The notes under the pieces are model-generated. The model had not been told where the DNA came from. It saw only the letters and a program-made list of their open reading frames with translations, and searched no databases. A stretch of DNA of 64,000 bases from Planctomycetota bacterium (GTDB lineage: Bacteria > Planctomycetota > UBA1135 > GCA-002686595). This document shows, in pieces, positions 1-64,000 of the stretch (within the stretch, counting starts at the first letter, position 1; each line of letters starts with the position of its first letter). The position numbers and the translations under genes were made by a program. The stretch is from the NCBI GenBank assembly GCA_020853575.1, contig JADYYP010000062.1:1-64000 (forward strand), given 5' to 3'.

Positions 1-140
1 CCAAGCTGCGCAAGGACGCCTACCGGCGCTTCTATTTCAACCCGCGACGCCTGTGGCGCATCTTCGCCCTGATCCCCAACAAGACCAACATGCTGCCGTT
101 CCTGACGCTGCTCTTCGCGCGCCGGGCTTATGCGCGCTGA
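1..140 (+). CDS. C-terminal end of a probable radical SAM / B12-binding protein (partial)
   Basis: Only the last 45 codons are in the window, in frame from base 3 to a TGA at 138-140. The tail is basic and aromatic (AYRRFYFNPRRLWRI, then a hydrophobic LPFLTLLFARRAYAR end). This pattern is familiar from the C-terminus of cobalamin-binding radical SAM proteins, where an AYRRFYFRP-like stretch follows the catalytic domains. The SAM and B12 domains lie outside the window, so this is a resemblance of the tail only. The next gene starts 76 bases downstream on the same strand. Confidence 0.5.
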   Translation, partial: KLRKDAYRRFYFNPRRLWRIFALIPNKTNMLPFLTLLFARRAYAR

Positions 141-215
141 GGCGCACTTGGAGGCGCGCTCCGCGGCTGCAGCGGCGCTTGGGTCGGGGGGCGGCGAGCG
201 TCGACAAGGGAGCGC

Positions 216-434
216 ATGGACTTCTCCCCCGCCGCGCCGCTCGCTTCGCTGGTCGTCAGCACGGTCGGCTTCGGGCTGTTCCGCTACGGCAAGCACGAGC
301 AACGCCTGCCGCAACTCGTCGGAGGGCTGGCGCTGATGATCGGGCCGTACGTGCTGGGGAGCGCGCTCGCGACGTGGCTCTTCGGCGCGCTGATCGGTGG
401 ATTGATCTGGGCCGCCGCTCGTTTGGGCTGGTGA
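216..434 (+). CDS. Small conserved membrane protein, 72 aa
   Basis: An ATG preceded by AAGGG at suitable spacing opens a 72-residue protein. Two hydrophobic segments are visible, about residues 8-20 and 35-68, with the second long enough to cross the membrane twice through its Gly/Ala-rich part (LGSALATWLFGALIGGLIW). The STVGFGLFRYGK and LPQLVGGLALMIGPY stretches resemble a widespread family of short bacterial inner-membrane proteins of unknown role. No catalytic residues are evident. It lies between the end of a probable radical SAM gene and a Rossmann reductase, and nothing in the context fixes its job. Confidence 0.7.
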   Translation: MDFSPAAPLASLVVSTVGFGLFRYGKHEQRLPQLVGGLALMIGPYVLGSALATWLFGALIGGLIWAAARLGW

Positions 435-519
435 GCGCGACGAGCGCGAGCGCGTGCGCCGGAAATCCGCTGCGCGCGCGATCCAAGCAGCGCCACGACT
501 CGTATCCGGCCGACGAGTC

Positions 520-1182
520 ATGCAGCGCAACGTCTTCGTCACCGGCGGCACGGGTTACCTCGGACGGGCCTTGATCGAGCGTCTCGTGGCGCGCGGGCAT
601 GCGGTCACGGCGCTCGCTCGACCCGGTTCCGAGGCGCGCTTGCCCCGCGGTGCTCGGACCGTGCTCGGAGCGGCGCTCGCGCAGGGTCAGTGGTTCGAGC
701 ACGTTCCACGCGGCTGCGTGTTCGTGCACCTGATCGGTACAGCGCACCCCGCACCATGGAAGGCGCGCGAATTCGAGCGCGTCGACCTGGCCTCGGTCGG
801 AGTCGCGCTGCAGGCCGCACGACGCGCTCACTGCGCGCACTTCGTCTATCTCTCGGTCGCTCGGCCGGCGCCGCTGATGCGCGCGTATCAAGCGCTGCGC
901 GCCGAGGGCGAACGGCGCGTCGCGGCCGCGTTCGACCGCGCGAGCTTCGTGCGACCTTGGTACGTGCTCGGCCCGGGCCACCGCTGGCCAGCACCGCTCC
1001 TCCCGCTGTACGCGCTGGCGGAGCGCGTCCCGGCCTTGCGCGACGGAGCGCGGCGCCTGGGGCTCGTGCGCTTGAGCGAGTTCAGCGCGGCGCTGGTGGC
1101 GATCGTCGAGCGCGAACCCGACGGATGCGCCGTGTTCGACGTGCCGGCGATCCGCGAGCTGGCGCGCGCTAAGGCGTCTTGA
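520..1182 (+). CDS. NAD(P)-binding Rossmann-fold protein (epimerase/dehydratase, SDR-e like), 220 aa
   Basis: The protein opens with the nucleotide-binding glycine motif TGGTGYLG at residues 8-15, followed by the alternating beta/alpha pattern of an extended short-chain dehydrogenase. The start at 520 puts this motif at the expected distance from the N-terminus; an upstream in-frame ATG at 454 would add a basic, unstructured leader. At 220 residues it is shorter than full epimerases (about 300), like the small atypical reductases that lack most of the C-terminal substrate domain. The catalytic YxxxK position reads YQALR, so Lys is replaced by Arg. It may act as an atypical reductase or bind cofactor only. 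Its 3' end overlaps the convergent cytochrome gene by 14 bases. Confidence 0.75.
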   Translation: MQRNVFVTGGTGYLGRALIERLVARGHAVTALARPGSEARLPRGARTVLGAALAQGQWFEHVPRGCVFVHLIGTAHPAPWKAREFERVDLASVGVALQAARRAHCAHFVYLSVARPAPLMRAYQALRAEGERRVAAAFDRASFVRPWYVLGPGHRWPAPLLPLYALAERVPALRDGARRLGLVRLSEFSAALVAIVEREPDGCAVFDVPAIRELARAKAS

Positions 1183-2338
1183 CCACGAAGCGCGACGGGT
1201 CGCGCTTGAACTCGGCCAAGCAGACTTCGCAGCAAAAGGCGATCACGCGACCGTCGTGGACCAAGGTGCAGAGTGCCTGCACAGGCTTGCCACTGACCGG
1301 GCAGAGCGTGTTGACCGCGGCGCTCGTCGGGCTCGCCGGCGGCGCATCGGGCACCGCCGCATCGCTGCTGAACTTCGGCGGAGCCTCGACCTCCGTGACC
1401 GCGGCGTCCGGAACGTCACCGGCGTCGACCCACAGGTTGGCGCGGGCCCGCAGGCGAGCGAGTCCTTGGGCCGAGAGACCCGCGTTCCACGCGTACAGTC
1501 GGCGCAGCGCGGGCAGCGCCTCCAACTGCGCCAGCGACGCGTCGCCGACGCGTGTGCGGACCACGATCAGCTCCTCGAGCGCGCGCGGGCGGCCGAGAGC
1601 TGCCAGAGCGGAGTCGTCGAGTTGCGTGTTGCGCAGGTCGAGGCGCCGCAAGTTCGGCATCGTCGCCAGCAGCTCGAGCGTCGCGCGGCCGATGCGTGAG
1701 CGCGCGAGCGAGAGCTCGACGGTCTGCTCGCGCAGCGGCTCGAGCAGCCGCAGCGCCAGAGCGTCATCGGTGCGCGCGGCGACGGCCGCGAAATCGATCC
1801 ATAGTCCGGCCTCCCCGCGAGCGACGGGTTGCACGTGCACGAGCTCGTTGCGCAGCGCCGCCAGCTGAGCTTCGCTGGCCAGCGGGATCGTCGCCGCGGG
1901 ACTCGCGGAGGCCTGGCTTTCGAGTCCCTCGAGTCGCGCTTCGAAGGACGCTCCGGCCGCGATCCAGGCCTCGATCGCCGCGACTTCCGCGGCGCTCGGC
2001 TGGGGCTTGTCGTCCGGAGGCATGTGGTCGGGATCGTCCAAGCCGAGCCGCATGCGCCGCACGATCTCGCTCGCCGCGGCATCGCCGGCGACGAACGCCG
2101 CGCCGCTCTCTCCGCCCGCGAGCAAAGCGAGCGGCGTGTGCATCCGCAGACCGCCCTTGCCTTTCTCGGCTCCGTGGCACCCGAGGCAGCGCTGCTCGAG
2201 GATCGGTTGGATCACCGAGAAATAGGTCGACGGCCCGTCGCGGCGCGGAGCTGGGGTCGCGACCTGGCATTGGATGAGCGCGGCCACGACGGCCAACGCT
2301 CCGGCGAGCCCGTGGAAGCTGCGCATCGTGGTGCTCAC
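1169..2338 (-). CDS. Planctomycete c-type cytochrome with leucine-rich-like middle and YHS-like C-terminus, 389 aa
   Basis: An N-terminal hydrophobic signal is followed by one haem c site, CLGCH, at about residues 51-55, in the context SVIQPILEQRCLGCHG typical of the planctomycete PSCyt1 domain. The middle (about 200-320) has irregular leucine-rich repeats (LRRLDLRNTQLDDSALAAL). The last 48 residues carry CPVSGKPVQALC and FCCEVCLAEFKRDP, a YHS-like metal-binding module. The start is taken as a GTG whose last two bases overlap the TGA of the upstream DUF1501 gene (GTGA); an ATG at 2326 is the alternative. It is the last gene of a three-gene operon with PSD1 and DUF1501. It probably acts outside the cytoplasmic membrane in electron transfer or metal handling; the actual substrate is unknown. 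Confidence 0.8.
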   Translation of the reverse strand: MSTTMRSFHGLAGALAVVAALIQCQVATPAPRRDGPSTYFSVIQPILEQRCLGCHGAEKGKGGLRMHTPLALLAGGESGAAFVAGDAAASEIVRRMRLGLDDPDHMPPDDKPQPSAAEVAAIEAWIAAGASFEARLEGLESQASASPAATIPLASEAQLAALRNELVHVQPVARGEAGLWIDFAAVAARTDDALALRLLEPLREQTVELSLARSRIGRATLELLATMPNLRRLDLRNTQLDDSALAALGRPRALEELIVVRTRVGDASLAQLEALPALRRLYAWNAGLSAQGLARLRARANLWVDAGDVPDAAVTEVEAPPKFSSDAAVPDAPPASPTSAAVNTLCPVSGKPVQALCTLVHDGRVIAFCCEVCLAEFKRDPSRFVVKTP

Positions 2339-3789
2339 GCGATGAGCTCCGGGATCACTCGTCCGGCGACATCGGTCAGGCGATAGTCGCGTCCCTGGTG
2401 CGCATAGGTCAGGCGCTCGTGGTCGAAGCCCAGGACTCGCAGCAGCGTCGCGTGCAGATCGTGCACGTCGACCGGGTTCTCGACGATGTTGTAGCCGTAG
2501 TCGTCGGTCTTGCCGTAGCTCACGCCGCGCGCCATGCCACCACCGGCGCACCACACGCTGAAGCAGCGCGGATGGTGGTCACGCCCATAGTTCGACTCGG
2601 TCAGCGTGCCTTGGCTGTACACCGTGCGACCAAACTCGCCGGCCCACAGCACCAAGGTTTCGTCGAGCAGTCCGCGGCGACGCAGGTCCTTGATCAGTGC
2701 TGCTTGACCTCGGTCGACGGCTTGGGTCTGCAGCTTGATCTCGTTCGGCAGGCCATTGTGCTGGTCCCAGCCGCGCATGTAGAGCTGGATGAAGCGCACG
2801 CCGCGCTCGGCCAGTCTGCGCGCGAGCAGGCAGTTGGCGGCGAACGAGCCTGGCTGGCGCACGTCGGGCCCGTAGAGCGCGAGCGTCTCGTCGTCCTCGT
2901 CGGAGAAGTCGGTCAGTTCCGGAACCGACATCTGCATGCGGTAAGCCATCTCCGCTTGCGCGATGCGCGCGTCGATCTCGGGGTCGAGGCTCTCGCGCGC
3001 CTCCTTCTCGTTCAATGCTCCGATCAGGTCGAGCATTTTGCGCCGATCGGTGCGCGCGATCCCCGTCGGGTCCTTGAGGTACAGCACCGGCTCGCTACCG
3101 CTGCGCAGCTTGCATCCCTGGTGCTCACTGGGCAGGAAACCGCTGCCCCAAAAGCGCGCGGCGAGCGCCTGCATGTTGCCCTGACCTTGGGTGATCATCA
3201 CCACGAAGGTCGGGAGGTTGGCGTTGGCCGAACCCAGGCCATAGCTCAGCCAGGATCCGAACGACGGACGCCCTGGCTGCTGATTGCCGGTCTGGAAGAA
3301 GGTGATCCCGGGCTCGTGGTTGATGGCATCGGTCCTCATCGAGTGCACGAAGCACAACTCATTGGCGACGCTCGCGGTGTGCGGGATCAGCTCGCTCAGC
3401 CAGACGCCGTCCTGCTGATTGGCGTAGCGGCTGAACTTGAACACCGAAGGTGCGATCGGGAAGCGCGTCTGACCACTGGTCATCGTCGTCAGGCGCTGGC
3501 CTTGGCGGATCGAATCGGGCAGGTCCTGGTTGAAGCGCCGGCGCAACTCGGGCTTGTAGTCGAACAGATCCAGATGGCTCGGCCCGCCCTCCATGTGCAG
3601 GTAGATCACACGCTTGGCCTTCGGCGGGAAGTGTGGCCCCAGCGGCGCGCCACCTCCCTGGGCGTACGCGCGCGCTCCGAGCACGTCGCCCAGCGCGAGT
3701 GCGCCGAGCCCCGCGCCCAATCCCGCGGCCGCGGTTCCGAAGAAGCGGCGGCGCGTCAACGACAGGTAGTGCTGTTGGATCGGATTCAT
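2335..3789 (-). CDS. DUF1501 family protein, Tat-exported, 484 aa
   Basis: The N-terminus has a twin-arginine signal, TRRRFF at residues 12-17, then a long Ala/Gly hydrophobic stretch ending in RAYAQ. The body shows DUF1501 hallmarks: YLHMEGGPSHLDLFDYKP near the start, SYGLGSANANLP, and FGRTVYSQG, WAGEFGR and GRDHHPRCFS towards the end. DUF1501 belongs to the alkaline phosphatase/sulfatase superfamily and is almost always encoded next to DUF1549/DUF1553 cytochromes in planctomycetes. Here its ATG lies two bases after the PSD1 stop codon, so the two are surely co-expressed and coupled. Function is not established; export of a folded, possibly metal-containing enzyme acting on sulfated or phosphorylated polymers is an inference. 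Confidence 0.9.
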   Translation of the reverse strand: MNPIQQHYLSLTRRRFFGTAAAGLGAGLGALALGDVLGARAYAQGGGAPLGPHFPPKAKRVIYLHMEGGPSHLDLFDYKPELRRRFNQDLPDSIRQGQRLTTMTSGQTRFPIAPSVFKFSRYANQQDGVWLSELIPHTASVANELCFVHSMRTDAINHEPGITFFQTGNQQPGRPSFGSWLSYGLGSANANLPTFVVMITQGQGNMQALAARFWGSGFLPSEHQGCKLRSGSEPVLYLKDPTGIARTDRRKMLDLIGALNEKEARESLDPEIDARIAQAEMAYRMQMSVPELTDFSDEDDETLALYGPDVRQPGSFAANCLLARRLAERGVRFIQLYMRGWDQHNGLPNEIKLQTQAVDRGQAALIKDLRRRGLLDETLVLWAGEFGRTVYSQGTLTESNYGRDHHPRCFSVWCAGGGMARGVSYGKTDDYGYNIVENPVDVHDLHATLLRVLGFDHERLTYAHQGRDYRLTDVAGRVIPELIA

Positions 3790-3791
3790 CG

Positions 3792-6700
3792 CTAGCTCCG
3801 GCAGATCACGGCGTCGAGATTGAGCACGCTGGACGCGATCAGAGTCCATGCGGCGAGCTCCGCAGGGTCGAGGTCGGCAGCGGTCGGCGACTCGCCGATC
3901 TCGATCAACGCGCGCGCGTCGTCGAGCGAGTTCGCGTAGCGCTCGCGGAAGTAGGCCAGCGTGCCGCGCAACAGGGCCAACTCGTCGGCCTCGGGCGCGT
4001 GGCACGTGCAGCGCGTGTACAAGCTCGCCAGACGCTCGTCGTCGTCGCCCGCGACACGCAACGTGCGCTGCGCCAGCGCGCGCGCGGCCTCCAGGAATTG
4101 CTCGTCGTTCCACAGCACCAGCGCCTGCAGCGGGGTGTTGGTCGTCGAGCGACGGATGTTGCAGAACTCGCGCGTCGGTGCGTCGAGCGCCAGCATCGCC
4201 GGCGGCGGGCAGGCACGCTTCCAGTACGTGTACAAGCTGCGGCGCCACAGCTCGTCGCCCGCGCCGCGCACGTAGAAGCGCGTGTTCGACTGCACCATGG
4301 CGACCTCCTGCCACAGGCCGTCGGGCTGGTAGGGCTTGACCGACGGTCCGCCGAAACGCTCGACGAGCAAGCCGGAGACGTGCAGCGCCGTGTCGCGAAT
4401 GGCCTCCGCGCTCAGGCGCCTGCGCGGGAAGCGCGCCAGCCAACGGTTGTCGGGATCGCGCTGCAGCAGGTCGGCGCGCACGGTCGAGCTCTGCGCGTAG
4501 GTCGAGCTCGTCACCAGCAACTCGAGCACGTGTTGGACATTCCAACCGCTCTCGCGGAACTCGACCGCGAGCCAATCGAGCAACTCCGGGTGACTGGGAT
4601 ACTCGCCCTGCATGCCGAAGTCCTCGGTCGTGCGCACGATGCCCGCGCCGAAGACGAGCTCCCACAAGCGATTGACCGCGACGCGCGCGACCAGCGGGTT
4701 CTCGGGTGCGACGAGCCATTGCGCGAGCCCCAGTCGATCCCGTGGCGCGCCGGCCGGCAGCGTTCCGAGCGCGACGGGCACTCCGCGCGCGGCCGGCCGA
4801 GTGCGATCGGGCTGATCGTACTGCCCGCGCTTGAGGGTGAAGGTCGCGCGCGGCGTGGCGAGCTCCTTCATCACCATCGTCCGCGGGATCTGGGCGCGCA
4901 GTGCGGCGAGCTCGCCCTCGAGCGCGGAGAGGCGCTCCGTCGCGGCCCGGTAGTCCGGCGAGAAACTCACGCGCCACTCGCGAGCGAGCGCCTCGTCCAG
5001 GTCGGGCCAGCGCGACTCCGCGGGAAGCAGCGCCGCCACCAGCCCATGGGACAGCTCCTCGTCGCGCGCGGCCTCGCTCCAGAAGAAGCCCGCCTGTCCG
5101 CCGGTGTTGACGACCTTGAGCACGATCGAGCGCTCGCCGCGTTCGAGCTCGAGCGCTGCGCGGTCCTGGTTGGGCGCGAGCCCGCGCTCGACGTCGTTGG
5201 CGAACGCCTCGTGCGCGTCGACGAACACGCGCAAGCCGTCGTCGCTGCCGAGCGCGACCTCGAGCTTGCGCGCCGTGGGAACGAACAGGCGCTTGGCGAC
5301 GTAGCTGACGTTGACGCCCTCCGCCAGCGGATTGGCGCGCCCGTCGAGCAACTCCTCGTCGTGGCGCCAGCCGCGCTCGCCGAACTTCGCATCACGGCGC
5401 CAACGCGCCTCCTTCTCCGGTCCGAACTCGGTCGCGAACAAGCTCTCGCGCGCGCCGTCGAACGGCCCGGCGACGAACCACCCGCTCGACGCGGCGGGCA
5501 AACGCTGCACGAGCTCTTCGCGGATCGCGCCGAGGTGCACGCGGACGCGACCGAGCGTGTGGCGCGCGTAGATCGAGCGGTGCTGCAGACGCACCACGAT
5601 CTCGCTCCCGCCTTCGAAGCCGAAGGGCTCGTCGGCCAAGAGCAACGCGGCGCGCGGTCCCTCGCGCTGGTGTCCTTGCACGGCCCAGCCCAGGGAGTCG
5701 CTGGTGTCGAGCACGTTGATCACGCGGAAGTCGCCGTTGGGCTGCTCGTGATCTGCCCAGGCCCACTCGAAGCGCACGCGCCTGGTCTGCGCGGCATCGG
5801 CCAGCGAGCGGACCTCGACCTCGACGCCGGTGAGCACGGCATTGCCATTTTCCGCGCGCCCGACGCGCCCGTTGGGCAAGCTCGCATCCGTCAGAGCGTG
5901 CAGCGCGAGCAAGCGCAGATCGGTGGCGTCGGTGCGCAGCGTGAGCTCGAAATCGTCGCGCTCGGGATTGGCGCCACTAGCCAGGACCGAGCCGTCGGGC
6001 TCGCGCTCGAGTGTCGCGCCGTTGGCCGAGGTCGCGCTCACCAGTTCGGTGGCGCGCCACGCGACTCCGTCCGCCACTCCAGCGAAGAACGCGTTCCGCT
6101 GCGCGTCCTCGGCCGGGTCGGTCCGCTCGAGCGCACCCCGCGCGTCGGCGATGCGCTGCTCGAGCTGCGTGCGGCCAGCGACCTGCTCTGGCCGCGGGAC
6201 CTCCATGAACGGCTCGAGCGCGCGGTTGGCGTCGGGCACCTGCGAGTACAGCCCGGGCTCCTCGTTGGAGTTGAAGAACGCGTAGAACGAGTAGAACTCG
6301 TCCTGCGTCACCGGATCGAACTTGTGCTCGTGGCAGCGCGCGCAACCCAATGTCAGCGCCAAGAACACCGAGCCCGTCGTGGCCGTGCGGTCGACGGCGT
6401 ACTCGACCAGATACTCCTCGTTGATCGCGCCGCCCTCGTCGGTCGTGACGTGGTTGCGGTGGAAGCCGCTGGCGATCTGCTGTTCCTGCGTCGCGCCCGG
6501 CAACAAGTCGCCAGCGATCTGTTCGACCACGAATCGATCGAAAGGCATGTTGTCGCGGTACGCCGCGAGCACCCAGTCGCGCCAGGGCCAGATCTGGCGG
6601 CCGGCGTCCATGTGGATGCCGCTGGTGTCGGCGTAGCGCGCCGCGTCGAGCCAGGGCGTCGCCATGCGCTCGGCGAAACGGCTCTTGTAGGGCTCCTCGC

Positions 6701-7376
6701 CGAAGATGCGGCGCGCCCAGTGCCGCAACTTGTCGGGACGCGTGTCGGCGGCGAAAGCCGCGAGCTCGTCGGGCGTCGGAGGCAGCCCGGTCAAGTCCAA
6801 GAACAAGCGCCGCGCGAGCGACGCATCGTCGGTGCGCGGGCTCGGGCGGACGCCCTCGTCCTCCAGTCGCGCGAGCACGAAGCGATCGACGTCGTTCGCC
6901 GGCCAGGCGCGGTCCGCGGTGCTCGGCACGCGCGGGCGCTCGGCGGCAACGAACGACCAGTGCGGCTCGTACTCGGCGCCGGCGTCGATCCAGCGACGCA
7001 GCAGCTCGAGCTCGGCCGCGTCGAACGCGCGCTTGTTGCTCGATGGCGGCGGCATGCGCACGTTGTCGTCGTGGCTCGTCAAGCGCCGCCACATCTCGCC
7101 GCGCTCGGCCTGGCCGGGAACGATGGCACGCCGTCCTTCGTGCTCGGCGGTCGCGCCTTCAAAGGTGTCCAGGCGCAGCTGCGCCTGGCGCTTGGTGCTC
7201 TCGGGGCCGTGGCAGCGGAAGCAACGATCCGAGAGCAGCGGGCGGATGTCGCGGTCGTAGCTGACCCGCGTCGGCGCGCGCGCGCTCTCGGAGTCGCTGG
7301 TCGCGGGCCAGGCCCAAGCCAGCGCCGAACCGATCGAGATCGAGGCCGCAACGACGCGCGCGAGAGTGTTCTTCAT
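3792..7376 (-). CDS. PSD1 and planctomycete cytochrome C domain-containing protein (DUF1549/DUF1553), 1194 aa
   Basis: A signal peptide (about residues 1-24) precedes a first haem c site, CFRCH at 52-56, with the PSCyt1 pattern. DUF1549 (PSCyt2) follows from about 155, including RLFLDLTGLPPTPDEL and a second haem-type site CARCHEHKFDP at 345-355. A long middle region (about 450-780) of beta-rich sequence resembles a concanavalin- or PA14-like carbohydrate-binding insert. DUF1553 (PSD1) takes up the C-terminal third, with NPLVARVAVNRLWE and the ending seen in this family. It is first in the operon with DUF1501 and a cytochrome-YHS gene. A -10 box TAGGAT lies 21 bases upstream of the ATG. These large proteins are planctomycete hallmarks, probably envelope-located polysaccharide-related oxidoreductases; the role is inferred. 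Confidence 0.92.
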   Translation of the reverse strand: MKNTLARVVAASISIGSALAWAWPATSDSESARAPTRVSYDRDIRPLLSDRCFRCHGPESTKRQAQLRLDTFEGATAEHEGRRAIVPGQAERGEMWRRLTSHDDNVRMPPPSSNKRAFDAAELELLRRWIDAGAEYEPHWSFVAAERPRVPSTADRAWPANDVDRFVLARLEDEGVRPSPRTDDASLARRLFLDLTGLPPTPDELAAFAADTRPDKLRHWARRIFGEEPYKSRFAERMATPWLDAARYADTSGIHMDAGRQIWPWRDWVLAAYRDNMPFDRFVVEQIAGDLLPGATQEQQIASGFHRNHVTTDEGGAINEEYLVEYAVDRTATTGSVFLALTLGCARCHEHKFDPVTQDEFYSFYAFFNSNEEPGLYSQVPDANRALEPFMEVPRPEQVAGRTQLEQRIADARGALERTDPAEDAQRNAFFAGVADGVAWRATELVSATSANGATLEREPDGSVLASGANPERDDFELTLRTDATDLRLLALHALTDASLPNGRVGRAENGNAVLTGVEVEVRSLADAAQTRRVRFEWAWADHEQPNGDFRVINVLDTSDSLGWAVQGHQREGPRAALLLADEPFGFEGGSEIVVRLQHRSIYARHTLGRVRVHLGAIREELVQRLPAASSGWFVAGPFDGARESLFATEFGPEKEARWRRDAKFGERGWRHDEELLDGRANPLAEGVNVSYVAKRLFVPTARKLEVALGSDDGLRVFVDAHEAFANDVERGLAPNQDRAALELERGERSIVLKVVNTGGQAGFFWSEAARDEELSHGLVAALLPAESRWPDLDEALAREWRVSFSPDYRAATERLSALEGELAALRAQIPRTMVMKELATPRATFTLKRGQYDQPDRTRPAARGVPVALGTLPAGAPRDRLGLAQWLVAPENPLVARVAVNRLWELVFGAGIVRTTEDFGMQGEYPSHPELLDWLAVEFRESGWNVQHVLELLVTSSTYAQSSTVRADLLQRDPDNRWLARFPRRRLSAEAIRDTALHVSGLLVERFGGPSVKPYQPDGLWQEVAMVQSNTRFYVRGAGDELWRRSLYTYWKRACPPPAMLALDAPTREFCNIRRSTTNTPLQALVLWNDEQFLEAARALAQRTLRVAGDDDERLASLYTRCTCHAPEADELALLRGTLAYFRERYANSLDDARALIEIGESPTAADLDPAELAAWTLIASSVLNLDAVICRS

Positions 7377-7397
7377 GGGCGGGATCCGAGCCCGCGC

Positions 7398-7403
7398 ATC
7401 CTA
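7398..7403 (-). promoter_or_regulatory. Probable -10 box (TAGGAT) for the PSD1 operon
   Basis: On the minus strand the sequence reads CGCTAGGATGCG, with the hexamer 21 bases upstream of the PSD1 ATG. The same GCTAGGATGC string occurs at 18448-18457 before the CLC gene. No clear -35 hexamer is visible. Confidence 0.5.
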
Positions 7404-7501
7404 GCGGGGCTGGCCTGGCCCGCGAGGCTCGGAGTCGCCACAGTTGCGTCCGCGAAAGCCACGGCGCTGGCCCCCGCGAGATCCGCAAGGTCTCGCGCGG
7501 A

Positions 7502-8083
7502 TCAGGCCTCGCCGGGGCGGATCCACTTCTCGACGCGCGCGGGTCGCCAGCGCTCGAGGGCGTCGAGCAGCGCCTCCGGCTCGCTGTGCTCCAGCACGGA
7601 GCTGCGATTCTCCGCGCGTAGGAATCCGCTTTCCAGCGCGGCGTCGAACATCGCGCTCAGCGGCCGCCAATAGCCCTCCACGTCGAACAGCGCGCAGGGC
7701 TTGTCGTGGAACCCGAGCTGCGTCCAAGTCAGCACTTCGCAGATCTCGTCGAGCGTCCCGAAGCCGCCCGGTAGAGCCACGAACGCGTCGGAGAGCTCGG
7801 CCATCCGGGCCTTGCGCTCGTGCATCGTCGCGACGACCAACATGCGCTGCGCGCGCTCGTGCGCCAGCTCCTTCTCGAGCAGCGCGCGCGGGATCACGCC
7901 CGTGACGCGACCGCCCGCATCGAGCACGGCGTCCGCCAGCGCTCCCATCAAGCCCACGTTCCCGCCGCCGTACACGAGCTCGAGCTCGCGCCCCACCAAC
8001 GCGCGCCCGAAGGCCTGCGCACGCTCGACGAACACGGGCCGCGAGCCCGAGTTGGCGCCACAAAACACGCAGATCCGTTTCAC
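7502..8083 (-). CDS. LOG/TIGR00730 family Rossmann-fold protein, 193 aa
   Basis: This is a complete LOG-family protein: MKRICVFCGANSGSRP at the N-terminus, the phosphate-binding GGGNVGLMG at residues 39-47, ERKARMAEL at 89-97 and the hallmark PGGFGTLDE at 105-113. Family members are nucleoside 5'-monophosphate phosphoribohydrolases, described in plants as cytokinin-activating LOG enzymes. In bacteria they commonly act in nucleotide housekeeping. The start is a GTG, supported by the family N-terminus and by a -10 box only seven bases upstream; there is no in-frame ATG nearby. The gene stands alone between the PSD1 operon and the sulfotransferase-like pair, all on the same strand. Confidence 0.9.
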   Translation of the reverse strand: MKRICVFCGANSGSRPVFVERAQAFGRALVGRELELVYGGGNVGLMGALADAVLDAGGRVTGVIPRALLEKELAHERAQRMLVVATMHERKARMAELSDAFVALPGGFGTLDEICEVLTWTQLGFHDKPCALFDVEGYWRPLSAMFDAALESGFLRAENRSSVLEHSEPEALLDALERWRPARVEKWIRPGEA

Positions 8084-8090
8084 GTCCGTC

Positions 8091-8096
8091 TTCGTA
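8091..8096 (-). promoter_or_regulatory. Probable -10 box (TACGAA) for the LOG-family gene
   Basis: The minus strand reads GCTACGAAGACGGACGTG. The hexamer ends seven bases before the GTG start, so transcription would begin at or within a base or two of the start codon (leaderless). Confidence 0.5.
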
Positions 8097-8207
8097 GCGT
8101 GCGCCGTTCCCAAAGGAAAGCGCACGCGCGCTTCCGACGTCGCCCGCTCGCGTCGCCCGTCGCGACGCCGCCGCCGACTCGCGCGTTCCGAGTCGCGAGC
8201 GTGTGCC

Positions 8208-9275
8208 TCAGCGCGTCTGCCAGCCCTGATGCTCGACGCTGGCCACGATCTCGGCCGCCTCGGCGTCGAGACCACGTGCGACGAGCCAGCGCGCGAGCGC
8301 GGAACGCACCTTGACGTTGGGGTGCTGGCGCGCGAAGTCCGCGACCGCGCGCAGCTCATCGCGCTCCGTCATCGCGAACAAGTGCGTCCAGGCCTCGACA
8401 TGGTTCGCGTCGGCTTGGATCGCGCGCAAGAAGCCGAGCACGGCCTCGTCGTGACGTCCCTGGCGCCGCCGCAGCAAGGCCAACGCCGTGTGGATCGCCG
8501 GAGTGGGTGCACGCGCCAGCCGTTCGAGCAACGGCGCGGCGCGCTCGAGCTCGCCGGCATCGACCAACGAACGCGCGTGCAGCGTCGCCAGCGCCGGATC
8601 GCGCGCCAGCGCGGAGGACACGTCGAGCGCCGGATAGCCGAGAGCCTCGAGCGCGCGCCGCGCGGCGACCGAGGCCGAGAGCGCTTCGAGCGTGCGCTGC
8701 GATGGCGCGGCCTCGATCGGACGCGGACCGACCCACTCCGCGGCGGCGCGCAAGCCCAGCGAGCTACACAACGCCGCGAGCGTGCCGCTCGGATCGCGTG
8801 CGAGCTGCTCGTCCTGCACCGTGGTCCCGCGCTCGCCGAGGGCGTCGCGCGCGCGCAGCCAGGGCTCGACGAAAGGCGTCCAAGTCGCCGGAATCGCGCC
8901 GACGTGCTCGGCGCGCGCGTCGTCGCGGCCAGCGTGCGCCACGAACACGAAGTGCGCCTCGGGCAGCGCGTCCGCCAGCAGCTCGACGTGCCGTGCGTTG
9001 TCGACGTGAGCGTTGACCAACACATCTGCGCCGCTGGCCAGCGCGGCGGCGAGCTCGGGCGCGAGCCGCCGGACCGCCGGATCGACCCACTGCGACGCCT
9101 TGGCGTGCACGCCTTGCCAGACCGAGGCGCGGAACTGCGTCGCCTCGCGCAATCGCTCGAGCAGCGCCGAGACGTGGAAGCGCACCGCGCGCACGCCTTC
9201 GCAGCGCGCGAGCTGACCCTCGAGCAGATGGAGATTGGGATTGGGCGGCCCACCGATCAGGATCGCGCGCGTCAT
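8208..9275 (-). CDS. Divergent sulfotransferase-like protein with helical-repeat tail, 355 aa
   Basis: Its ATG overlaps the stop codon of the upstream sulfotransferase gene (ATGA), so the two are translationally coupled. The N-terminus has a short beta strand and a glycine turn (AILIGGPPNPN, about 4-14) where a sulfotransferase P-loop would sit, but it lacks the canonical GxxRSGTS motif. FVFVAHAGRDDAR near residue 115 occupies the place of the second PAPS-binding motif. The C-terminal 150 residues form TPR-like helices (LARAPTPAIHTALALLRRRQGR, then HVEAWTHLF). The last 35 residues (RSALARWLVARGLDAEAAEI) closely match the tail of the neighbouring sulfotransferase. It is probably a diverged paralogue acting with its neighbour; activity is uncertain. 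Confidence 0.55.
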   Translation of the reverse strand: MTRAILIGGPPNPNLHLLEGQLARCEGVRAVRFHVSALLERLREATQFRASVWQGVHAKASQWVDPAVRRLAPELAAALASGADVLVNAHVDNARHVELLADALPEAHFVFVAHAGRDDARAEHVGAIPATWTPFVEPWLRARDALGERGTTVQDEQLARDPSGTLAALCSSLGLRAAAEWVGPRPIEAAPSQRTLEALSASVAARRALEALGYPALDVSSALARDPALATLHARSLVDAGELERAAPLLERLARAPTPAIHTALALLRRRQGRHDEAVLGFLRAIQADANHVEAWTHLFAMTERDELRAVADFARQHPNVKVRSALARWLVARGLDAEAAEIVASVEHQGWQTR

Positions 9276-10372
9276 CGCTTGTGCTCCGCATGGAAGCCCA
9301 TCACGCTGCGTGCGGTTGCAGCGTCGAGCCCGCGCGCTTGCAGCCAGGCCGCCAGCGCCGCGCGCGAGTGCTCGTCACTCCACCCACGCGCATTCATCGC
9401 GGCGAACAGCGCCTCGCCCGACGCCGACTGCTCCAGCAGGGCCACGGCGCCGCGAGGGTCCTTGGACTTGCCGCGGATCGCTCGCGTGAAGCAGAACGCC
9501 GCGCGTTTCTCGTCGCCGCGCGCACGCGCAGCCAGTCCGGCGTCGGCCCACTGCGCCGGCGAGGTCAGCGTCGCGCTCCACGATGACTGCGTCGCGTCCG
9601 CGCCCGGATCGCTCGGTCGCAGCGGTGTCGGGGGATAGCCGAGCTCGCGGTTGAGCGCGCTGGCGTCCGCGACGCTCTCGAACTGCACGAGCTCGAGATG
9701 GCTCGCAGTGTCACGCCAGGTCTTGCCGGGACGCATGCGCTTGGCCATCGCCGTGTGCGACGCGTCCGGCTCGAGCCCGACGAAGCGCAGCACGATGTCG
9801 AGCACGTTCGCCGCGTCGCGCGTCAGCTCCTCGTAGCTGATCTCGAGATAGCGCTCTCGCGGCAAGCGCGCAGCATAGGCCCGCGCTGCTCGCACTTGCC
9901 TGGCCCAGTGCGTTGCGAGTTGCTCGACCGTCGGCGTCTCCGCTTGACGGCGCCAGCCGCGGTCGGTGATGAAGGCCTGGATCGCCGAGGCGACCACATC
10001 GCGTCCGTCGCGCAGGATGTGCACGAACTTGGCCTGAGGCCAGAGCCGGTCGAGGTGCGCGAGCTGCTCGCAGTACGGCGGGTACTTGTCGGAGTACACG
10101 CCCTCGGGCTTGTCCGCCGCGCGCAGCTGCTCTTCGCCGAGCAATTCGACGAAGCGCACTCCGAGAGCGAGGCCGGCCGGAGTGCGCGGCGCGCGCTCGT
10201 CGATGTTCGGCTCGCCGGCGTTGTCGAACAACGCGCCCGTGAGCACCGCGAGCTCGAGCACGCGCAGCTCGTGGCTGACGACCAGGCGCGCGTGCATGCT
10301 GAGAAGCGACTGCAGGATGCTCGTGCCCGAGCGTCCGGCGCCGAGGACGAAGAAGCGGGGTGCGCCGTTCAC
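9272..10372 (-). CDS. Sulfotransferase family protein, 366 aa
   Basis: The 5'-phosphosulfate-binding loop GAGRSGTS sits at residues 11-18 and the 3'-phosphate motif LRDGRDVVAS at 120-129, both canonical for PAPS-dependent sulfotransferases. A helical extension follows the roughly 250-residue catalytic domain and ends in SRAALAAWLQARGLDAATA, a tail shared with the downstream gene. The start is taken as the GTG at 10372, which places the P-loop at the normal distance. Longer versions beginning at the ATG at 10504 would run back over the start of the divergent sigma factor gene. It transfers sulfate to an unidentified hydroxyl or amine acceptor, possibly a glycan or lipid. Confidence 0.85.
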   Translation of the reverse strand: MNGAPRFFVLGAGRSGTSILQSLLSMHARLVVSHELRVLELAVLTGALFDNAGEPNIDERAPRTPAGLALGVRFVELLGEEQLRAADKPEGVYSDKYPPYCEQLAHLDRLWPQAKFVHILRDGRDVVASAIQAFITDRGWRRQAETPTVEQLATHWARQVRAARAYAARLPRERYLEISYEELTRDAANVLDIVLRFVGLEPDASHTAMAKRMRPGKTWRDTASHLELVQFESVADASALNRELGYPPTPLRPSDPGADATQSSWSATLTSPAQWADAGLAARARGDEKRAAFCFTRAIRGKSKDPRGAVALLEQSASGEALFAAMNARGWSDEHSRAALAAWLQARGLDAATARSVMGFHAEHKR

Positions 10373-10380
10373 GGGGCCGA

Positions 10381-10393
10381 TTGGAGCCTCCAA
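10381..10393. promoter_or_regulatory. Short perfect palindrome in the divergent sulfotransferase / sigma-factor spacer
   Basis: TTGGAG-C-CTCCAA is a 6+6 inverted repeat with a one-base centre, eight bases upstream of the GTG start of the sulfotransferase gene. It is a possible operator or a chance repeat; no second copy was noticed. Confidence 0.25.
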
Positions 10394-10502
10394 CCCCTTG
10401 CCGTTCAATGGGATGCGTCGCGCCCAGGCGCTCGCGCTCCAAGAAAGCCGAGGCTGCCGCGTGATCTCGCCGCAAGCTCGACCGCGAGCTCTGCCCCACC
10501 GC

Positions 10503-11015
10503 ATGCCCGACTCGCTCTGGATCCGCGCGGCCCTCGAACGTCACGAGAGCGCGCTCATCGCCTTCGCCGCCCGCATCACGGGCGATCTCGAGTCGGCTCG
10601 CGACGTCGCGCAAGAGACCTTCCTGAAGCTGTGCGCCGAGCGGCGCGAGGACGTCGAGCCTCGGCTGGCGGAGTGGCTCTTCACGGTGTGTCGCCACGCG
10701 GCGCTCGACCTGCGGCGCAGGGACTCGCGGCGGTGCGCAACGGAGACCGCCGACATGGACACGCACGCAGGAACGGGCAGCACGCTCACCGAGGTCGAAA
10801 CGCAGGATGCGAGCACGCGCGCGTTGGTGTTGCTCGGCAGGTTGCCAGCGGCGCAGCAGGAGGTGCTGCGCCTGCGCTTCCACGGCGGACTCTCCTACAA
10901 GGAGATCGCGCGCGTCACGGGGCAGTCGATCGGCAACGTCGGTTGGCTGATGCACATGGGGCTCAAGGCGCTGCTCGCGCAACTCGCGGGCGACGCCGTC
11001 GAAGGGATGGTGTGA
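10503..11015 (+). CDS. ECF-type RNA polymerase sigma-70 factor, 170 aa
   Basis: Region 2 is recognisable as ARITGDLESARDVAQETFLKL (about 23-43), with the EWLFTVCRHAALDLRRRDSRR segment that follows it in ECF factors. Region 4 is LPAAQQEVLRLRFHGGLSYKEIARVTG with a helix-turn-helix continuing to about residue 156. The ATG at 10503 gives a protein of normal ECF length. The stop codon is one base from the start of the VWA-domain membrane gene, which has an anti-sigma-like N-terminus, so the pair probably forms a sigma/regulator unit. Its target promoters are unknown. Confidence 0.9.
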   Translation: MPDSLWIRAALERHESALIAFAARITGDLESARDVAQETFLKLCAERREDVEPRLAEWLFTVCRHAALDLRRRDSRRCATETADMDTHAGTGSTLTEVETQDASTRALVLLGRLPAAQQEVLRLRFHGGLSYKEIARVTGQSIGNVGWLMHMGLKALLAQLAGDAVEGMV

Positions 11016-11016
11016 C

Positions 11017-13176
11017 ATGAAGGGACACTTCGATGCGGACGACGTGCGGCTCTCGATGTACGCCCTGGGCGAGCTGCAGGGCGCGGAGCGCGACGAGCTC
11101 GAGGCGCTGCTGGCGCGCGACGCGGGGGCGCGCGCGTTCGTCGAGGAGCTGCGCCAAGCCGCGGGAGCGCTCGAGAGCGGCCTGCGCGCCGAGGCACGCC
11201 TGGGATTGAGCGATGCGCAGCGCACGCAAGTCGTGCACGCCGCCGAACGCGGTTCCGCGCGGTCCGCGCCGACCCCCTGGGTGCGCTACGCGCTCGCCGC
11301 CGGAATCGCGGCGTCCTTCGTGGGCACCACGCTCGCGTGGTTGAGGCCCTGGGAGTTCCGGGCGATGCCGAATTCCGCCGGAGAGTCGGGCCAAGCCACG
11401 CAGGGTCAGTCCGCGGGCTCGGTCGCGCACTCGACTCGGACCCAGCGCAGCACCGGCCCCGAGTCGTCCGACCTCGGCGGGGAGGCGCGCGATTCCGACG
11501 GCCTGGGCTTCGGCGAAGCCACCGAACCGCTCGCCGCGCTGGGCTACTTGGGCGACTCCGGGGGTTCGGCTGGTGGCGGAGGCGGCGTCCTCTACATCGG
11601 GCAGAGCCAGCGCGGCTATGGCGGCCTGCCAGCGGGGGCAGCCGCTGGCGAGGCGCGGGCCTGGCGCGCGGGCCTCGCGCCAGCGGCACCTGAACCGAAC
11701 TATGTCGGCCGCGTCGGGGCCGAACCGGGACTCTCCGTCGTCGATCTGAACCGCTTCGGAAACGACGCGCACAGCCCCCCGACGATCTTCGAGAACCCCT
11801 TCGTGCTCGCGGGCAACGATCCGCGCTCGACGTTCTCGATCGACGTCGACACCGCGTCCTATGCCAACGCCCGGCGCTTCCTGCTGCAGGACCAACGACC
11901 GCCGGCCGATGCCGTGCGCATCGAGGAGTTCGTCAACTACTTCGACTACGAGTATCCCCAGCCGTCGGGCGCTGAGCCGTTCTCGGTGAGCAGTGAGCTC
12001 TCCCAGTGCCCCTGGAATGCGCGGCATCGGCTGCTCCGCGTCGGCCTGCAGGGCCGCGACGTGCTGCGCAACGAACGCAACGCGTCGAACCTGGTGTTCT
12101 TGATCGACGTCTCCGGCTCGATGTGCGACGCGCTCAAGCTGCCGCTGGTCGTGCGCTCGCTGCAGCTGCTGTGCGAGCAGCTCGACGCGCGCGACACGGT
12201 CGCGATCGTGGTCTACGCGGGCTCGTCCGGCCTGGTGCTGGACGCGACCTCCGCGCGCAACCGCGCACTCGTGCTCGACGCACTGCAGCGCCTGGAGGCC
12301 GGCGGATCGACCAACGGCGGCGAAGGCATCGAGCTGGCGTACCGTGTCGCGCGCGAGCACTTCGTCGAGGGCGGCACGAACCGCGTGATCCTGTGCACCG
12401 ACGGCGATTTCAACGTCGGTGTCACCAGCCGCGATGCGCTCGTCGAGCTGATCGAAACACAACGCCGGAGCGGGGTGTTCCTGTCCGTGCTCGGCTTCGG
12501 CACGGGCGACATGCAGGACGCGACGATGGAGCAACTCGCCGACAAGGGCAACGGCAACTACGCCTACATCGACTCGCTCGCCGAAGCGCGCAAGGTGCTC
12601 GTCGAGCAGATCGGTGGCACGCTCGAGACGATCGCCAAGGACGTCAAGATCCAGATCGAGTTCAATCCGGCGCAGACGCAGGCGTGGCGCTTGATCGGCT
12701 ACGAGAACCGCGTGCTGGCCCACGAGGACTTCGCCGATGACGCCAAGGACGCCGGCGAGATCGGCGGCGGACACACGGTGACCGCGCTGTACGAGCTCGT
12801 GCCCGTCGGCGTTCCGTTCGAGGTCGCCAGCAGCGGCGCTGTGCCCACGGACTCGAGGCCGCAGCTCGAGCGCACTCCGGACGAAGGCCAGGTGTGCCTC
12901 GTCCAACTGCGCTACAAGGCGCCGGACGGCGACAGCAGTCGCTTGACCTCGCACGTCGTCCGCGCTGCCAACGACGACTTCGCGCACGCCTCGCTCGACC
13001 AACGCTTCGCGGCCGCGGTCGCGGCCTTCGGCATGAAGCTGCGCGGCAGTCCGCACGTGGTGCAGTTGTCGTTCGCCGACATCGAGCGCCTGGCGTCGGG
13101 CGCGCTGGGTCGCGACGAGCGCGGCTACCGCGTCGAGTTCCTCGACTTGGTCCGGCGCGCGGGCCAGCTGCGCTGA
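11017..13176 (+). CDS. YfbK-type von Willebrand factor A protein with anti-sigma-like N-terminus, 719 aa
   Basis: Residues 1-70 form an acidic helical module (LSMYALGELQGAERDELEALLARDAGARAFVEE, quoted in parts) like the cytoplasmic part of zinc-less anti-sigma factors. One transmembrane helix follows at about 90-108 (YALAAGIAASFVGTTLAWL). A Gly/Ser-rich linker with a GGSAGGGGG run leads to the YfbK N-terminal domain (FSIDVDTASYANARRFL). The VWA domain has an intact MIDAS site, DVSGS, at 364-368. A C-terminal DUF3520 region ends the protein. Being one base downstream of an ECF sigma factor, it may hold that factor at the membrane and sense an envelope ligand through the metal-dependent VWA domain; this is inference from fusion and context. 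Confidence 0.85.
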   Translation: MKGHFDADDVRLSMYALGELQGAERDELEALLARDAGARAFVEELRQAAGALESGLRAEARLGLSDAQRTQVVHAAERGSARSAPTPWVRYALAAGIAASFVGTTLAWLRPWEFRAMPNSAGESGQATQGQSAGSVAHSTRTQRSTGPESSDLGGEARDSDGLGFGEATEPLAALGYLGDSGGSAGGGGGVLYIGQSQRGYGGLPAGAAAGEARAWRAGLAPAAPEPNYVGRVGAEPGLSVVDLNRFGNDAHSPPTIFENPFVLAGNDPRSTFSIDVDTASYANARRFLLQDQRPPADAVRIEEFVNYFDYEYPQPSGAEPFSVSSELSQCPWNARHRLLRVGLQGRDVLRNERNASNLVFLIDVSGSMCDALKLPLVVRSLQLLCEQLDARDTVAIVVYAGSSGLVLDATSARNRALVLDALQRLEAGGSTNGGEGIELAYRVAREHFVEGGTNRVILCTDGDFNVGVTSRDALVELIETQRRSGVFLSVLGFGTGDMQDATMEQLADKGNGNYAYIDSLAEARKVLVEQIGGTLETIAKDVKIQIEFNPAQTQAWRLIGYENRVLAHEDFADDAKDAGEIGGGHTVTALYELVPVGVPFEVASSGAVPTDSRPQLERTPDEGQVCLVQLRYKAPDGDSSRLTSHVVRAANDDFAHASLDQRFAAAVAAFGMKLRGSPHVVQLSFADIERLASGALGRDERGYRVEFLDLVRRAGQLR

Positions 13177-13196
13177 TCGCGCGTCCGGCGCGGATC

Positions 13197-14549
13197 TCAG
13201 CGCGCGCGAGTCAGCCGCTCGAGTTCGGCCTTGAGCTCCTCGTACTGGCGCTTCTGCTCGCTGGTCAGCGCGGGGATCTTGATCGGGCGATCGGCGTTCG
13301 CGCGGTCGGAGAGATCGAAGAAGCGCTCCTCGCCCTGCAGCGTCACGCCGAGCTTCGCACTGCGCGTGAACACGGCCACGTGGCTTTCCACCCGCGCTCC
13401 GTGACCGTTGGGCCGAAACTCCTCGGCCAGCAGGAAACGGCGCGCGGAGCTGGCCTGAGGATCGCGCAAGAGAGGCATGAAGCTGAGGCTGTCGAGCTCG
13501 CGCTCGAGCCCATCGAACGCGCGCTGCTCGACGCCGAACATGCCCGCGATCGTCGCGAACAGGTCGACCGCGCCGACGAGCTCATCGCACACGCGCGGCG
13601 CGCCCGAGACGCTGGGCCCGGCGATGATCAGCGGCACGCGGATGCCGCCCTCGAACAGGGTGCCCTTCGAGCGAGCCCGCTTGTACTTGTCCTCCAGCGC
13701 ATCCATCGGCGTGCCGTTGTCGCCGAGGAATACGACGTTGGTGCGCGCGCCCAGCTCCGGACCGAGCGCGGCCAGCACGCGTCCGACCTCGTGGTCCAGC
13801 GACTGCACCATCGCGGCATAGAGCTGTGCCTGGCTGGGATTCGAGCCGGGCTCGAAGGCGACGCCACTCGACTCGCGCGGCGGAGCGTGAAAGGGCTCGT
13901 GGGCCGAATTGAACGCCAAATACAGGAGCCACGGCTCGCGCATCGCGCCCAGGCGTGCGATCGCATCGTCGGCCTCCTCCACGGTCGCATAGCGCGACGT
14001 CGGAACGCGTTCGCCGTTGCGCACTTCCTGGCGCGCGAAGTAGCCGTCCTCGCCGACCAGATTGCCCAGCGAGCCCTCGAACCAGTCGAAGCCCTGGCGC
14101 CGCGGACCATCGAGATCGCTGAAGCGGCTGAGATGCCATTTGCCGATCGCGGAGGTGTCGAGCGTGCGCCCCAGCGCGCGCTCGAGGAACTCCGGCAGCG
14201 TGAGCTCGTCGTCGGCCAGCGCGAAGCCGTCGGTCGCTTGGTTGATCGGATAGCCGATGCCCGTGCGGAACGAGTAGCGCCCGGTCAAGAGCGCCGCGCG
14301 CGTCGGTGAGCACCAGGGATTGGCGTAGGCACGCTCGAAGCGCACGCCGCGCGCCGCCAGCGCATCCAGCGCCGGCGTGCTCGGGCCGTCTCCGCGACCC
14401 GAGAAGCAACGCACCATGTCGCACCCCACGTCGTCGGCCACGATCACCAGCACGTTGTGCGAGGTGGGCGCGGGGCGCGGCGACTCGGACTGCGCGGACG
14501 CGAGCCCGCACAGGATTGCCACGGTCCAGGCTCGCGCACTCGTTCGCAT
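13197..14549 (-). CDS. Sulfatase, type I (formylglycine-dependent), secreted, 450 aa
   Basis: A signal peptide (1-19, ending SAQ) is followed by LVIVADDVG with the metal-binding Asp pair at 39-40. The formylglycine signature CSPTRAALLTGR begins at Cys80, which an FGE enzyme would convert to formylglycine. GKWHLSRF and VVFLGDNGTP supply further conserved metal and sulfate ligands. The length is normal for the family. The substrate cannot be read from sequence; planctomycete sulfatases mostly act on algal or marine sulfated glycans. A -10 box TAGGAT lies 29 bases upstream. The gene is convergent with the VWA gene, with only 20 bases between them. Confidence 0.93.
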   Translation of the reverse strand: MRTSARAWTVAILCGLASAQSESPRPAPTSHNVLVIVADDVGCDMVRCFSGRGDGPSTPALDALAARGVRFERAYANPWCSPTRAALLTGRYSFRTGIGYPINQATDGFALADDELTLPEFLERALGRTLDTSAIGKWHLSRFSDLDGPRRQGFDWFEGSLGNLVGEDGYFARQEVRNGERVPTSRYATVEEADDAIARLGAMREPWLLYLAFNSAHEPFHAPPRESSGVAFEPGSNPSQAQLYAAMVQSLDHEVGRVLAALGPELGARTNVVFLGDNGTPMDALEDKYKRARSKGTLFEGGIRVPLIIAGPSVSGAPRVCDELVGAVDLFATIAGMFGVEQRAFDGLERELDSLSFMPLLRDPQASSARRFLLAEEFRPNGHGARVESHVAVFTRSAKLGVTLQGEERFFDLSDRANADRPIKIPALTSEQKRQYEELKAELERLTRAR

Positions 14550-14578
14550 CGCTCGTCCACGCCCTCCGGGGCCCGAGC

Positions 14579-14584
14579 ATCCTA
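14579..14584 (-). promoter_or_regulatory. Probable -10 box (TAGGAT) for the sulfatase gene
   Basis: The minus strand reads GCGTAGGATGCTCGG, 29 bases upstream of the ATG. It matches the recurring (G/C)TAGGATGC box of this window. Confidence 0.45.
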
Positions 14585-14604
14585 CGCGGCGGCGTGGCCC
14601 GGCG

Positions 14605-15312
14605 TCAGCGCGAGAACTCGGGGTACATCTTGCGCGCGCACTGTGGGCACAGGCCCTGCGTGCAGCGCAGTGGCGTGCGGCTGGCGATGAAGTCCTCGAC
14701 GGTGCGCCATTGCGCGTCATCGCCGCGCACCGCTTTGCAGCCCGCGCAGATCGGGATGGAATCGAGCGGAGCGCGCTCTCGCGCCGAATGCTCGCTCGAG
14801 CGCTCGTGGAGCGAGCCCAGCGTGTCCAGTGCATCACGGGCGGCGCACAGCTCGCGGCGCATCCGCAGGCACAGCTCGACTTGGCGAGCGACACGCTGCA
14901 CGAGGTGCACGCACTGCACGTCGATCGCGTTCGGGGCGTCGAAGCTGACGCCGCACGAGCCCATGGTGACGCCGTCGTGCGCGCACAGCACGAAGCCGAC
15001 GAAGGCGCGCGGCGCACGCACGCCGCTCGCACCGCCGACCAAGCGCGCATCGCGCTCGACGTCGACCACCACCAGCGGCTCGCGCGCACCGTACTGCAGC
15101 GTCCAGCGCAACGCGGCTCGCAAGCTCTCCGCCGCCTCCTCAGTGGCGAGCAGCGACCAACGGCGATCGTCTTCGATGCGGTGGATCCAAGCGTCACGCG
15201 CGTGCGCCGCATGGGCAGCGAGCGCGATCAGGTCCTCGAACGCGCAGTCCAAGTCCGATTCGAACGTCGCCGTGCGGTGGAGCGGACTCCACGGGACAAG
15301 GTGTTCATGCAT
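14605..15312 (-). CDS. Signalling-type protein with C-terminal Cys4 zinc-ribbon-like tail, 235 aa
   Basis: The last 50 residues read IPICAGCKAVRGDDAQWRTV, then SRTPLRCTQG and LCPQCARKMYPEF, with CxxC pairs at 189-192 and 222-225. This tail is common at the C-terminus of bacterial response regulators, PAS and GAF proteins (the usual wording is ICxxCKKIRDDxGYW ... HGICPECxxKxYPE) and probably binds zinc. The N-terminal part (about 20-150) has alternating helices and strands with EPLVVVDVERDARL and AFVGFVLCAHDGV, compatible with a GAF-like sensor fold. No kinase or receiver motif is present. The start at 15312 is the first ATG that keeps a folded N-terminus. It lies 172 bases after the redoxin-cytochrome gene on the same strand. 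Confidence 0.6.
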   Translation of the reverse strand: MHEHLVPWSPLHRTATFESDLDCAFEDLIALAAHAAHARDAWIHRIEDDRRWSLLATEEAAESLRAALRWTLQYGAREPLVVVDVERDARLVGGASGVRAPRAFVGFVLCAHDGVTMGSCGVSFDAPNAIDVQCVHLVQRVARQVELCLRMRRELCAARDALDTLGSLHERSSEHSARERAPLDSIPICAGCKAVRGDDAQWRTVEDFIASRTPLRCTQGLCPQCARKMYPEFSR

Positions 15313-15484
15313 GGCGGCAAACGCGCGATGCGCCGCGCGGGACAGACACGTTGCGCGCTCCGTGTCGCGCAGAACACTGTCGGCTCCGTTATCCAGCCAT
15401 TGCGCTTCGCGCCTGTGTCGTGGTTGGCGGCGCACTCGCCACCGATGGAAGAGCCACGGCGCGCGAGGGACGCGAGAGCTTGCG

Positions 15485-17230
15485 TCAACGTTCGAGCACG
15501 CGCCCGGACTGCGCATCGACGCGCAGCCCCAAGCGCTCTTGGTCCTCGGTGTAGAACAAGAACCCGTACATCATCTCGTCCTCGGTCTGCTGGCCGAAGC
15601 GCACGCTCGCGGTCGGATCGGGGTTGTAGGGGTTGAAGCGTGAGTTGTCGAAGTGCGCCAGCACATCGATGCGCGTGCCCGCCGGGAAGTGCCGCGAGCC
15701 GGGCACCCAACGGTAGGACTGTTGCCAGTCGAAGTTGAAGTTGGGCACGAGCAGCAGACTCTCGGCGCGCCCGTCGGGATAGGTCGCGCGAAACGCCATA
15801 TCGCGCCCGCGCAAGTGCATGTGGACGAACATGCCGATGCCCATCGAGTCGCGCTCCAGCACACGCTTGGCCCGCACGGGGTGAGCCAGCGCGAGCGGTG
15901 GAATCTCGAAGCGTGAATTGTGGATCTGCTCGTGGCGCAAGCGGCGCTCCACCGTCGTGCGCGGAAAGCGCAGCGCCACGCTCAGCGTGCTGCTCTCCTC
16001 GCGACCAGTGGTCACGACGTGCACCTGCAACGCGAGCAAGGACCCTTTGGGGATCAGCACCGCGGTGCCCGGATCGCACTCGAGGGGGTCCCCGCCCGGC
16101 ACGAAGCCCGTGATGAAGTTGCGCGTGTCGAATTGCTCCGTGAGCCGCACGTGCGCGAGGTTGGCGTGGTGCACGACGCGCGCGTTCTCGGGCCGGACCT
16201 CGACCGCCTCGACCCAGGTATCGTCGAGGAACACGTGCGGCAGGATCACGTACTGGTACGGCACGTAACCGTCGGCGGGCACCTTGCTCGCGACGCCCTG
16301 GCGGATCACCAGGTCGGGCTCTCCGATGCGCCAAGTGGAGCGCTCGAAGACGCGCTCGCGCGGGGCTCGAGCAGGGTCGCCTTCGGGCGCGCCGGCCAGC
16401 GCCCAACCGACCAACATCTCGCGTTCCTCCTCGGTGATGCGCGGCGCGTTCTCGAACTCGCCCACGCCCGGAGCGGCGAACCACGGCGGCATGCGACCGA
16501 GACGCACGACCTCGGCGACCATCGCGGCGCGACGGGCGACATCGCGGTGCGCGACGAGCGCGAAGGGTGCGACCGAGCCTTCGTGATGGCAGTCCTGGCA
16601 AGCGCGCTGCATCAGCGCCGCGATCTCGCGCGACCAGGTCAGATCGGTTCGCGGTGCGGGCGCAGGCAGGGGCTCGATCACGCAGCCGTCGACCGCGGTC
16701 TCCGAGAGCGCCACGGGCCGGCCCGCGAGCACGTCCTCGATGGCCAGCTCGAGATCCCCGCGCCCTGGCGTTGGATTCGCGCCTCCCACGCGGTACTGCG
16801 CGTCGATGCGCCCGCGGTAGCGCAGGGTCCGCGCAGCGTCGAGCACCACGACCTCGGGCGTGCGTTCGACGCCCAGCGCCGCGACCAACGCGCCCTCGAA
16901 GTCCTTGACGAACGGAAACTCCACCTCGCTCTCGACGCCTTGGCGCGCGACGTCGATGAGCTGGTCGCCCGGACCGACGTTGACCGCGACGAACTGCACG
17001 CCGCGCGCGCGCAGGCGGCGCTCGAGCTCGCCCAGGCGCGGCAAATAGCGCTGCACCAGCGGACACGCGACGGTGGTGAACACCAAGACCGTGGCTTTCG
17101 GCGTCCCGAAATCGCTCAGCGAGCGTTCGAGATAGCGCGTGTCGACGAAGCGCAGGTCGCCCACGCTCGCGCCGATCGGAGGGTCGCCCGTGAGCGCGAC
17201 CAGCAACGCGAGCGACGAGAGCAGCGGCAT
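15485..17230 (-). CDS. Redoxin / cytochrome c / copper type II monooxygenase-like fusion protein, 581 aa
   Basis: A signal peptide (1-14) leads into a thioredoxin-fold redoxin domain (25-170) with the single reactive-type cysteine in TVACPLVQRY (Cys56) and TPEVVVLD. A haem c site CQDCH at 211-215 follows. The C-terminal half looks like the copper type II ascorbate-dependent monooxygenase fold: VVHHANLAHVRL, LLALQVHVVTTG and GMFVHMHLRGRDMAFRATYP hold the histidine pairs, then PNFNFDWQQSYRW. This arrangement occurs in acidobacterial and planctomycete envelope proteins of unknown substrate. A -10 box lies nine bases before the ATG. Redox chemistry outside the cytoplasm is likely; a specific reaction cannot be assigned. 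Confidence 0.82.
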   Translation of the reverse strand: MPLLSSLALLVALTGDPPIGASVGDLRFVDTRYLERSLSDFGTPKATVLVFTTVACPLVQRYLPRLGELERRLRARGVQFVAVNVGPGDQLIDVARQGVESEVEFPFVKDFEGALVAALGVERTPEVVVLDAARTLRYRGRIDAQYRVGGANPTPGRGDLELAIEDVLAGRPVALSETAVDGCVIEPLPAPAPRTDLTWSREIAALMQRACQDCHHEGSVAPFALVAHRDVARRAAMVAEVVRLGRMPPWFAAPGVGEFENAPRITEEEREMLVGWALAGAPEGDPARAPRERVFERSTWRIGEPDLVIRQGVASKVPADGYVPYQYVILPHVFLDDTWVEAVEVRPENARVVHHANLAHVRLTEQFDTRNFITGFVPGGDPLECDPGTAVLIPKGSLLALQVHVVTTGREESSTLSVALRFPRTTVERRLRHEQIHNSRFEIPPLALAHPVRAKRVLERDSMGIGMFVHMHLRGRDMAFRATYPDGRAESLLLVPNFNFDWQQSYRWVPGSRHFPAGTRIDVLAHFDNSRFNPYNPDPTASVRFGQQTEDEMMYGFLFYTEDQERLGLRVDAQSGRVLER

Positions 17231-17239
17231 CGTCGCGGC

Positions 17240-17245
17240 ATTCTA
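17240..17245 (-). promoter_or_regulatory. Probable -10 box (TAGAAT), near-leaderless, for the redoxin-cytochrome fusion
   Basis: The minus strand reads GGCTAGAATGCCGCGACGATG. The hexamer ends nine bases before the start codon. It is one of the best matches to the window-wide GCTAGAATGC pattern. Confidence 0.55.
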
Positions 17246-17285
17246 GCCGCCTTGCGCAGCTCAGCAGCGCGGCGCACCCCGAGTC

Positions 17286-18050
17286 TCAGCCCCAGTTCTT
17301 CTCCCACATGGCGATCTCGGCCGCGCGCGCCTTGACGAAGGCCAACACGTCGCCCATGCGCGCTCCGATGGCGCGCTCGCCTTCGACCTCGAACTCGAGC
17401 CCGACCAAGATGTTGTTCCGCATGGGAGTGCGGTGGCGAATCTGCGTGCGGCACGAGATGGGCTTGTCCACTCCCGGCAATTGGAGCGCGATGTCCAGCA
17501 CACCGAGCTCCGCCACGCGCGCCGCGCTGTCCTTGGTCAACGTGACTCCCACGCCACCCTCCGAGATGTCGAACACGGGCACGCGCAACTCCTCGCCCCC
17601 GAACTTGAGGGTCGCGTGGACGCGCTTGTCGAGCGAGGGCAGCACGCGCAGCTGCTTGCGACGATTGAAGTGGCGCGCGTAGTACGAATCGAGCTGGCTG
17701 TAGAGCGCGCCGAGGTTGGTGAACTCGACCCCGTAGCGGATGTGCGTCTGGCCGTCGGCAGCGACGTTCGCGACGCGCGCGGTGGTCGCCACCTCGTTGC
17801 GCATCATGCTGCCGATGCGCAGCTCGATCACGTCTCCCACCTTGAGGTTGCGGTCGTGCGCGAACGGCACGCGCAGCCCGGCGCCGTGCATCGAGAGGTC
17901 GAGCAACTCGACGCGCAACGGCTCCCAGCCGCCGACGCGCAGCGTGGCTTCGAGCGGCTGCGACTTGGAGTTGCGCTTGCGATACTGCTTGCGCGCGTTC
18001 GGAGCGCTCTGAACCGGCTCGACTTGGGCCTTCTTCTTCTTGAAGAACAT
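17286..18050 (-). CDS. Tandem PilZ-domain protein, 254 aa
   Basis: Two PilZ domains follow a short Lys-rich N-terminus (MFFKKKK). The first (about 19-115) has the RxxxR switch in RKQYRKR and DLSMHGAG as the DxSxxG motif. The second (about 128-245) has RRKQLR followed by DISEGGVG. Both therefore keep the residues that bind cyclic di-GMP in studied PilZ proteins. The ATG at 18050 fits the N-terminal domain boundary. Proteins of this type act as c-di-GMP-responsive regulators of motility, surface attachment or polysaccharide export; no partner gene is adjacent. Confidence 0.85.
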   Translation of the reverse strand: MFFKKKKAQVEPVQSAPNARKQYRKRNSKSQPLEATLRVGGWEPLRVELLDLSMHGAGLRVPFAHDRNLKVGDVIELRIGSMMRNEVATTARVANVAADGQTHIRYGVEFTNLGALYSQLDSYYARHFNRRKQLRVLPSLDKRVHATLKFGGEELRVPVFDISEGGVGVTLTKDSAARVAELGVLDIALQLPGVDKPISCRTQIRHRTPMRNNILVGLEFEVEGERAIGARMGDVLAFVKARAAEIAMWEKNWG

Positions 18051-18449
18051 CGCGGGGACCTCGGGAATCTGGCGGGCTCGGTGCTGGATCGACGGTGGGG
18101 CAACGCGCCTCATCGAGGTCGCCGCGCGCCGGACTTGAGCCCGTCGAACTTTTTTCGCGACAGGCGCCCGCGGCGCGCTCGCGAGCGCGACTCGGCGGCG
18201 TCCCGTGGCCTTACGCCACGCTCGCCCGGAGGGCGCCGGCCCGCGGCGGAGGCGGATCACGGCTTCGGCGTCGCTCGAGGCGTCATTCCACGAGCAGATC
18301 CTCGCCGCGAATCCCGGCGCTCCGCCGACCGCGCCCAGTCGTCGGTCGGATGCGTGGAGACCAGGACGTGCCCTGGGAGCGCGGGTCCTCCCAGGTCCCG
18401 TCCGGCGCCCGGATCGCTTGGAGCTCCAACGATCGGGGCACGGGCTCGC
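18051..18449. other. Non-coding spacer between the divergent PilZ and CLC genes
   Basis: About 400 bases with no credible gene. Several overlapping open frames exist but show only Arg/Ala/Pro-rich, GC-driven composition. A T-run (CTTTTTTCG) at about 18150-18158 is the only low-GC feature. On the plus strand the spacer ends in a TAGGAT box at the CLC start. No clear -10 box for the PilZ gene was found. Confidence 0.6.
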
Positions 18450-18455
18450 TAGGAT
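18450..18455 (+). promoter_or_regulatory. Probable -10 box (TAGGAT) overlapping the first ATG of the CLC gene
   Basis: The string CGCTAGGATGCG is identical to that upstream of the PSD1 operon. The hexamer overlaps the ATG at 18454. If this is the real promoter, transcription would start after that ATG and translation might use the in-frame GTG at 18466, ten bases after the box. Confidence 0.45.
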
Positions 18456-20262
18456 GCGTCGCGCCGTGCGCCTCCCCCGCATCGAACCGGAGACGAAGTT
18501 CCTGCTTCTCGCGGCGGCCGTCGGCGCCGCGGGCGCGCTGCTCGACGCCGGGCTGCGCGCGCTGATCGAACTCACGCACGGGCTGTTCGCGCGCGGGACC
18601 GGAACGCTCGTCGCGCCCCTCGAGCTGGACGCGCGGCGCTTGCTCCTGATCCTGCCGCCGATGCTCGGCGGACTTTGTGTCGGCTTGCTGGGCAAGTTCT
18701 CGCGCACCGACGTCGGTGGCTACGCACTCCCGACGTTCCTCGAGAAGGTCAATCTCGAGCGCGGCGAGTTGCAGTTGCGCGGCACGCTGCTGCGCGCCCT
18801 GGCGGCGGCGCTGACTCTCGGGTCCGGAGGCTCGGCCGGAGTCGAAGGCCCGATCGCGACCTTGGGAGGCGGCATCGCGGGCTGGATGGGCAAGGTGCAG
18901 CGCCTGGCGGGCGAGCGCTTGCGCGTGATGATCGCGTGCGGCTCGAGCGCGGCGGTCGCGGCGGCCTACGGAGCGCCCATCGCCGGCGTGTTCTTCACGC
19001 AGGAGATCGTGCTCGCCGGCAACTACGACCTGCAGAACTTCGTGCGCGTGGTGGTCGCTTCGGGCTCGGCCACGGTGGTCGCGCGCGCGATCCGCGGCGA
19101 CGCGCCGATGTACGCCGTCGAGCCCTTCCGGCTGGTCTCGGCGACCGAGCTGGTGTTCTACCTCGCGCTGGGGCTGGCCTGTGGCCTGGTCGGCGCGCTG
19201 TTCTCGCGGGCCTTCTTTTGGAGCAAGCGGCGCTTCGCGCGCTCGAGCGTGCCAGCCCTTTGGCGGCCGGCTTTGGGCGGCGCGCTCGTGGGCCTGCTCG
19301 CGATCGCGCTGCCCGACGTGCTCGGAACCGGCCACACGCTGATCGGCGGCCTGCTCGCGCGCCAAGCGATCGCCTTCGATTGGGTACTGGCGAGCCTGGG
19401 AGCGCTGGTGGTGGCCAAGCTCGTCGCGACCTCGATCACCATCGGCTCCGGCGGCGCCGGCGGGATCTTCGGCCCGTCGCTGTGCTTGGGCGCGCTCTTG
19501 GGCGCCCTGGTGGGCGGACTGGCCGACCACTGGTGGCACGCCTCGACCAGCGTCCCGGGGCACTACGCCATGGTCGGCATGGGAGCCTTGCTCGCAGCCA
19601 CCGTGCGGGCGCCGCTGACCAGCGTGTTCCTGGTGTTCGAGATGACCGGCTCGTCGTCGACGGCTGTGTTGCCCACGATCGTCGCGGTGGCGGCCTCCTT
19701 GGCCGTCGCGCGCAAGCTCGAACGGCACTCGATCGACGAAACCGAGCTCGCGCGCCGCGGGGTGCGCCTCAAGGACGGCCGCGAGTTGGCGGCCTTGCGC
19801 GGCGTCACCGCGGCCGAGGCCATGAACCCGGGCTTCGAGGCCGTTCCCGCCAGCGCCTCCGCGCCGCAGTTGCAGGCGTTGGTGTCGAGCTCGCGCTCGC
19901 ATGCGTTCGTGGTGGTCGACGAGAGCGAGCGCATGCTCGGACTGATCTCGCTGCAGGACCTGCGCATCCTCGACTCCAACACCGCCGCGAGCTTGGGCTC
20001 GCTGACCATCGCCTCGGACCTGTGCGAACGCCAGGTGGTGACGATCTTCGAGGACGAGCCGCTCTCCAAGGCGCTGACCCTGCTCGACCGCCACGGATTC
20101 CGCCAGCTGCCGGTGGTCGAGCGCGCCGATCCGCGGCGCGTCAAAGGCATGCTCGAGCGCCACCACATCCTGACCGCGTACCGCCGGCAGCTGCTCGATC
20201 CGGCCTCGAGCGCGCGCCTCGCAGCTCCCAACGACGCCGCCGACGGCACGCGAGCGAGTTGA
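18454..20262 (+). CDS. CLC-family chloride channel/antiporter with C-terminal CBS pair, 602 aa
   Basis: About ten hydrophobic segments carry the CLC selectivity motifs: GSGGSAGVEGP at residues 123-133 and GSGGAGGIFGP at 331-341, with AAAYGAPIAGVFF between. The glutamate of the first motif is the gating-glutamate position. From about residue 450 two CBS modules follow (SHAFVVVDESERMLGLISLQDL and HGFRQLPVVERADPRRVKGML, quoted in parts), which in this family regulate transport by binding nucleotides. The annotated ATG overlaps a -10-like box; GTG at 18466 would shorten the protein by four residues. It probably exchanges chloride for protons or conducts chloride across the inner membrane. Confidence 0.9.
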   Translation: MRRAVRLPRIEPETKFLLLAAAVGAAGALLDAGLRALIELTHGLFARGTGTLVAPLELDARRLLLILPPMLGGLCVGLLGKFSRTDVGGYALPTFLEKVNLERGELQLRGTLLRALAAALTLGSGGSAGVEGPIATLGGGIAGWMGKVQRLAGERLRVMIACGSSAAVAAAYGAPIAGVFFTQEIVLAGNYDLQNFVRVVVASGSATVVARAIRGDAPMYAVEPFRLVSATELVFYLALGLACGLVGALFSRAFFWSKRRFARSSVPALWRPALGGALVGLLAIALPDVLGTGHTLIGGLLARQAIAFDWVLASLGALVVAKLVATSITIGSGGAGGIFGPSLCLGALLGALVGGLADHWWHASTSVPGHYAMVGMGALLAATVRAPLTSVFLVFEMTGSSSTAVLPTIVAVAASLAVARKLERHSIDETELARRGVRLKDGRELAALRGVTAAEAMNPGFEAVPASASAPQLQALVSSSRSHAFVVVDESERMLGLISLQDLRILDSNTAASLGSLTIASDLCERQVVTIFEDEPLSKALTLLDRHGFRQLPVVERADPRRVKGMLERHHILTAYRRQLLDPASSARLAAPNDAADGTRAS

Positions 20263-20314
20263 AGCGCGCCGGCGCGGCGCGGACGAGAGCGAATCGTCGG
20301 GGCGCTTTTGGCGC

Positions 20315-20320
20315 TACACT
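20315..20320 (+). promoter_or_regulatory. Probable -10 box (TACACT) for gcvP
   Basis: The string GCGCTACACTCACG matches the TACACT boxes before 48657 and 40791. It implies a leader of nearly 100 bases before the TTG start. I see no glycine-riboswitch core in that leader. Confidence 0.4.
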
Positions 20321-20424
20321 CACGGGTCACGTGGCGCGCGTGCGACGGCGCACGAGCACCAACGGCGCTCCACGTACTCCTTCCTCACGACTCCCTTCGG
20401 GCCCCGGGCCCACGAGCGACGCTT

Positions 20425-23343
<2,919 letters not shown>

Positions 23344-23394
23344 CCCCGAGGACTCGAGAGCACGCGCTCGAGCGCCGCGCGGCACGAATCCCGA

Positions 23395-23426
23395 CACGGC
23401 TCGAGCGTCGCTCCGCTCGAGCCGTG
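23395..23426 (+). terminator. Perfect 12-bp hairpin after gcvP
   Basis: CACGGCTCGAGC, an 8-base loop, then GCTCGAGCCGTG, 51 bases after the gcvP stop codon and before the next promoter. There is no T-tract, so this would be a strong hairpin of uncertain termination mechanism. Confidence 0.6.
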
Positions 23427-23454
23427 CGCGTTCCTGCACCGCGCACCGCGACGC

Positions 23455-23460
23455 TAGACT
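23455..23460 (+). promoter_or_regulatory. Probable -10 box (TAGACT), leaderless, for the Sec-peroxiredoxin
   Basis: The string ACGCTAGACTGCCGACATG puts the hexamer six bases from the ATG. The core GCTAGACTG recurs at 54643-54651 on the other strand. Confidence 0.55.
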
Positions 23461-23466
23461 GCCGAC

Positions 23467-23967
23467 ATGCTGCGCAAGCTCTTGGCGTTGCTCCATCTCC
23501 AAGGCCACGGCCGGCTGCTCGAGGTCGGCGCGCGCGCGCCGGCTTTCGAGCTCGCCGACCACCTGGGCCGCAGGGTGCGTTTGGCGGACTTCGCCGGACG
23601 TTGGGTGGTGCTGTGGTTCTATCCGAAGGCCAGCACGCCGGGCTGAACGCTCCAGGGTTGCGGGTTCCGTGATCGAATCCGCGAGTTCGAGGCGCGAGGC
23701 GCGGCGGTCTTGGGCATCTCGTTCGACGACCAGAGCGCCAACCGCACCTTCGCCGAGCGCCAGGGCTACGAGTTCCCGCTCTTGTGCGACGTCGAGCGCA
23801 AGGTCGGCTTGGCCTACGGCGCCGCGCGCTCGAGGCGCGATCGGTTCGCCGCGCGTTACACGTACGTGATCGGCCCCGACCAACGCATCGCGGCGGCGAT
23901 CGACACTCAGGACCCCGCTGCCCAGGCCGGAGAAGTGCTGGCCTTGCTCACCCGAATTCGAGTTTGA
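23467..23967 (+). CDS. Bcp/PrxQ-type peroxiredoxin with in-frame TGA at the peroxidatic position (probable selenoprotein), 166 aa
   Basis: Reading from the ATG at 23467 gives a complete thiol peroxidase of normal length if the TGA at 23644-23646 (codon 60) is read through. The flanks are textbook Bcp: GARAPAFELADHLGR, WVVLWFYPKASTPG, then the TGA, then TLQGCGFRDRI, LGISFDDQSANRTFAE and YVIGPDQRI. In ordinary Bcp proteins the TGA codon is the peroxidatic Cys, and a resolving Cys five residues later is present here as Cys65. There is no other lesion. A hairpin of bacterial SECIS geometry follows. Selenocysteine at this site is known in other bacteria (PrxU of Eubacterium acidaminophilum). The enzyme would reduce hydrogen peroxide and organic hydroperoxides in the cytoplasm. 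A pseudogene by one point mutation is the alternative. Confidence 0.8.
23656..23674 (+). promoter_or_regulatory. Candidate bacterial SECIS hairpin
   Basis: GGTTGCGG pairs with CCGTGATC over eight base pairs (including G-U wobbles) around a 3-base GTT loop at 23664-23666. The loop begins 17 bases after the TGA, within the 16-37 base window usual for bacterial SECIS elements, and its first base is G as expected for SelB recognition. Confidence 0.55.
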
Positions 23968-24001
23968 GCTGCGGACCGACTCCAAGGCTCCATGCCGTTC
24001 C

Positions 24002-24007
24002 TAGAAT
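24002..24007 (+). promoter_or_regulatory. Probable -10 box (TAGAAT), leaderless, for the histidine kinase
   Basis: The string TTCCTAGAATGGAACGCGATG puts the hexamer eight bases from the ATG at 24016, which favours that start over the upstream in-frame ATG at 23992. Confidence 0.5.
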
Positions 24008-24015
24008 GGAACGCG

Positions 24016-26607
24016 ATGGCCCGCACCGAGTTCCCGACGGCTGCGCGTGCTCCCCTGCCGCGCGGCGCGTGGCTCGCCGCCGCGTGGGGCACGCTGCTCT
24101 CGTTCGGCTGCGCCTGGTTGGCTGCGGCCGAACCGCGCCGCAACGCCGACGAGGAGTGGAGCTCGATCGTCGAGCGGCTCGAGGCCACGCTCGAGCGCGA
24201 GTCCGACTCGATGCACGCCAGCGCCGAGGCTCTGCGCGCGCTGTTCGAGAGCTCGCAACGCGTCGATCGCGACGAATTCCAGCGCTTTGCGCGCACGCTG
24301 CTGGCGCAGGACGATGCCAGCGTGGAGCTGGCCTACTTCGCCCGCGTGCCGCAATCCGCGCCGGACGCGAGCACGGCGCCGGCCGCGAGCTTCGTGCTCG
24401 AATTTTCGGCGCGCCGCGACGCGAGCGAGCGCGAACCCGGACTCGAGCTCGACCCCGCGCTCGTGGCGCGTCTCGTGCGTTCGTCCGGCGAAAGCGGTGC
24501 GCACATCGTGCGCGATCCGCTGACGGTGAACACCGAGAATCCCTGCCTGATCGCGGCCGCTGCGGTGCAGCGCCGCCCGGTGTCGGAATTGGAAGCGCGA
24601 CGCGATCAGCGGACGCTGGACGGGTTCGCGCTGGCGCGCTTCGACACGCGCGCTCTCCTGCGTCGCGGCCTGGCCGTCGGACCGGAGGATTTCGTCGTCG
24701 GCTCGATCCTCGACGCGCAGTCGAGCGAGCCCCTGCTGCGCTTCGGCGCGGATCGGCGCGACTGGGAGGCCACGTCGTGGACAGAGCGCGAGCTCGACTT
24801 CGGCGGGCTCTCGTGGACGCTGCGCGCTCGCCCCAGCGCCGCGTGGCACTCGCAGCACGTGTCGTATCTCCCGTGGGGCGTGCTCGTGCTCGGACTGCTG
24901 TTCACCGCAGCGCTGGTATGGCACTTGGCGAAGCTCGAGGAGCGGCGTGTCTCGCTCTCCCGGATCAATGCCGAGCTGTACACCGAGGTCGCGGAGCGCC
25001 ACAGCATCGAGCGCGAGTTGCGTGAGACGCAGCGCGCGCTCTCGACGCTGGTCGCGAATCTCCAGGGCATGGCCTACCGCTGCGCGAACAACGCCGACTT
25101 CTCGATGGAGTTCATCAGCGACGGTTGCATCCCGCTCACCGGCTGGACACCCAGCGACTTCGTCACCGGACGCGTCAGCTTCGGCAAGGATGTGATCCAC
25201 CGCGACGATCAGCGCTACGTGTGGAACGCGGTCCAACTCGCGCTCGAGACCCACAAGCCGTTCCAACTGCGCTACCGCGTCCGCACACGCCAAGGCGATG
25301 AGCGCTGGGTGTGGGAGCAAGGCCGCGGTGTGTATTCGCGCGCGGGCGAGTTGCTGGCGCTCGAGGGCTTCATCACCGACATCACCGACCAACGTCGCGC
25401 GGAAGAGTCCGCTCGCGCGGAGCAGAGCTTCACGCGCGCCACGATCGAGAGTCTGCCGGGAACCTACTACGTGTTCGACGAAGCTGGGCGCTTCCTGCGC
25501 TGGAACCAGAACGTCGAGCGCATCACCGGCTACTCGCGCGATGAGCTAGTCTCGATGAGCCCGATCGACTTCTTCGAGGAGCCGCACCGCGAGCGCATCG
25601 CCGAGGCCGTGGCCCAAGCGTTCCGCGAGGGTTCGACCCAAGTCGACGCGCCTTTGCGGCGCAAGGACGGTGTGTGCATCCCATTCGCCTTCGCCGCCAA
25701 GCGGCTCGAGCTCGATGGCGCGCGCTACATGGTCGGAGTAGGGCTCGACATGAGCGAGGCCGAACGCTTGCGCAGCGCCCACGCGCGCATCGAGAGCCAA
25801 CTCGTCCAGACCCAGAAGCTCGAAGCCGTCGGAGTCATGGCCGGCTCGGTGGCGCACGACTTCAACAACATGCTGACGGTGGTGCTGGGCCTGACGGGGC
25901 TCGCCAAGAGCTCTCTGGAGCCCGACAGCCCGGCCGCGGAGCTGCTCGAGCGCGCCTTGGGAGCGTCGCGCAACGCGCACGAGCTGACGCAGCAACTGCT
26001 GAGCTTCGCGAGTCGACGCACGAGCGAGCCGCGTGCGCTGGACCTGTCTCGGGAAGTCGAGAAGCAGCGCGAGTTGATGCAGGCCACCGTCACCAGTCGT
26101 GTGAGGCTCGAGCTCGTGCTGGCGCGCGACCTTCCGCAGGTCGTCGCCGACCGCGGGACGCTGCTGCAGGTGATCCAGAGCTTGGTGCAGAACGCCGCGG
26201 AGTCCCTGGCCGAGCGCTCGAACAGCGTGCGCATCGAGACCCTGGCGCTCGAGGCGCCCGCCAGCGCTCCCGTCGGACGCCGCGTGCTCGGCGTCCGCCG
26301 ACCCGGCCCGTGCGTCGCGCTAGCCGTGCGCGACAACGGCGTGGGCATGCCGAGCGAAGTGCTCGAGCACCTGGGCGAGCCCTTCTTCACCACCAAGTGG
26401 GCCGGTCGGGGCCTCGGTCTCGCCGCGGCGTTGCAGGTGCTGCGCGCGCTCCACGGCTGGTTGGAGATCGAGTCGTCCCCGGGGCATGGAACCACGGCCT
26501 GGATGATGCTCGCGCTCTCGCCCGCGCCGCACGAGATCCAACCCAACCGCTCACCGTCCGACGCGACTCCCGACACCGCGCCCAGCGGGAGCGCCGCGAA
26601 CGCCTGA
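24016..26607 (+). CDS. Hybrid-free sensor histidine kinase: CHASE, two PAS domains, HisKA and HATPase, 863 aa
   Basis: Two membrane segments (about 18-35 and 279-299) flank a periplasmic CHASE-type ligand domain (LETRDQRTLDG-like, here SELEARRDQRTLDGFALARF). A short coiled coil leads to a PAS/PAC domain (about 345-460, RYRVRTRQGDERWVWEQGR) and a second PAS (about 465-590). The dimerisation/phosphoacceptor helix GSVAHDFNNML places the phospho-histidine at His614. The ATPase part shows NAAESLAERS (N box), DNGVGM (G1) and GRGLGLAAAL (G2). There is no receiver domain and no adjacent response regulator, so it is an orphan kinase. The C-terminal 30 residues are Pro/Ser-rich. Confidence 0.88.
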   Translation: MARTEFPTAARAPLPRGAWLAAAWGTLLSFGCAWLAAAEPRRNADEEWSSIVERLEATLERESDSMHASAEALRALFESSQRVDRDEFQRFARTLLAQDDASVELAYFARVPQSAPDASTAPAASFVLEFSARRDASEREPGLELDPALVARLVRSSGESGAHIVRDPLTVNTENPCLIAAAAVQRRPVSELEARRDQRTLDGFALARFDTRALLRRGLAVGPEDFVVGSILDAQSSEPLLRFGADRRDWEATSWTERELDFGGLSWTLRARPSAAWHSQHVSYLPWGVLVLGLLFTAALVWHLAKLEERRVSLSRINAELYTEVAERHSIERELRETQRALSTLVANLQGMAYRCANNADFSMEFISDGCIPLTGWTPSDFVTGRVSFGKDVIHRDDQRYVWNAVQLALETHKPFQLRYRVRTRQGDERWVWEQGRGVYSRAGELLALEGFITDITDQRRAEESARAEQSFTRATIESLPGTYYVFDEAGRFLRWNQNVERITGYSRDELVSMSPIDFFEEPHRERIAEAVAQAFREGSTQVDAPLRRKDGVCIPFAFAAKRLELDGARYMVGVGLDMSEAERLRSAHARIESQLVQTQKLEAVGVMAGSVAHDFNNMLTVVLGLTGLAKSSLEPDSPAAELLERALGASRNAHELTQQLLSFASRRTSEPRALDLSREVEKQRELMQATVTSRVRLELVLARDLPQVVADRGTLLQVIQSLVQNAAESLAERSNSVRIETLALEAPASAPVGRRVLGVRRPGPCVALAVRDNGVGMPSEVLEHLGEPFFTTKWAGRGLGLAAALQVLRALHGWLEIESSPGHGTTAWMMLALSPAPHEIQPNRSPSDATPDTAPSGSAANA

Positions 26608-26642
26608 GCAGTCCGATGGTTGCGCTGCGCTGCGCGGCTGCG

Positions 26643-27281
26643 TCAGCGGCCGGCGCCCCAGCCGTCGCCCTGCGCCTTGCGCGCGCTCTGGATGCGCAGC
26701 GCGCTCTCGACCGCGTCCTTGGGCAGGATGCGCATCTGCACCAGCGCTTCGCCGAAGCGGCAACCGGTCATGCGCTGGTGCCCGAGCGCCTGTTCGACCT
26801 GCGTGGGCGTGAGCATCGAGAGCTGGACCATCAAGTCGCCGAGCTTGCGATTGGAGACCAGCTTGAGGCTCGGACCCGTCGCGGTCTTGCCCAAGGCCGG
26901 CGGCGGTTCCTTCGCACCCACCTCGGGCTTGGCCACGGGTGCCTGCGCGCCGACCTCGGGCGCGGCGCTCGGCGCGGGCGCTTGGCGTTCGATGCCCAAC
27001 TGCTCGCACATGCCGACCACGATCTGGTCGATCACCGCTCGCGCGTCCGTAGCCCCGATCTGACCGTCTTGGTTGAGCAGCTCGGCCAGTCGCTGGGCAG
27101 CGGTGCACAGCGGCACGAGCTCGGTGACCTGTTCCTTCTCGATCAGGCCACGCACCAGGGAGAGCTGTTGCACGACGCGCGCCACCGAGAAGAAGTCCGA
27201 GGGATCGCTGCTGTTGACGGCACCGGCGAGGCCGGAGAGCTGGGTACGCAGGCTGAGGGACGTGTGACGCGATTGAGCCAT
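26643..27281 (-). CDS. Protein with type II secretion GspE-N-like (MshEN) domain, 212 aa
   Basis: The C-terminal part (about 146-200: KLGDLMVQLSMLTPTQVEQAL and RFGEALVQMRILPKDAVESAL, quoted in parts) is the duplicated helical motif of the GspE/PilB N-terminal domain, which in some proteins binds c-di-GMP. The N-terminal 90 residues are helical with no recognised motif, joined by a Pro/Ala-rich linker (about 100-140). No ATPase domain is present, so this is a stand-alone regulatory or adaptor version. The ATG at 27281 avoids an Arg-rich upstream extension. It is separated by 127 bases from the upstream outer-membrane protein gene on the same strand. Confidence 0.7.
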   Translation of the reverse strand: MAQSRHTSLSLRTQLSGLAGAVNSSDPSDFFSVARVVQQLSLVRGLIEKEQVTELVPLCTAAQRLAELLNQDGQIGATDARAVIDQIVVGMCEQLGIERQAPAPSAAPEVGAQAPVAKPEVGAKEPPPALGKTATGPSLKLVSNRKLGDLMVQLSMLTPTQVEQALGHQRMTGCRFGEALVQMRILPKDAVESALRIQSARKAQGDGWGAGR

Positions 27282-27408
27282 GGCGCGAAGGGCTGTGCGG
27301 CGGAAGGCGAGCGCCCCACTCATCGGCGTTCAACGCTGAACATCCGCACTGCAACCCCTCCATGTTCGGTGGGCGCGGTGGCGCCGGGAAGTTCCTTCCA
27401 CCGCGCGC

Positions 27409-29535
27409 TCACAGGCGCAGCGTCGTTCCGAACTTGAAGGCGACCTCACTCGAAACGCCGTCGAAGTGCGGTGCGTCGTGCTCCCAAGCCTGATTGAACA
27501 ACAGGAACATCTGGGAGCCCGGAGAGAGGATCCACCACAGACGGCTGTTCCAACCGACGAGCTCGGACGCGTCGTCCCATTGCACGAAGTTGGTCCAGGC
27601 CAAGTCGTTGGTGAAGAGCAACGACAGCCGCACGCGCGCGACGTCCACGCTGAATGCGCCGGAGTCGAGGCGCGCATCGGTGCGCTCCCACTCGGCCGAT
27701 GCGAGCACGCGCGCGCTCGCGCGCAGCCCCAGGGACGCGAACGACTGCTCGGCGTAGCCGTCGTAGTACTCGCCGGTCGAGTACGTCAGGATCGTCGACA
27801 CATCGCGCTTGTCGGAACTCTCGAACTCGACGCGCGCGCGCTCGAACTGGTAGTCGTCCGCGCTCAGCGTCACGCCCGGGTGGATGTCGAACGGCGACTC
27901 CAGCACGTCGCGCGTCGACACCAGCTCGACCCGACCAGCGTCTCCCGACTCGAGCTCCACGCCGTAGGGCTGCACTTCGAGCACGAAGGTCTCGGTCTCG
28001 CCGCCGTTGTCGGTCACCAGGCTCGACTCGAGCTGGAACTCGAGCTGGCGCAGCTCGCCGCCGGGCCGCGGACGATAGCTGAAGGCCGCGTCGTAACGAT
28101 CGACCGCGGTGCGACCGACGAAGCCCAGCTTGGGGTCGAAACCGCGCTCCACGACCGAGGCGCCGAGGCTCCAATCGACGACGTCGTTGGGATACGCCAG
28201 GCGCGCGCCATAGGCCAGACGCGCACCGCCCTGCCCTTCGTTCTCGGCCGCGAGCGCGTACGACGTGAGTCGCAGCGTGTCGTCTCCGAGGAACTCGTTC
28301 GTGCGCCAATTGGCGTCGACACCGTAGGTGTCGGCGGCGCCGTCGCCGCTCGGATCGCCGTGGGTCCACAGCGCGCCGACATCGGACTGCTCGAGCACGT
28401 TGAGCGACACGCGGCCCACGGAGAGGTTCTGGGAGTCGAGCCCGGCCGAGCCCTCGGTCTGCGCGTCGAGCACGCCGAACGACATGCGCTCGAACTGTCC
28501 GGTCCATTTCGTCGCCGCCAGGATGTCGACCTTCTGACCGCTGTCGTCGAGGCCGATGCGACGCGAGAAGAACGGCAGCACGTCCGAGGAGCCGAACTGG
28601 AAGACTCCCGAGTCCTCGAGGAAGAAGTCGCGCTTCTCCGGGAAGAACAGCGGAAAACGCGTGAGGTTGACGCGGCGCTCGTCGACTTCCGTCTCGGCGA
28701 AATCGGTGTTGAGCGAGAGCGCGAGCTTGACGTTCGGCGACAAGCGGTAGAACGCGTCGAGCCCGGCCTCGGCCGAACTCTCGGTGTCCTCCGCGGCGTG
28801 GTCACGCGAGGTGTCCAGCACCACGAATGGAACCAGGTCGAGTCCCAGGCCTTGATGCAGCCCGGCCAGCCCCTCGAGCGTCCCCGCGTTGGCGACCCAG
28901 AAGAACCCGATGCGCGGATCGGCGCTGGCCCAGCGCGCCTCCTCGCCGCGCCGCCGGATGAAGCGGCGCAAGTTGAAGCCCCAAGCGCTCGCCTGGGGAT
29001 CGAAGTTGAGCGTGGCGAAGGGGATCTCGAGCTCGGCGAACCAGCCCTCCGAGGTGATCCGCGCGCGACCGTCGAAGATCCCGTCCCATTGCTTGTTGAA
29101 GCTCGTTCCATTGCGCGTGACCAGCGCGTCGCCGAGCGATCCGGCGGCGCCGATCTGGAACCAGAAGGCGTTGCGGCGGTCGAGGAACGAGTCGATCAGG
29201 ATCTCGACCCGATCGTCGGGATCCAGGTTGGCGTCGCGCAGCATCTGCGTGGCGCGGATCCCACTGGGGTCGGAGTCGAAGCAAGCCAGGGCGATGTACA
29301 GCGCGCGTTGGTCGTAGCACAAGCGCACTTCCGTGGACTCGCTCGGACGTTGCCCCGCGCGAGGCTCGACCTGGCTCAGCTCGCCGAGCACCGCCGCGCG
29401 ACTCCAAGCCGCGTCATCGAGCACGCCATCGATCACCGGGCGCTCGTCGCTCGCGTGCAGACGAACGACCGAGAGCCGCGGTGTTTCACCGCTGCCCGCG
29501 AGTCCCACGGCGAGCGCGACAGCCAGCGATGCCAC
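27409..29535 (-). CDS. DUF5916-type outer-membrane protein with N-terminal CBM9-like domain, 708 aa
   Basis: After a short signal peptide comes a carbohydrate-binding family 9-like domain (about 25-210): RPVIDGVLDDAAWSRAA, STEVRLCYDQRALYIALAC, DDRVEILIDSFLDRRNAFWF and EGWFAELEIPFATLNF. FPLFFPEKRDFFLEDSGVF then introduces the DUF5916 region, whose alternating amphipathic strands and C-terminal FKFGTTLRL suggest a beta barrel. The start is a GTG that follows the isoaspartyl dipeptidase stop by 11 bases, so the two genes are co-transcribed. Role unknown; binding or uptake of an oligosaccharide or peptide at the outer membrane is plausible. Confidence 0.8.
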   Translation of the reverse strand: MASLAVALAVGLAGSGETPRLSVVRLHASDERPVIDGVLDDAAWSRAAVLGELSQVEPRAGQRPSESTEVRLCYDQRALYIALACFDSDPSGIRATQMLRDANLDPDDRVEILIDSFLDRRNAFWFQIGAAGSLGDALVTRNGTSFNKQWDGIFDGRARITSEGWFAELEIPFATLNFDPQASAWGFNLRRFIRRRGEEARWASADPRIGFFWVANAGTLEGLAGLHQGLGLDLVPFVVLDTSRDHAAEDTESSAEAGLDAFYRLSPNVKLALSLNTDFAETEVDERRVNLTRFPLFFPEKRDFFLEDSGVFQFGSSDVLPFFSRRIGLDDSGQKVDILAATKWTGQFERMSFGVLDAQTEGSAGLDSQNLSVGRVSLNVLEQSDVGALWTHGDPSGDGAADTYGVDANWRTNEFLGDDTLRLTSYALAAENEGQGGARLAYGARLAYPNDVVDWSLGASVVERGFDPKLGFVGRTAVDRYDAAFSYRPRPGGELRQLEFQLESSLVTDNGGETETFVLEVQPYGVELESGDAGRVELVSTRDVLESPFDIHPGVTLSADDYQFERARVEFESSDKRDVSTILTYSTGEYYDGYAEQSFASLGLRASARVLASAEWERTDARLDSGAFSVDVARVRLSLLFTNDLAWTNFVQWDDASELVGWNSRLWWILSPGSQMFLLFNQAWEHDAPHFDGVSSEVAFKFGTTLRL

Positions 29536-29546
29536 GGCGCCTCGCG

Positions 29547-30707
29547 CTACTCGAACGTCCCGCGCACCACGGCGGCCGCGTTGCGCACGTGCCAGCGTCC
29601 CAGCGCCATGACGTCGCGCACCGCGTGCGCCTCGTCGAGCACGACCAGGTCCGCATCCGCTCCCAGCGCGACGCGTCCCTTGCCGCGCAAACGCAGCAGC
29701 TCCGCGACATTCGAGGTGAACGCCGGCAGAACGTCCTCCAACGGCCAGTCGGCGTCCAGCAACTCGGCCAGCGTGGCAGCGAGCGCCGCCGGGTCGCCGA
29801 CGCCCCAGCGCGCGACGCGTCCGTGGCCATCGAACTCGGGCAAGCAACCGCCGCCGTCCGAGCTCACCGTCACGCGCGCTGGGTCGCACTCGGACTCGAG
29901 GAAACGCGCCAATGCGTCGCTCGCGCTCCACTCGTCCGCGTCCTTCTCCACGGGGTACGCGGTGATGTCGATCGTCACGCCGTGCTCGGCGAGGTCCAGC
30001 GCCTCGTCGAACAGGGCGCGCTTTCGATTCACGTGCGTCGGATGGAAGACACGCGCGGGCAGCTCGCTCACCGCCAGCGCCTCGCGCACGAAGGCCAGTC
30101 CCCGCGGACCATCGCCCAAGTGCATGTGCAGCACGCCGGCCTTGCCCGTCATCAGGCCCGCAACGTGGCATTCGGCGGCGACGCGCAGCACTTCGTCGAG
30201 CGTCGGTTGACTGGAGCGGTGATCGCTGAGCGCGAGCTCGCCGAAACCGATGATGCGATCGACGTGCACGATGTCGCCGCGCACCGAGCCGGTCAGCGTC
30301 ATCGGCGGCAAGTGATAGCCCCCGGTCCAACACCACGCGCTGAGGCCCTCGTCGAGCAGCGCGCGCGCGCCGGCGACGAGCTGCGCCGTCGTGCGCACGC
30401 AGTCGTCGGTCCCGAGCAGTCCGACCACGCTGGTCACGCCGCCGCGCGTGAAGCGCGAGAGTGCGACAGGAGGAACGCGGCTGGCGTAGCCCGCCTCACC
30501 GCCGCCGCCGACGATGTGCGCGTGGCCGTCGATCAATCCCGGAATCAGCCGACGGCCGTCGAGGTCCGTGACGACGAGCCCGAGCTCGTCGGGTATCCGC
30601 GGCTCGTCTGCGCCGATCCACAGGATCTTCCCGCCGCCGATCAACAGGTTGCGCCGACCGAGGGGCTCGGGTGCATACACGTCCGCGTCGAGCAGCAGTT
30701 CCAGCAT
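29547..30707 (-). CDS. iadA: Beta-aspartyl (isoaspartyl) dipeptidase, amidohydrolase family, 386 aa
   Basis: The metal-binding HAH is at residues 62-64 in PGLIDGHAHIVGGGGE, a motif specific to IadA. MTGKAGVLHMHLGDG and VFHPTHVNR supply further ligands, and SSDGGGCLPEFD is the late Asp-containing signature. The enzyme hydrolyses isoaspartyl dipeptides arising from damaged proteins. The ATG at 30707 is chosen because a TACGAT -10 box ends eight bases before it; an ATG at 30731 would overlap that box. It is transcribed with a downstream outer-membrane protein of DUF5916 type. Confidence 0.9.
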   Translation of the reverse strand: MLELLLDADVYAPEPLGRRNLLIGGGKILWIGADEPRIPDELGLVVTDLDGRRLIPGLIDGHAHIVGGGGEAGYASRVPPVALSRFTRGGVTSVVGLLGTDDCVRTTAQLVAGARALLDEGLSAWCWTGGYHLPPMTLTGSVRGDIVHVDRIIGFGELALSDHRSSQPTLDEVLRVAAECHVAGLMTGKAGVLHMHLGDGPRGLAFVREALAVSELPARVFHPTHVNRKRALFDEALDLAEHGVTIDITAYPVEKDADEWSASDALARFLESECDPARVTVSSDGGGCLPEFDGHGRVARWGVGDPAALAATLAELLDADWPLEDVLPAFTSNVAELLRLRGKGRVALGADADLVVLDEAHAVRDVMALGRWHVRNAAAVVRGTFE

Positions 30708-30715
30708 GAACAGCG

Positions 30716-30721
30716 ATCGTA
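30716..30721 (-). promoter_or_regulatory. Probable -10 box (TACGAT), leaderless, for iadA
   Basis: The minus strand reads CGCTACGATCGCTGTTCATG. The hexamer ends eight bases before the ATG. It also argues against the more distal ATG at 30731, which lies upstream of the box. Confidence 0.5.
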
Positions 30722-30914
30722 GCGGCGACACACGGGACTCACCACCGCGAGCGCGCGCTCGAGCTCGACTCGCGCACGCGGCGCTTGGTCCCGTCCTCGC
30801 GTCGAGCCCGTTTTGATCGGACCCGCCGCGCGTGCGCGGACGTTCACGAGTCGCACGAGCGCGTGCAGGTCGCGCTCGGCACTACCAACGAATCCATCGA
30901 AGCAGGTGATCGAC

Positions 30915-32672
30915 ATGTTGCAGTCTCGTTCCGTTTCCAGGCTCGTTTCCAGCGTTTTCGCGGCGTCGGCGCTCACGGTCGCAGCACGCGCGCAGGGACT
31001 TCCCGTGACACTGTGGTCGCAGAATGGCCCGGCCTTCCCAGGCGCGAATTTCGGCGAGGGAGTCGCAGGTCTCGGCGATCTCGACGGCGACGGGAAATCC
31101 GACTGGATCGTCGGTGCCCCGGGCCTGACCGTCAGCGGACTCTCCGCCGCTGGGCGCGCGACCGTGTACTACTCGAGCGGTGCGACGCCGGTGCAACTCG
31201 ACGGCACGACCGCGTTCGAGCGCTTCGGTGCCTCGCTCTCGAGCGCCGGTGACCAGAACGGTGACGGCAAGCCCGAGTTCCTCGTGGCCGCTCCGAACCA
31301 CTCCAGCAGCGGCATGGCGCTGCGCGGGCGCATCGCGTTGTACGACGGCGCGACGTGCGCGCTGATCACGCAGTGGTGGGGCCTCGCCGCCAACATGCAG
31401 TGGGGCGTGACGATGTGCACGCTCGGCGACCTGGACGGCGACGGCAAGAGCGAATACGCCTTCAACGGAAACACGTTCTCGACCGCGTTCGCGCCGCTCC
31501 CCGCGATCTACGTGATGAGCGGTGCGCTCAATCAGGTGTACTGCACTCAGATCTCGTTCGCCAACACGCCGAACTCCGCTCCCTACGACATCGACAGCGC
31601 AGGTGACATGAACGGAAACGGCGCGGCCGACCTGATCGTCGGCCGTGGCGCGGACACGCAGGTCTACGCGCTCCCGAACGTCTTCGGCGGCGCGACGAGC
31701 CTGATGTTCACGATCCCCGTGCGTGGCGAAGTGGTCGCCGGCCCGGGTGACGTGAACGCCGACGGAGTGCGGGACATCGCGATCGCCAATCGAAACCTCG
31801 GGCCGCTGGGCGGCCTGCAGGGCTTCGTCGGCGTGTACTCCGGAGCAACGCAGGCACAGCTGTGGAGCGTGCTCGGCAGCGGCGGGCAGGACGAGTTCGG
31901 CGCGTCGATGTGCGCCATCTCCGACTTCAGCGGCGACGGCGCGGGAGAGCTCGTGGTCGGCGCGCCGCAACGTCAGTCGGGCTTCCTGGGCACGGGCTAT
32001 GTGCGCGTGCTCTCGGGCGCGAATGGCGTCAAGCTCGCCGAGTGGATCGGTACGGGCAGTCCGTCGAATCCCGCGCAATTCGGCTCGTCGGTGGCCAACG
32101 CAGGCGATGTCGACGGCGACGGCAAGCAGGACTACCTGATCGGCGACCGAGGCCGCGATCTGGGCACGCAAATCGACGCGGGCTTCGCGATGATCGCCAA
32201 GGGCGCGCTGGCCGGCGCCACGGTCGGCACGCAGTTCTGCCACTGTCCGCCGTCGAGTCCCGCGGCTTGCGGCAACACCCACAACGGACTCGGCGGATGC
32301 CTCAACACGCTGGGAACACCCGGGCTCCTCGCGGGCTTCGGCACTGCGAGCGTCACGGCCGACGATCTGTTCTTGGTCGCGAGCGGCCTGCCCGCATCGT
32401 CGACGGTGTTCTTCTTCTCGGGCACGGCGTCGGCGGCTCCAGGATTCCCGCTGTACAGCGGATTGATGTGCGTCACCGGCACGATCACGCGCCTTCCGGC
32501 AGTGACCGCGTCCAATGGAGTCGCGGTCAAGGGCCCGCACCAGCTCGCGGCGCAAGGCGGCTACCTCGCCGGCACCACCGCGTTCTTCCAGGCTCAGTAC
32601 CGCAACATCAACGGACCTTGCGGTGCCAACGCGAACCAGACCAACGCGCTGGCGGTGACCTTCACGCCGTGA
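30915..32672 (+). CDS. Secreted FG-GAP repeat protein with planctomycete Cys-bearing C-terminal domain, 585 aa
   Basis: A signal peptide (1-27, ending ARAQ) precedes seven FG-GAP/integrin-type calcium-binding repeats, each with a D-x-N/D-x-D-G core: GDLDGDGKSDWIVGAPG, GDQNGDGKPEFLVAAP, GDLDGDGKSEYAF, GDMNGNGAADLIVG, GDVNADGVRDIAI, SDFSGDGAGELVVGAP and GDVDGDGKQDYLIG. They should form a beta propeller. The last 150 residues form a separate domain beginning GTQFCHCPPSSPAACG, with paired cysteines at both ends (CVTG, GPCGANANQTNAL). I recognise this module as recurring at the end of secreted proteins of marine planctomycetes, possibly as an anchor or sorting domain. It is divergent from iadA across a 207-base spacer. 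Confidence 0.85.
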   Translation: MLQSRSVSRLVSSVFAASALTVAARAQGLPVTLWSQNGPAFPGANFGEGVAGLGDLDGDGKSDWIVGAPGLTVSGLSAAGRATVYYSSGATPVQLDGTTAFERFGASLSSAGDQNGDGKPEFLVAAPNHSSSGMALRGRIALYDGATCALITQWWGLAANMQWGVTMCTLGDLDGDGKSEYAFNGNTFSTAFAPLPAIYVMSGALNQVYCTQISFANTPNSAPYDIDSAGDMNGNGAADLIVGRGADTQVYALPNVFGGATSLMFTIPVRGEVVAGPGDVNADGVRDIAIANRNLGPLGGLQGFVGVYSGATQAQLWSVLGSGGQDEFGASMCAISDFSGDGAGELVVGAPQRQSGFLGTGYVRVLSGANGVKLAEWIGTGSPSNPAQFGSSVANAGDVDGDGKQDYLIGDRGRDLGTQIDAGFAMIAKGALAGATVGTQFCHCPPSSPAACGNTHNGLGGCLNTLGTPGLLAGFGTASVTADDLFLVASGLPASSTVFFFSGTASAAPGFPLYSGLMCVTGTITRLPAVTASNGVAVKGPHQLAAQGGYLAGTTAFFQAQYRNINGPCGANANQTNALAVTFTP

Positions 32673-32698
32673 CCCTGGATCGGCCGACTCTCCACGCC

Positions 32699-32729
32699 GC
32701 GCGCGCCTCGGCATCACCGGGGCGCGCGC
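32699..32729. terminator. Hairpin between convergent FG-GAP and upp genes
   Basis: GCGCGCGCC pairs perfectly with GGCGCGCGC around a 12-base loop. It lies in the 64-base gap between two convergent genes and could serve both. Confidence 0.5.
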
Positions 32730-32736
32730 CTTGCGT

Positions 32737-33552
32737 TCAACACCACGCGTTGTTGAGCACCTCGCCCATGCCGCCGGCGCCGGGGACGATGTAGCCCTTG
32801 TCGTTGAGGCCGCGTTCCTCGCTCCAACGCTGTCCGGGGATGCAGGCGAGCACGTCGGGCGCCGATAGGCCGCGATCGAGACGCGCGGTGTAGATCACGA
32901 TGTCATCGAACGCGTCGAGCACGGCGCGCAGGTACTCGGGTGTCGCGATCATCGGCATGGCCACGATCCGCGCGGGTTTGCCGTGCTTTTCGTGGTAATG
33001 GTGCACCGCGCGGATGGTGGTCGAGCCCGTCGCCCCCATCGGATCGGGCAAGAGCAACACTGCGCCGTCGACCGGACCGCCGATCTTCGAGCCGGACAGG
33101 TCGACGCCGCACACGTGTCCGGCGGCATCGGCGAGCCGCGCCATGTTGAGGTGATCGAGGCGCACGTTCTCGTCGGGCAAGACGGCCGTCAGCATCTCGA
33201 AGCACACTTGGCTGGGCACGATTCCCGCGCGGATGATGTCGACGATCACGATCTTCGTCGCTGGATCGATCACATCGCCGCGGTACACGCCCTCGCCCGG
33301 ATGCAGGTCCTGCATGCGCGTCGGCTCTTCGGTGCGCACGCTGGGCAAGTCGTGGCCGGCGACGTTGGCCAACATGATCTGGTAGATGCGGCGCAGCGTG
33401 GCGGTCATCTCCGGATGGCGGATGCGCTTGCCCGAGAGCTTGGCCAAGGCCGTCAGCAGGTACAGGTTGTCGAGGATGTGCACCTTCGGGCCGTAGCGAT
33501 GCTCGAGCTCCCAGCCGCCGACCTCGTGCTTCGTCGCGCCACCGTTCGCCAT
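32737..33552 (-). CDS. upp: Uracil phosphoribosyltransferase, 271 aa
   Basis: The PRPP-binding loop is LLPDPMGATGSTT, and the C-terminal LNDKGYIVPGAGGMGE corresponds to the uracil-recognising end of Upp. DIIRAGIVPSQ, GVYRGDVIDP and VVDIIRAG are further family positions. The enzyme salvages uracil to UMP. At 271 residues it is about 60 longer than typical bacterial Upp, with extra sequence at the N-terminus and around residues 195-215. It sits 13 bases after an aminotransferase gene on the same strand, so they form one transcript. No pyrR-like or uracil permease gene is adjacent. Confidence 0.85.
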   Translation of the reverse strand: MANGGATKHEVGGWELEHRYGPKVHILDNLYLLTALAKLSGKRIRHPEMTATLRRIYQIMLANVAGHDLPSVRTEEPTRMQDLHPGEGVYRGDVIDPATKIVIVDIIRAGIVPSQVCFEMLTAVLPDENVRLDHLNMARLADAAGHVCGVDLSGSKIGGPVDGAVLLLPDPMGATGSTTIRAVHHYHEKHGKPARIVAMPMIATPEYLRAVLDAFDDIVIYTARLDRGLSAPDVLACIPGQRWSEERGLNDKGYIVPGAGGMGEVLNNAWC

Positions 33553-33565
33553 GGCCCGTGCTCCC

Positions 33566-34816
33566 CTACTTCCCAGCCGCCTCGAGTCCGTACGCCAACG
33601 CCTGCACGAGCCGCGGCACATCGCGCGCGGGTGTCGAGCACAACGCGACGCGCACGGCGCCAGAGATCGGCACGACGAACACACCCAGCTCGCGCATGCG
33701 CGCCGCGGTCTTCTCCGGTGCCGGCGTGAACACCGACACGAAGAAGCCACCCTCGTAGCGCGGATAGGCCAGCCCCGCGCCGCTCGCGGCAGCGTTGAAG
33801 GCCCGCACGCGCTCGTCGAGCACGGCGCGCAGCACGTCGCGCTCGCGGTCCGCGCGCGCGCGCAGCGTCGCATCGTTCAAGAGCGAGCTGATCGCCAACA
33901 TGCCCGCGTGGTTGCAGTTGGACCAGGTGCCGCGGCACGAGAACGAGAGCGCGTTGGTCACGCGCCTGCGCTCGTCCGCGTCCGGGTGAACCGCCACCAG
34001 CGCTCCGACGCGCGCGCCGTACTGCGTGAACGACTTCGAGGCGGTCCAGGCCACCAGGAGCAGCGCTTCGCCGACCAGCGGGGCGACGTGCTCGACCCAC
34101 TCGTTCGCGCGCGCGCCGCCGAACTTCGCGTAGGCGTGGTCGACGAGCAGTGCCACCGGCGCGCGTTCCGCTGCGGCGCGCACGACGCGCACGACCTCGT
34201 CCCACTCGGCGCTGTCGAGCGAATAGCCCGTCGGATTGTGGCAGGGCGAGTTGAGCAGGATCAGGGCGCGCTTCTGGGTCGCGATCTGGCGCTGCACCGC
34301 GCCGTGGAAGGCGTCGGCGTCGAAGCGCGCGTCGCGTCCGAACATCCTGAAGGTCTCGACGCGCCGTCGCGTGTGCTCGGCGAGCGTTTGGTACGGCCCC
34401 CAATGGAACTCGGTCGTCAGCAGCGCGTCACCGGGCTCGAGGAAGTTGACGATCGCGTGGTGCAACGCTCCCGTGCCGCCCGGGGTCGCTGCGGCCAGCG
34501 ACCATGAGGCCAACTCGCCGTTCCCGAACAGGTCGCCGATCACGGCCGAAAGGAAGCCTGGCTCTCCGGCGATCGGAGCGTAGGCTGCGGCGCGCCTGGG
34601 TTCGACTGCGCGCAGGACCTCGGAAACGCAGGGCATCACCGCCAGCATCCCATCGTCCTGCATCAACGCGCCCAGTGTGGCGTTGACCACCGACTCGCCA
34701 GCGCGCGCGCGGCGCTGCGCCTCGGCGTTGAGCGCGAAGATCGGATCGTCCGAAGGGCGATGCTGCGCGTCGGCGACGAGGAACGGGAATGGAGCGCGAG
34801 TCGAGGCGCGGGGCAT
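33566..34816 (-). CDS. Class I/II aminotransferase, aspartate/aromatic type, 416 aa
   Basis: A fold type I PLP enzyme. ATPGGTGALHHAIVNFLEPGD is the cofactor phosphate region, LLNSPCHNPTGYS holds the substrate/PLP Asn-Pro, LLVDHAYAKFGG holds the Asp that pairs with the pyridine nitrogen, and TASKSFTQYGARVG contains the PLP lysine. The C-terminal GVFVVPISGAVRVALCSTP has the carboxylate-binding Arg. The ALNAEAQRRA N-terminus and the SKSFTQYGARVG wording resemble aspartate/tyrosine aminotransferases. The exact substrate cannot be read. A TATCCT -10 box lies about 80 bases upstream, and upp follows after 13 bases. Confidence 0.85.
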   Translation of the reverse strand: MPRASTRAPFPFLVADAQHRPSDDPIFALNAEAQRRARAGESVVNATLGALMQDDGMLAVMPCVSEVLRAVEPRRAAAYAPIAGEPGFLSAVIGDLFGNGELASWSLAAATPGGTGALHHAIVNFLEPGDALLTTEFHWGPYQTLAEHTRRRVETFRMFGRDARFDADAFHGAVQRQIATQKRALILLNSPCHNPTGYSLDSAEWDEVVRVVRAAAERAPVALLVDHAYAKFGGARANEWVEHVAPLVGEALLLVAWTASKSFTQYGARVGALVAVHPDADERRRVTNALSFSCRGTWSNCNHAGMLAISSLLNDATLRARADRERDVLRAVLDERVRAFNAAASGAGLAYPRYEGGFFVSVFTPAPEKTAARMRELGVFVVPISGAVRVALCSTPARDVPRLVQALAYGLEAAGK

Positions 34817-34896
34817 CGTGAGGGGCGTCGTGGAAAGCGTCCAGCGACGTCGTGGAGGGTCACGGAGTCGCCTGCGGACGCGAGGATCGGCGAAAG

Positions 34897-34902
34897 AGGA
34901 TA
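34897..34902 (-). promoter_or_regulatory. Possible -10 box (TATCCT) for the aminotransferase-upp transcript
   Basis: The minus strand reads CGGCTATCCTCTTTCG, 80 bases upstream of the ATG. It would give a leader of roughly 74 bases. Confidence 0.35.
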
Positions 34903-35013
34903 GCCGAAGAGTTGCGATCGTGCCTCCATCGAGCGCGCACCCCCGAGCGCGCCGTGGATCGGCCGCTCGCAGCGCGCGCGGGCCACGACCAGGGCGCGCG
35001 CTACTGCCGCTCG

Positions 35014-36168
35014 CTACCCGCCGAGCAGCGCACGTTGGATCGCGTCCAAGGCCTCGCGCTCCCGCGGCTCGAGGGCGCGGTCGACGTACGTGCGGTGATC
35101 GTGCGAGCGAATCCCGCGGATGGCGAGGAAGCGGTCGTACCACGGTCGCGACTCGGCGATTCCGTAGAGGAAGTCGGCCGAATGCGCCGCGATCCAGGCC
35201 GCTTCGTCGTCGAGCGGATCGATCGCCAGCACCTTCAGCGCGCGATAGCCCGCGCCGCGCATGCGGTCGTGCTTGGCGAGCTTGCGGATCTCGTCGGGAG
35301 CCGCGCGGCCCTGCTCGGTGTCCGGCAACTGCTGCAGCGCCTCCTCGCGCAGCGGCACGGACTCCTCGAACACTCGCGCGCGCCACTCGAGCAGCGCGCG
35401 CAACTCGCCGCGCAGGCGCAACGTGAACAGCGCACGCTCCATCGACTGCGCCATCTTCCACGCGCCCTCGACCTCGCGTTGCACCGCGGCGCGGCGCACG
35501 CCCTCGCCCTCGGATGCGGTCGCGACGGCGAGCAACGCGTCCGCGCGTCGGTCGACGTCGACGTCTTCGTCGACTTGGCGCAGCGCGAGCAAGTCGTTGC
35601 GCATCGATCGCAGGAGCGCCGCGGACAAATCGACCCGCGCCGCGATCGCTCCTGCGTCGGCCTGCGAGAGCAAGACGAATCCGTCGCACGCGCCGCGCAA
35701 CACCGCCATCGAGCGCCGGACCTCGCGCACTTCGAGCGCGAAGGTCTCGAGCACGCGAGCGCGCGCACGGAAACGCGAATCGACCAGCATGCGCGCCAAG
35801 GCGCGCGACTGGGCTCCACCGCGCGTGAGCACGTCGAAGGGCTCGCGCTCCAGGTCCGCGAAGCGCTCGTGCAACGCCTCCAGCGTGGGCTCCTGGGTGC
35901 GCGGCAGCACGTCGACGTAGCCGCGCGCGCGGTAGCGTTCGAGCGTCGACGCGCCGAGCACCGCGACCTCGGTTGCGAGCCCGTCGAGATCGGCCAGGAA
36001 GGCCTGGTCCTCGGCCTTGGCCGAGCGCATCAGCGACAGCGCTTCCGAGGCCTTGATCGCCGCGCCGAATCCGCGTTTGCCATCGGGAGCGACCCCGCCG
36101 TCCAGGGCGTTGGCGCACAGCGCGCACGCCGCGATCATCCACCCGCCGATCCAGTGCTGCTTGCCCAC
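35014..36168 (-). CDS. Hypothetical exported helical protein, 384 aa
   Basis: No family recognised. A GTG start at 36168 gives VGKQHWIGGWMIAACALCANALDGG, a hydrophobic N-terminus that looks like a signal peptide. The rest is almost entirely amphipathic helix rich in Arg, Glu, Leu and Ala, with alternating charged heptads (about 120-330), suggesting long coiled coils. A C-terminal stretch (SAFFLYGIAESRPWYDRFLAI-like, here ADFLYGIAESRPWYDRFLA) is more globular and ends in LGG. The GTG start is uncertain because the frame stays open further upstream. It is the last gene of a leftward set with the HhH-like protein. Confidence 0.5.
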   Translation of the reverse strand: MGKQHWIGGWMIAACALCANALDGGVAPDGKRGFGAAIKASEALSLMRSAKAEDQAFLADLDGLATEVAVLGASTLERYRARGYVDVLPRTQEPTLEALHERFADLEREPFDVLTRGGAQSRALARMLVDSRFRARARVLETFALEVREVRRSMAVLRGACDGFVLLSQADAGAIAARVDLSAALLRSMRNDLLALRQVDEDVDVDRRADALLAVATASEGEGVRRAAVQREVEGAWKMAQSMERALFTLRLRGELRALLEWRARVFEESVPLREEALQQLPDTEQGRAAPDEIRKLAKHDRMRGAGYRALKVLAIDPLDDEAAWIAAHSADFLYGIAESRPWYDRFLAIRGIRSHDHRTYVDRALEPREREALDAIQRALLGG

Positions 36169-36263
36169 GACAACCTCGAGTCGAGTTCGAATCCCCGCGC
36201 CTGCCCCGCGGCCGCGATCGGTGTACCCCGTGCCCCTGGCAGAGTCACGGGCGCTTTCGGCGG

Positions 36264-36908
36264 TCACCCGAATGGCCCGGCGGAGCCCTCGATCGGCGCG
36301 GCGACCGGTTTGGCGCTCCAGGCCTCCAAATCGCGCTGCAGATCGGGCTCGGGCACGGTCACCGCTGGTTCCGCGGGCGAGAAGCTCTGAACGGAAGACG
36401 CGCTCGGGCGGCGCGCCAGCGGCTGCAGCGTCTCGCGCTGCGGCTCGGCGGTCTCGCGCTCGACGGCCAGCGTGTCGAGCAAGCGCCGCGCGAGGAACTG
36501 GAGTCTCATCACCCGTGTGACTCCGCACTCCAGGCTGAGCGACACGTCGAGCGGCTCGACGGCAGCCAAGTCCTCGAGGCTGATCACACCGAGACTGCGC
36601 AGCGCCACGCACACTTGCAGGTCGAGCCCGTCGATCAGCGCCGGCCTGAGGGGCGACGCCGCACACAGCTCCGGTTCCACGATCGTCTCGCCGTCCTCGG
36701 GACGAACCTCGTCGCAGCGCGATGCAAGCTCACGCGCCTCGCGCTGGAAGCGCCGCGCGGAGTCGAGGCCAGTGCGCAACACGGCCGCCAAGTCCTCGAC
36801 TCTGCACGCGTCGACATCGCTTGGGCGCGTGCACCCCGCGTCGCGCAAGCGACGCAAAGTCGCCGGACCATCGCCGTACAAATTGCAGAGCAGCGCTAGT
36901 GAGTCCAT
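36264..36908 (-). CDS. Hypothetical helix-hairpin-helix-like protein, 214 aa
   Basis: Not firmly recognised. Two repeats of a helix-hairpin-helix style are visible: GDGPATLRRLRDAGCTRPSD followed by VEDLAAVLRTGLDSARRFQR (about 12-60), and LDLQVCVALRSLGVISLEDLAAVEPLDVSL (about 95-130, quoted in parts), similar to DNA-binding or DUF4332-like modules. The C-terminal 60 residues are Pro/Ser-rich. The ATG has a good ribosome site, GGGAG eight bases upstream. It lies just downstream of two ParA/MinD-type ATPases on the same strand, so a role in DNA or chromosome-related positioning is possible but unproven. Confidence 0.5.
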   Translation of the reverse strand: MDSLALLCNLYGDGPATLRRLRDAGCTRPSDVDACRVEDLAAVLRTGLDSARRFQREARELASRCDEVRPEDGETIVEPELCAASPLRPALIDGLDLQVCVALRSLGVISLEDLAAVEPLDVSLSLECGVTRVMRLQFLARRLLDTLAVERETAEPQRETLQPLARRPSASSVQSFSPAEPAVTVPEPDLQRDLEAWSAKPVAAPIEGSAGPFG

Positions 36909-37031
36909 GCCAGTCTCCCTGAGGGAAAAACGAGCGGCTGGGGATGCGCGCGAGAGCCTTGCGGGCGCCAGCCAGCCTACGCATGCACACCGGCCAAGCC
37001 CAGACCGGCTCGCCCCAAAAAGGTCTCGGCG

Positions 37032-37859
37032 TCAGCCGCGGGACGACGCCCGGGAGGAGCGCGAGCTGACGCGCGGCGCGCCCGGCCTCGCCTCCGCCCC
37101 GTTCCCTGGAGCCCGCGCCAGCCATTCCGCGGCCAGCGCCTCGAAATCCGCGGCCGCGGCGGACCGCGGGGCGGTCACTTGAACGGGTGCGCCGAGCGCG
37201 GCCGCCTCGCGCAGGCGTGCGCTGGTGCGGATCGCCGTGTCGTAGAGCTGCGCGCCGAAACGCGCGTGCATCGCGACCAGGATCTCGCGTGCAATACGCA
37301 CGCGGCACTCGAACAAAGTCGCGAGCATGCGCACCTCGAGCACCAGGCCGTGCTCGCGCGCCACGGCGTCCACCACGGAGCGCGCACGCAGCGCTCCTTG
37401 CAGGGCGAACGCCCCGGTCTCCACGGTCAGCACCGCGGTCGAACTCGCGACGAGCGCGTTCGCGCTCAGGATGCCGGCGGCGCGCGGAGGACAGTCGAGC
37501 AACACGTCGTCGAAACTGCCCGCGAGCGTTCCCAGCGCCCGGCGCAAGCAGGTCTCGCTCGCGAGATCACGCGTCGCGAGTTCCTCGAACTCGGCGAGCC
37601 GCGCGTGCGACGGCAACACGACCACGCCCCCGGGCGCGCGGCGCAGCGCGGCGAAGGCCGGAACTCTGCCGGTCAGGACCTCGAAACTGGAGGGTGCGCC
37701 CTCCGCGTCGCACGACAGTCCCAAGGTCGCGTGCGCCTGCGGATCGAGATCGACGACGAGCACGCGACGACCGCGGCGCGCCAATTCGCCGCCCAAGTGG
37801 ATCGCGGTGGTGGTCTTGCCGCAGCCGCCCTTGTCGTTGACGAACGAGACGACGTGCAA
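37032..37859 (-). CDS. ParA-family ATPase, 275 aa
   Basis: The deviant Walker A motif KGGCGKTT is at residues 10-17 (VSFVNDKGGCGKTTTAIHL), followed by LVVDLDPQAHATLGLS (switch I) and DDVLLDCPPRAAG (Walker B). The region VETGAFALQGALRARSVVDAV matches the adaptor helix of Soj/ParA proteins. The start is a TTG preceded by GGGGG. The C-terminal 25 residues are a Ser/Arg/Pro tail. No parB or parS-like repeats are visible nearby, so it may be an orphan positioning ATPase. It is followed leftward by an HhH-like gene and preceded by a MinD/FlhG-type gene. Confidence 0.85.
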   Translation of the reverse strand: MHVVSFVNDKGGCGKTTTAIHLGGELARRGRRVLVVDLDPQAHATLGLSCDAEGAPSSFEVLTGRVPAFAALRRAPGGVVVLPSHARLAEFEELATRDLASETCLRRALGTLAGSFDDVLLDCPPRAAGILSANALVASSTAVLTVETGAFALQGALRARSVVDAVAREHGLVLEVRMLATLFECRVRIAREILVAMHARFGAQLYDTAIRTSARLREAAALGAPVQVTAPRSAAAADFEALAAEWLARAPGNGAEARPGAPRVSSRSSRASSRG

Positions 37860-37929
37860 CGCGGCCCCCTGGCTTCAGCGCCGTTCCCGCGGCGGACAAA
37901 CGCGTGTCGCGCAGGTCACACCTGGATCC

Positions 37930-38811
37930 TCAGCGCAGCGCGCGCGAAGCACGCTCGTAGAACGCGGTCACGCTGCGAGCGATGTCGATCTGCGGCCAGC
38001 GCGACACTTCGGTCAGCCCGCGCGCCGCGCGCGAGCCCGGAGCGAACACGCACACCGGGACGCGCGCATCGACGCTCTCCGACACGGCGCTGTCGGCCGG
38101 AACCGTTCCGATGCGCGTCGGAACGTCGCCGAGGAAACGCTTGCACGCTCCCGAGAAACGCTCCCAAGCGGAATCCGCGGCGGCCACGTCGGGCACGCGG
38201 TTGAACACCATGCCGACCTTGAGCTCGGGATTGACCATGCGGCCACGCTTGTAGAGCGCGTAGGCGTCGGAAAGCCCGGTGATCTCGTGACTGGTGACCA
38301 CGATCAACGCCGTGGCCGCGGCCAGGTGCGCGAGGGTCGAGTACGCGATCCCGGCGCCGTGGTCGACCAGGATCAGGTCGAACTCGTCCTCGAGCGGGCG
38401 CAGCGCCTTGAACAGCCGCTCGAGCTCGCGCCGAGTCGGGTTGGCCAGACCGTGGCGCCCGACGCCTCCGGAGAGCAAGCGCATGCCGCAGGGCCCTTCG
38501 ACCAGCGCATCGCCGACGCCCACGCGACCTTCGGCGACGTGCCCCAGGTCGAACGACGGCGCCAGTCCTAGCAACAGGTGGTCATTGGCGAGTCCGGCGT
38601 CGAAATCGACGAGCAGGACACGCTCGCCGCGCTGCGCACGCAGCACCGCGAGGTTGGTGGCGAGCACGCTCTTGCCGGTGCCGCCCTTGCCGCTGGCGAT
38701 CGACACGACACGCGCGGTGCGCGGCGCGCCTTCGCGCATGCGGCGCTCGGTGTCGAGGATCTTCTGCAGCGGATTTCGACGCCACAGATCGAGGGGGGAC
38801 AAGTCGATCAT
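37930..38811 (-). CDS. MinD/FlhG (YlxH)-type P-loop ATPase, 293 aa
   Basis: An N-terminal extension (1-30) with LQKILDTERRMR precedes the deviant Walker A GKGGTGKS at 41-48. LLVDFDAGLANDHLLLGL and FDLILVDHGAGI follow, both typical of FlhG/YlxH. The ending lacks the amphipathic membrane-targeting helix of true MinD. FlhG normally works with FlhF in flagellar placement, but no flagellar gene is in the window. A sigma-70-like promoter, TTGACG-17-CACAGT, is present upstream. ParA follows after 70 bases, so two positioning ATPases are encoded in tandem. Confidence 0.8.
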   Translation of the reverse strand: MIDLSPLDLWRRNPLQKILDTERRMREGAPRTARVVSIASGKGGTGKSVLATNLAVLRAQRGERVLLVDFDAGLANDHLLLGLAPSFDLGHVAEGRVGVGDALVEGPCGMRLLSGGVGRHGLANPTRRELERLFKALRPLEDEFDLILVDHGAGIAYSTLAHLAAATALIVVTSHEITGLSDAYALYKRGRMVNPELKVGMVFNRVPDVAAADSAWERFSGACKRFLGDVPTRIGTVPADSAVSESVDARVPVCVFAPGSRAARGLTEVSRWPQIDIARSVTAFYERASRALR

Positions 38812-38823
38812 CGAGGTCGCGCG

Positions 38824-38852
38824 ACTGTGCAGAGCGCGCGAGCCTTCGTCAA
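38824..38852 (-). promoter_or_regulatory. Sigma-70-type promoter for the MinD/FlhG gene
   Basis: On the minus strand TTGACG (38847-38852) and CACAGT (38824-38829) are separated by 17 bases. The -10 ends 12 bases before the ATG. It is one of few places in the window with a recognisable -35. Confidence 0.45.
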
Positions 38853-38930
38853 CCCTGAGCCTCTGCCAGCTCGGCGAGGTTGCGCGAAACCAAGTGCTCG
38901 GATTCGTGGCAAGCGCCCAGGCGCACGGCC

Positions 38931-40397
38931 TCAGTGCATGCGCGCCGGCTCGCCGATGCGGTGCAGCTTCATCACGTTGGTCGAGCGCGACACCCCGGGG
39001 GGGACCCCGGCGACGAAGATCACCTCTTCACCGTGCAGGCACACGCGCTGCTCGAGCAGCAGATTTTGGGCCTCGTGCATCATGTCCTCGAGGCTGGTCT
39101 CGCGCTCGCACAGGATCGGGCGCACGTGGCTCAGGATCGTCATCTCCTGCAGCGTTTTCTCGTTGGGCGTGAGCGCGATGATCTCGCCGTTCACGCGGTA
39201 GCGCGACAGGAGCCGCACCGTGTTGCCCGACTCGGTGAAGCAGATGATCCTGTGGATCGAAAGCGCCTCGGCGGCCTGCGCGGCCGCCAGCGCCGTGGCG
39301 TTCGAGAACGTCGGCTCGTTCTGGCGAAACGACACCCGCGGAAGCTCGTGGTAGCGCTGCGAGGTCTCGACGGCGCGCGCGATGCGGCTCATGGCCTGCA
39401 CGGCTTCGATCGGGTAGTCCCCCATCGCCGTTTCGGCCGACAGCATGACCGCGTCCGAGCCGTCGAGCACCGCGTTGGCGACGTCGGTGACCTCGGCGCG
39501 CGTGGGGCGCGAGGCCTTGATCATCGACTCGAGCATCTCGGTCGCGGTGATCACGAACTTGCCGGCCTTGAGCGCCTCTTGGATCAGCGTCTTTTGCAGC
39601 AGCGGCAACTGCTCGAGCTGGGTTTCGACCCCCAGGTCTCCGCGCGCGACCATGATGCCGTCGGAGGCCTCGAAGATGCCCTTGAGGTTGTCGAGCGCGG
39701 TGCGGCGCTCGATTTTCGCCACCAACATCATCTTCGGCGCGAGGTCGCGGATGCGCTCCATGTCCTCGCCGCGCGAGACGAATGACACGCCGAGGAAGTC
39801 CACCCCCAGCTCCTGCGCCAGCGAGATGTGCTTGCGGTCCTGGGGCGTCGGAAGCTCCTGGGCCAGGTACGAGTCGGGCATGTGCACGCCCTTGCGGTCC
39901 GAGATCGGCCCCGGTCGGCGCACCCGCGCGCGCACGATGTCCCCGTCGATGGCCTCGGTGACGAGCTCCACCACGCCGTCGGCGAGCAGCACACGGTCGC
40001 CCACCTTGAGCGCGCCGCGGAATCCCAAGAAGTTGCACGGCAGGAGGTCCAGCTCGTCGGAGAGCGCGCCCTCGAACAGTCGCACCACTTGCCCGCGCGC
40101 CAGGCGCAGCTCGCCGCCCGCCAGCTTCCCCAGGCGCATCTTGGGCCCCTGGATGTCCGCCAGGATGCCGATCGGCACGCCGCGCAGCCGCGCAGCGGTA
40201 CGGATCTTCTCGACGCGTCGACGGTGGTCGTCGTCGACCCCGTGGCTGAAGTTGATCCGGGCCACGGCCATGCCGGCGTCGATCAGCTGGATCACGCGGT
40301 CCTCGGAGGCTGGACCGATGGTGGCGACGATCTTGGTGCCACAGCGTTGCTCGTCGGCGACGGAGCTGAACTGCGGTTCGGGAGTTGGGCCTTGCAT
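38931..40397 (-). CDS. pyk: Pyruvate kinase, 488 aa
   Basis: The N-terminus has CGTKIVATIGPAS, then INFSHG (substrate/potassium site), ADIQGPKMRLG, and SDRKGVHMP in the mobile B domain. The catalytic KIERRTALDNL and DGIMVARGDLGVE carry the Lys and Mg ligands, and the signature ITATEMLESM with SDAVMLSAETAMGDYP is intact. The C-terminal allosteric domain ends at about 488. It transfers phosphate from phosphoenolpyruvate to ADP in glycolysis. The ATG at 40397 is chosen over longer frames because a TACCAT -10 box lies nine bases before it. It stands as a single gene upstream of the MinD gene. Confidence 0.95.
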   Translation of the reverse strand: MQGPTPEPQFSSVADEQRCGTKIVATIGPASEDRVIQLIDAGMAVARINFSHGVDDDHRRRVEKIRTAARLRGVPIGILADIQGPKMRLGKLAGGELRLARGQVVRLFEGALSDELDLLPCNFLGFRGALKVGDRVLLADGVVELVTEAIDGDIVRARVRRPGPISDRKGVHMPDSYLAQELPTPQDRKHISLAQELGVDFLGVSFVSRGEDMERIRDLAPKMMLVAKIERRTALDNLKGIFEASDGIMVARGDLGVETQLEQLPLLQKTLIQEALKAGKFVITATEMLESMIKASRPTRAEVTDVANAVLDGSDAVMLSAETAMGDYPIEAVQAMSRIARAVETSQRYHELPRVSFRQNEPTFSNATALAAAQAAEALSIHRIICFTESGNTVRLLSRYRVNGEIIALTPNEKTLQEMTILSHVRPILCERETSLEDMMHEAQNLLLEQRVCLHGEEVIFVAGVPPGVSRSTNVMKLHRIGEPARMH

Positions 40398-40406
40398 GCG
40401 GCGGGC

Positions 40407-40412
40407 ATGGTA
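40407..40412 (-). promoter_or_regulatory. Probable -10 box (TACCAT), near-leaderless, for pyk
   Basis: The minus strand reads GGTACCATGCCCGCCGCATG. The hexamer ends nine bases before the ATG and shares the TANNATGC core with other boxes in this window. Confidence 0.5.
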
Positions 40413-40738
40413 CGGACCGCGGGCGGATTCTCCATCGCCGCGAGCCGCGTACGCGCCTCCAAGGTGCGTGCGTCGACCGCGACCTCGGCAGCTGGAAACG
40501 AGACCGGCCGAGGACCAAGCCTCGGCCGGTGCATTCGGCGCCCTGGAGGCTCCGTCCTGAGGTCGCGGCCAGCCGCTGGGGCCGACGCGACACCGGAGCC
40601 CCGAGGTCGCGGGACAAGGGACGCACCTCGGCCCGCAAAGGTTCGCCCAAAAAGACGCGCCGCAAAGGTCCAGATCTGGCACGACCTGGAAGGAGTTTCC
40701 AATCTGCAGCGCGCGCCGTGCCTGGCGCGTGGTAGAGG
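40413..40738. other. Gene-free spacer between pyk and the small membrane peptide
   Basis: No gene is supported here. It contains a strong hairpin at 40503-40530 and, further right, a Lys/Arg-coding stretch around 40640-40670 (KGSPKKTRRKG in one frame) with no good start. The plus-strand promoter for the small peptide gene lies immediately after it. Confidence 0.5.
40503..40530. terminator. Perfect 11-bp hairpin upstream of pyk
   Basis: ACCGGCCGAGG, loop ACCAAG, CCTCGGCCGGT. There is no T-tract on either strand. It lies between two divergent transcription units, so it is either a stray terminator or a regulatory hairpin. Confidence 0.4.
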
Positions 40739-40744
40739 TACACT
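40739..40744 (+). promoter_or_regulatory. Probable -10 box (TACACT) for the 35-aa peptide gene
   Basis: The string GAGGTACACTTCG lies 46 bases upstream of the ATG, leaving room for a leader with a Shine-Dalgarno site. Confidence 0.4.
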
Positions 40745-40790
40745 TCGTCTCTCGGGTCGTGCCTCCATCCCCCCGTCGGAGAGAGCTCCG

Positions 40791-40898
40791 ATGCGCACCC
40801 ACACCTCGATTCGCACCTCTGAGTCCTCGCACGTGGCCGTCACGGTGACCGTCGCACTGATCGTCGCGGGTTTGCTCGCGCTGATCGTGTGGACCTGA
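40791..40898 (+). CDS. Small single-pass membrane peptide, 35 aa
   Basis: The ATG is preceded by GGAGAGAG at 40778-40785, one of the best ribosome sites in the window, and by a TACACT box. The peptide has a polar N-terminus (MRTHTSIRTSESSHV) and one hydrophobic helix (AVTVTVALIVAGLLALIVW) ending at the stop. A GAGCC-GGCTC hairpin follows 31 bases later. Promoter, ribosome site, membrane helix and terminator together support a real gene. No homologous family is recognised. It could be a membrane-targeted regulatory peptide or a toxin-like peptide. Confidence 0.55.
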   Translation: MRTHTSIRTSESSHVAVTVTVALIVAGLLALIVWT

Positions 40899-40929
40899 CC
40901 GGCTGCGATCGCGACCGCGGAACGGCGCT

Positions 40930-40944
40930 GAGCCACCCAGGCTC
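40930..40944 (+). terminator. Hairpin after the 35-aa peptide gene
   Basis: GAGCC-ACCCA-GGCTC, extendable by C-G and U-G pairs, followed by GGCTTTCC. It is a short stem with a weak T-run. Confidence 0.4.
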
Positions 40945-41512
40945 GGCTTTCCGCGCTTGCGCTGCGGCTCGCTGCCGCGGGCCCGTCGTCGTTGGCTGGA
41001 GACGTCGTTTGCTAGAGGATTCGTGAGCTGACGGCCTCGGATGCTGACTGCGCGGACGCGTGACAGCGTCGGCGAGCGCCGCGCGGGAAGTCGTCACGGA
41101 CGTGCGCCGCGAGAGTCCGCGCCGGGTCTTGCGCTGAGGATTGGACGGCGCAACCACCGCGTACCGTGGGCCGGTTTGGTGCGCGGCGGCGCGCCGTCCG
41201 CGCACACTAGACGCGATCACGAATCGGGCGACAGCTGGGGAGCTCGAAGTGAGCCGCCCCTTGCACCGCTCGCGCACACCGCGGTAGACCTATGGCGCGG
41301 CTCGAAGGGCAGGTCGCCGCGGTGCGAATTCCGCCCAGACGCCGATCCTGCCTTGCTCAGATTCCTCGCCGTTGGCCCGGCGGCGCCCAGCGTCGATCTG
41401 GTCCGGGTTTTGAACCCGGGCGCAATTCGAGCGGCGCGCCGAAGGTCCAGGTGCGCCGCTTCTTTCGTTCACTCACTCCGTAGCGCGGCCCTGCGCGCGC
41501 CACCCATCGCCC
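40945..41512 (+). other. 570-base region without a supported protein gene; possible small RNA at about 41215-41470
   Basis: Open frames here are Arg/Ala/Pro-rich and look GC-driven. A -10-like CACACTAGACG lies at about 41204-41213. A CCGGG/CCCGG hairpin with a 7-base loop sits at 41403-41419. A second hairpin, AGCGGCGC (41430-41437) with GCGCCGCT (41453-41460), is followed directly by TCTTTCGTTC. This is the layout of an independent short transcript with a terminator. I recognise no known RNA family in it. Confidence 0.3.
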
Positions 41513-42586
41513 ATGAACTGCCTTCGAACGCTGTGCCTTTCGTCGTTGTTCGTTCCCGCCCTGAGCGCGAGCTTCGCGCCGGCCGACTCGATCTCCTTCC
41601 ACCCGGCGGACGGCACGAAGGTCTCGCGCAGCTGGTCGATCAAACAGGAGTTGACGCTGGACGAGATGAACATGACCGTCAACGGCCAGCCGCTGCCCAT
41701 GGACATCCAAATGGACATGGACATGACCAATGAAATGTCGGTCGAGGTCAGCGATGTCTTCGTGTCCGTCAAGGACGGGCGTCCGATCGAGATGCGCCGC
41801 ACCTTCGACAAGCTCGCCTCCGACGGCCACTTCGCGGTCGAGATGCCGATGATGCCCGACGGCGGAATGGAGCAGTCGATCACCGGCAAGAGCGAGCTCG
41901 AGGGCAAGACGGTCAAGTTCGCGTGGGACGCCGAGGCCTCCCAATACGAGCGCACCTACCACGAGAGCGAGGGTGAGGCCGAGTTGCTCGAGGGGCTCGA
42001 CGAGGACATGGACGTGCGCGGCATCGCGCCCGGTAAGGACGTTGCGACCGGCGACACCTGGAAGGTCGACGTCAAGGCCTTGCGTGCGCTGCTGGCCCCC
42101 GGAGGCGACCTGGCCATCCGCCCCGAGAAGACCGGCGCGGAGATGCAGGGCATGATGCCCGGCATGAGCGGGATGGGAGACTTGGCCGACATGATCGGCG
42201 ATGCGCTCGAAGGCGAGGCCAGCGCCGAGTACCTGGGTCTGCAGGAGCTCGAAGGCGGCAAGTTCGCCGTGATCAAGCTCAAGTTCGACATCTCGTGCAA
42301 CACCGACATGGCGGACAAGATGGACGAGATGATGCGCGAGTTGCCCGAGGGCATGGGCTCGATGAAGTTCGAGCACATCGACCTGGAGTTCGGCATCGAG
42401 GCCGAGGGCACGCTCCACTGGGATCCCGCGTTGGGCATGATCCACGCGGCCGACCTGTCGGGAAAGATGAAGATCAACATGGACATGGCGATGAAGATGA
42501 ACGCCCAAGGCCAGGACATGGCCTTCGAGCAGTCCATGGCCATGTCAGGCACGATCGCGATCAAGCAGGACGTCACCAAGAACTGA
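41513..42586 (+). CDS. Secreted methionine-rich acidic protein, 357 aa
   Basis: A Sec signal peptide (about 1-20, LRTLCLSSLFVPALSASFA) precedes a mature protein rich in Met, Asp and Glu. Met clusters include MDIQMDMDMTNEM (about 63-75), MQGMMPGMSGMGDLADM (about 209-225), MADKMDEMMRELPEGMGSM (about 264-282) and MKINMDMAMKMNAQGQDM (about 316-333). The frame between them has regular beta-type segments (WKVDVKALRALL, TLHWDPALGMIHAADLSGKM). No family is firmly recognised; overall it resembles secreted DUF6263-like proteins. Met-rich segments of this kind can bind copper(I) or resist oxidation. It is 10 bases upstream of a protease gene. Confidence 0.65.
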   Translation: MNCLRTLCLSSLFVPALSASFAPADSISFHPADGTKVSRSWSIKQELTLDEMNMTVNGQPLPMDIQMDMDMTNEMSVEVSDVFVSVKDGRPIEMRRTFDKLASDGHFAVEMPMMPDGGMEQSITGKSELEGKTVKFAWDAEASQYERTYHESEGEAELLEGLDEDMDVRGIAPGKDVATGDTWKVDVKALRALLAPGGDLAIRPEKTGAEMQGMMPGMSGMGDLADMIGDALEGEASAEYLGLQELEGGKFAVIKLKFDISCNTDMADKMDEMMRELPEGMGSMKFEHIDLEFGIEAEGTLHWDPALGMIHAADLSGKMKINMDMAMKMNAQGQDMAFEQSMAMSGTIAIKQDVTKN

Positions 42587-42596
42587 CCTCGACTCG

Positions 42597-45077
42597 ATGA
42601 ATCTCGCCGCCCTTCTTCGTCGGAGGTTCGGCGCGGTCGCGCTGGCGGTGCTCGCCCCCTGGGCGAGTGCCGCCGGCGACGCTTTGGCGACCGCGCGCGA
42701 CCTGGCAACACAGAACAACTGGACCGAGGTCGTCGCGACGCTCGAGGAGCACCTGCGCTTCGAGCTCTCCACGCGCGAAATCGACGACCTGATGGGCCAG
42801 GCACTGACCAAGCTCGGGCGCAAGGACGAGGCGGCGCACTATCTCGAACGCGCCTATTTGGCGTGGCCCGAGGGCGACAAGGAACTCGTCAAGCTGAAGA
42901 AGCGCTTGGTCGAGGCCGATCCGCTGTTCGCGCGGCGCGACGCGCTGTTCCGCAAGATCGCCAAGGAGCTGCTGCAGTGCGCCAGCGAGTTGGAAAGCGG
43001 CGGCCACCGCGAGCGCGCGCTCGAGTTGCTCGAGCGCTTGAGCCCGATCGCGACCGGTGCGGACCGCTCGGCGATCCACTCTTTGGCGGACAAGATCCGC
43101 TCGTCGACCGAGGAGGTCGATCTCGACCAGGCCGGGGGTGCGCGCCCCGCGGGAGGTTGGCCTTCGATCAAGGTCGAGAGCCAACGCTACACGCTGCAGG
43201 CCAGCCTCGAGCCCGCCGTGGCCGAGTTGCTCGGCAAGACCATGGACGAGATCTTCCTGTACTACGTCCAGATCTACTTCGACGGCGACGAGAGCAAGAT
43301 CAACGAGCGCAAGGCGACGATCGTCATCCATCCCAGCCACGAGGACATGCTCAAGCTGTGGCAGGGTCCGCCGACCGTCGGAGGCTGGTGGTCTCCCGGT
43401 GAATGGCAAGTGCACGCCTACGACACGCGCCCCAACACGGGCACGCTCGACGAGATGCTCTTGACCTTGTTCCACGAGGCCAGCCACCACTTCATGACGA
43501 TGCTCGCCCGCGGCGGCTCGACACCGGCGTGGCTCAACGAAGGCACGGCGAGCTTCTTCGAGGGTGCCTCGGCGATGGCCGACGGCCGCGTGTTGTGGCC
43601 CGACGCAGCCCAAGGTCGCTTGCGCGGACTCGACATGTTCCTCAAGGCGCCGACCAGCCCCGGGAGCCGCATTCCGAGCTTCGTCGACGTCATCAGCTAC
43701 GACCAGCCCGGCTCCTATCCAGGCGAGTACTACGAGTTCGGCTGGGGCATCGTCTACTACCTCCAGCAGTACGAGGACGCGACGACGCTCGAGTACGTGT
43801 ACCGGCCGCTCTACAACGCCTACCGCAACGAGATCATCCAGAAGGGTGGCAACCCGCGCGAACTGTTCGAGCGCGTGTTCGTGGGCGCCAAGTCGCCGCG
43901 CGGCCACCAGAACTTGCTCGAGTTCGAGCGCGACTGGAAGAAGTGGATCCAGGGCACGATCTACCCGCTGCACTTCGGCGACCGGCGTCGCGAGTTGCGC
44001 TTGGCGGAAGTGCAGCGCTACGTCGACGCCGCAGCGTTGGCGGCCAACGACAAGAAGTCCAAGGTCGGTGAGCGCGAGCTACTGCTGCGCGCACTGGGGC
44101 ACATCGACTACGTGCGCACCAAGATCGACTCCGCCGACGAGCCGGACGCCGCGGTGCTGCTGCGCCAAGCGGAGCTGTTCGAGAAGGTCGGTCAAGCGGG
44201 CTCCGCGGCGCCGATCCTCGAGCGGTTGTTGGACATGGCCGTCGCGGGATCGTGGGCGGCGAGCGACGCCGAGATCGACACGCTCGGCAAGCGGCTCGCG
44301 AAGCTCGACTCGAAGAACTCGGCCCTGCGTTTGGCCAAGGCACGCACCAAGGCGCTGGCGCGCACGGCCACGAAGCTGCTCGACGACTATCGCAAGGCGA
44401 GTCCCCCGCTGCTCCTGCGTAGCTACACGTTCGCGTCGCTCGTGAGTGCGGCACTGGACAACGAGAAGACGCTCTGCGATGCCTCGCGCGAGCTGCGCAC
44501 ACAGGCGCGCGCCTCCGGCGTGCTCAAGGGCGCGACGTTCAAGCTCGGCGGCGCGGCGGGCACGTGGAAGACCATCTTCACCAACCAGGAGTCCGTGTTC
44601 AGCGTCGAGCCGGCGAGCATCACGATCGAAGGCGTGCGTCCGGTCGGCCGGCTGTGCACCGCTGTGCCGATCAAGGGCGAGTACGAGTTGCGCGCACGGG
44701 TGACGCGAGAGGGTGAAGCGCGCGTCGGCGCGCACCACGGATTGATCGTCTCCGGCACCGAGAACGGCGACTGGATCGTGATGACCATCACCCACGACGG
44801 ACGCCTGATGCTCAAGCGCATGCTGCTGGGGAAGACCGGAGGAGTGACCGACGTCGGGCTGACGACCGTCAACCTCCAGAAGCCCCCTCCGCTGGGCCAG
44901 CCGTTCGACTTCGTCGCGCACCTCCTGCCCGAGGGCAAGGTCGAGGTGACGATCGATGGCGACGGTCCGTATCCGTTCCAGTTGCCCCTCACGCCACCTG
45001 CGGTCGGACTCGTCGGCGTGTACGTCAAGAACGGTCGACTGAGGGTCGAGAACGCGGTCATCGAGATCTTGCCGTGA
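42597..45077 (+). CDS. Secreted DUF1570-type metallopeptidase-like protein with helical repeats, 826 aa
   Basis: A signal peptide (about 1-26) is followed by TPR-like helices (27-130, including GQALTKLGRKDEAAHYLERAY). A gluzincin-like core has the zinc-binding HEASHH (about 299-304, HExxH type) and, 22 residues on, NEGTASFFEG, whose Glu is the third-ligand position. This pattern matches DUF1570-type peptidases common in planctomycetes. A further helical region (about 480-640) and a C-terminal beta-sandwich (about 650-826, LHHGLIVSGTENGDWIVMTI-like) with jelly-roll character follow. It is probably exported and degrades or processes protein. It is transcribed between the Met-rich protein and the coupled DUF309 gene. 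Confidence 0.75.
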   Translation: MNLAALLRRRFGAVALAVLAPWASAAGDALATARDLATQNNWTEVVATLEEHLRFELSTREIDDLMGQALTKLGRKDEAAHYLERAYLAWPEGDKELVKLKKRLVEADPLFARRDALFRKIAKELLQCASELESGGHRERALELLERLSPIATGADRSAIHSLADKIRSSTEEVDLDQAGGARPAGGWPSIKVESQRYTLQASLEPAVAELLGKTMDEIFLYYVQIYFDGDESKINERKATIVIHPSHEDMLKLWQGPPTVGGWWSPGEWQVHAYDTRPNTGTLDEMLLTLFHEASHHFMTMLARGGSTPAWLNEGTASFFEGASAMADGRVLWPDAAQGRLRGLDMFLKAPTSPGSRIPSFVDVISYDQPGSYPGEYYEFGWGIVYYLQQYEDATTLEYVYRPLYNAYRNEIIQKGGNPRELFERVFVGAKSPRGHQNLLEFERDWKKWIQGTIYPLHFGDRRRELRLAEVQRYVDAAALAANDKKSKVGERELLLRALGHIDYVRTKIDSADEPDAAVLLRQAELFEKVGQAGSAAPILERLLDMAVAGSWAASDAEIDTLGKRLAKLDSKNSALRLAKARTKALARTATKLLDDYRKASPPLLLRSYTFASLVSAALDNEKTLCDASRELRTQARASGVLKGATFKLGGAAGTWKTIFTNQESVFSVEPASITIEGVRPVGRLCTAVPIKGEYELRARVTREGEARVGAHHGLIVSGTENGDWIVMTITHDGRLMLKRMLLGKTGGVTDVGLTTVNLQKPPPLGQPFDFVAHLLPEGKVEVTIDGDGPYPFQLPLTPPAVGLVGVYVKNGRLRVENAVIEILP

Positions 45078-45574
45078 GCGCGCGCTACGCGCCGCGGCGC
45101 CCGTTCCCCGCCTACGCGTATCTGCCCGGCCGCGATCCGCACCCGACCGGCGATCCGGCTGGACACAGCTTCCGCAGCGAGCCCGAGCCCGCGGCTGCCT
45201 ACATCGAGCCCGCCGCGTGGCGCGACAACGAGGACTACCGTTTCGGCGTCGACCTCTACAACGCCGGCTTCCTATGGGAAGCACACGAGGTCTGGGAAGG
45301 CCTGTGGCACGCAGCGAAGCACGATGCACAGCAGGCCGAGTTCCTGCAGGGGCTGATCCAGTGCGCCGCGGCGAGCTTGAAGGTACGCATGCAGCAGCCG
45401 GCAGGCGTGCGCAAGCTCGCGGAGCTGGGAACCGCGCGCCTGGAGCGCGTCGCGCGGGCCACACGCGGGCAGTTCATGGGGCTCCAGTTGCGCGAGTTCG
45501 TCGACGCCTTCAGCGCGTTCGCGCAGTCGCAGCCGGTCGACGCCGAGTTGCGGCCGCGGATCGAGCTCGACTGA
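45074..45574 (+). CDS. DUF309 domain-containing protein, 166 aa
   Basis: The DUF309 signature is clear: FGVDLYNAGFLWEAHEVWEG, then LWHAAKHDAQQAEFLQGLIQCAAASLK (quoted in parts), with the paired His-Glu positions of this helical family. A 55-residue Pro/Ala-rich N-terminus precedes it. The GTG start overlaps the TGA of the protease gene (GTGA), implying translational coupling. DUF309 proteins have no established function. The 3' end overlaps the convergent pyroglutamyl peptidase gene by 65 bases. Confidence 0.85.
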   Translation: MSARYAPRRPFPAYAYLPGRDPHPTGDPAGHSFRSEPEPAAAYIEPAAWRDNEDYRFGVDLYNAGFLWEAHEVWEGLWHAAKHDAQQAEFLQGLIQCAAASLKVRMQQPAGVRKLAELGTARLERVARATRGQFMGLQLREFVDAFSAFAQSQPVDAELRPRIELD

Positions 45575-46169
45575 GTGGAAGCGGCGTGCCGCCGAAGCAC
45601 GTCTCGAGCATTGCTCGCACCAGTCGGACCTGCGTGCGCGAAGCGACCGCACTGGCCGGCGGAACGTGCAGAAACACCGCGGGAATCCCGTGCGCGAGCC
45701 CGGCCTCGAGCAACGCGTGGTAGGTGCGCTCGCAGACGTACCCGCCCGCGTCGTTCGAGAGCCGCACAGCGTGCGCTCCGGCCCGGCGCAGGGCGCGCGC
45801 GAGAGCGGATAGGTCGACCTGGGTCCGCAACGTCGGACCGACAGCCGCCGCGAGCGCCGCACCGCTCACACCGTCGTTGTCGATCCGATGCGTGCTGAAA
45901 CGACCGCGGGCGCGGCGCTCGAAACGGAAGTAGCCGTCGCGTTGGACTCCCAGTCCGAGCAACAGGATCGGGCGCTGGCGCGCGTGGCGAGCCACGAAGC
46001 GAGTGAGTTCCCGCGGAGCGCGCTCGAACGACACGGGCAGCTCGCGCGCGCGCACCGCGAGCCCGCGCGGCGGCCGGTGCTCGAGCGCTGCGGCGACGAT
46101 GCGGCTGGGGTTGGAACGGTGCTTCTCGAACGGCCCGAAGCCGGTGACCAGGATCAGCGGAGCGCGCAT
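45510..46169 (-). CDS. pcp: Pyroglutamyl-peptidase I (peptidase C15), 219 aa
   Basis: The N-terminal VTGFGPFEKHRSNPSR is diagnostic. The nucleophile lies in SNDAGGYVCERTYH (Cys146) and the catalytic histidine in AVFLHVP (His168); Glu84 in DGYFRFERRA is the likely third residue. The family usually has Asn after the catalytic Cys, whereas here it is Glu. The enzyme removes N-terminal pyroglutamate from peptides in the cytoplasm. The length is normal, with an Arg/Ala tail after residue 195 that overlaps the DUF309 gene. A TAGGAT box ends six bases before the ATG. Confidence 0.85.
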   Translation of the reverse strand: MRAPLILVTGFGPFEKHRSNPSRIVAAALEHRPPRGLAVRARELPVSFERAPRELTRFVARHARQRPILLLGLGVQRDGYFRFERRARGRFSTHRIDNDGVSGAALAAAVGPTLRTQVDLSALARALRRAGAHAVRLSNDAGGYVCERTYHALLEAGLAHGIPAVFLHVPPASAVASRTQVRLVRAMLETCFGGTPLPLSRARSAAATRRRPAATARTR

Positions 46170-46175
46170 GGCGCG

Positions 46176-46181
46176 ATCCTA
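46176..46181 (-). promoter_or_regulatory. Probable -10 box (TAGGAT), leaderless, for pcp
   Basis: The minus strand reads GGCGGTAGGATCGCGCCATG. The hexamer is six bases from the start codon. Confidence 0.55.
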
Positions 46182-46321
46182 CCGCCGCGCACGCGGCGCA
46201 CGCTCGACTGTTGCACGCCGCCGACGTTGCGTATCGTCGCCGACCTCGCTCGCGCCGCACACGCGATCGATGTGCGCGCGATCGTCGCGCGTCCTGGACC
46301 TTCGTGCACGAGGTTCCCCCC

Positions 46322-46645
46322 ATGGCCGAAAGCCTGCCCCCGTTGACTCTCGCGGCGCTGCTGCAAGCGCTCGCCAATCCGAGCTTCACCGCATACGCCT
46401 ACATCGGCGGCGAGAAGGACCGCGGTTGGTCGATCGCCAAGGCCGCCGAGAAGATGATCCCCAACGTGCGCGTGTATCGCATCGCACCGAGCGAGGCCAG
46501 TGCCGCGCGGTCCGAGTTCGGCGCGAGCCCGAGCATCGTGGGCATCGTGTTCGGCTTCGGGCTCGACGTCACCGACAAGCTCAACGCCAAGGCCGCAGAG
46601 GACGCGCTGCGCGTGTTCAACGCGATCTGGGACAGCGACAATTGA
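46322..46645 (+). CDS. Small protein of unknown function, 107 aa
   Basis: Starting at ATG 46322 gives a compact alpha/beta protein: LTLAALLQALANPSFTAYAYIGGEK, AEKMIPNVRVYRIAPSEA, SPSIVGIVFGFGLDVTDKLN and AAEDALRVFNAIW (quoted in parts). It has no signal peptide and no cysteines. I do not recognise a family. An upstream in-frame extension exists but is Arg-rich and unlike the rest. It sits 11 bases before a lipoprotein gene on the same strand, so the two may be co-transcribed. A TATCGT box at 46232-46237 could be the promoter. Confidence 0.6.
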   Translation: MAESLPPLTLAALLQALANPSFTAYAYIGGEKDRGWSIAKAAEKMIPNVRVYRIAPSEASAARSEFGASPSIVGIVFGFGLDVTDKLNAKAAEDALRVFNAIWDSDN

Positions 46646-46656
46646 AGAGGATTCGC

Positions 46657-48570
46657 ATGGACCGCTCCGCATCCTTCAGCACGGCGATGCTCGCGCTCGC
46701 CGCGTGTCAGTCGGCGCCGCCAGCCGCGCCGGCGCGCGCTCCGCAGATGGACTCGAATCGGCTCGCAATCGCGCTCAAGGAAATCCTGCGCGACGACGTG
46801 ATCGACCATCCGGAAGACCGAGAGCTCAAGGGCGCGCCGCCCAAGGCCGACGTCGCGTCGACGCTCACCTTGAGTTTCACGGCGCCACCGCCGTCCGAGC
46901 GCGCCCTCAGCGCCGATCCGGCGTGGAGCGCACTGCAGTCCGCGGTCGAGCGCATCGCCGAGCAAGCCCGCACGTATGAGGCGCTGGCGCGGCGCGCGGC
47001 CGAGGCCGCCGAGTCCGGGGGTGAGGCCCTGAGGCTCCTGCAGGACGACGTGCGCGCGGCGCGCGACGAGCAGCAGGAACTCTTCACAGGGTTGCTCCAG
47101 AGCGGGCTCTTGAGCCCCGAGGAGTTCGGCGAGGCGATCGTACGCATCGGATCGGAGGACCTCGATCCGCAGCGCGTGTTCGAGCAGGCATTCCGCGCCA
47201 AGGTGGCGGCACTCGAGTCGCACGCGGCTGCGCTCGAACGCAACGACCGCATCGTCACCGTGCGCGCCGTGCTCAAGCCCCGTGGCGGAACGCCGCAACT
47301 CCTGCAGGTGCCCGACTACTACGAGAAGTCCGACGACGAGCTGGCCGACGACCGCAGACGCGCGCGCACCGCGGAATTCGATGCTCTTGCGCTCGAGTTC
47401 GCGGCCTCGCGCAAGCTCGCCGCGGCGATCGAGGAGCTGCGTGCCAAGCACGGGAGCGTCATGGAGGCACTGCGCGAGAGTTGGGTGCGCGTCTGCGCCG
47501 ACGTGCGCGCCTGGAGCAAAGATCTCGAGCAACGCGCGCGCGAGCTGCGCGAGAGACTCGAGGGCGCGCTCGCGCAGCGGCCGGAAAGCGCCCGTGAGCT
47601 GAGTGAGACCGAACGCGCTGTGTGGGCCGATCTGACGGCCCTGGCGGCTGATTTCGAGGCTCTGCGCGAGCTGCTGCGCGAGATCGAGGCCCTGCGCGAC
47701 GAGCCGTCGTTCGCGGCGCTCGAGCGCTTGGCGCGCGAGACGCGCGAGCTCGTGCGACGCGTGTGCGAGGACGGCGAGGAATCCTGGAGCGCCCGCATCG
47801 CGCGCTTGCGGGCCAACGTGCCCCGGATGCTCGAGCAACAGCTGGCCGAGCCCCTGCGCGCGAGCGTCGTGGCCCTGCGCGAGACGCTCGAGCGCGACCT
47901 CGAGGCGCTGCGCGGCGAGTTGCGAGAGCAGCTGCCGTCGACCAGCCAAGCCCTCGAAGCGCTCGCCGGTCTGGGGGCCTTCGGGCGTGACGTCGACATC
48001 GTCGACGACGGCGTACTCGTGCCGCAGCCGATCGACAGTCTCCCAGAAGCGCGCCTCGATCTGCGCGACAACCCGGTCGGCGACGGGGACACGCTGCGGC
48101 TGGAGGTCAAGGTCTGGGATCGCGCGACCTTCGAGAGCCAAGACGAGCGCCGCACACCGCTCGAAAGCTACAGCTACACCAGCGAGCTGATCCGCACCGG
48201 ATGGCGCTGGTCGGGGGACGTGATCTTCACACGCGCGCTCGACGGCGCCAACGATGATCACTTCACCGCGAACGCCGCTGTGTCGCGCGAGTACCACTGG
48301 TTCTCGCGCAAGCGCCCGGATACCTGGTTCAACCGCCTCGATCCGGGCATCGGATTCCACGCCGCGCAGCTCAACATGGATCCCGACACCACCACCGAGA
48401 TCGGCGTGGGCCTCAACGCCTCGCTGTGGAGCGGACTGGTGCGCGCCGGCATCGGCTACGACATCAGTATCGATGCGGACCAAGAGTATTGGTATTTCGG
48501 ATTCGGGCTGATCGGTGCACTGGAGCGACTCGACGAGTTGCGCAGCTCGACGTTCGGGGACGGTGACTAG
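46657..48570 (+). CDS. Large coiled-coil lipoprotein with beta-rich C-terminus, 637 aa
   Basis: The N-terminus [19 protein letters not shown] carries a lipobox (ALAAC) with acylation at Cys17. A long Glu/Arg/Leu/Ala heptad region (about 85-445, such as [15 protein letters not shown] and [10 protein letters not shown]) predicts extended coiled coils. The last 170 residues change character to beta strands: [56 protein letters not shown], and ending [14 protein letters not shown], like the wall of an outer-membrane barrel or a lipid-facing domain. No family is recognised. The ribosome site is GAAGAGG. It may bridge the inner face of the outer membrane and a periplasmic partner. Confidence 0.6.
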
Positions 48571-48629
48571 AGTGCCACCAACGTGCGCCGCGGACGCGAC
48601 TGGCGTGTTGTCCGCGCGCGGCAGGGACT

Positions 48630-48635
48630 TACACT
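48630..48635 (+). promoter_or_regulatory. Probable -10 box (TACACT) for the AtuA / acyltransferase cluster
   Basis: The string GGGACTTACACTCTGCCG lies 21 bases before the ATG. A GAAAGGACG ribosome site sits between them. Confidence 0.5.
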
Positions 48636-48656
48636 CTGCCGCTCGAAAGGACGACC

Positions 48657-50030
48657 ATGGCGCACAAAGACAAGGTGCTCGTCGCCAACGGCCAAGGGTT
48701 CTGGGGCGACTCGTTGCTCGGCCCGATCCGGCTGTGCCGCGAAGGCCCCATCGACTACCTGACGCTCGACTATTTGGCCGAGGTGACGATGAGCATCCTG
48801 CAGAAGCAATTCCTGCGGGACCCGAAGGTCGGCTTCGCGACCGACTTCGTGCGCATGATCGAGCGCACCGCGCCCGAGCTCGTCGGCAAGGGCATCAAGG
48901 TCGTCGCCAACGCCGGTGGCGTGAATCCGATGGCCTGCAAGGACGCCACGATCGCCGCGCTGCGCAGCCGCGGGTTCGGCGGAGTAAAGGTGGCCGTCGT
49001 CGAGGGCGACAACATCTACGGCCAACTCGACGAGCTGCTCGCGGCGGGCGAGCAACTGAAGAACATGGACAGCGGTGCGCCGCTGGCGAGCGTGCGGGCG
49101 CGGGTCTCGAGCGCCAACGTCTACTTGGGGGCATTCCCGACCGCCGAGGCCCTCGACCGCGGCGCGCAGATCGTGATCACCGGCCGCGGAACGGATCCCG
49201 GGCTCGTGCTCGGCCCGTTGATCCACGAGTTCGGTTGGAAGCGCGACGAGTACGACAAGCTCGCCGCGGGCACGATCGCCGGACACATCGTCGAGTGCGG
49301 CGCGCAGTGCACCGGTGGCAACTACGTCGATTGGCGCGCGGTCGAGAACATGGCGCTGATCGGCTATCCGATCGTCGAGGCGGCGCCCGACGGTACGTTC
49401 GTCGTCACCAAGCACGCCGGCACGGGTGGACTGGTGACTCCGCGCTCGATCTTGCACCAACTCGTGTACGAGATGGGCGATCCGCGCAACTACATCGGAC
49501 CGGACTGCACCGCCGACTTCACCTCGATCCGCATGGAGCAGGTCGGACCCGACCGCGTGCGTTGCAGTGGGGCGCGCGGCGGAGCACCGACACCGACCTA
49601 CAAGGTCTCGATCAGCTACCAAGACGGCTGGAAGGCGCTCGGGCAGTTGACGATCAGCGGTCCGGACGCGCTCGACAAGGCCAAGCTGTGCGCCGAGATC
49701 GTGTGGCGGCGACTGGCCTACGACGGAGTCACGTTCAGCGACGACCAAAAGCTGGTCGAGTTCGTGGGCGCCAACGTGTGCCATGCCGGCATCGACGTGC
49801 CGCACGCGAGCGATCCGAGCGAGGTGGTGCTGCGCATCGGCGTCAAGGGCGCGGACAAGGCCAAGATCGATCGCTTCGGCTACGAGCTCGTGCCGTTGGT
49901 CACCAGCGGGCCGCCCGGCGTCACGGGTTTCGCCGGCGGCCGCCCACACGCCACCGAGATCATCGGTTTCTGGCCGGCGTTGATGAAGAAGGACAGGGTC
50001 GCGACCAAAGTCAGTCTGTTCGAGTCGTAG
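48657..50030 (+). CDS. AtuA-type (DUF1446) acyclic terpene utilisation family protein, 457 aa
   Basis: Family hallmarks are [20 protein letters not shown] at the start, [61 protein letters not shown] and the later [20 protein letters not shown] (parts quoted). AtuA is required for growth on citronellol-type terpenes in Pseudomonas; most homologues have unknown substrates, and the fold suggests acyl-CoA or carboxylate chemistry. A TACACT box and a GAAAGG site precede the ATG. The C-terminal domain that is fused in many homologues is encoded separately by the next gene, nine bases later. Confidence 0.88.
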
Positions 50031-50039
50031 GAGACATCG

Positions 50040-50390
50040 ATGCCGCTCGTTCCGCTCTCGAAGATCGCCGACGCACGCTCGGGCGACAAAGGCGAAGGTT
50101 CCAACGTGGGCGTCATGGCACGCTCCGCGGCGGCCTACGCGTTCCTGAAGGACAAGCTCACGCCCGACGTGGTCCGCGCGCACATGCACGCGATCAATCG
50201 CGGCACGGTCGTGCGCTACGAGGCCGATGGCTTGGCAGTGCTCAACTTCATCCTCGCCGACAGCTTGGGTGGCGGTGGCTCGGCCAGCCTGCGCACCGAC
50301 GCGCAAGGCAAGACACATGGTTTGGCGCTGTTGCGCCTGGTGCTCGACGTTCCGCAATCGGTCCTCGATTCGATCCCCCGCTCGTCATGA
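50040..50390 (+). CDS. Stand-alone AtuA C-terminal-like domain protein, 116 aa
   Basis: The sequence [20 protein letters not shown] is the start of the ferredoxin-like domain that ends long AtuA proteins. The body has [18 protein letters not shown] and [18 protein letters not shown], matching that domain. It begins nine bases after the AtuA stop codon, and its own stop overlaps the ATG of the acyltransferase gene (ATGA). The two AtuA parts therefore are very likely subunits of one complex. Confidence 0.85.
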
Positions 50391-51340
50391 ACATCCTGCT
50401 CGAACTCGCGGAGAAGGCGCGCCGGCGCCAGCGCCGCATCGTCCTCCCGGAATCCCAAGACCAACGCGTGCGCCAGGCAGCCGCGACGCTCAAGGCCCAG
50501 GGCCTGTGCGAGCCGGTGCTGCTCGACGACGGCCGCATGGGAACCCCGCCCGCGGGCGTCGAGGTCGTGAATCTCAAGCGCGATGCACGGCTCGAGAAGT
50601 TCGCTCAGCTCTACTTCGAGATGCGCAAGGCCAAGGGAATGACGCTCGAGGAAGCGCGCAAGCGCATCGGCGAACCCTTGTACTTCGGGGCCATGTTGGT
50701 GCACACGGGCGATTGCTCCGGAGGCGTGTCGGGCAGCGAAGCGGCGACCGCCGACGTGCTGCGCGCCGGGCTGCACATCGTCGGGCTCGCCGCGGGCTGC
50801 AAGACGTTGTCCTCGTGCTTCCTGATGATCCTGAAGGACCGCGTGTTGACCTATGCCGACGGCGCTGTCGTGCCGCAGCCGACGGCCGAGCAACTGGTCG
50901 ACATCGCGCTGGCTGCCGCGGAGAGCCATCGTCGCTTGGTCGGCGAGGCGCCGCGCGTCGCGCTGCTGTCGTTCTCGACCAAGGGCTCGGCTTCTCACCC
51001 CGATGTCGACAAGGTGGTCAAGGCCACCGAGCTGCTCAGGAAACGCTCGCCCAACTTGACCTGCGATGGCGAGTTGCAGCTCGACGCGGCGATCGTGCCC
51101 TCGGTGGCGGAGAAGAAGTGCGCGAGCTCGCCCATCGGCGGCAAGGCGAACGTGCTGATCTTCCCCGACCTCGACGCGGGCAACATCGGATACAAGCTGA
51201 CGCAGCGCTTGGCGGGCGCTCAAGCCATCGGACCGGTCGTGCAAGGGCTGGCCCAGCCCTACATGGACCTGTCGCGGGGCTGCAGCGCGGACGACATCGT
51301 GCACGTGGCGACGATCGCTTCGGTGCTCTCCAACGGTTGA
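50387..51340 (+). CDS. Phosphate acyltransferase (phosphotransacetylase family), 317 aa
   Basis: The N-terminus [15 protein letters not shown] is the Pta/PlsX-like start. The active-site region reads [20 protein letters not shown] and [15 protein letters not shown], corresponding to the DGMVSGAxHSTADTVRPAL and KTVSSVFFM regions of Pta. The C-terminal half has [30 protein letters not shown] and [20 protein letters not shown], diagnostic of acetyl/butyryl phosphotransferases. The sequence CSGGVSGS departs from acetate-specific Pta, so another acyl group is possible. It is coupled to the AtuA C-terminal gene by ATGA. Together they suggest acyl-CoA turnover downstream of a carboxylate pathway. 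Confidence 0.85.
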
Positions 51341-51345
51341 GCGCG

Positions 51346-52125
51346 ATGGCCGGCGAACTCGCGATCTCGATGCGCGGCGTGCGCAAGCGCTTTGGGTCGA
51401 AGTGCGTGCTCGACGGCATCGATCTCGACGTCCACGCGGGCGAGATCGTGGGCTACGTCGGCCCCAACGGCTCGGGCAAGAGCACGACGATCAAGCTCCT
51501 GCTCGGCATCCTGCCCGATTTCGAGGGCGAGATCCGCGTCGCTGGATTCGACCCGCGCCACGCAGCGCTCGAGATCAAGCGCCGCGTCGGCTACGTGGCG
51601 GAGAACGCGGTGCTCTACGAGTCGTTGACGATCGCCGAGTTCCTGCTGTTCGTCGGCCGCGTGCACGGCCTGGACGACGCGACCATCGAGCGCCGGGCGG
51701 TGGCCTGCCTGGAGAGCCTCGAGCTCGAGCAGCGTGTGTCGTCGCGCATCTCGGAGCTTTCCAAGGGCATGCGCCAGAAAGTGCTCTTGACGGCCGCGCT
51801 GCTGCATCGGCCGCAGGTGCTCTTGTTCGACGAGCCGCTCTCGGGGCTCGACGTGCACTCGCAGATGCTGGTCAAGGAGGTCCTGCGCCAGTTCGCGCAG
51901 GCCGGGCGGGCGGTGTTGTTCAGCTCGCACGTCATGGACGTGGTCGAGCGCTTGTGCACGCGGATCGCGATCCTCGACGGTGGCCAGCTCGTGGCGCACG
52001 GCACCTTCGACGAGCTGACCCGAACGCTGCGCGGGGGCTCGCTCGAGGGCATTTTCGCGGCGATCACCGGAGATGGGGACGCGCAGGAACGCGCAACGCG
52101 CATCGTCAGGGCCATCGAGTCGTGA
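51346..52125 (+). CDS. ABC transporter ATP-binding protein (ABC-2 exporter type), 259 aa
   Basis: Walker A GPNGSGKST is at 39-47, the signature is LSKGMRQK, and Walker B is VLLFDEPLSGLD with the H-loop SSHVMDVVER. The Lys-Gly-Met-Arg-Gln signature and single-domain layout are those of ABC-2 type exporters (multidrug, lipid or gliding-type). The start is five bases after the acyltransferase stop. Its stop overlaps the GTG start of the permease (GTGA). Substrate unknown. Confidence 0.92.
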   Translation: MAGELAISMRGVRKRFGSKCVLDGIDLDVHAGEIVGYVGPNGSGKSTTIKLLLGILPDFEGEIRVAGFDPRHAALEIKRRVGYVAENAVLYESLTIAEFLLFVGRVHGLDDATIERRAVACLESLELEQRVSSRISELSKGMRQKVLLTAALLHRPQVLLFDEPLSGLDVHSQMLVKEVLRQFAQAGRAVLFSSHVMDVVERLCTRIAILDGGQLVAHGTFDELTRTLRGGSLEGIFAAITGDGDAQERATRIVRAIES

Positions 52126-53786
52126 GCGTGCGCGGCAACCCCTGGAGCTCGCGCAAGAGCTCTTCCTTCTTGGTCAACGCCACGCTGTGGGCCGCCGATC
52201 GTTCGCGGCGTTGGATCGAGCTCGCCGGCATCGACTTCGCGGTCTTTCGCGTGGTGCTCGAGCAGCGCGTGCGCATGGGGACCGAGGCGAAGTTCGGCGG
52301 ACAGCCGGGGGCCATGACCGTGGGCCTGGGGATGATCCTGGTGGGCTTCGCGTTGGTGATGGCCGGACTGGGCAGCGGCGTGGCCGCGCTGGTCACTCGC
52401 CAGCCAACGCTGTGGATGTGGATTGGCCAGGGCGCGTGGATCTTCATGCTCACCTCCCTGTGCGTGAACTACTTCGCCAACGTGTTGCTCGATCCGTCCG
52501 ACATCGGCGTGCTCGCTTCGCGGCCGGTCGGGGACCGGACGATCGTGGGCTCGCGGTTCGCCGAGGTCTTGCTGCCGACCGCGCTGCTCGCCCTGTGTGC
52601 CGCCAGCGCGCCGACCGTGTTCGGTGCTTTCACGCTGCATCCGCTGGGCGCATTGGTCGCGTTCCCGCTGGCGACGCTGTCGTCGGGATTGGTCGTGCTC
52701 GCGGGCATGACGCTGGTGGTCGCGCTCGCCTTGCGTGTCGTCGGACCGGTGCGCTTCCAGCGCGTGATGTTCTGGCTGCAGCTGGCGGCCGCGATCTCGA
52801 TCGGGGCCGGACCGCAGCTCGCGAACAGGGTGATCCCGATGGGGACGCTCACCGAGGCCTACTCCACGCACCCGTGGCTGGCGTGGGTCAACCCCATCGA
52901 GCACCACCTCGCGTTGTACGCGCTGCTCGGCGGCGATTTCGAGTCGCGCACGCTGACCTTGGCGGCGCTCGTCTTCGTGCTGCCAGTCGCGCTCGGAGGA
53001 CTGGCCTTCGCGCTGCTGCGCCAGGACTTCATCGCCGCCCTGGCGGACCGCGGTGAGCTCGTGCGCTCCGCGCGCCGCGGCTTCCGGCCGAGTTTGTTCG
53101 CGCGAGTTGGATCCGTGGTGTGCCGCTCGAAGGCCGCGCGCGCCGTGTTCGGCTTCACGTTGGCCCTGACGCGCCGCGAGCGACCGTACCTGCGCACGGT
53201 CGTGCCGATGGCGGCGACCACACTCGTCATGGCCGTGGTGCTGACGCGCCCCAGGGCCAGCGGCACGGCCGCGCCGATGCTCGTGGCCGGCTGCCTGTAC
53301 TACCTCGCGATCCTGCCCACGTTCGTCTACGGCGTTGCGCGCGTGAGCGAGCACGCCGAGGCGCGCTGGTGGTTCGATGCCTTGCCCTTCTCGGAGCCCA
53401 GCGCGGCGCTGGAGGGAGGAGCGAAGGCCATCCTGTGCGGCACGCTGCTTCCGATCGCAGCGTTCGCCTGCGTCGCCGCGAGCTCGTGTTTCGAGAGCCT
53501 CGCCTGGCGCGACGGACTATTGGTTTTCGTTGCGTTGGCGGCGCTCGACTGCGTCAGCGCGCGCTTCTTCATGCGCAAGATCCCCTTCAGCACCGCACCC
53601 TCGCTCCAGATCCACTACCGCGATCTCGTGACGACGTTCGCGATCTTGGCCGTGATTGGCTTGCTGGTGTTCGTGCACTGGCTCTCGACGCTGCACTTCG
53701 CCGTGTGGGCGGCCGCGCTCGCGCTGTACGCCGTGGCCTTCGCACTCGGCTGGCGCGCGCTGGCGCGACTCACGCCCGCCCCCTGA
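52122..53786 (+). CDS. ABC-2-type transporter permease, 554 aa
   Basis: Twelve or so hydrophobic segments span the protein, with clear ones at about 66-90 (GMILVGFALVMAGLGSGV), 105-125, 145-170, 180-205, 285-305, 345-370 and 500-550. A soluble loop (about 305-345) is Arg-rich. It begins with GTG overlapping the ATPase stop. At 554 residues it is about twice the size of simple ABC-2 permeases, like the large ABC-2 subunits of exporter systems in Gram-positive and planctomycete genomes. No conserved substrate motif is visible. A perfect hairpin follows 27 bases after the stop. Confidence 0.85.
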   Translation: MSVRGNPWSSRKSSSFLVNATLWAADRSRRWIELAGIDFAVFRVVLEQRVRMGTEAKFGGQPGAMTVGLGMILVGFALVMAGLGSGVAALVTRQPTLWMWIGQGAWIFMLTSLCVNYFANVLLDPSDIGVLASRPVGDRTIVGSRFAEVLLPTALLALCAASAPTVFGAFTLHPLGALVAFPLATLSSGLVVLAGMTLVVALALRVVGPVRFQRVMFWLQLAAAISIGAGPQLANRVIPMGTLTEAYSTHPWLAWVNPIEHHLALYALLGGDFESRTLTLAALVFVLPVALGGLAFALLRQDFIAALADRGELVRSARRGFRPSLFARVGSVVCRSKAARAVFGFTLALTRRERPYLRTVVPMAATTLVMAVVLTRPRASGTAAPMLVAGCLYYLAILPTFVYGVARVSEHAEARWWFDALPFSEPSAALEGGAKAILCGTLLPIAAFACVAASSCFESLAWRDGLLVFVALAALDCVSARFFMRKIPFSTAPSLQIHYRDLVTTFAILAVIGLLVFVHWLSTLHFAVWAAALALYAVAFALGWRALARLTPAP

Positions 53787-53813
53787 GGAAGCGCTCGGCG
53801 CCTCCAAGACGCG

Positions 53814-53839
53814 TGCGGGCGGCCCGCGAGCCGCCCGCA
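53814..53839. terminator. Hairpin between convergent permease and triple-repeat genes
   Basis: TGCGGGCGGC, loop CCGCGA, GCCGCCCGCA: a perfect 10-bp stem in the 75-base gap between two convergent genes. There is no T-tract. Confidence 0.55.
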
Positions 53840-53861
53840 TCGGTTCAGTCCGGACCGCGCG

Positions 53862-54581
53862 TCACTTCTTCGCGGCGCGTGCCGCCTCGACCTTGGCCCA
53901 CATGCCGTCCGAGTCCTTGGTCACGGCCTTCTTGCAGCCGGCGCAGCACAGCCGGAAGTAGCGCGTGCCGTAGAGGAAGTCGACCGGTTGCATGTTGGGG
54001 TCCTTGCCGATCGTCTCGCCGGTCACCACGCATGTTTCCAGCGGATAGCTGGCCTTCTGCGCGGCGATGTAGGCGTCACCGAGTTTCTTGAGCGTCGGCT
54101 CGGCGTTCTTCTTGATCTCGGCGACGCAGTCGTTGCAGCAGGCGCGGATCAGGCGCGTGCCGTGCACGTAGTTGACGGCCTTCTCGCCCAACTTCTCGCC
54201 GCTGATCGGGCACTTCTCGAGTGGATAGCGAGCGAGCTGCTGCTCGATCACCGCGGCGTCGATCTTCTTGAACGCGGCGGACTTGTCCTTCTCGACGGCG
54301 GCCACGCAGTCCTTGCAGCACACGCGCACCAGCCTGCCATCGACGACGTGGTTGATCGCGTTCTTGCCCAACTCCTCGCCGCTGATCACGCACTTCTTGA
54401 GCGGGTAACAGGCGCTCTGGAAGTCGATCAGGCCCTGGTTGGGATCCGCGGCGGGCTTGGTTTCTTGGACCTTCTGACCGGCCGGACGCTCGCCGCTGGC
54501 GGGCTTCCCGTCCTGGGCCGAGGCCAACATCGATCCACCGAGCGCGACACACACCGCCAGCGCAACCAACAACTGCTTCAT
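53862..54581 (-). CDS. Secreted protein with three 60-residue YHS-like Cys repeats, 239 aa
   Basis: A signal peptide (1-22, ending SAQ) is followed by a polar linker and three repeats with an exact 60-residue period. Each begins YPL(K/E)xC(V/P)(I/V)(S/T)GE and ends in CCxxC: Cys 64, 88, 89, 92; 124, 148, 149, 152; 184, 212, 213, 216. In each repeat a conserved GxxLG / VxxxxGTR segment lies between. The pattern CPxSG ... FCCxxC is that of YHS-type metal sites, here tandemly repeated. The start has AAGGAG eight bases upstream, and a TAGACT box lies further up. It probably binds copper, zinc or another soft metal in the periplasm. The gene is next to the metal-uptake operon. Confidence 0.75.
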   Translation of the reverse strand: MKQLLVALAVCVALGGSMLASAQDGKPASGERPAGQKVQETKPAADPNQGLIDFQSACYPLKKCVISGEELGKNAINHVVDGRLVRVCCKDCVAAVEKDKSAAFKKIDAAVIEQQLARYPLEKCPISGEKLGEKAVNYVHGTRLIRACCNDCVAEIKKNAEPTLKKLGDAYIAAQKASYPLETCVVTGETIGKDPNMQPVDFLYGTRYFRLCCAGCKKAVTKDSDGMWAKVEAARAAKK

Positions 54582-54643
54582 CGTGAGGCTCCTTGCGGCA
54601 CCTGCTGCCGCGCAGCACACGCTGGTGCTGCTCTAGAAGCGCC

Positions 54644-54649
54644 AGTCTA
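54644..54649 (-). promoter_or_regulatory. Probable -10 box (TAGACT) for the triple-repeat gene
   Basis: The minus strand reads GCGCTAGACTGGCG, 62 bases before the ATG. It shares the core GCTAGACTG with the box before the Sec-peroxiredoxin. Confidence 0.45.
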
Positions 54650-54683
54650 GCGCGGACGCGCGCCACGGGTCGATGGCGACGTC

Positions 54684-55577
54684 TCAGCGCACCGTACGCC
54701 GGACCAGCAAGGCCGGAACGTGAAGCACGGCCGCGGCCGCGACCACCGACGCGCCCATCGGCAGATCGAGCTCGAACGAGGCGCACACGCCCAACAGCAC
54801 CGCGGCAACGCCAAATGAGCTCGCCAGCCACAGGAACTGGGTCATCGAGCCCGCGAAAGCCCGCGCACTCAGCGCCGGGAACACCAACAGTCCGAAGAGG
54901 ATCACCGGTCCCAGCGTCATCGCCCCCACCGACACCGTCAGGCCGATCACGAGGTTGAGCAGGAGCTCGAAGGCCACGACGCGTTTGCCCAGGACCTGCG
55001 CGCTCTCGCGGTCGTAGCTGACCAGCAAGATGTCGCGATGGAACAGAACGAACACCAAAGCCACGCAACCGAGCAGCACGGCGATGGTCTCGAACTCGTG
55101 CACGCCGATGCCCAGCATCTCACCGGTGACGAGCTCGTCGACGAACCCGCGCCCGACGGGCGAGAGCCTCCCGAAGAGCACGGTCGCGGCGGTTGCCAGC
55201 GCAAACGCGGCCGCGACGCGCCCGATCTCGCTGCCACCGCGACGGCCGAGCCAGGCCAGCGCGCCCAGGCCACCGAAGGTGAACACTCCGGCCCAGGCCA
55301 GGTGGTAGTTCATCGCGGCGTGCGTGTCGCTGGTCGCGGTGGCGAGGTCGAGCTCGCCGATGCCGATGTGCTCGATCCACCAGGGCATCACTACGAACCC
55401 GAAGACCATGCCCGCGGTGGCGAACTGTGGGAGCGCGATGCCGTAGAAGCTCGTGCGCCGCACGTGGAGGAACGCGCCCAGCAGTGGACACACGGCACCG
55501 GCGCTCAGCGCCGCGAGCAGGGCCCAGCGGAACAGCGAGAGTCGCTCGGCCCAGGTGATCGAGTCGAAGCCGTCCAT
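54684..55577 (-). CDS. Metal (zinc/manganese-type) ABC transporter permease, 297 aa
   Basis: Eight or so hydrophobic helices with the ABC-3 family wording: LGAFLHVRRTSFYGIALPQF, EFETIAVLLGCVALVFVLF, SYDRESAQVLG and GPVILFGLLVFPALSARAF. The family includes ZnuB and MntB. The ATG overlaps the ATPase stop codon (ATGA). It is the last gene of a leftward operon: porin, binding protein, ATPase, permease. Confidence 0.9.
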   Translation of the reverse strand: MDGFDSITWAERLSLFRWALLAALSAGAVCPLLGAFLHVRRTSFYGIALPQFATAGMVFGFVVMPWWIEHIGIGELDLATATSDTHAAMNYHLAWAGVFTFGGLGALAWLGRRGGSEIGRVAAAFALATAATVLFGRLSPVGRGFVDELVTGEMLGIGVHEFETIAVLLGCVALVFVLFHRDILLVSYDRESAQVLGKRVVAFELLLNLVIGLTVSVGAMTLGPVILFGLLVFPALSARAFAGSMTQFLWLASSFGVAAVLLGVCASFELDLPMGASVVAAAAVLHVPALLVRRTVR

Positions 55578-56296
55578 CAGCGGAGCTGCGCGGGCGCGCT
55601 GCCCTCCTCCGAGGAGTAGAGCTGGTCCAAACGCTCGGGCTTGAGCATCTCGAAGGCCGGTCCGCGCAGCACGCGATGGTCGGCGACCCACAGAACGCTC
55701 TGCACCGTCCGTCGCACCATGGCGAGCTCGTGGCTCACCAGCAAGATCGCCAAGCCCTCCTTGGTGCTGAGCTCGAGCAGCAGCTCCATGATGCGCGTCT
55801 GCGCGGCGCGGTCGACGCCGCTGGTGGGCTCGTCGAGCAACAGGATCTGGGGCTCGACCATCAACGCGCGAGCGATCAACACGCGCTGTCGCTGGCCTCC
55901 GGACAGCGACGAAAACGGGTGCGCGCGGCGGTCGAGCATGTCGACGCGCTCGAGGCACGCTCGCGCGCGTTCGCGCGCCGCCGAGCTCAAGCCGCGCAGG
56001 CCGCGCAACTTGCCGTAGGCGCCCATCTGCACGACCTCCTCGACGTTGACCGGATAGATCGGATCGAGCGTTTCGCGCTGCGGCACGTAACCGATGTCAT
56101 CGGCCCGGCGCTCGACGCTGCCGGAAAGCGGCGGGATCAGTCCGAGTAGACCGCGGAACAGCGTGGTTTTCCCGGCGCCGTTGGGGCCGACGATGCCGAG
56201 GAACTCGCCCGCGTCGATCTCGAGCTCGACACCGCGAATCACGGGCGTCCCGGAATAGCCGAAGGCTGCGTCGTGTGCGCTGAGGAGGGCGGTCAT
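55577..56296 (-). CDS. Metal (zinc/manganese-type) ABC transporter ATPase, 239 aa
   Basis: Walker A GPNGAGKTT at 37-45, Q-loop GYVPQRETLDPIYPV, signature LSGGQRQRVLIARAL and Walker B ILLLDEPTSGVD with SHELAMV. The GYVPQR / IYPVNVEEVVQMG wording is characteristic of ZnuC/MntB-type ATPases. The gene lies 14 bases after the binding-protein stop and overlaps the permease start. It powers the uptake system of this operon. Confidence 0.92.
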   Translation of the reverse strand: MTALLSAHDAAFGYSGTPVIRGVELEIDAGEFLGIVGPNGAGKTTLFRGLLGLIPPLSGSVERRADDIGYVPQRETLDPIYPVNVEEVVQMGAYGKLRGLRGLSSAARERARACLERVDMLDRRAHPFSSLSGGQRQRVLIARALMVEPQILLLDEPTSGVDRAAQTRIMELLLELSTKEGLAILLVSHELAMVRRTVQSVLWVADHRVLRGPAFEMLKPERLDQLYSSEEGSAPAQLR

Positions 56297-56310
56297 CGGC
56301 GCCGCAGATC

Positions 56311-57258
56311 CTACTTCTGCGGCGCGCTCATTCCGATCGCCTCGTCGAGGCGTCGGTGGACCAGGTCCATCATTCCGATCCAGGTTTCGCTGCCGGCGAT
56401 CCCGCCGCACATGTTCGGAAGCTCGACCGTGCGCGCGCCCGTGGCCTCGGCGACGCGTTCGACTTGATCGCCGTTGGACCAGATCGCGGTCAGGATCGTC
56501 GCGCAGTTCGCGGCCTTCATGCGCCCGACGAGCTCGGCAATGTGGTTGGGCGTCGGCGGGATGCCGGGCTTGGACTCGATCGCGCCGCACGGGGCGAGCT
56601 CGTAGCGCGCGATCAGGTAGCTGTACTCTTGGTGGTAGACCACCACCGGTTTTCCCTTCCAGCTCGCGCCCAGCTTGCTCCAGCGCTCTTCCGCAACGGC
56701 CAAGCGCGTGAGGTAGGCGTCGCGGCGCTCGGTGTAGAGCGGTTTCGAGGCCGCATCGACGCGGCACAAGCCGGCGTAGATGCGCTCGACCAAGTGACGC
56801 CCGGCGCGCGGGTCGAGGTTCATGTGCGGGTTGCCCTGCGGATGCAGGTCCCCACCTTGGCGCGAGAGGTCGCGAGGCACGTCGATCGCGCTCCAACCTT
56901 CCGAGCCGTTGACGAAGCCCGCGCCGCCCGGCTTGACCTTCGCGTTGCCGCATTGCTCGATCAGGCCCGGCACGAACGAGGTCTCGAGCGACAGGCCGAT
57001 CTGCACGAACAGGTCGGCCTTGGAGAGCGCGACCAAGTGGCTCGGCCGCGGCGTGACGGCGTGCAAGTTCTCCTTGCCGCGGCAGATCGTGGTCACGGCC
57101 ACGCGCTCGCCACCCACCTCTTGGACGAGATCGGCCAAGTCGGGGATCGTGACCACGACCTTGAGCTTGTCCTGGGCTACGGCGCTCGAGCTGAAGAGCG
57201 CAGTAGCAAACGTCGAGAGCGCCCACAGACGCACCCATTTGGCGATGCGGGAGATCAC
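56311..57258 (-). CDS. Metal-binding ABC transporter substrate-binding protein (ZnuA/MntA-type), 315 aa
   Basis: A signal peptide (about 1-29, ending SAVAQ) precedes VVVTIPDLADLVQEVGGERV. Likely metal ligands are His66 in GKENLHAVTPRPS, the His of GNPHMNLDPRAGRHLVERIY, the His of VVYHQEYSYL and an Asp near the C-terminal SNGDQVER. The His/Asp-rich loop that many zinc-specific ZnuA proteins carry is absent, so the metal could be zinc or manganese. The GTG start overlaps the porin stop codon (GTGA), so the binding protein is coupled to the porin. Confidence 0.87.
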   Translation of the reverse strand: MISRIAKWVRLWALSTFATALFSSSAVAQDKLKVVVTIPDLADLVQEVGGERVAVTTICRGKENLHAVTPRPSHLVALSKADLFVQIGLSLETSFVPGLIEQCGNAKVKPGGAGFVNGSEGWSAIDVPRDLSRQGGDLHPQGNPHMNLDPRAGRHLVERIYAGLCRVDAASKPLYTERRDAYLTRLAVAEERWSKLGASWKGKPVVVYHQEYSYLIARYELAPCGAIESKPGIPPTPNHIAELVGRMKAANCATILTAIWSNGDQVERVAEATGARTVELPNMCGGIAGSETWIGMMDLVHRRLDEAIGMSAPQK

Positions 57259-58502
57259 CAGTTCACCCCGTGCCCATGCGCACCGACGATCGCCGTGTAC
57301 TGGAGCGCCAGCGTGGCCAGCGGATCGTCGCCCTCTCCATCGGAGTGAGCGAGCACCAAGCGCAAGCGATGGAACTCGGAGAACATGCGCGTGAAGTACA
57401 GCTCGACCTCGTAGGCCTCGGATTGGATCGCGTCGGCGCGCTCGACCAGACTGTACTGCGCCCCCGCCGAGTTGAATCGGTCCCAAGCGTAGTCGGCCCA
57501 CACGAAGAACCCGCCGACTTGCTCGTCGAGGATCGAAAGCGCGGCGTCCGCGGTGCCGGGGTTGTTGTCGGGGTCGGGGTCGACCTCGAAACCGTTGTCC
57601 CCCATCGACAACAAGTACTCGCCGCCGAGCGTGAACTTGCGCTCGCCGGTCTCGCCGGTCCAACCGTAGGTCAGATCGAGGCCGAGGACGTTGGACGAGA
57701 GGCTGTCGGCCTGGGCAGTGTTGCCCGCGCCGTCGTCGTACACCACGGAGTAGCGCGGGATCGAGCGCAACGACGTGCCCAGCTGCAGGACGCTGGCGTC
57801 GCTGAGGTCGGTGAAAGCCGTCACGCGTGCGGTGAAGTTGAAGTCCTCGAGCTCCTTCGAAGAGTCGATCTCCGCCGCGGCCTCGGTCGCGGGGTCGAAG
57901 TCCTCCTCTTCCTCGGGCAACGTGTTGGCGAGCGCCGCGATCGACCAGCGCACCGCGGTGCCCTCGCCGACGCCGGTCCAGCTGTCCCACTCGAGTCCCT
58001 CGCCCTTGACCTCGTCGCCGAGGTACTCACGCAGCACCAGCGGGCGTTCGAGCGTGCGCAACTCGTGCACGTGCGTCTGCATCTGCTTGCCGAAGTCGAC
58101 GAAAAAGCGCCCGGCGCGGATCACGTTGTTGCCGCCGAGCCCGGTGAAGTGCACCGCGGCCTCCTCGACGTTGAGCGCTTCGTCCTCGACCGCGCCCACG
58201 AAATACGCCCAGGCCTTCGGGTCGACCCAGGCGTTGCCCGCGAACTCGAGCGTGCGCAGAGCTGCGTCGAAGCCGTCGTCGCTCGCGGGGGAATCGTCGT
58301 AGCGCAGCACGCTGTCGACGATGAACGACAGCGCTGGGTTGAACTCGTTGGAGAAGCGCGAGGCCTGGCCCGAGTCGCTGCCCGAGTCCGCGCGTACGCC
58401 GAGCGACGGCATGCCAGGAGTCTGGAACGCGGCGCCCTGGGCCAGGGCCATCGACGGCAAAACCAACGTGGCGGCGAGGCCACGGACGGAGCGTGTATTC
58501 AT
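57255..58502 (-). CDS. Porin-like outer-membrane protein heading the metal-uptake operon, 415 aa
   Basis: A signal peptide (about 1-22, ending LAQ) is followed by alternating amphipathic strands typical of a beta barrel: NNVIRAGRFFVDFGKQM, TAVRWSIAALANTL, YSVVYDDGAGN, GLDLTYGWTGETGERKFTLG, EVELYFTRMFSEFHRLRLVL and the final QYTAIVGAHGHGVNW. An acidic stretch EEEEDFDPATEAAAEID (about 189-205) looks like an external loop. Its GTGA overlap with the binding protein indicates co-expression. It probably lets zinc or another metal cross the outer membrane. No Zur-type palindrome is visible upstream. Confidence 0.75.
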   Translation of the reverse strand: MNTRSVRGLAATLVLPSMALAQGAAFQTPGMPSLGVRADSGSDSGQASRFSNEFNPALSFIVDSVLRYDDSPASDDGFDAALRTLEFAGNAWVDPKAWAYFVGAVEDEALNVEEAAVHFTGLGGNNVIRAGRFFVDFGKQMQTHVHELRTLERPLVLREYLGDEVKGEGLEWDSWTGVGEGTAVRWSIAALANTLPEEEEDFDPATEAAAEIDSSKELEDFNFTARVTAFTDLSDASVLQLGTSLRSIPRYSVVYDDGAGNTAQADSLSSNVLGLDLTYGWTGETGERKFTLGGEYLLSMGDNGFEVDPDPDNNPGTADAALSILDEQVGGFFVWADYAWDRFNSAGAQYSLVERADAIQSEAYEVELYFTRMFSEFHRLRLVLAHSDGEGDDPLATLALQYTAIVGAHGHGVNW

Positions 58503-58643
58503 CGGGGATCGAGAGTCGACGGGGACTTGGTGTGTTCGGCCGCGCGCTGCACGCGCGGGCCTCCGCGTGTGCTCGCCGCTGGCACGCGCACAGTTCCCGA
58601 AAACTCCTCGAATTCCCTGTCGCGCGGGGCCTCTCGAACGCGA

Positions 58644-58681
58644 GAAGGCGAGAGCCCGACTGCCGCCGAGCTCTCGCCTTC
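58644..58681 (-). terminator. Perfect 12-bp hairpin after the Cys-rich lipoprotein gene
   Basis: GAAGGCGAGAGC and GCTCTCGCCTTC with a 14-base loop, about 37 bases after the lipoprotein stop on the minus strand and upstream of the porin gene. No T-tract. Confidence 0.6.
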
Positions 58682-58718
58682 GTTGAGTCATCGCGCGCTC
58701 ACAGCGCGCGCTGCACGA

Positions 58719-58934
58719 TCAGTTGATCGTCTTGCCGGTCGCCGGGCAGACCTTCTGTTCGCCCGAGCACTCGGCCTTGGCCTTGTCGGCGCAGCAGCCT
58801 TCCTTCTTCTCGCCCGAGCACTCCGTGCCGCAGGCCGCGCCCGGAGCCGACGCATCGCCGGTGGCGTTGGTCTTCTCTTGCGAGGCGCAGGCGGCGGCGG
58901 CGACGAGGGCCAGGCCCAGGATCAAATTCTTCAT
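58719..58934 (-). CDS. Cysteine-rich lipoprotein, 71 aa
   Basis: The N-terminus MKNLILGLALVAAAACAS has a lipobox with acylation at Cys16. The 55-residue mature part contains six more cysteines (35, 39, 47, 48, 56, 63) in CGTECSG, EGCCAD, AECSGEQKVCPATGK. CPATGK echoes the YHS-type CPxSG of the triple-repeat protein 4 kb away. The start has AAGGAG eight bases upstream. It probably binds metal at the inner face of the outer membrane. It precedes the metal-uptake operon on the same strand but is separated from it by a strong hairpin. Confidence 0.7.
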   Translation of the reverse strand: MKNLILGLALVAAAACASQEKTNATGDASAPGAACGTECSGEKKEGCCADKAKAECSGEQKVCPATGKTIN

Positions 58935-59214
58935 CGTTGGTCTCCTTGATCGGGTCGGGCGCGTGTGGCCCGGGTTGGTTTCGAAATGACGTTCTGCCGA
59001 CTCCGTGTTCGGCGAAAACAGGCCGCGAGCTTACGACCCGTGCCGCGCAGCGACATGTTTGGAAAGCGCAAAGTGGGCTGCGACGCGGCCTTGAAAATCG
59101 ACGCAATTCACGTTCGACACGTACTTTAGAGCGACAGCATCAGCGTCGATCGCGGCCTGCGCGGGCCGCCGTGGCGAACTGGGACTGAGCACGCCGCGCG
59201 AACCTGCGTTGGCG
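58935..59214. other. Gene-free spacer with a lower-GC pocket
   Basis: This 280-base spacer separates the divergent Cys-rich lipoprotein and MFS genes. Around 59070-59130 it is noticeably AT-richer than its surroundings (AAGCGCAAAGTGGG, TTGAAAATCG, GTACTTTAGAG). A GCGGCC-TGCGCG-GGCCGC hairpin lies at 59152-59169. Control regions for both genes probably lie here; no gene is supported. Confidence 0.5.
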
Positions 59215-59220
59215 TAGCTT
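59215..59220 (+). promoter_or_regulatory. Probable -10 box (TAGCTT), leaderless, for the MFS gene
   Basis: The string GCGTAGCTTGGCGCGCGTG puts the hexamer seven bases from the GTG at 59228 and overlaps the TTG at 59219, so the GTG is preferred. Confidence 0.45.
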
Positions 59221-59227
59221 GGCGCGC

Positions 59228-60406
59228 GTGAAGCCCTCGGAGTCGACCTCCGCTGCTCGCGGCGAGCTGCCCGGCGAGATCGTCAAGCTCGGCTGGCTCA
59301 GCTTGTGCCTCGATGTGGCCTCCGAGATGAGCTACCCGCTGGTGCCGCTGTTCCTGGCCAGCGTGTTGAACGCGCCGGGGATCGCGCTGGGGATGATCGA
59401 GGGCTCGGCGGAAGCCCTGCTGGCGGTGATGACCGCCGTCGCCGCGCGCCACTCCGACCGCATTCGACGACGTGTGCCGTTCATCCGCTGGGGCTACGGC
59501 ATCGCGGCGGTATCGAAACCCCTGATGGCGCTGGTCGGCTCGTGGCCCACGGCGCTGGGGTTGCGCATGCTCGATCGCGCGGGCAAGGGGCTGCGCAGCG
59601 CGGCGCGCGACGCGCTGATCGCGGACCTGGCTGGCCCCGCTCGACGCGGCGCCGCGTTCGGCTTCCATCGGACGATGGACACCGCCGGAGCACTGCTCGG
59701 AGTGCTGCTCGCGCTCGCGATCCTGCAGGTGCTGCCGGGGCACTATCGCACCGTCTTCGCGCTCACGGCGATCCCGGGCGCGATCGCAGTGGCCCTCGCG
59801 CTGCGCATCCGCGATGTACCGCGGGTCCCGGACGCACGCGGTGCTCGAGCGCTGCCGCTGGCGGCGCTGCCAGCCTCGCTGTGGCGTGTGAATGCCGTGC
59901 TGTGGGTGTTTGCGCTGGGCAACTCGAGCGACGCGTTCCTGCTGCTCCGCGCGCGCGACGTCGCGAGCGACGCGAAAGTCGTGTGGGCCTACGCGCTGAT
60001 GAACCTCGCCTACGCGCTCACCGCGTTTCCCGCCGGACGCTGGAGCGATCGCATCGGGCGCCAGCGTCTGATGGTGGCGGGATGGAGTCTCTATGCACTG
60101 CTGTATCTCGCTTTCGCGTGGCTGGAGCAGCTCTCGATCTGGCCGCTGTTCGCGCTCTACGGAGTGCACCTCGGTCTGACGCAGGGCGTGGCGCGAGCCT
60201 GGATCTCCGACCACGCTCCGGCCGAGTTGCGCGCGACCGCGCTCGGGCTCTACCAGCTGGGATTGGGGGCGACGTTGCTGGCCGCCAGCGCGCTCGCCGG
60301 GTGGCTGTGGGACGCCTTCGATCACCGCGCGCCGTTCCTGCTGGGTGCGCTGTGCGCCGTGGCCGCGCTCGCACTGCTCCCGAGTTGCTCGACACGCCGC
60401 GCCTGA
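59228..60406 (+). CDS. Major facilitator superfamily transporter, 392 aa
   Basis: Twelve hydrophobic helices in two halves. The motif-A-like RHSDRIRRRVPFIRWGYG lies after helix 2, and its counterpart AGRWSDRIGRQRLMVAG in the second half. DRAGKGLRSAARDALIADLA and RGAAFGFHRTMDTAGALLG are typical of a subfamily of bacterial MFS proteins of unknown substrate. The GTG at 59228 gives a short charged N-terminus before helix 1. An intrinsic terminator follows the stop closely. No neighbouring gene suggests a substrate. Confidence 0.85.
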   Translation: MKPSESTSAARGELPGEIVKLGWLSLCLDVASEMSYPLVPLFLASVLNAPGIALGMIEGSAEALLAVMTAVAARHSDRIRRRVPFIRWGYGIAAVSKPLMALVGSWPTALGLRMLDRAGKGLRSAARDALIADLAGPARRGAAFGFHRTMDTAGALLGVLLALAILQVLPGHYRTVFALTAIPGAIAVALALRIRDVPRVPDARGARALPLAALPASLWRVNAVLWVFALGNSSDAFLLLRARDVASDAKVVWAYALMNLAYALTAFPAGRWSDRIGRQRLMVAGWSLYALLYLAFAWLEQLSIWPLFALYGVHLGLTQGVARAWISDHAPAELRATALGLYQLGLGATLLAASALAGWLWDAFDHRAPFLLGALCAVAALALLPSCSTRRA

Positions 60407-60418
60407 ACCCGAAGGACT

Positions 60419-60439
60419 CCGCCCGAACGGCGGTTTTTT
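60419..60439 (+). terminator. Intrinsic terminator after the MFS gene
   Basis: CCGCC-CGAAC-GGCGG followed directly by TTTTTT. This is the clearest rho-independent terminator in the window, 12 bases after the stop codon. Confidence 0.85.
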
Positions 60440-60577
60440 CCGTGTGACAGCCCGTTCACGCCTGCGCGGCGAGCGCGTGAAACACGAGTCTGCATTCTGC
60501 GTCGAGGGCTGAAACACGCGCTCCAGAGCGGCGGACGGTGCGACCGATGCACGAGCACCACGTCGAGGCAACCGACC

Positions 60578-61174
60578 ATGACCGCTCAGCAGTGTGCGCC
60601 GCGCTCCCGCGCAGGCACATCTCCGTCTCCGTCGACTGCGAGCCGCAGGCGCGGGATGACCTTGCTCGAGGTGATGCTCTCGATCTCGGTCATGACCATC
60701 GCGATGGTGATGTTCTCGGGCGTGGTCAGCTCGACGGCGCGCATGGGCGGCGAGAAGCGCCGCGCGAGCGTCGCTGCGCAAGCCGCGCGCAGTCAGCTCG
60801 AGGCCATGCGCTGCAAGCCGTTCCGCGAGCTGTGGGCGCTGTACAACGAAGATCCACTCGACGATCCGGCCGGGAAAGGCAGCGCACCGGGCCCGCACTT
60901 CACCGTCGACGGCCTCGAAGCGCTGGAGGGCGATGCCGATGGCTGCGTGGGCACGATCGTGTTTCCCCAGACCGACGGGCAGTTGATCGAGAGCGTGGCC
61001 ATCGGCGATCTGGGCCTGCCGCGCGACCTCAACGGGGACACGTTGCTCGACGACAAGGACCACGCGAGCGACTACGCGATCCTGCCGATCAAGGTGCGCC
61101 TGGAGTGGCGCAGCGAGTACGGGCCGCGCAAGCTCGAGATGCACACGATGATCGTGAACATGGAGGGCGAATGA
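60578..61174 (+). CDS. Type IV pilin-like / type II pseudopilin protein, 198 aa
   Basis: The prepilin peptidase site is clear: RRRG|MTLLEVMLSISVMTIAM, cleavage after Gly26 with Glu at +5, followed by a 20-residue hydrophobic helix. The leader of 26 residues is polar. The mature part (about 50-198) has no cysteine loop typical of pilins but has the alternation of a pseudopilin (HFTVDGLEALEGDADG, PIKVRLEWRSEYGPRKLEM). Its stop overlaps the ATG of the next gene (ATGA). It is the first of a pseudopilin set, probably in a type II secretion or pilus-like assembly. Confidence 0.85.
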   Translation: MTAQQCAPRSRAGTSPSPSTASRRRGMTLLEVMLSISVMTIAMVMFSGVVSSTARMGGEKRRASVAAQAARSQLEAMRCKPFRELWALYNEDPLDDPAGKGSAPGPHFTVDGLEALEGDADGCVGTIVFPQTDGQLIESVAIGDLGLPRDLNGDTLLDDKDHASDYAILPIKVRLEWRSEYGPRKLEMHTMIVNMEGE

Positions 61175-61773
61175 GCCCTCGATCCGCACATGCGCGCTCG
61201 GGGCTGACGATGCTCGAGGCCTTGATCGCGACCTCGGTCGTGGGCCTGGTGCTCGGGAACGTCGCGATGATGATGCGCTCGTCCAGCTCGGCCTACGACG
61301 GCGAGTCGGCCAAGGCCCAGGTCGAGTTGCAGCTCGACCAAACACTCGATCGCATCGTGTTGGCGCTGATGGGCGCGAGCACCGACTCGCTCGACCCCAA
61401 CTCGTCGAATCCCGCGTTCCACGACCGCCTCGAATTCCAGCAGAGTCTCGGGTTCAACAACGGCGAGCTGATGTTCGGAGCCCCGGAGCGCATCGAGCTG
61501 GTCTTGGCCGCGGGCGAAGTAATTTGGAAGGAGAAGCCCGACGAGCCCGACGAGCGCTCGGTCACGTGGAGCCGCTGGGTGGCGCGTTTCCTCGAGGGCG
61601 AGGTCCAGAACGGAATCGACGACAACGGCAACGGGCTGATCGACGAGAGCGGCCTGACGTTCGTGATCGAGGCTTCGCAGGTCACGGTGCACCTCACGAT
61701 GGAGCGCGTCGACAACGACGGAACGCGTTCGATCTACTCGCGCGCCGCCGTGATCCACTGCCGGAACAACTGA
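61171..61773 (+). CDS. Pseudopilin-type protein, 200 aa
   Basis: The prepilin site RSG|LTMLEALIATSVVG at Gly11 has Glu at +5 and a hydrophobic helix after it. The mature part begins with an acidic helix (YDGESAKAQVELQLDQTLDR), then NGIDDNGNGLIDESGLTF, a calcium-loop-like segment rich in Asp/Asn. It resembles minor pseudopilins of the GspJ/PilW kind. The ATG overlaps the upstream pilin stop codon. The next gene follows after 10 bases with a GGGGGAAGG ribosome site. Confidence 0.8.
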   Translation: MSPRSAHARSGLTMLEALIATSVVGLVLGNVAMMMRSSSSAYDGESAKAQVELQLDQTLDRIVLALMGASTDSLDPNSSNPAFHDRLEFQQSLGFNNGELMFGAPERIELVLAAGEVIWKEKPDEPDERSVTWSRWVARFLEGEVQNGIDDNGNGLIDESGLTFVIEASQVTVHLTMERVDNDGTRSIYSRAAVIHCRNN

Positions 61774-61783
61774 GGGGGAAGGC

Positions 61784-63217
61784 ATGCAACGACGGACTCG
61801 AACACGCGGGGCGCGCACGGGCGGTGTGTTGATCGCCACCTTGGTGATGGTGATGACCATCGGCGCCATCAGCATCTGCCTCTTGGAGCTCGATTCCTCG
61901 CGTCTGAAGCGTCAGGTGGCGAGCATCGACAACAAGCGCGCGTTCAATCTCGCCGAGGCCGGCCTGAGCGAGGCCTACTTCTCGATCGCCACCGGCGAAT
62001 CCGGCAACGTCGGCTCGCGCGAAGCGCCGGCGAAGTTCGGGGACGGGCTGTTCTGGGTCGAGGCCACCGAGGTCCAGCCCAACGTCATCGGCTTGGAGAG
62101 CACCGGCATGGCGGGCTCGGGGCGCGTCACGCTCTCGCTGGTCGTCAAGCGCAAGCCAGCGACGATCGGTGCGCTGGGCGTGATGAGCTCACAGGACGTG
62201 AGCATCGGCAGCGGGGCCCTGCTCGACGCCTTCGACTCGAGCTCGGAGGCGGATCTCGAGACGCACTCGATGCCGCTGCGCAGCAACGGCAACATCAGCG
62301 TCGGAGCAGCGACCAAGATCGTCGGCGACGCGACCCCCGGTCCGGATGGAAGCGTGACGCTCGGCTTGCTCGCATCGGTCTCGGGTTCGACCGCGCCAGG
62401 CGCGTCCACCGTCGCCTTGCCCGAGATCGAAGTGCCGGCGATCGATTACGGCCCGGACATCGTCAACGAGCGCACGAGTCCGCTCGACGTGACTGGGCCC
62501 GCGACCGCGACCGGCACGCTGCGTGTCGGCTCGGGCTCGACCATCCGACTGGTGGGACCGGCGACGATCGTCGTCGACCAGCTGATCGTCGATCCGCTGG
62601 GCACGCTCGAGATCGACAGTTCCGCCGGACCGGTCGAGCTGTACGTGACCGACTGGCTCAACGTGCAGAGCACCTCGCGCCTGACGTTCCCGCAGACCGA
62701 CACCAAGGGCTTCACGCTGTCGATCTCGGCCAGCGGCGTGCGCGACCGCGACGGCGACGGCGTCAACGACCCGGCGGTGCGCTTCCTGCCGAGCGGCGAC
62801 TTCTACGGCTCGCTCTACGCGCCCGGAGCGCGCATCGCGTTGCCGGTGAGCTACCGACTGTACGGCGCGGTTTCCGCGGACAAGCTGATCTTGGGCGCAT
62901 CCAGCCAAGTGCACTTCGACGTCGCGCTGATGGAGAGCGATCCGAGTTCGCTGGGCACGGTCGAGATGCTCTCGTGGCGCATCGTCGACATCCCGGTCGA
63001 GGTCGCGCGCGATCTGGCGAGCGACCCGTTCGACATCCTGGCCGTCGACCCGGCGGCACTCGAGTCACCGGCGCAAGCCCACGAGGACATCGACTACATG
63101 ATCCACGTCAAGTACCTCGACCTGAGCTTGACCGAGTGCAGCTATCGCGGCTCGGAGTCGGGCTTCGACTGGGGCCAGGTGCGTGTGGTGATCGCGCTGG
63201 TGCGCACCGCGATTTGA
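61784..63217 (+). CDS. PilX-like type IV pilus/secretion-associated membrane protein, 477 aa
   Basis: A basic N-terminus (RRTRTRGARTG) and one transmembrane helix (VLIATLVMVMTIGAISICLL, about 15-34) are followed by an Ala/Glu/Arg helix (LKRQVASIDNKRAFNLAEAGL, parts quoted), as in PilX/GspK-type proteins whose N-terminus lacks a standard prepilin site. The rest (about 110-477) is beta-rich with regular Gly/Thr/Val stretches (GPATATGTLRVGSGSTIRLVG), like a beta helix or DUF7305-type domain. SGVRDRDGDGVNDPAV carries a calcium-loop motif. Its place after two pseudopilins suggests a minor, surface-exposed assembly component. Confidence 0.7.
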   Translation: MQRRTRTRGARTGGVLIATLVMVMTIGAISICLLELDSSRLKRQVASIDNKRAFNLAEAGLSEAYFSIATGESGNVGSREAPAKFGDGLFWVEATEVQPNVIGLESTGMAGSGRVTLSLVVKRKPATIGALGVMSSQDVSIGSGALLDAFDSSSEADLETHSMPLRSNGNISVGAATKIVGDATPGPDGSVTLGLLASVSGSTAPGASTVALPEIEVPAIDYGPDIVNERTSPLDVTGPATATGTLRVGSGSTIRLVGPATIVVDQLIVDPLGTLEIDSSAGPVELYVTDWLNVQSTSRLTFPQTDTKGFTLSISASGVRDRDGDGVNDPAVRFLPSGDFYGSLYAPGARIALPVSYRLYGAVSADKLILGASSQVHFDVALMESDPSSLGTVEMLSWRIVDIPVEVARDLASDPFDILAVDPAALESPAQAHEDIDYMIHVKYLDLSLTECSYRGSESGFDWGQVRVVIALVRTAI

Positions 63218-63222
63218 TCGCC

Positions 63223-64000
63223 ATGGGACGCATTGGACGAGCGCTGTCGAGTGCGATCGCGAGCTGCGCGCTGGCGCTGGGCGCGCTCGCGCAGGCTCCA
63301 CGCGAGCTGCTGCGGGACTGTGCTCCCGACAGGCTGAAGACGACGCTCGTCGAGCTACGGCGCTGGGGAACGGTCGGCCTCGAGGAGTGCATCGCGCTCT
63401 CCGTGCGCGGGCAATTCGAAGCGACGCCGGCGGGCCACGAGGTCGCGCGCGCGACGCTGCGCGAGCAGTGGAGCACGTGCATGTCGATGCTGCGCTCCAA
63501 ACAGGCCGAGCCGCTCTCGACCGGCGACCTCGCGCGCGTGCTCGCCTTGATCGGTGCGGTGGGCACGCTCGAGGACCTGCCGCTCGCCGTGGAATTCGCA
63601 GCGACCTGGCCGCCGGACGAAGTCGAGCTCGACATCCAGCAAGCGACACTGGCCGAAGCGGCGACGCGCGAGCTCGCGCTGGCGATCTCGGGCGTCCTCG
63701 CACGCACCTCCGCGCGCTTCCCGAGTCTCGAGGACGTCGTCGGACGTTGCCCGGGACTGGCCACGGGCGCCGTGATCGACGCGTTCGCGCGTTGCGAGCG
63801 ACGCGAAGCACTGGCGGCCCTGGCCCGCGCGCTCCCGAGTGCGACCGAGCACGCCTCGCAGATCGTGTCCGCGATCTCGCGTGCAGCGCGGCGCGTCGCG
63901 GCACCGCACGACGCAGCGACACTGCGCGCCGTGCGCGCGCTCCTCGATCAGCCACAACGCTCCGGATTCCGCGAGGCCCTGATCTGCGTCGGTTGGCTCG
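63223..64000 (+). CDS. Hypothetical exported helical protein (partial, runs off window)
   Basis: The ATG at 63223, five bases after the PilX-like stop, opens a frame without stop to the window end (259 codons). The first 24 residues (MGRIGRALSSAIASCALALG then ALAQA) look like a signal peptide. The rest is entirely helical and Ala/Arg/Leu/Glu-rich, with regular repeats (TLVELRRWGTVGLEECIAL, DLARVLALIGAVGTLEDLPL, AVRALLDQPQRSGFREALI), similar to HEAT or TPR-like solenoids. No family is assigned. Position suggests a role with the pseudopilin genes, possibly as an accessory secretin or pilus factor. Confidence 0.6.
   Translation, partial: MGRIGRALSSAIASCALALGALAQAPRELLRDCAPDRLKTTLVELRRWGTVGLEECIALSVRGQFEATPAGHEVARATLREQWSTCMSMLRSKQAEPLSTGDLARVLALIGAVGTLEDLPLAVEFAATWPPDEVELDIQQATLAEAATRELALAISGVLARTSARFPSLEDVVGRCPGLATGAVIDAFARCERREALAALARALPSATEHASQIVSAISRAARRVAAPHDAATLRAVRALLDQPQRSGFREALICVGWL

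Follow-up and report, generated by a model that had tools for sequence, protein, structure and literature searches.

What does a protein of three cysteine-rich modules, encoded at the end of a metal uptake operon, do for its cell? The 239-aa protein that raises this question is encoded in a window of 64,000 nucleotides (the whole stretch of DNA that was analysed: positions 1 to 64,000 of contig JADYYP010000062.1, from the Planctomycetota bacterium assembly GCA_020853575.1), in a reading frame that is uninterrupted from ATG through stop (Table 1). Its N-terminus, MKQLLVALAVCVALGGSMLASA|QD, looks by eye like a signal peptide, in keeping with a preliminary description of this DNA in which the protein was said to be secreted, and we infer that it is exported to the periplasm.

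Table 1. Features of the triple-module gene and its operon (positions in the window)
Feature	Position	Strand	Size, basis
Triple-module, probably secreted protein gene	53862..54581	minus	239 aa; ORF and repeats, homologues, AlphaFold2 model
Probable signal peptide, residues 1-22, AxA-type end	54516..54581	minus	by eye from sequence
Module 1, residues 59-118 (C64, C88, C89, C92)	54228..54407	minus	repeats and model
Module 2, residues 119-178 (C124, C148, C149, C152)	54048..54227	minus	repeats and model
Module 3, residues 179-239 (C184, C212, C213, C216), 4-residue insert	53865..54047	minus	repeats and model
ABC-3 family permease, zinc/manganese type	54684..55577	minus	PF00950 E=3.9e-28; conserved neighbour
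ABC ATPase	55577..56296	minus	best NCBIfam AztA, below cut-off
ZnuA-type binding protein, GTG start inferred	56311..57258	minus	PF01297 E=1.7e-44
Putative outer-membrane porin, start inferred	57255..58502	minus	weak Porin_O_P, PF07396 E=0.062; conserved position
71-aa Cys-rich lipoprotein, C-terminal CPxTGK, operon head	58719..58934	minus	conserved neighbour

The genes follow one another in the order lipoprotein, porin, znuA, ATPase, permease and triple-module gene, all on the minus strand. Pfam and NCBIfam matches identify an ABC-3 permease, an ATPase and a ZnuA-type binding protein among them, which bears out the metal uptake operon that had been proposed as the setting of the gene. The best NCBIfam model for the binding protein is AztC (below cut-off), and in alignment it has His where MntC (4irm) has Glu, a position that we take to distinguish zinc from manganese proteins. 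All six of the other genomes in the genus (G001-G006) have this operon order as far as the contigs reach (the G005 contig starts within the ZnuA gene, the G006 contig within or close to the porin gene; in G003, which is not among the survey genomes considered below, the triple-module gene is split across two contigs and the operon was checked on one of them), and so does locus L011. The gap of 102 bases between permease and triple-module genes leaves room for separate transcription of the latter. No minus-strand terminator-like site is listed between these two genes; the region as a whole has 9 of them against a shuffle mean of 3.0, and a search there found no sigma-70 consensus promoter, observations that carry little weight in a genome of this kind. 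Upstream of the lipoprotein gene no palindrome common to five operons could be seen, and we accordingly propose no regulator. The CPxTGK motif at the C-terminus of the lipoprotein (71 residues), to which attention had already been drawn, is kept in all six sequences compared. It can be thought of as half a YHS motif, and homologues of the lipoprotein occur at L007, L010, L011, L058 and L071; at the last of these the homologue adjoins a triple-module gene, with none of the tested metal transporter genes within 6 kb.

Each module of the 239-aa protein starts with YPL, at residues 59, 119 and 179, that is, exactly 60 apart. When the protein is compared with itself at an offset of 60, 50 of 179 positions are identical; the best value at any offset from 20 to 179 in 1000 shuffles is 29 identities, so the triplication is not a product of chance. 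The copies have nonetheless diverged (repeats 1 and 3 are, respectively, 51% and 36% identical to repeat 2). The spacing from C to CC is 24, 24 and 28 in modules 1, 2 and 3, the last because of a 4-residue insert ahead of the hairpin of repeat 3 (written out, modules 1 and 2 have C-x23-C-x3-C, module 3 has C-x27-C-x3-C; the spacing of TRASH domains is C-x19-22-C-x3-C). Thus, of the "three exact 60-residue repeats" of the preliminary description, the exact spacing of the module starts stands but the exactness of the copies does not, repeat 3 having the insert as well. That one YHS-like module has been triplicated internally is supported by the identities at offset 60, by the common form of the modelled modules and by profile-profile comparison.

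Sequence comparison and modelling together point, weakly but consistently, to a place for this protein among the treble clefs of the YHS/TRASH type. Searched by itself, it matches nothing in Pfam or NCBIfam above curated cut-off (the best YHS/TRASH-type Pfam match is Arc_trans_TRASH, E=0.0061, below cut-off, and there is no match to YHS, PF04945, up to E=1), and the best E in a PDB sequence search is 1.1; a profile of 29 relatives finds no PDB chain at E<=1. When 29 proteins were scanned against Pfam at E<=0.01, TRASH_HVO_1752_C was matched by 24 of them, Arc_trans_TRASH by 15 and YHS by 8; of these three families the 239-aa protein itself matches Arc_trans_TRASH only. Alignment of the repeats by hhalign with three YHS domains (two from the same genome and one from G022) gives a probability of 92.4% (E 5e-7, 42 columns), a profile-profile similarity that assigns the repeats to the YHS/TRASH superfamily. 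Weak matches to other families, among them Lar (E 0.00075; 19.8 bits, cut-off 39.6) and one to interleukin-17 receptor D (E 0.012), were judged to be products of chance or of the Cys pattern and discounted.

The AlphaFold2 model of the whole protein (alignment of 6 sequences) has a mean pLDDT of 82.8, which stays below 50 in residues 1-43 and is at least 87 in every block of ten residues from residue 51 onward; a single module modelled by itself (18 aligned repeats) reaches 89.1. Structure prediction, which had been named earlier as a check on the repeat, thus yields three confident modules with the same elements, one hairpin and two helices. The best structural match is the YHS region of toluene 4-monooxygenase (3dhi), at Z 6.0 and 6.1, with 51 and 55 residues aligned and an rmsd of 2.4-2.8 (Z ~6 is below the level that the tool counts as safe). 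Related hydroxylases come after it and, lower still, Cap5 HNH nucleases (treble-clef-like; Z 4.5-4.6) and ribosomal L24e; a NosL chain is found at Z 3.1 among the structural (VIA) rows. Foldseek with the modelled protein or module gives no match at E<=0.001; its rows (best E 0.078) include L24e, LIM domains and the TRASH domain of ZMYM5. These structural matches are weak when taken alone; they agree with the sequence profiles (the TRASH/YHS hits and hhalign).

The putative metal site of the family is altered. The ligands of classical YHS domains are [Asp/Cys]-x2-Cys and Cys-x3-Cys, and in L24e cadmium is held by four Cys (both as given in PMC4626032). In the hhalign register P-x-S-G falls on P-V-C-G, which puts C-P-x-S-G opposite D-P-V-C-G and C-C-x-x-C opposite C-x-x-x-C. 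Among 186 aligned modules from 61 proteins, 183 have the first knuckle Cys, 180 the first and likewise 180 the second cysteine of C-x3-C, and 179 the additional vicinal Cys that generates CCxxC; the four-Cys set is complete in 179 of the 186, and the 11 Zn-linked proteins have it in all of their 33 modules. At the second knuckle position Ser stands in 145 modules, Thr in 18 and another residue in 23, and with Cys there in 0 of 186 the classical combination of a [D/C]-x2-C knuckle with C-x3-C does not occur in this set (which was gathered with a model of 18 altered repeats and so leans towards the altered pattern; modules with Cys at the second knuckle could for that reason have been missed). 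Four sulfurs per module are thus still available, one of them in a new place, and all four may bind a single ion. The 7 modules that lack one or more of the four Cys (L062, L064, L134, L135, L136, L149, L151) have intact sister modules. The altered modules share with YHS (PF04945) and TRASH (PF08394, PF24273) domains the probable fold class, the C-x3-C pair, the register of hairpin and helix and a Cys at the Asp/Cys knuckle position. They differ in having mostly Ser/Thr for the second knuckle Cys, an extra Cys beside the third ligand and, as a rule, a threefold tandem arrangement within a single protein that appears to be exported; the 239-aa protein also differs in scoring below the Pfam cut-offs. 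The altered site is a testable feature of the family.

Relatives of the 239-aa protein, used as query, are found in 31 of 41 genomes (its own included), and at E<=1e-20 a profile of 29 proteins has matches in 107 of the 151 class genomes and in 37 of the 149 genomes that sample the phylum. Three modules are present in 44 of the 61 proteins, two in 8, four in 7 and five in 2 (counted on trimmed rows, so that the numbers may be low). This, together with the wide distribution, implies that triplication is the usual state of an old family and not a recent event at this locus. (Analysis A2 omits L018 and L040, which are truncated homologues, as well as L005, a copy of the source locus; L012-L015, copies of L007-L010, were also dropped.)

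In other genera CusBA-type genes adjoin relatives at L061, L063, L066, L069 and L070, and they lie near divergent relatives at L044, L045 and L050; P1B ATPases with heavy-metal domains are present at L063 and L069. (At L069, positions 6897-9260 and 9280-10110, in the 2-contig genome G022, the triple-module gene stands between CusBA and the P1B ATPase, an ATPase that has HMBD and YHS domains of its own.) The tested transporters are all absent within 6 kb at L059, L060, L062, L064, L065, L067, L068, L071, L072 and L073 of this first batch; a sigma-70-type gene is located near one locus, L059. A survey covered 40 further loci from 38 genomes, hand-picked, with preference for strong matches and before their neighbours were known, among the genomes that gave a match (107 in the class, 37 in the phylum sample). 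A metal transporter gene was found within 6 kb at 18 of the 40 and none at 22 (the distance and score limits are the author's own; a few contigs are short, two pairs of loci share a genome, G041 and G055, and L120 is apparently the L011 contig; L145 and L150, where there is only OEP or a CusB farther away, were not counted as linked). The linked genes are CusA at 11 loci (one on the opposite strand), ZnuA plus ABC-3 at 5 and a P1B ATPase only at 2 (opposite strand). Control stretches on the same contigs, mostly 40 kb away, contained tested transporter genes in 0 of 20 cases, counted over their whole length (Fisher p 1.2e-4 for 18/40 against 0/20, treating related loci as independent). Over all 61 rows, with the source locus included, 11 are linked to Zn, 16 to Cus and 2 to P1B, and 32 are without linkage (some of the latter on short contigs).

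The reading that we favour, and to which we assign a probability of about 0.6, is that the 239-aa protein is a periplasmic metallochaperone or buffer, linked to zinc here and to copper/silver elsewhere. Each YHS/TRASH-like module of the exported protein would bind a soft metal ion through one knuckle Cys and the CCxxC cluster, and the whole, with several such sites, would be a metallochaperone or buffer that serves the transporter of the adjoining genes. In its own genus its partner would be the ZnuA-type protein of the zinc-type ABC importer, which it would load or for which it would keep metal (as AztD and ZinT do); relatives would feed Cu(I)/Ag(I) to the CusBA pump (as CusF does). Across the family the probable role is to carry metal ions, or to buffer them, on the outer side of the inner membrane. 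The gene neighbourhood, the near-invariant four-Cys set and the fold lend indirect support to the periplasmic metal buffer or chaperone of the preliminary description. Guilt by association makes zinc, from the importer next door, the likelier metal in the genus of the source genome, and copper or silver the likelier one beside CusBA. Of the 23 transporter-linked rows outside the genus, 16 adjoin efflux genes of the CusA type and only 5 a zinc-type importer, and any assignment of the metal is for that reason tentative.

The likeness of the family to CusF is that its members adjoin CusBA and that a delivery role is proposed for both. CusF, the periplasmic Cu(I)/Ag(I) chaperone of CusCFBA, has a different fold and different ligands. 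Its profile (CusF_Ec, PF11604) is absent from the Pfam matches of the 239-aa protein at E<=1. A search of the class for chaperone profiles, covering CusF and ZinT with one Pfam model each, detected each in 0 of 151 genomes (positive controls matched); both are thus undetected in a class where the altered family is common. AztD and ZinT, both periplasmic zinc chaperones, resemble the protein in that their genes accompany a zinc ABC importer or their products cooperate with one. The partner of ZinT is ZnuABC. AztD pairs with the importer AztABC and is a beta-propeller (PMC6689063), a fold that the predicted three small hairpin-plus-helix modules do not share. In NosL and MerB duplicated TRASH-like treble clefs have merged into one new fold and zinc binding has been lost. 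Here, in contrast, the modules are separate and the Cys are kept.

Three sites per chain suit storage, and 32 of the 61 rows have no tested transporter gene nearby; these facts would also fit a protein that only sequesters, its modules constituting a periplasmic sponge for copper, silver or zinc with no handover to a transporter. Such a protein would not be expected to adjoin transporters of two unrelated types repeatedly, or to keep a fixed place at the end of an importer operon, and we regard sequestration alone as unlikely.

The cysteines permit a different reading. In a periplasmic protein the four Cys of each module could form disulfides, and vicinal Cys pairs in that location are consistent with a redox or structural role, in which the Cys pair as disulfides or hold a structural zinc, while protein-protein contacts in transporter assembly are made by the modules. 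Treble-clef domains often carry structural zinc, which counts on the same side. The YHS domain of T4MO is metal-free in the crystal (PMC4626032), and this may be added. Linkage to metal transporters of opposite direction is hard to reconcile with a redox or structural role, however, as is a four-Cys set in a metal-binding fold class, and we think it quite improbable. A YHS-bearing cyclase of M. phlei is switched on by copper (PMC4626032); by analogy with what has been proposed for YHS in adenylyl cyclase, the modules might be a periplasmic sensor that signals metal status to a regulator. No regulator recurs among the subset of neighbours that were put to Pfam, and we give a sensor very little credence.

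The family offers a natural comparison: one scaffold placed at zinc import in one lineage and at copper-type efflux in others. Of the 47 Cus-linked modules 35 have a loop with MG or MK, as do 6 of 34 Zn-linked ones (the 34 include one stray match at L123 that is no true module) and 31 of 95 unlinked ones; the loop pattern was chosen after the sequences had been inspected, and its Fisher value ignores relatedness. Four of the 6 Zn-linked instances are the EMK loops of module 3 in relatives from the same genus. The commoner Met loop of Cus-linked modules would suit a softer Cu(I)/Ag(I) site. In a tree of the 61 rows Zn linkage requires 4 changes and Cus linkage 9 (the bootstrap is not settled). 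Supported branches hold one independent Zn/Cus pair, so the Met-loop idea is put forward as a hypothesis only. A wider proposal, conceivable but doubtful, is that tandem altered-ligand YHS modules give Planctomycetota a widespread modular metallochaperone that takes the place of CusF and ZinT, and that one lineage has moved from copper/silver efflux to zinc import, its change of specificity accompanied by loss of the Met-loop (xMG[DE]P) from modules 1 and 2.

Among the open-access literature matches listed, there is no account of tandem exported YHS proteins beside CusBA or zinc importers. The proteins make up a widespread, apparently exported, putative metal-binding family that is undescribed among those matches, and they belong to a phylum about whose handling of metals in the periplasm little has been learned.

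YHS-like sequence is also found elsewhere in the source genome. On contig C25 (L004, 1501-1578) a YHS-like stretch is without the C-x3-C cysteines. On contig C24 (L002, 1492-1641) a canonical YHS domain (DPVC) already has a vicinal pair, FCCEHC, and may represent a step between the classical site and the altered one. In the window itself the cytochrome encoded at 1169-2338 combines a PSCyt1 domain (E 2.7e-14) and leucine-rich repeats with a single C-terminal YHS-like module, CPxSG...CCxxC; this element, noticed at the outset, matches PF04945 with E=0.00031 (21.1 bits, below the cut-off of 30.3).
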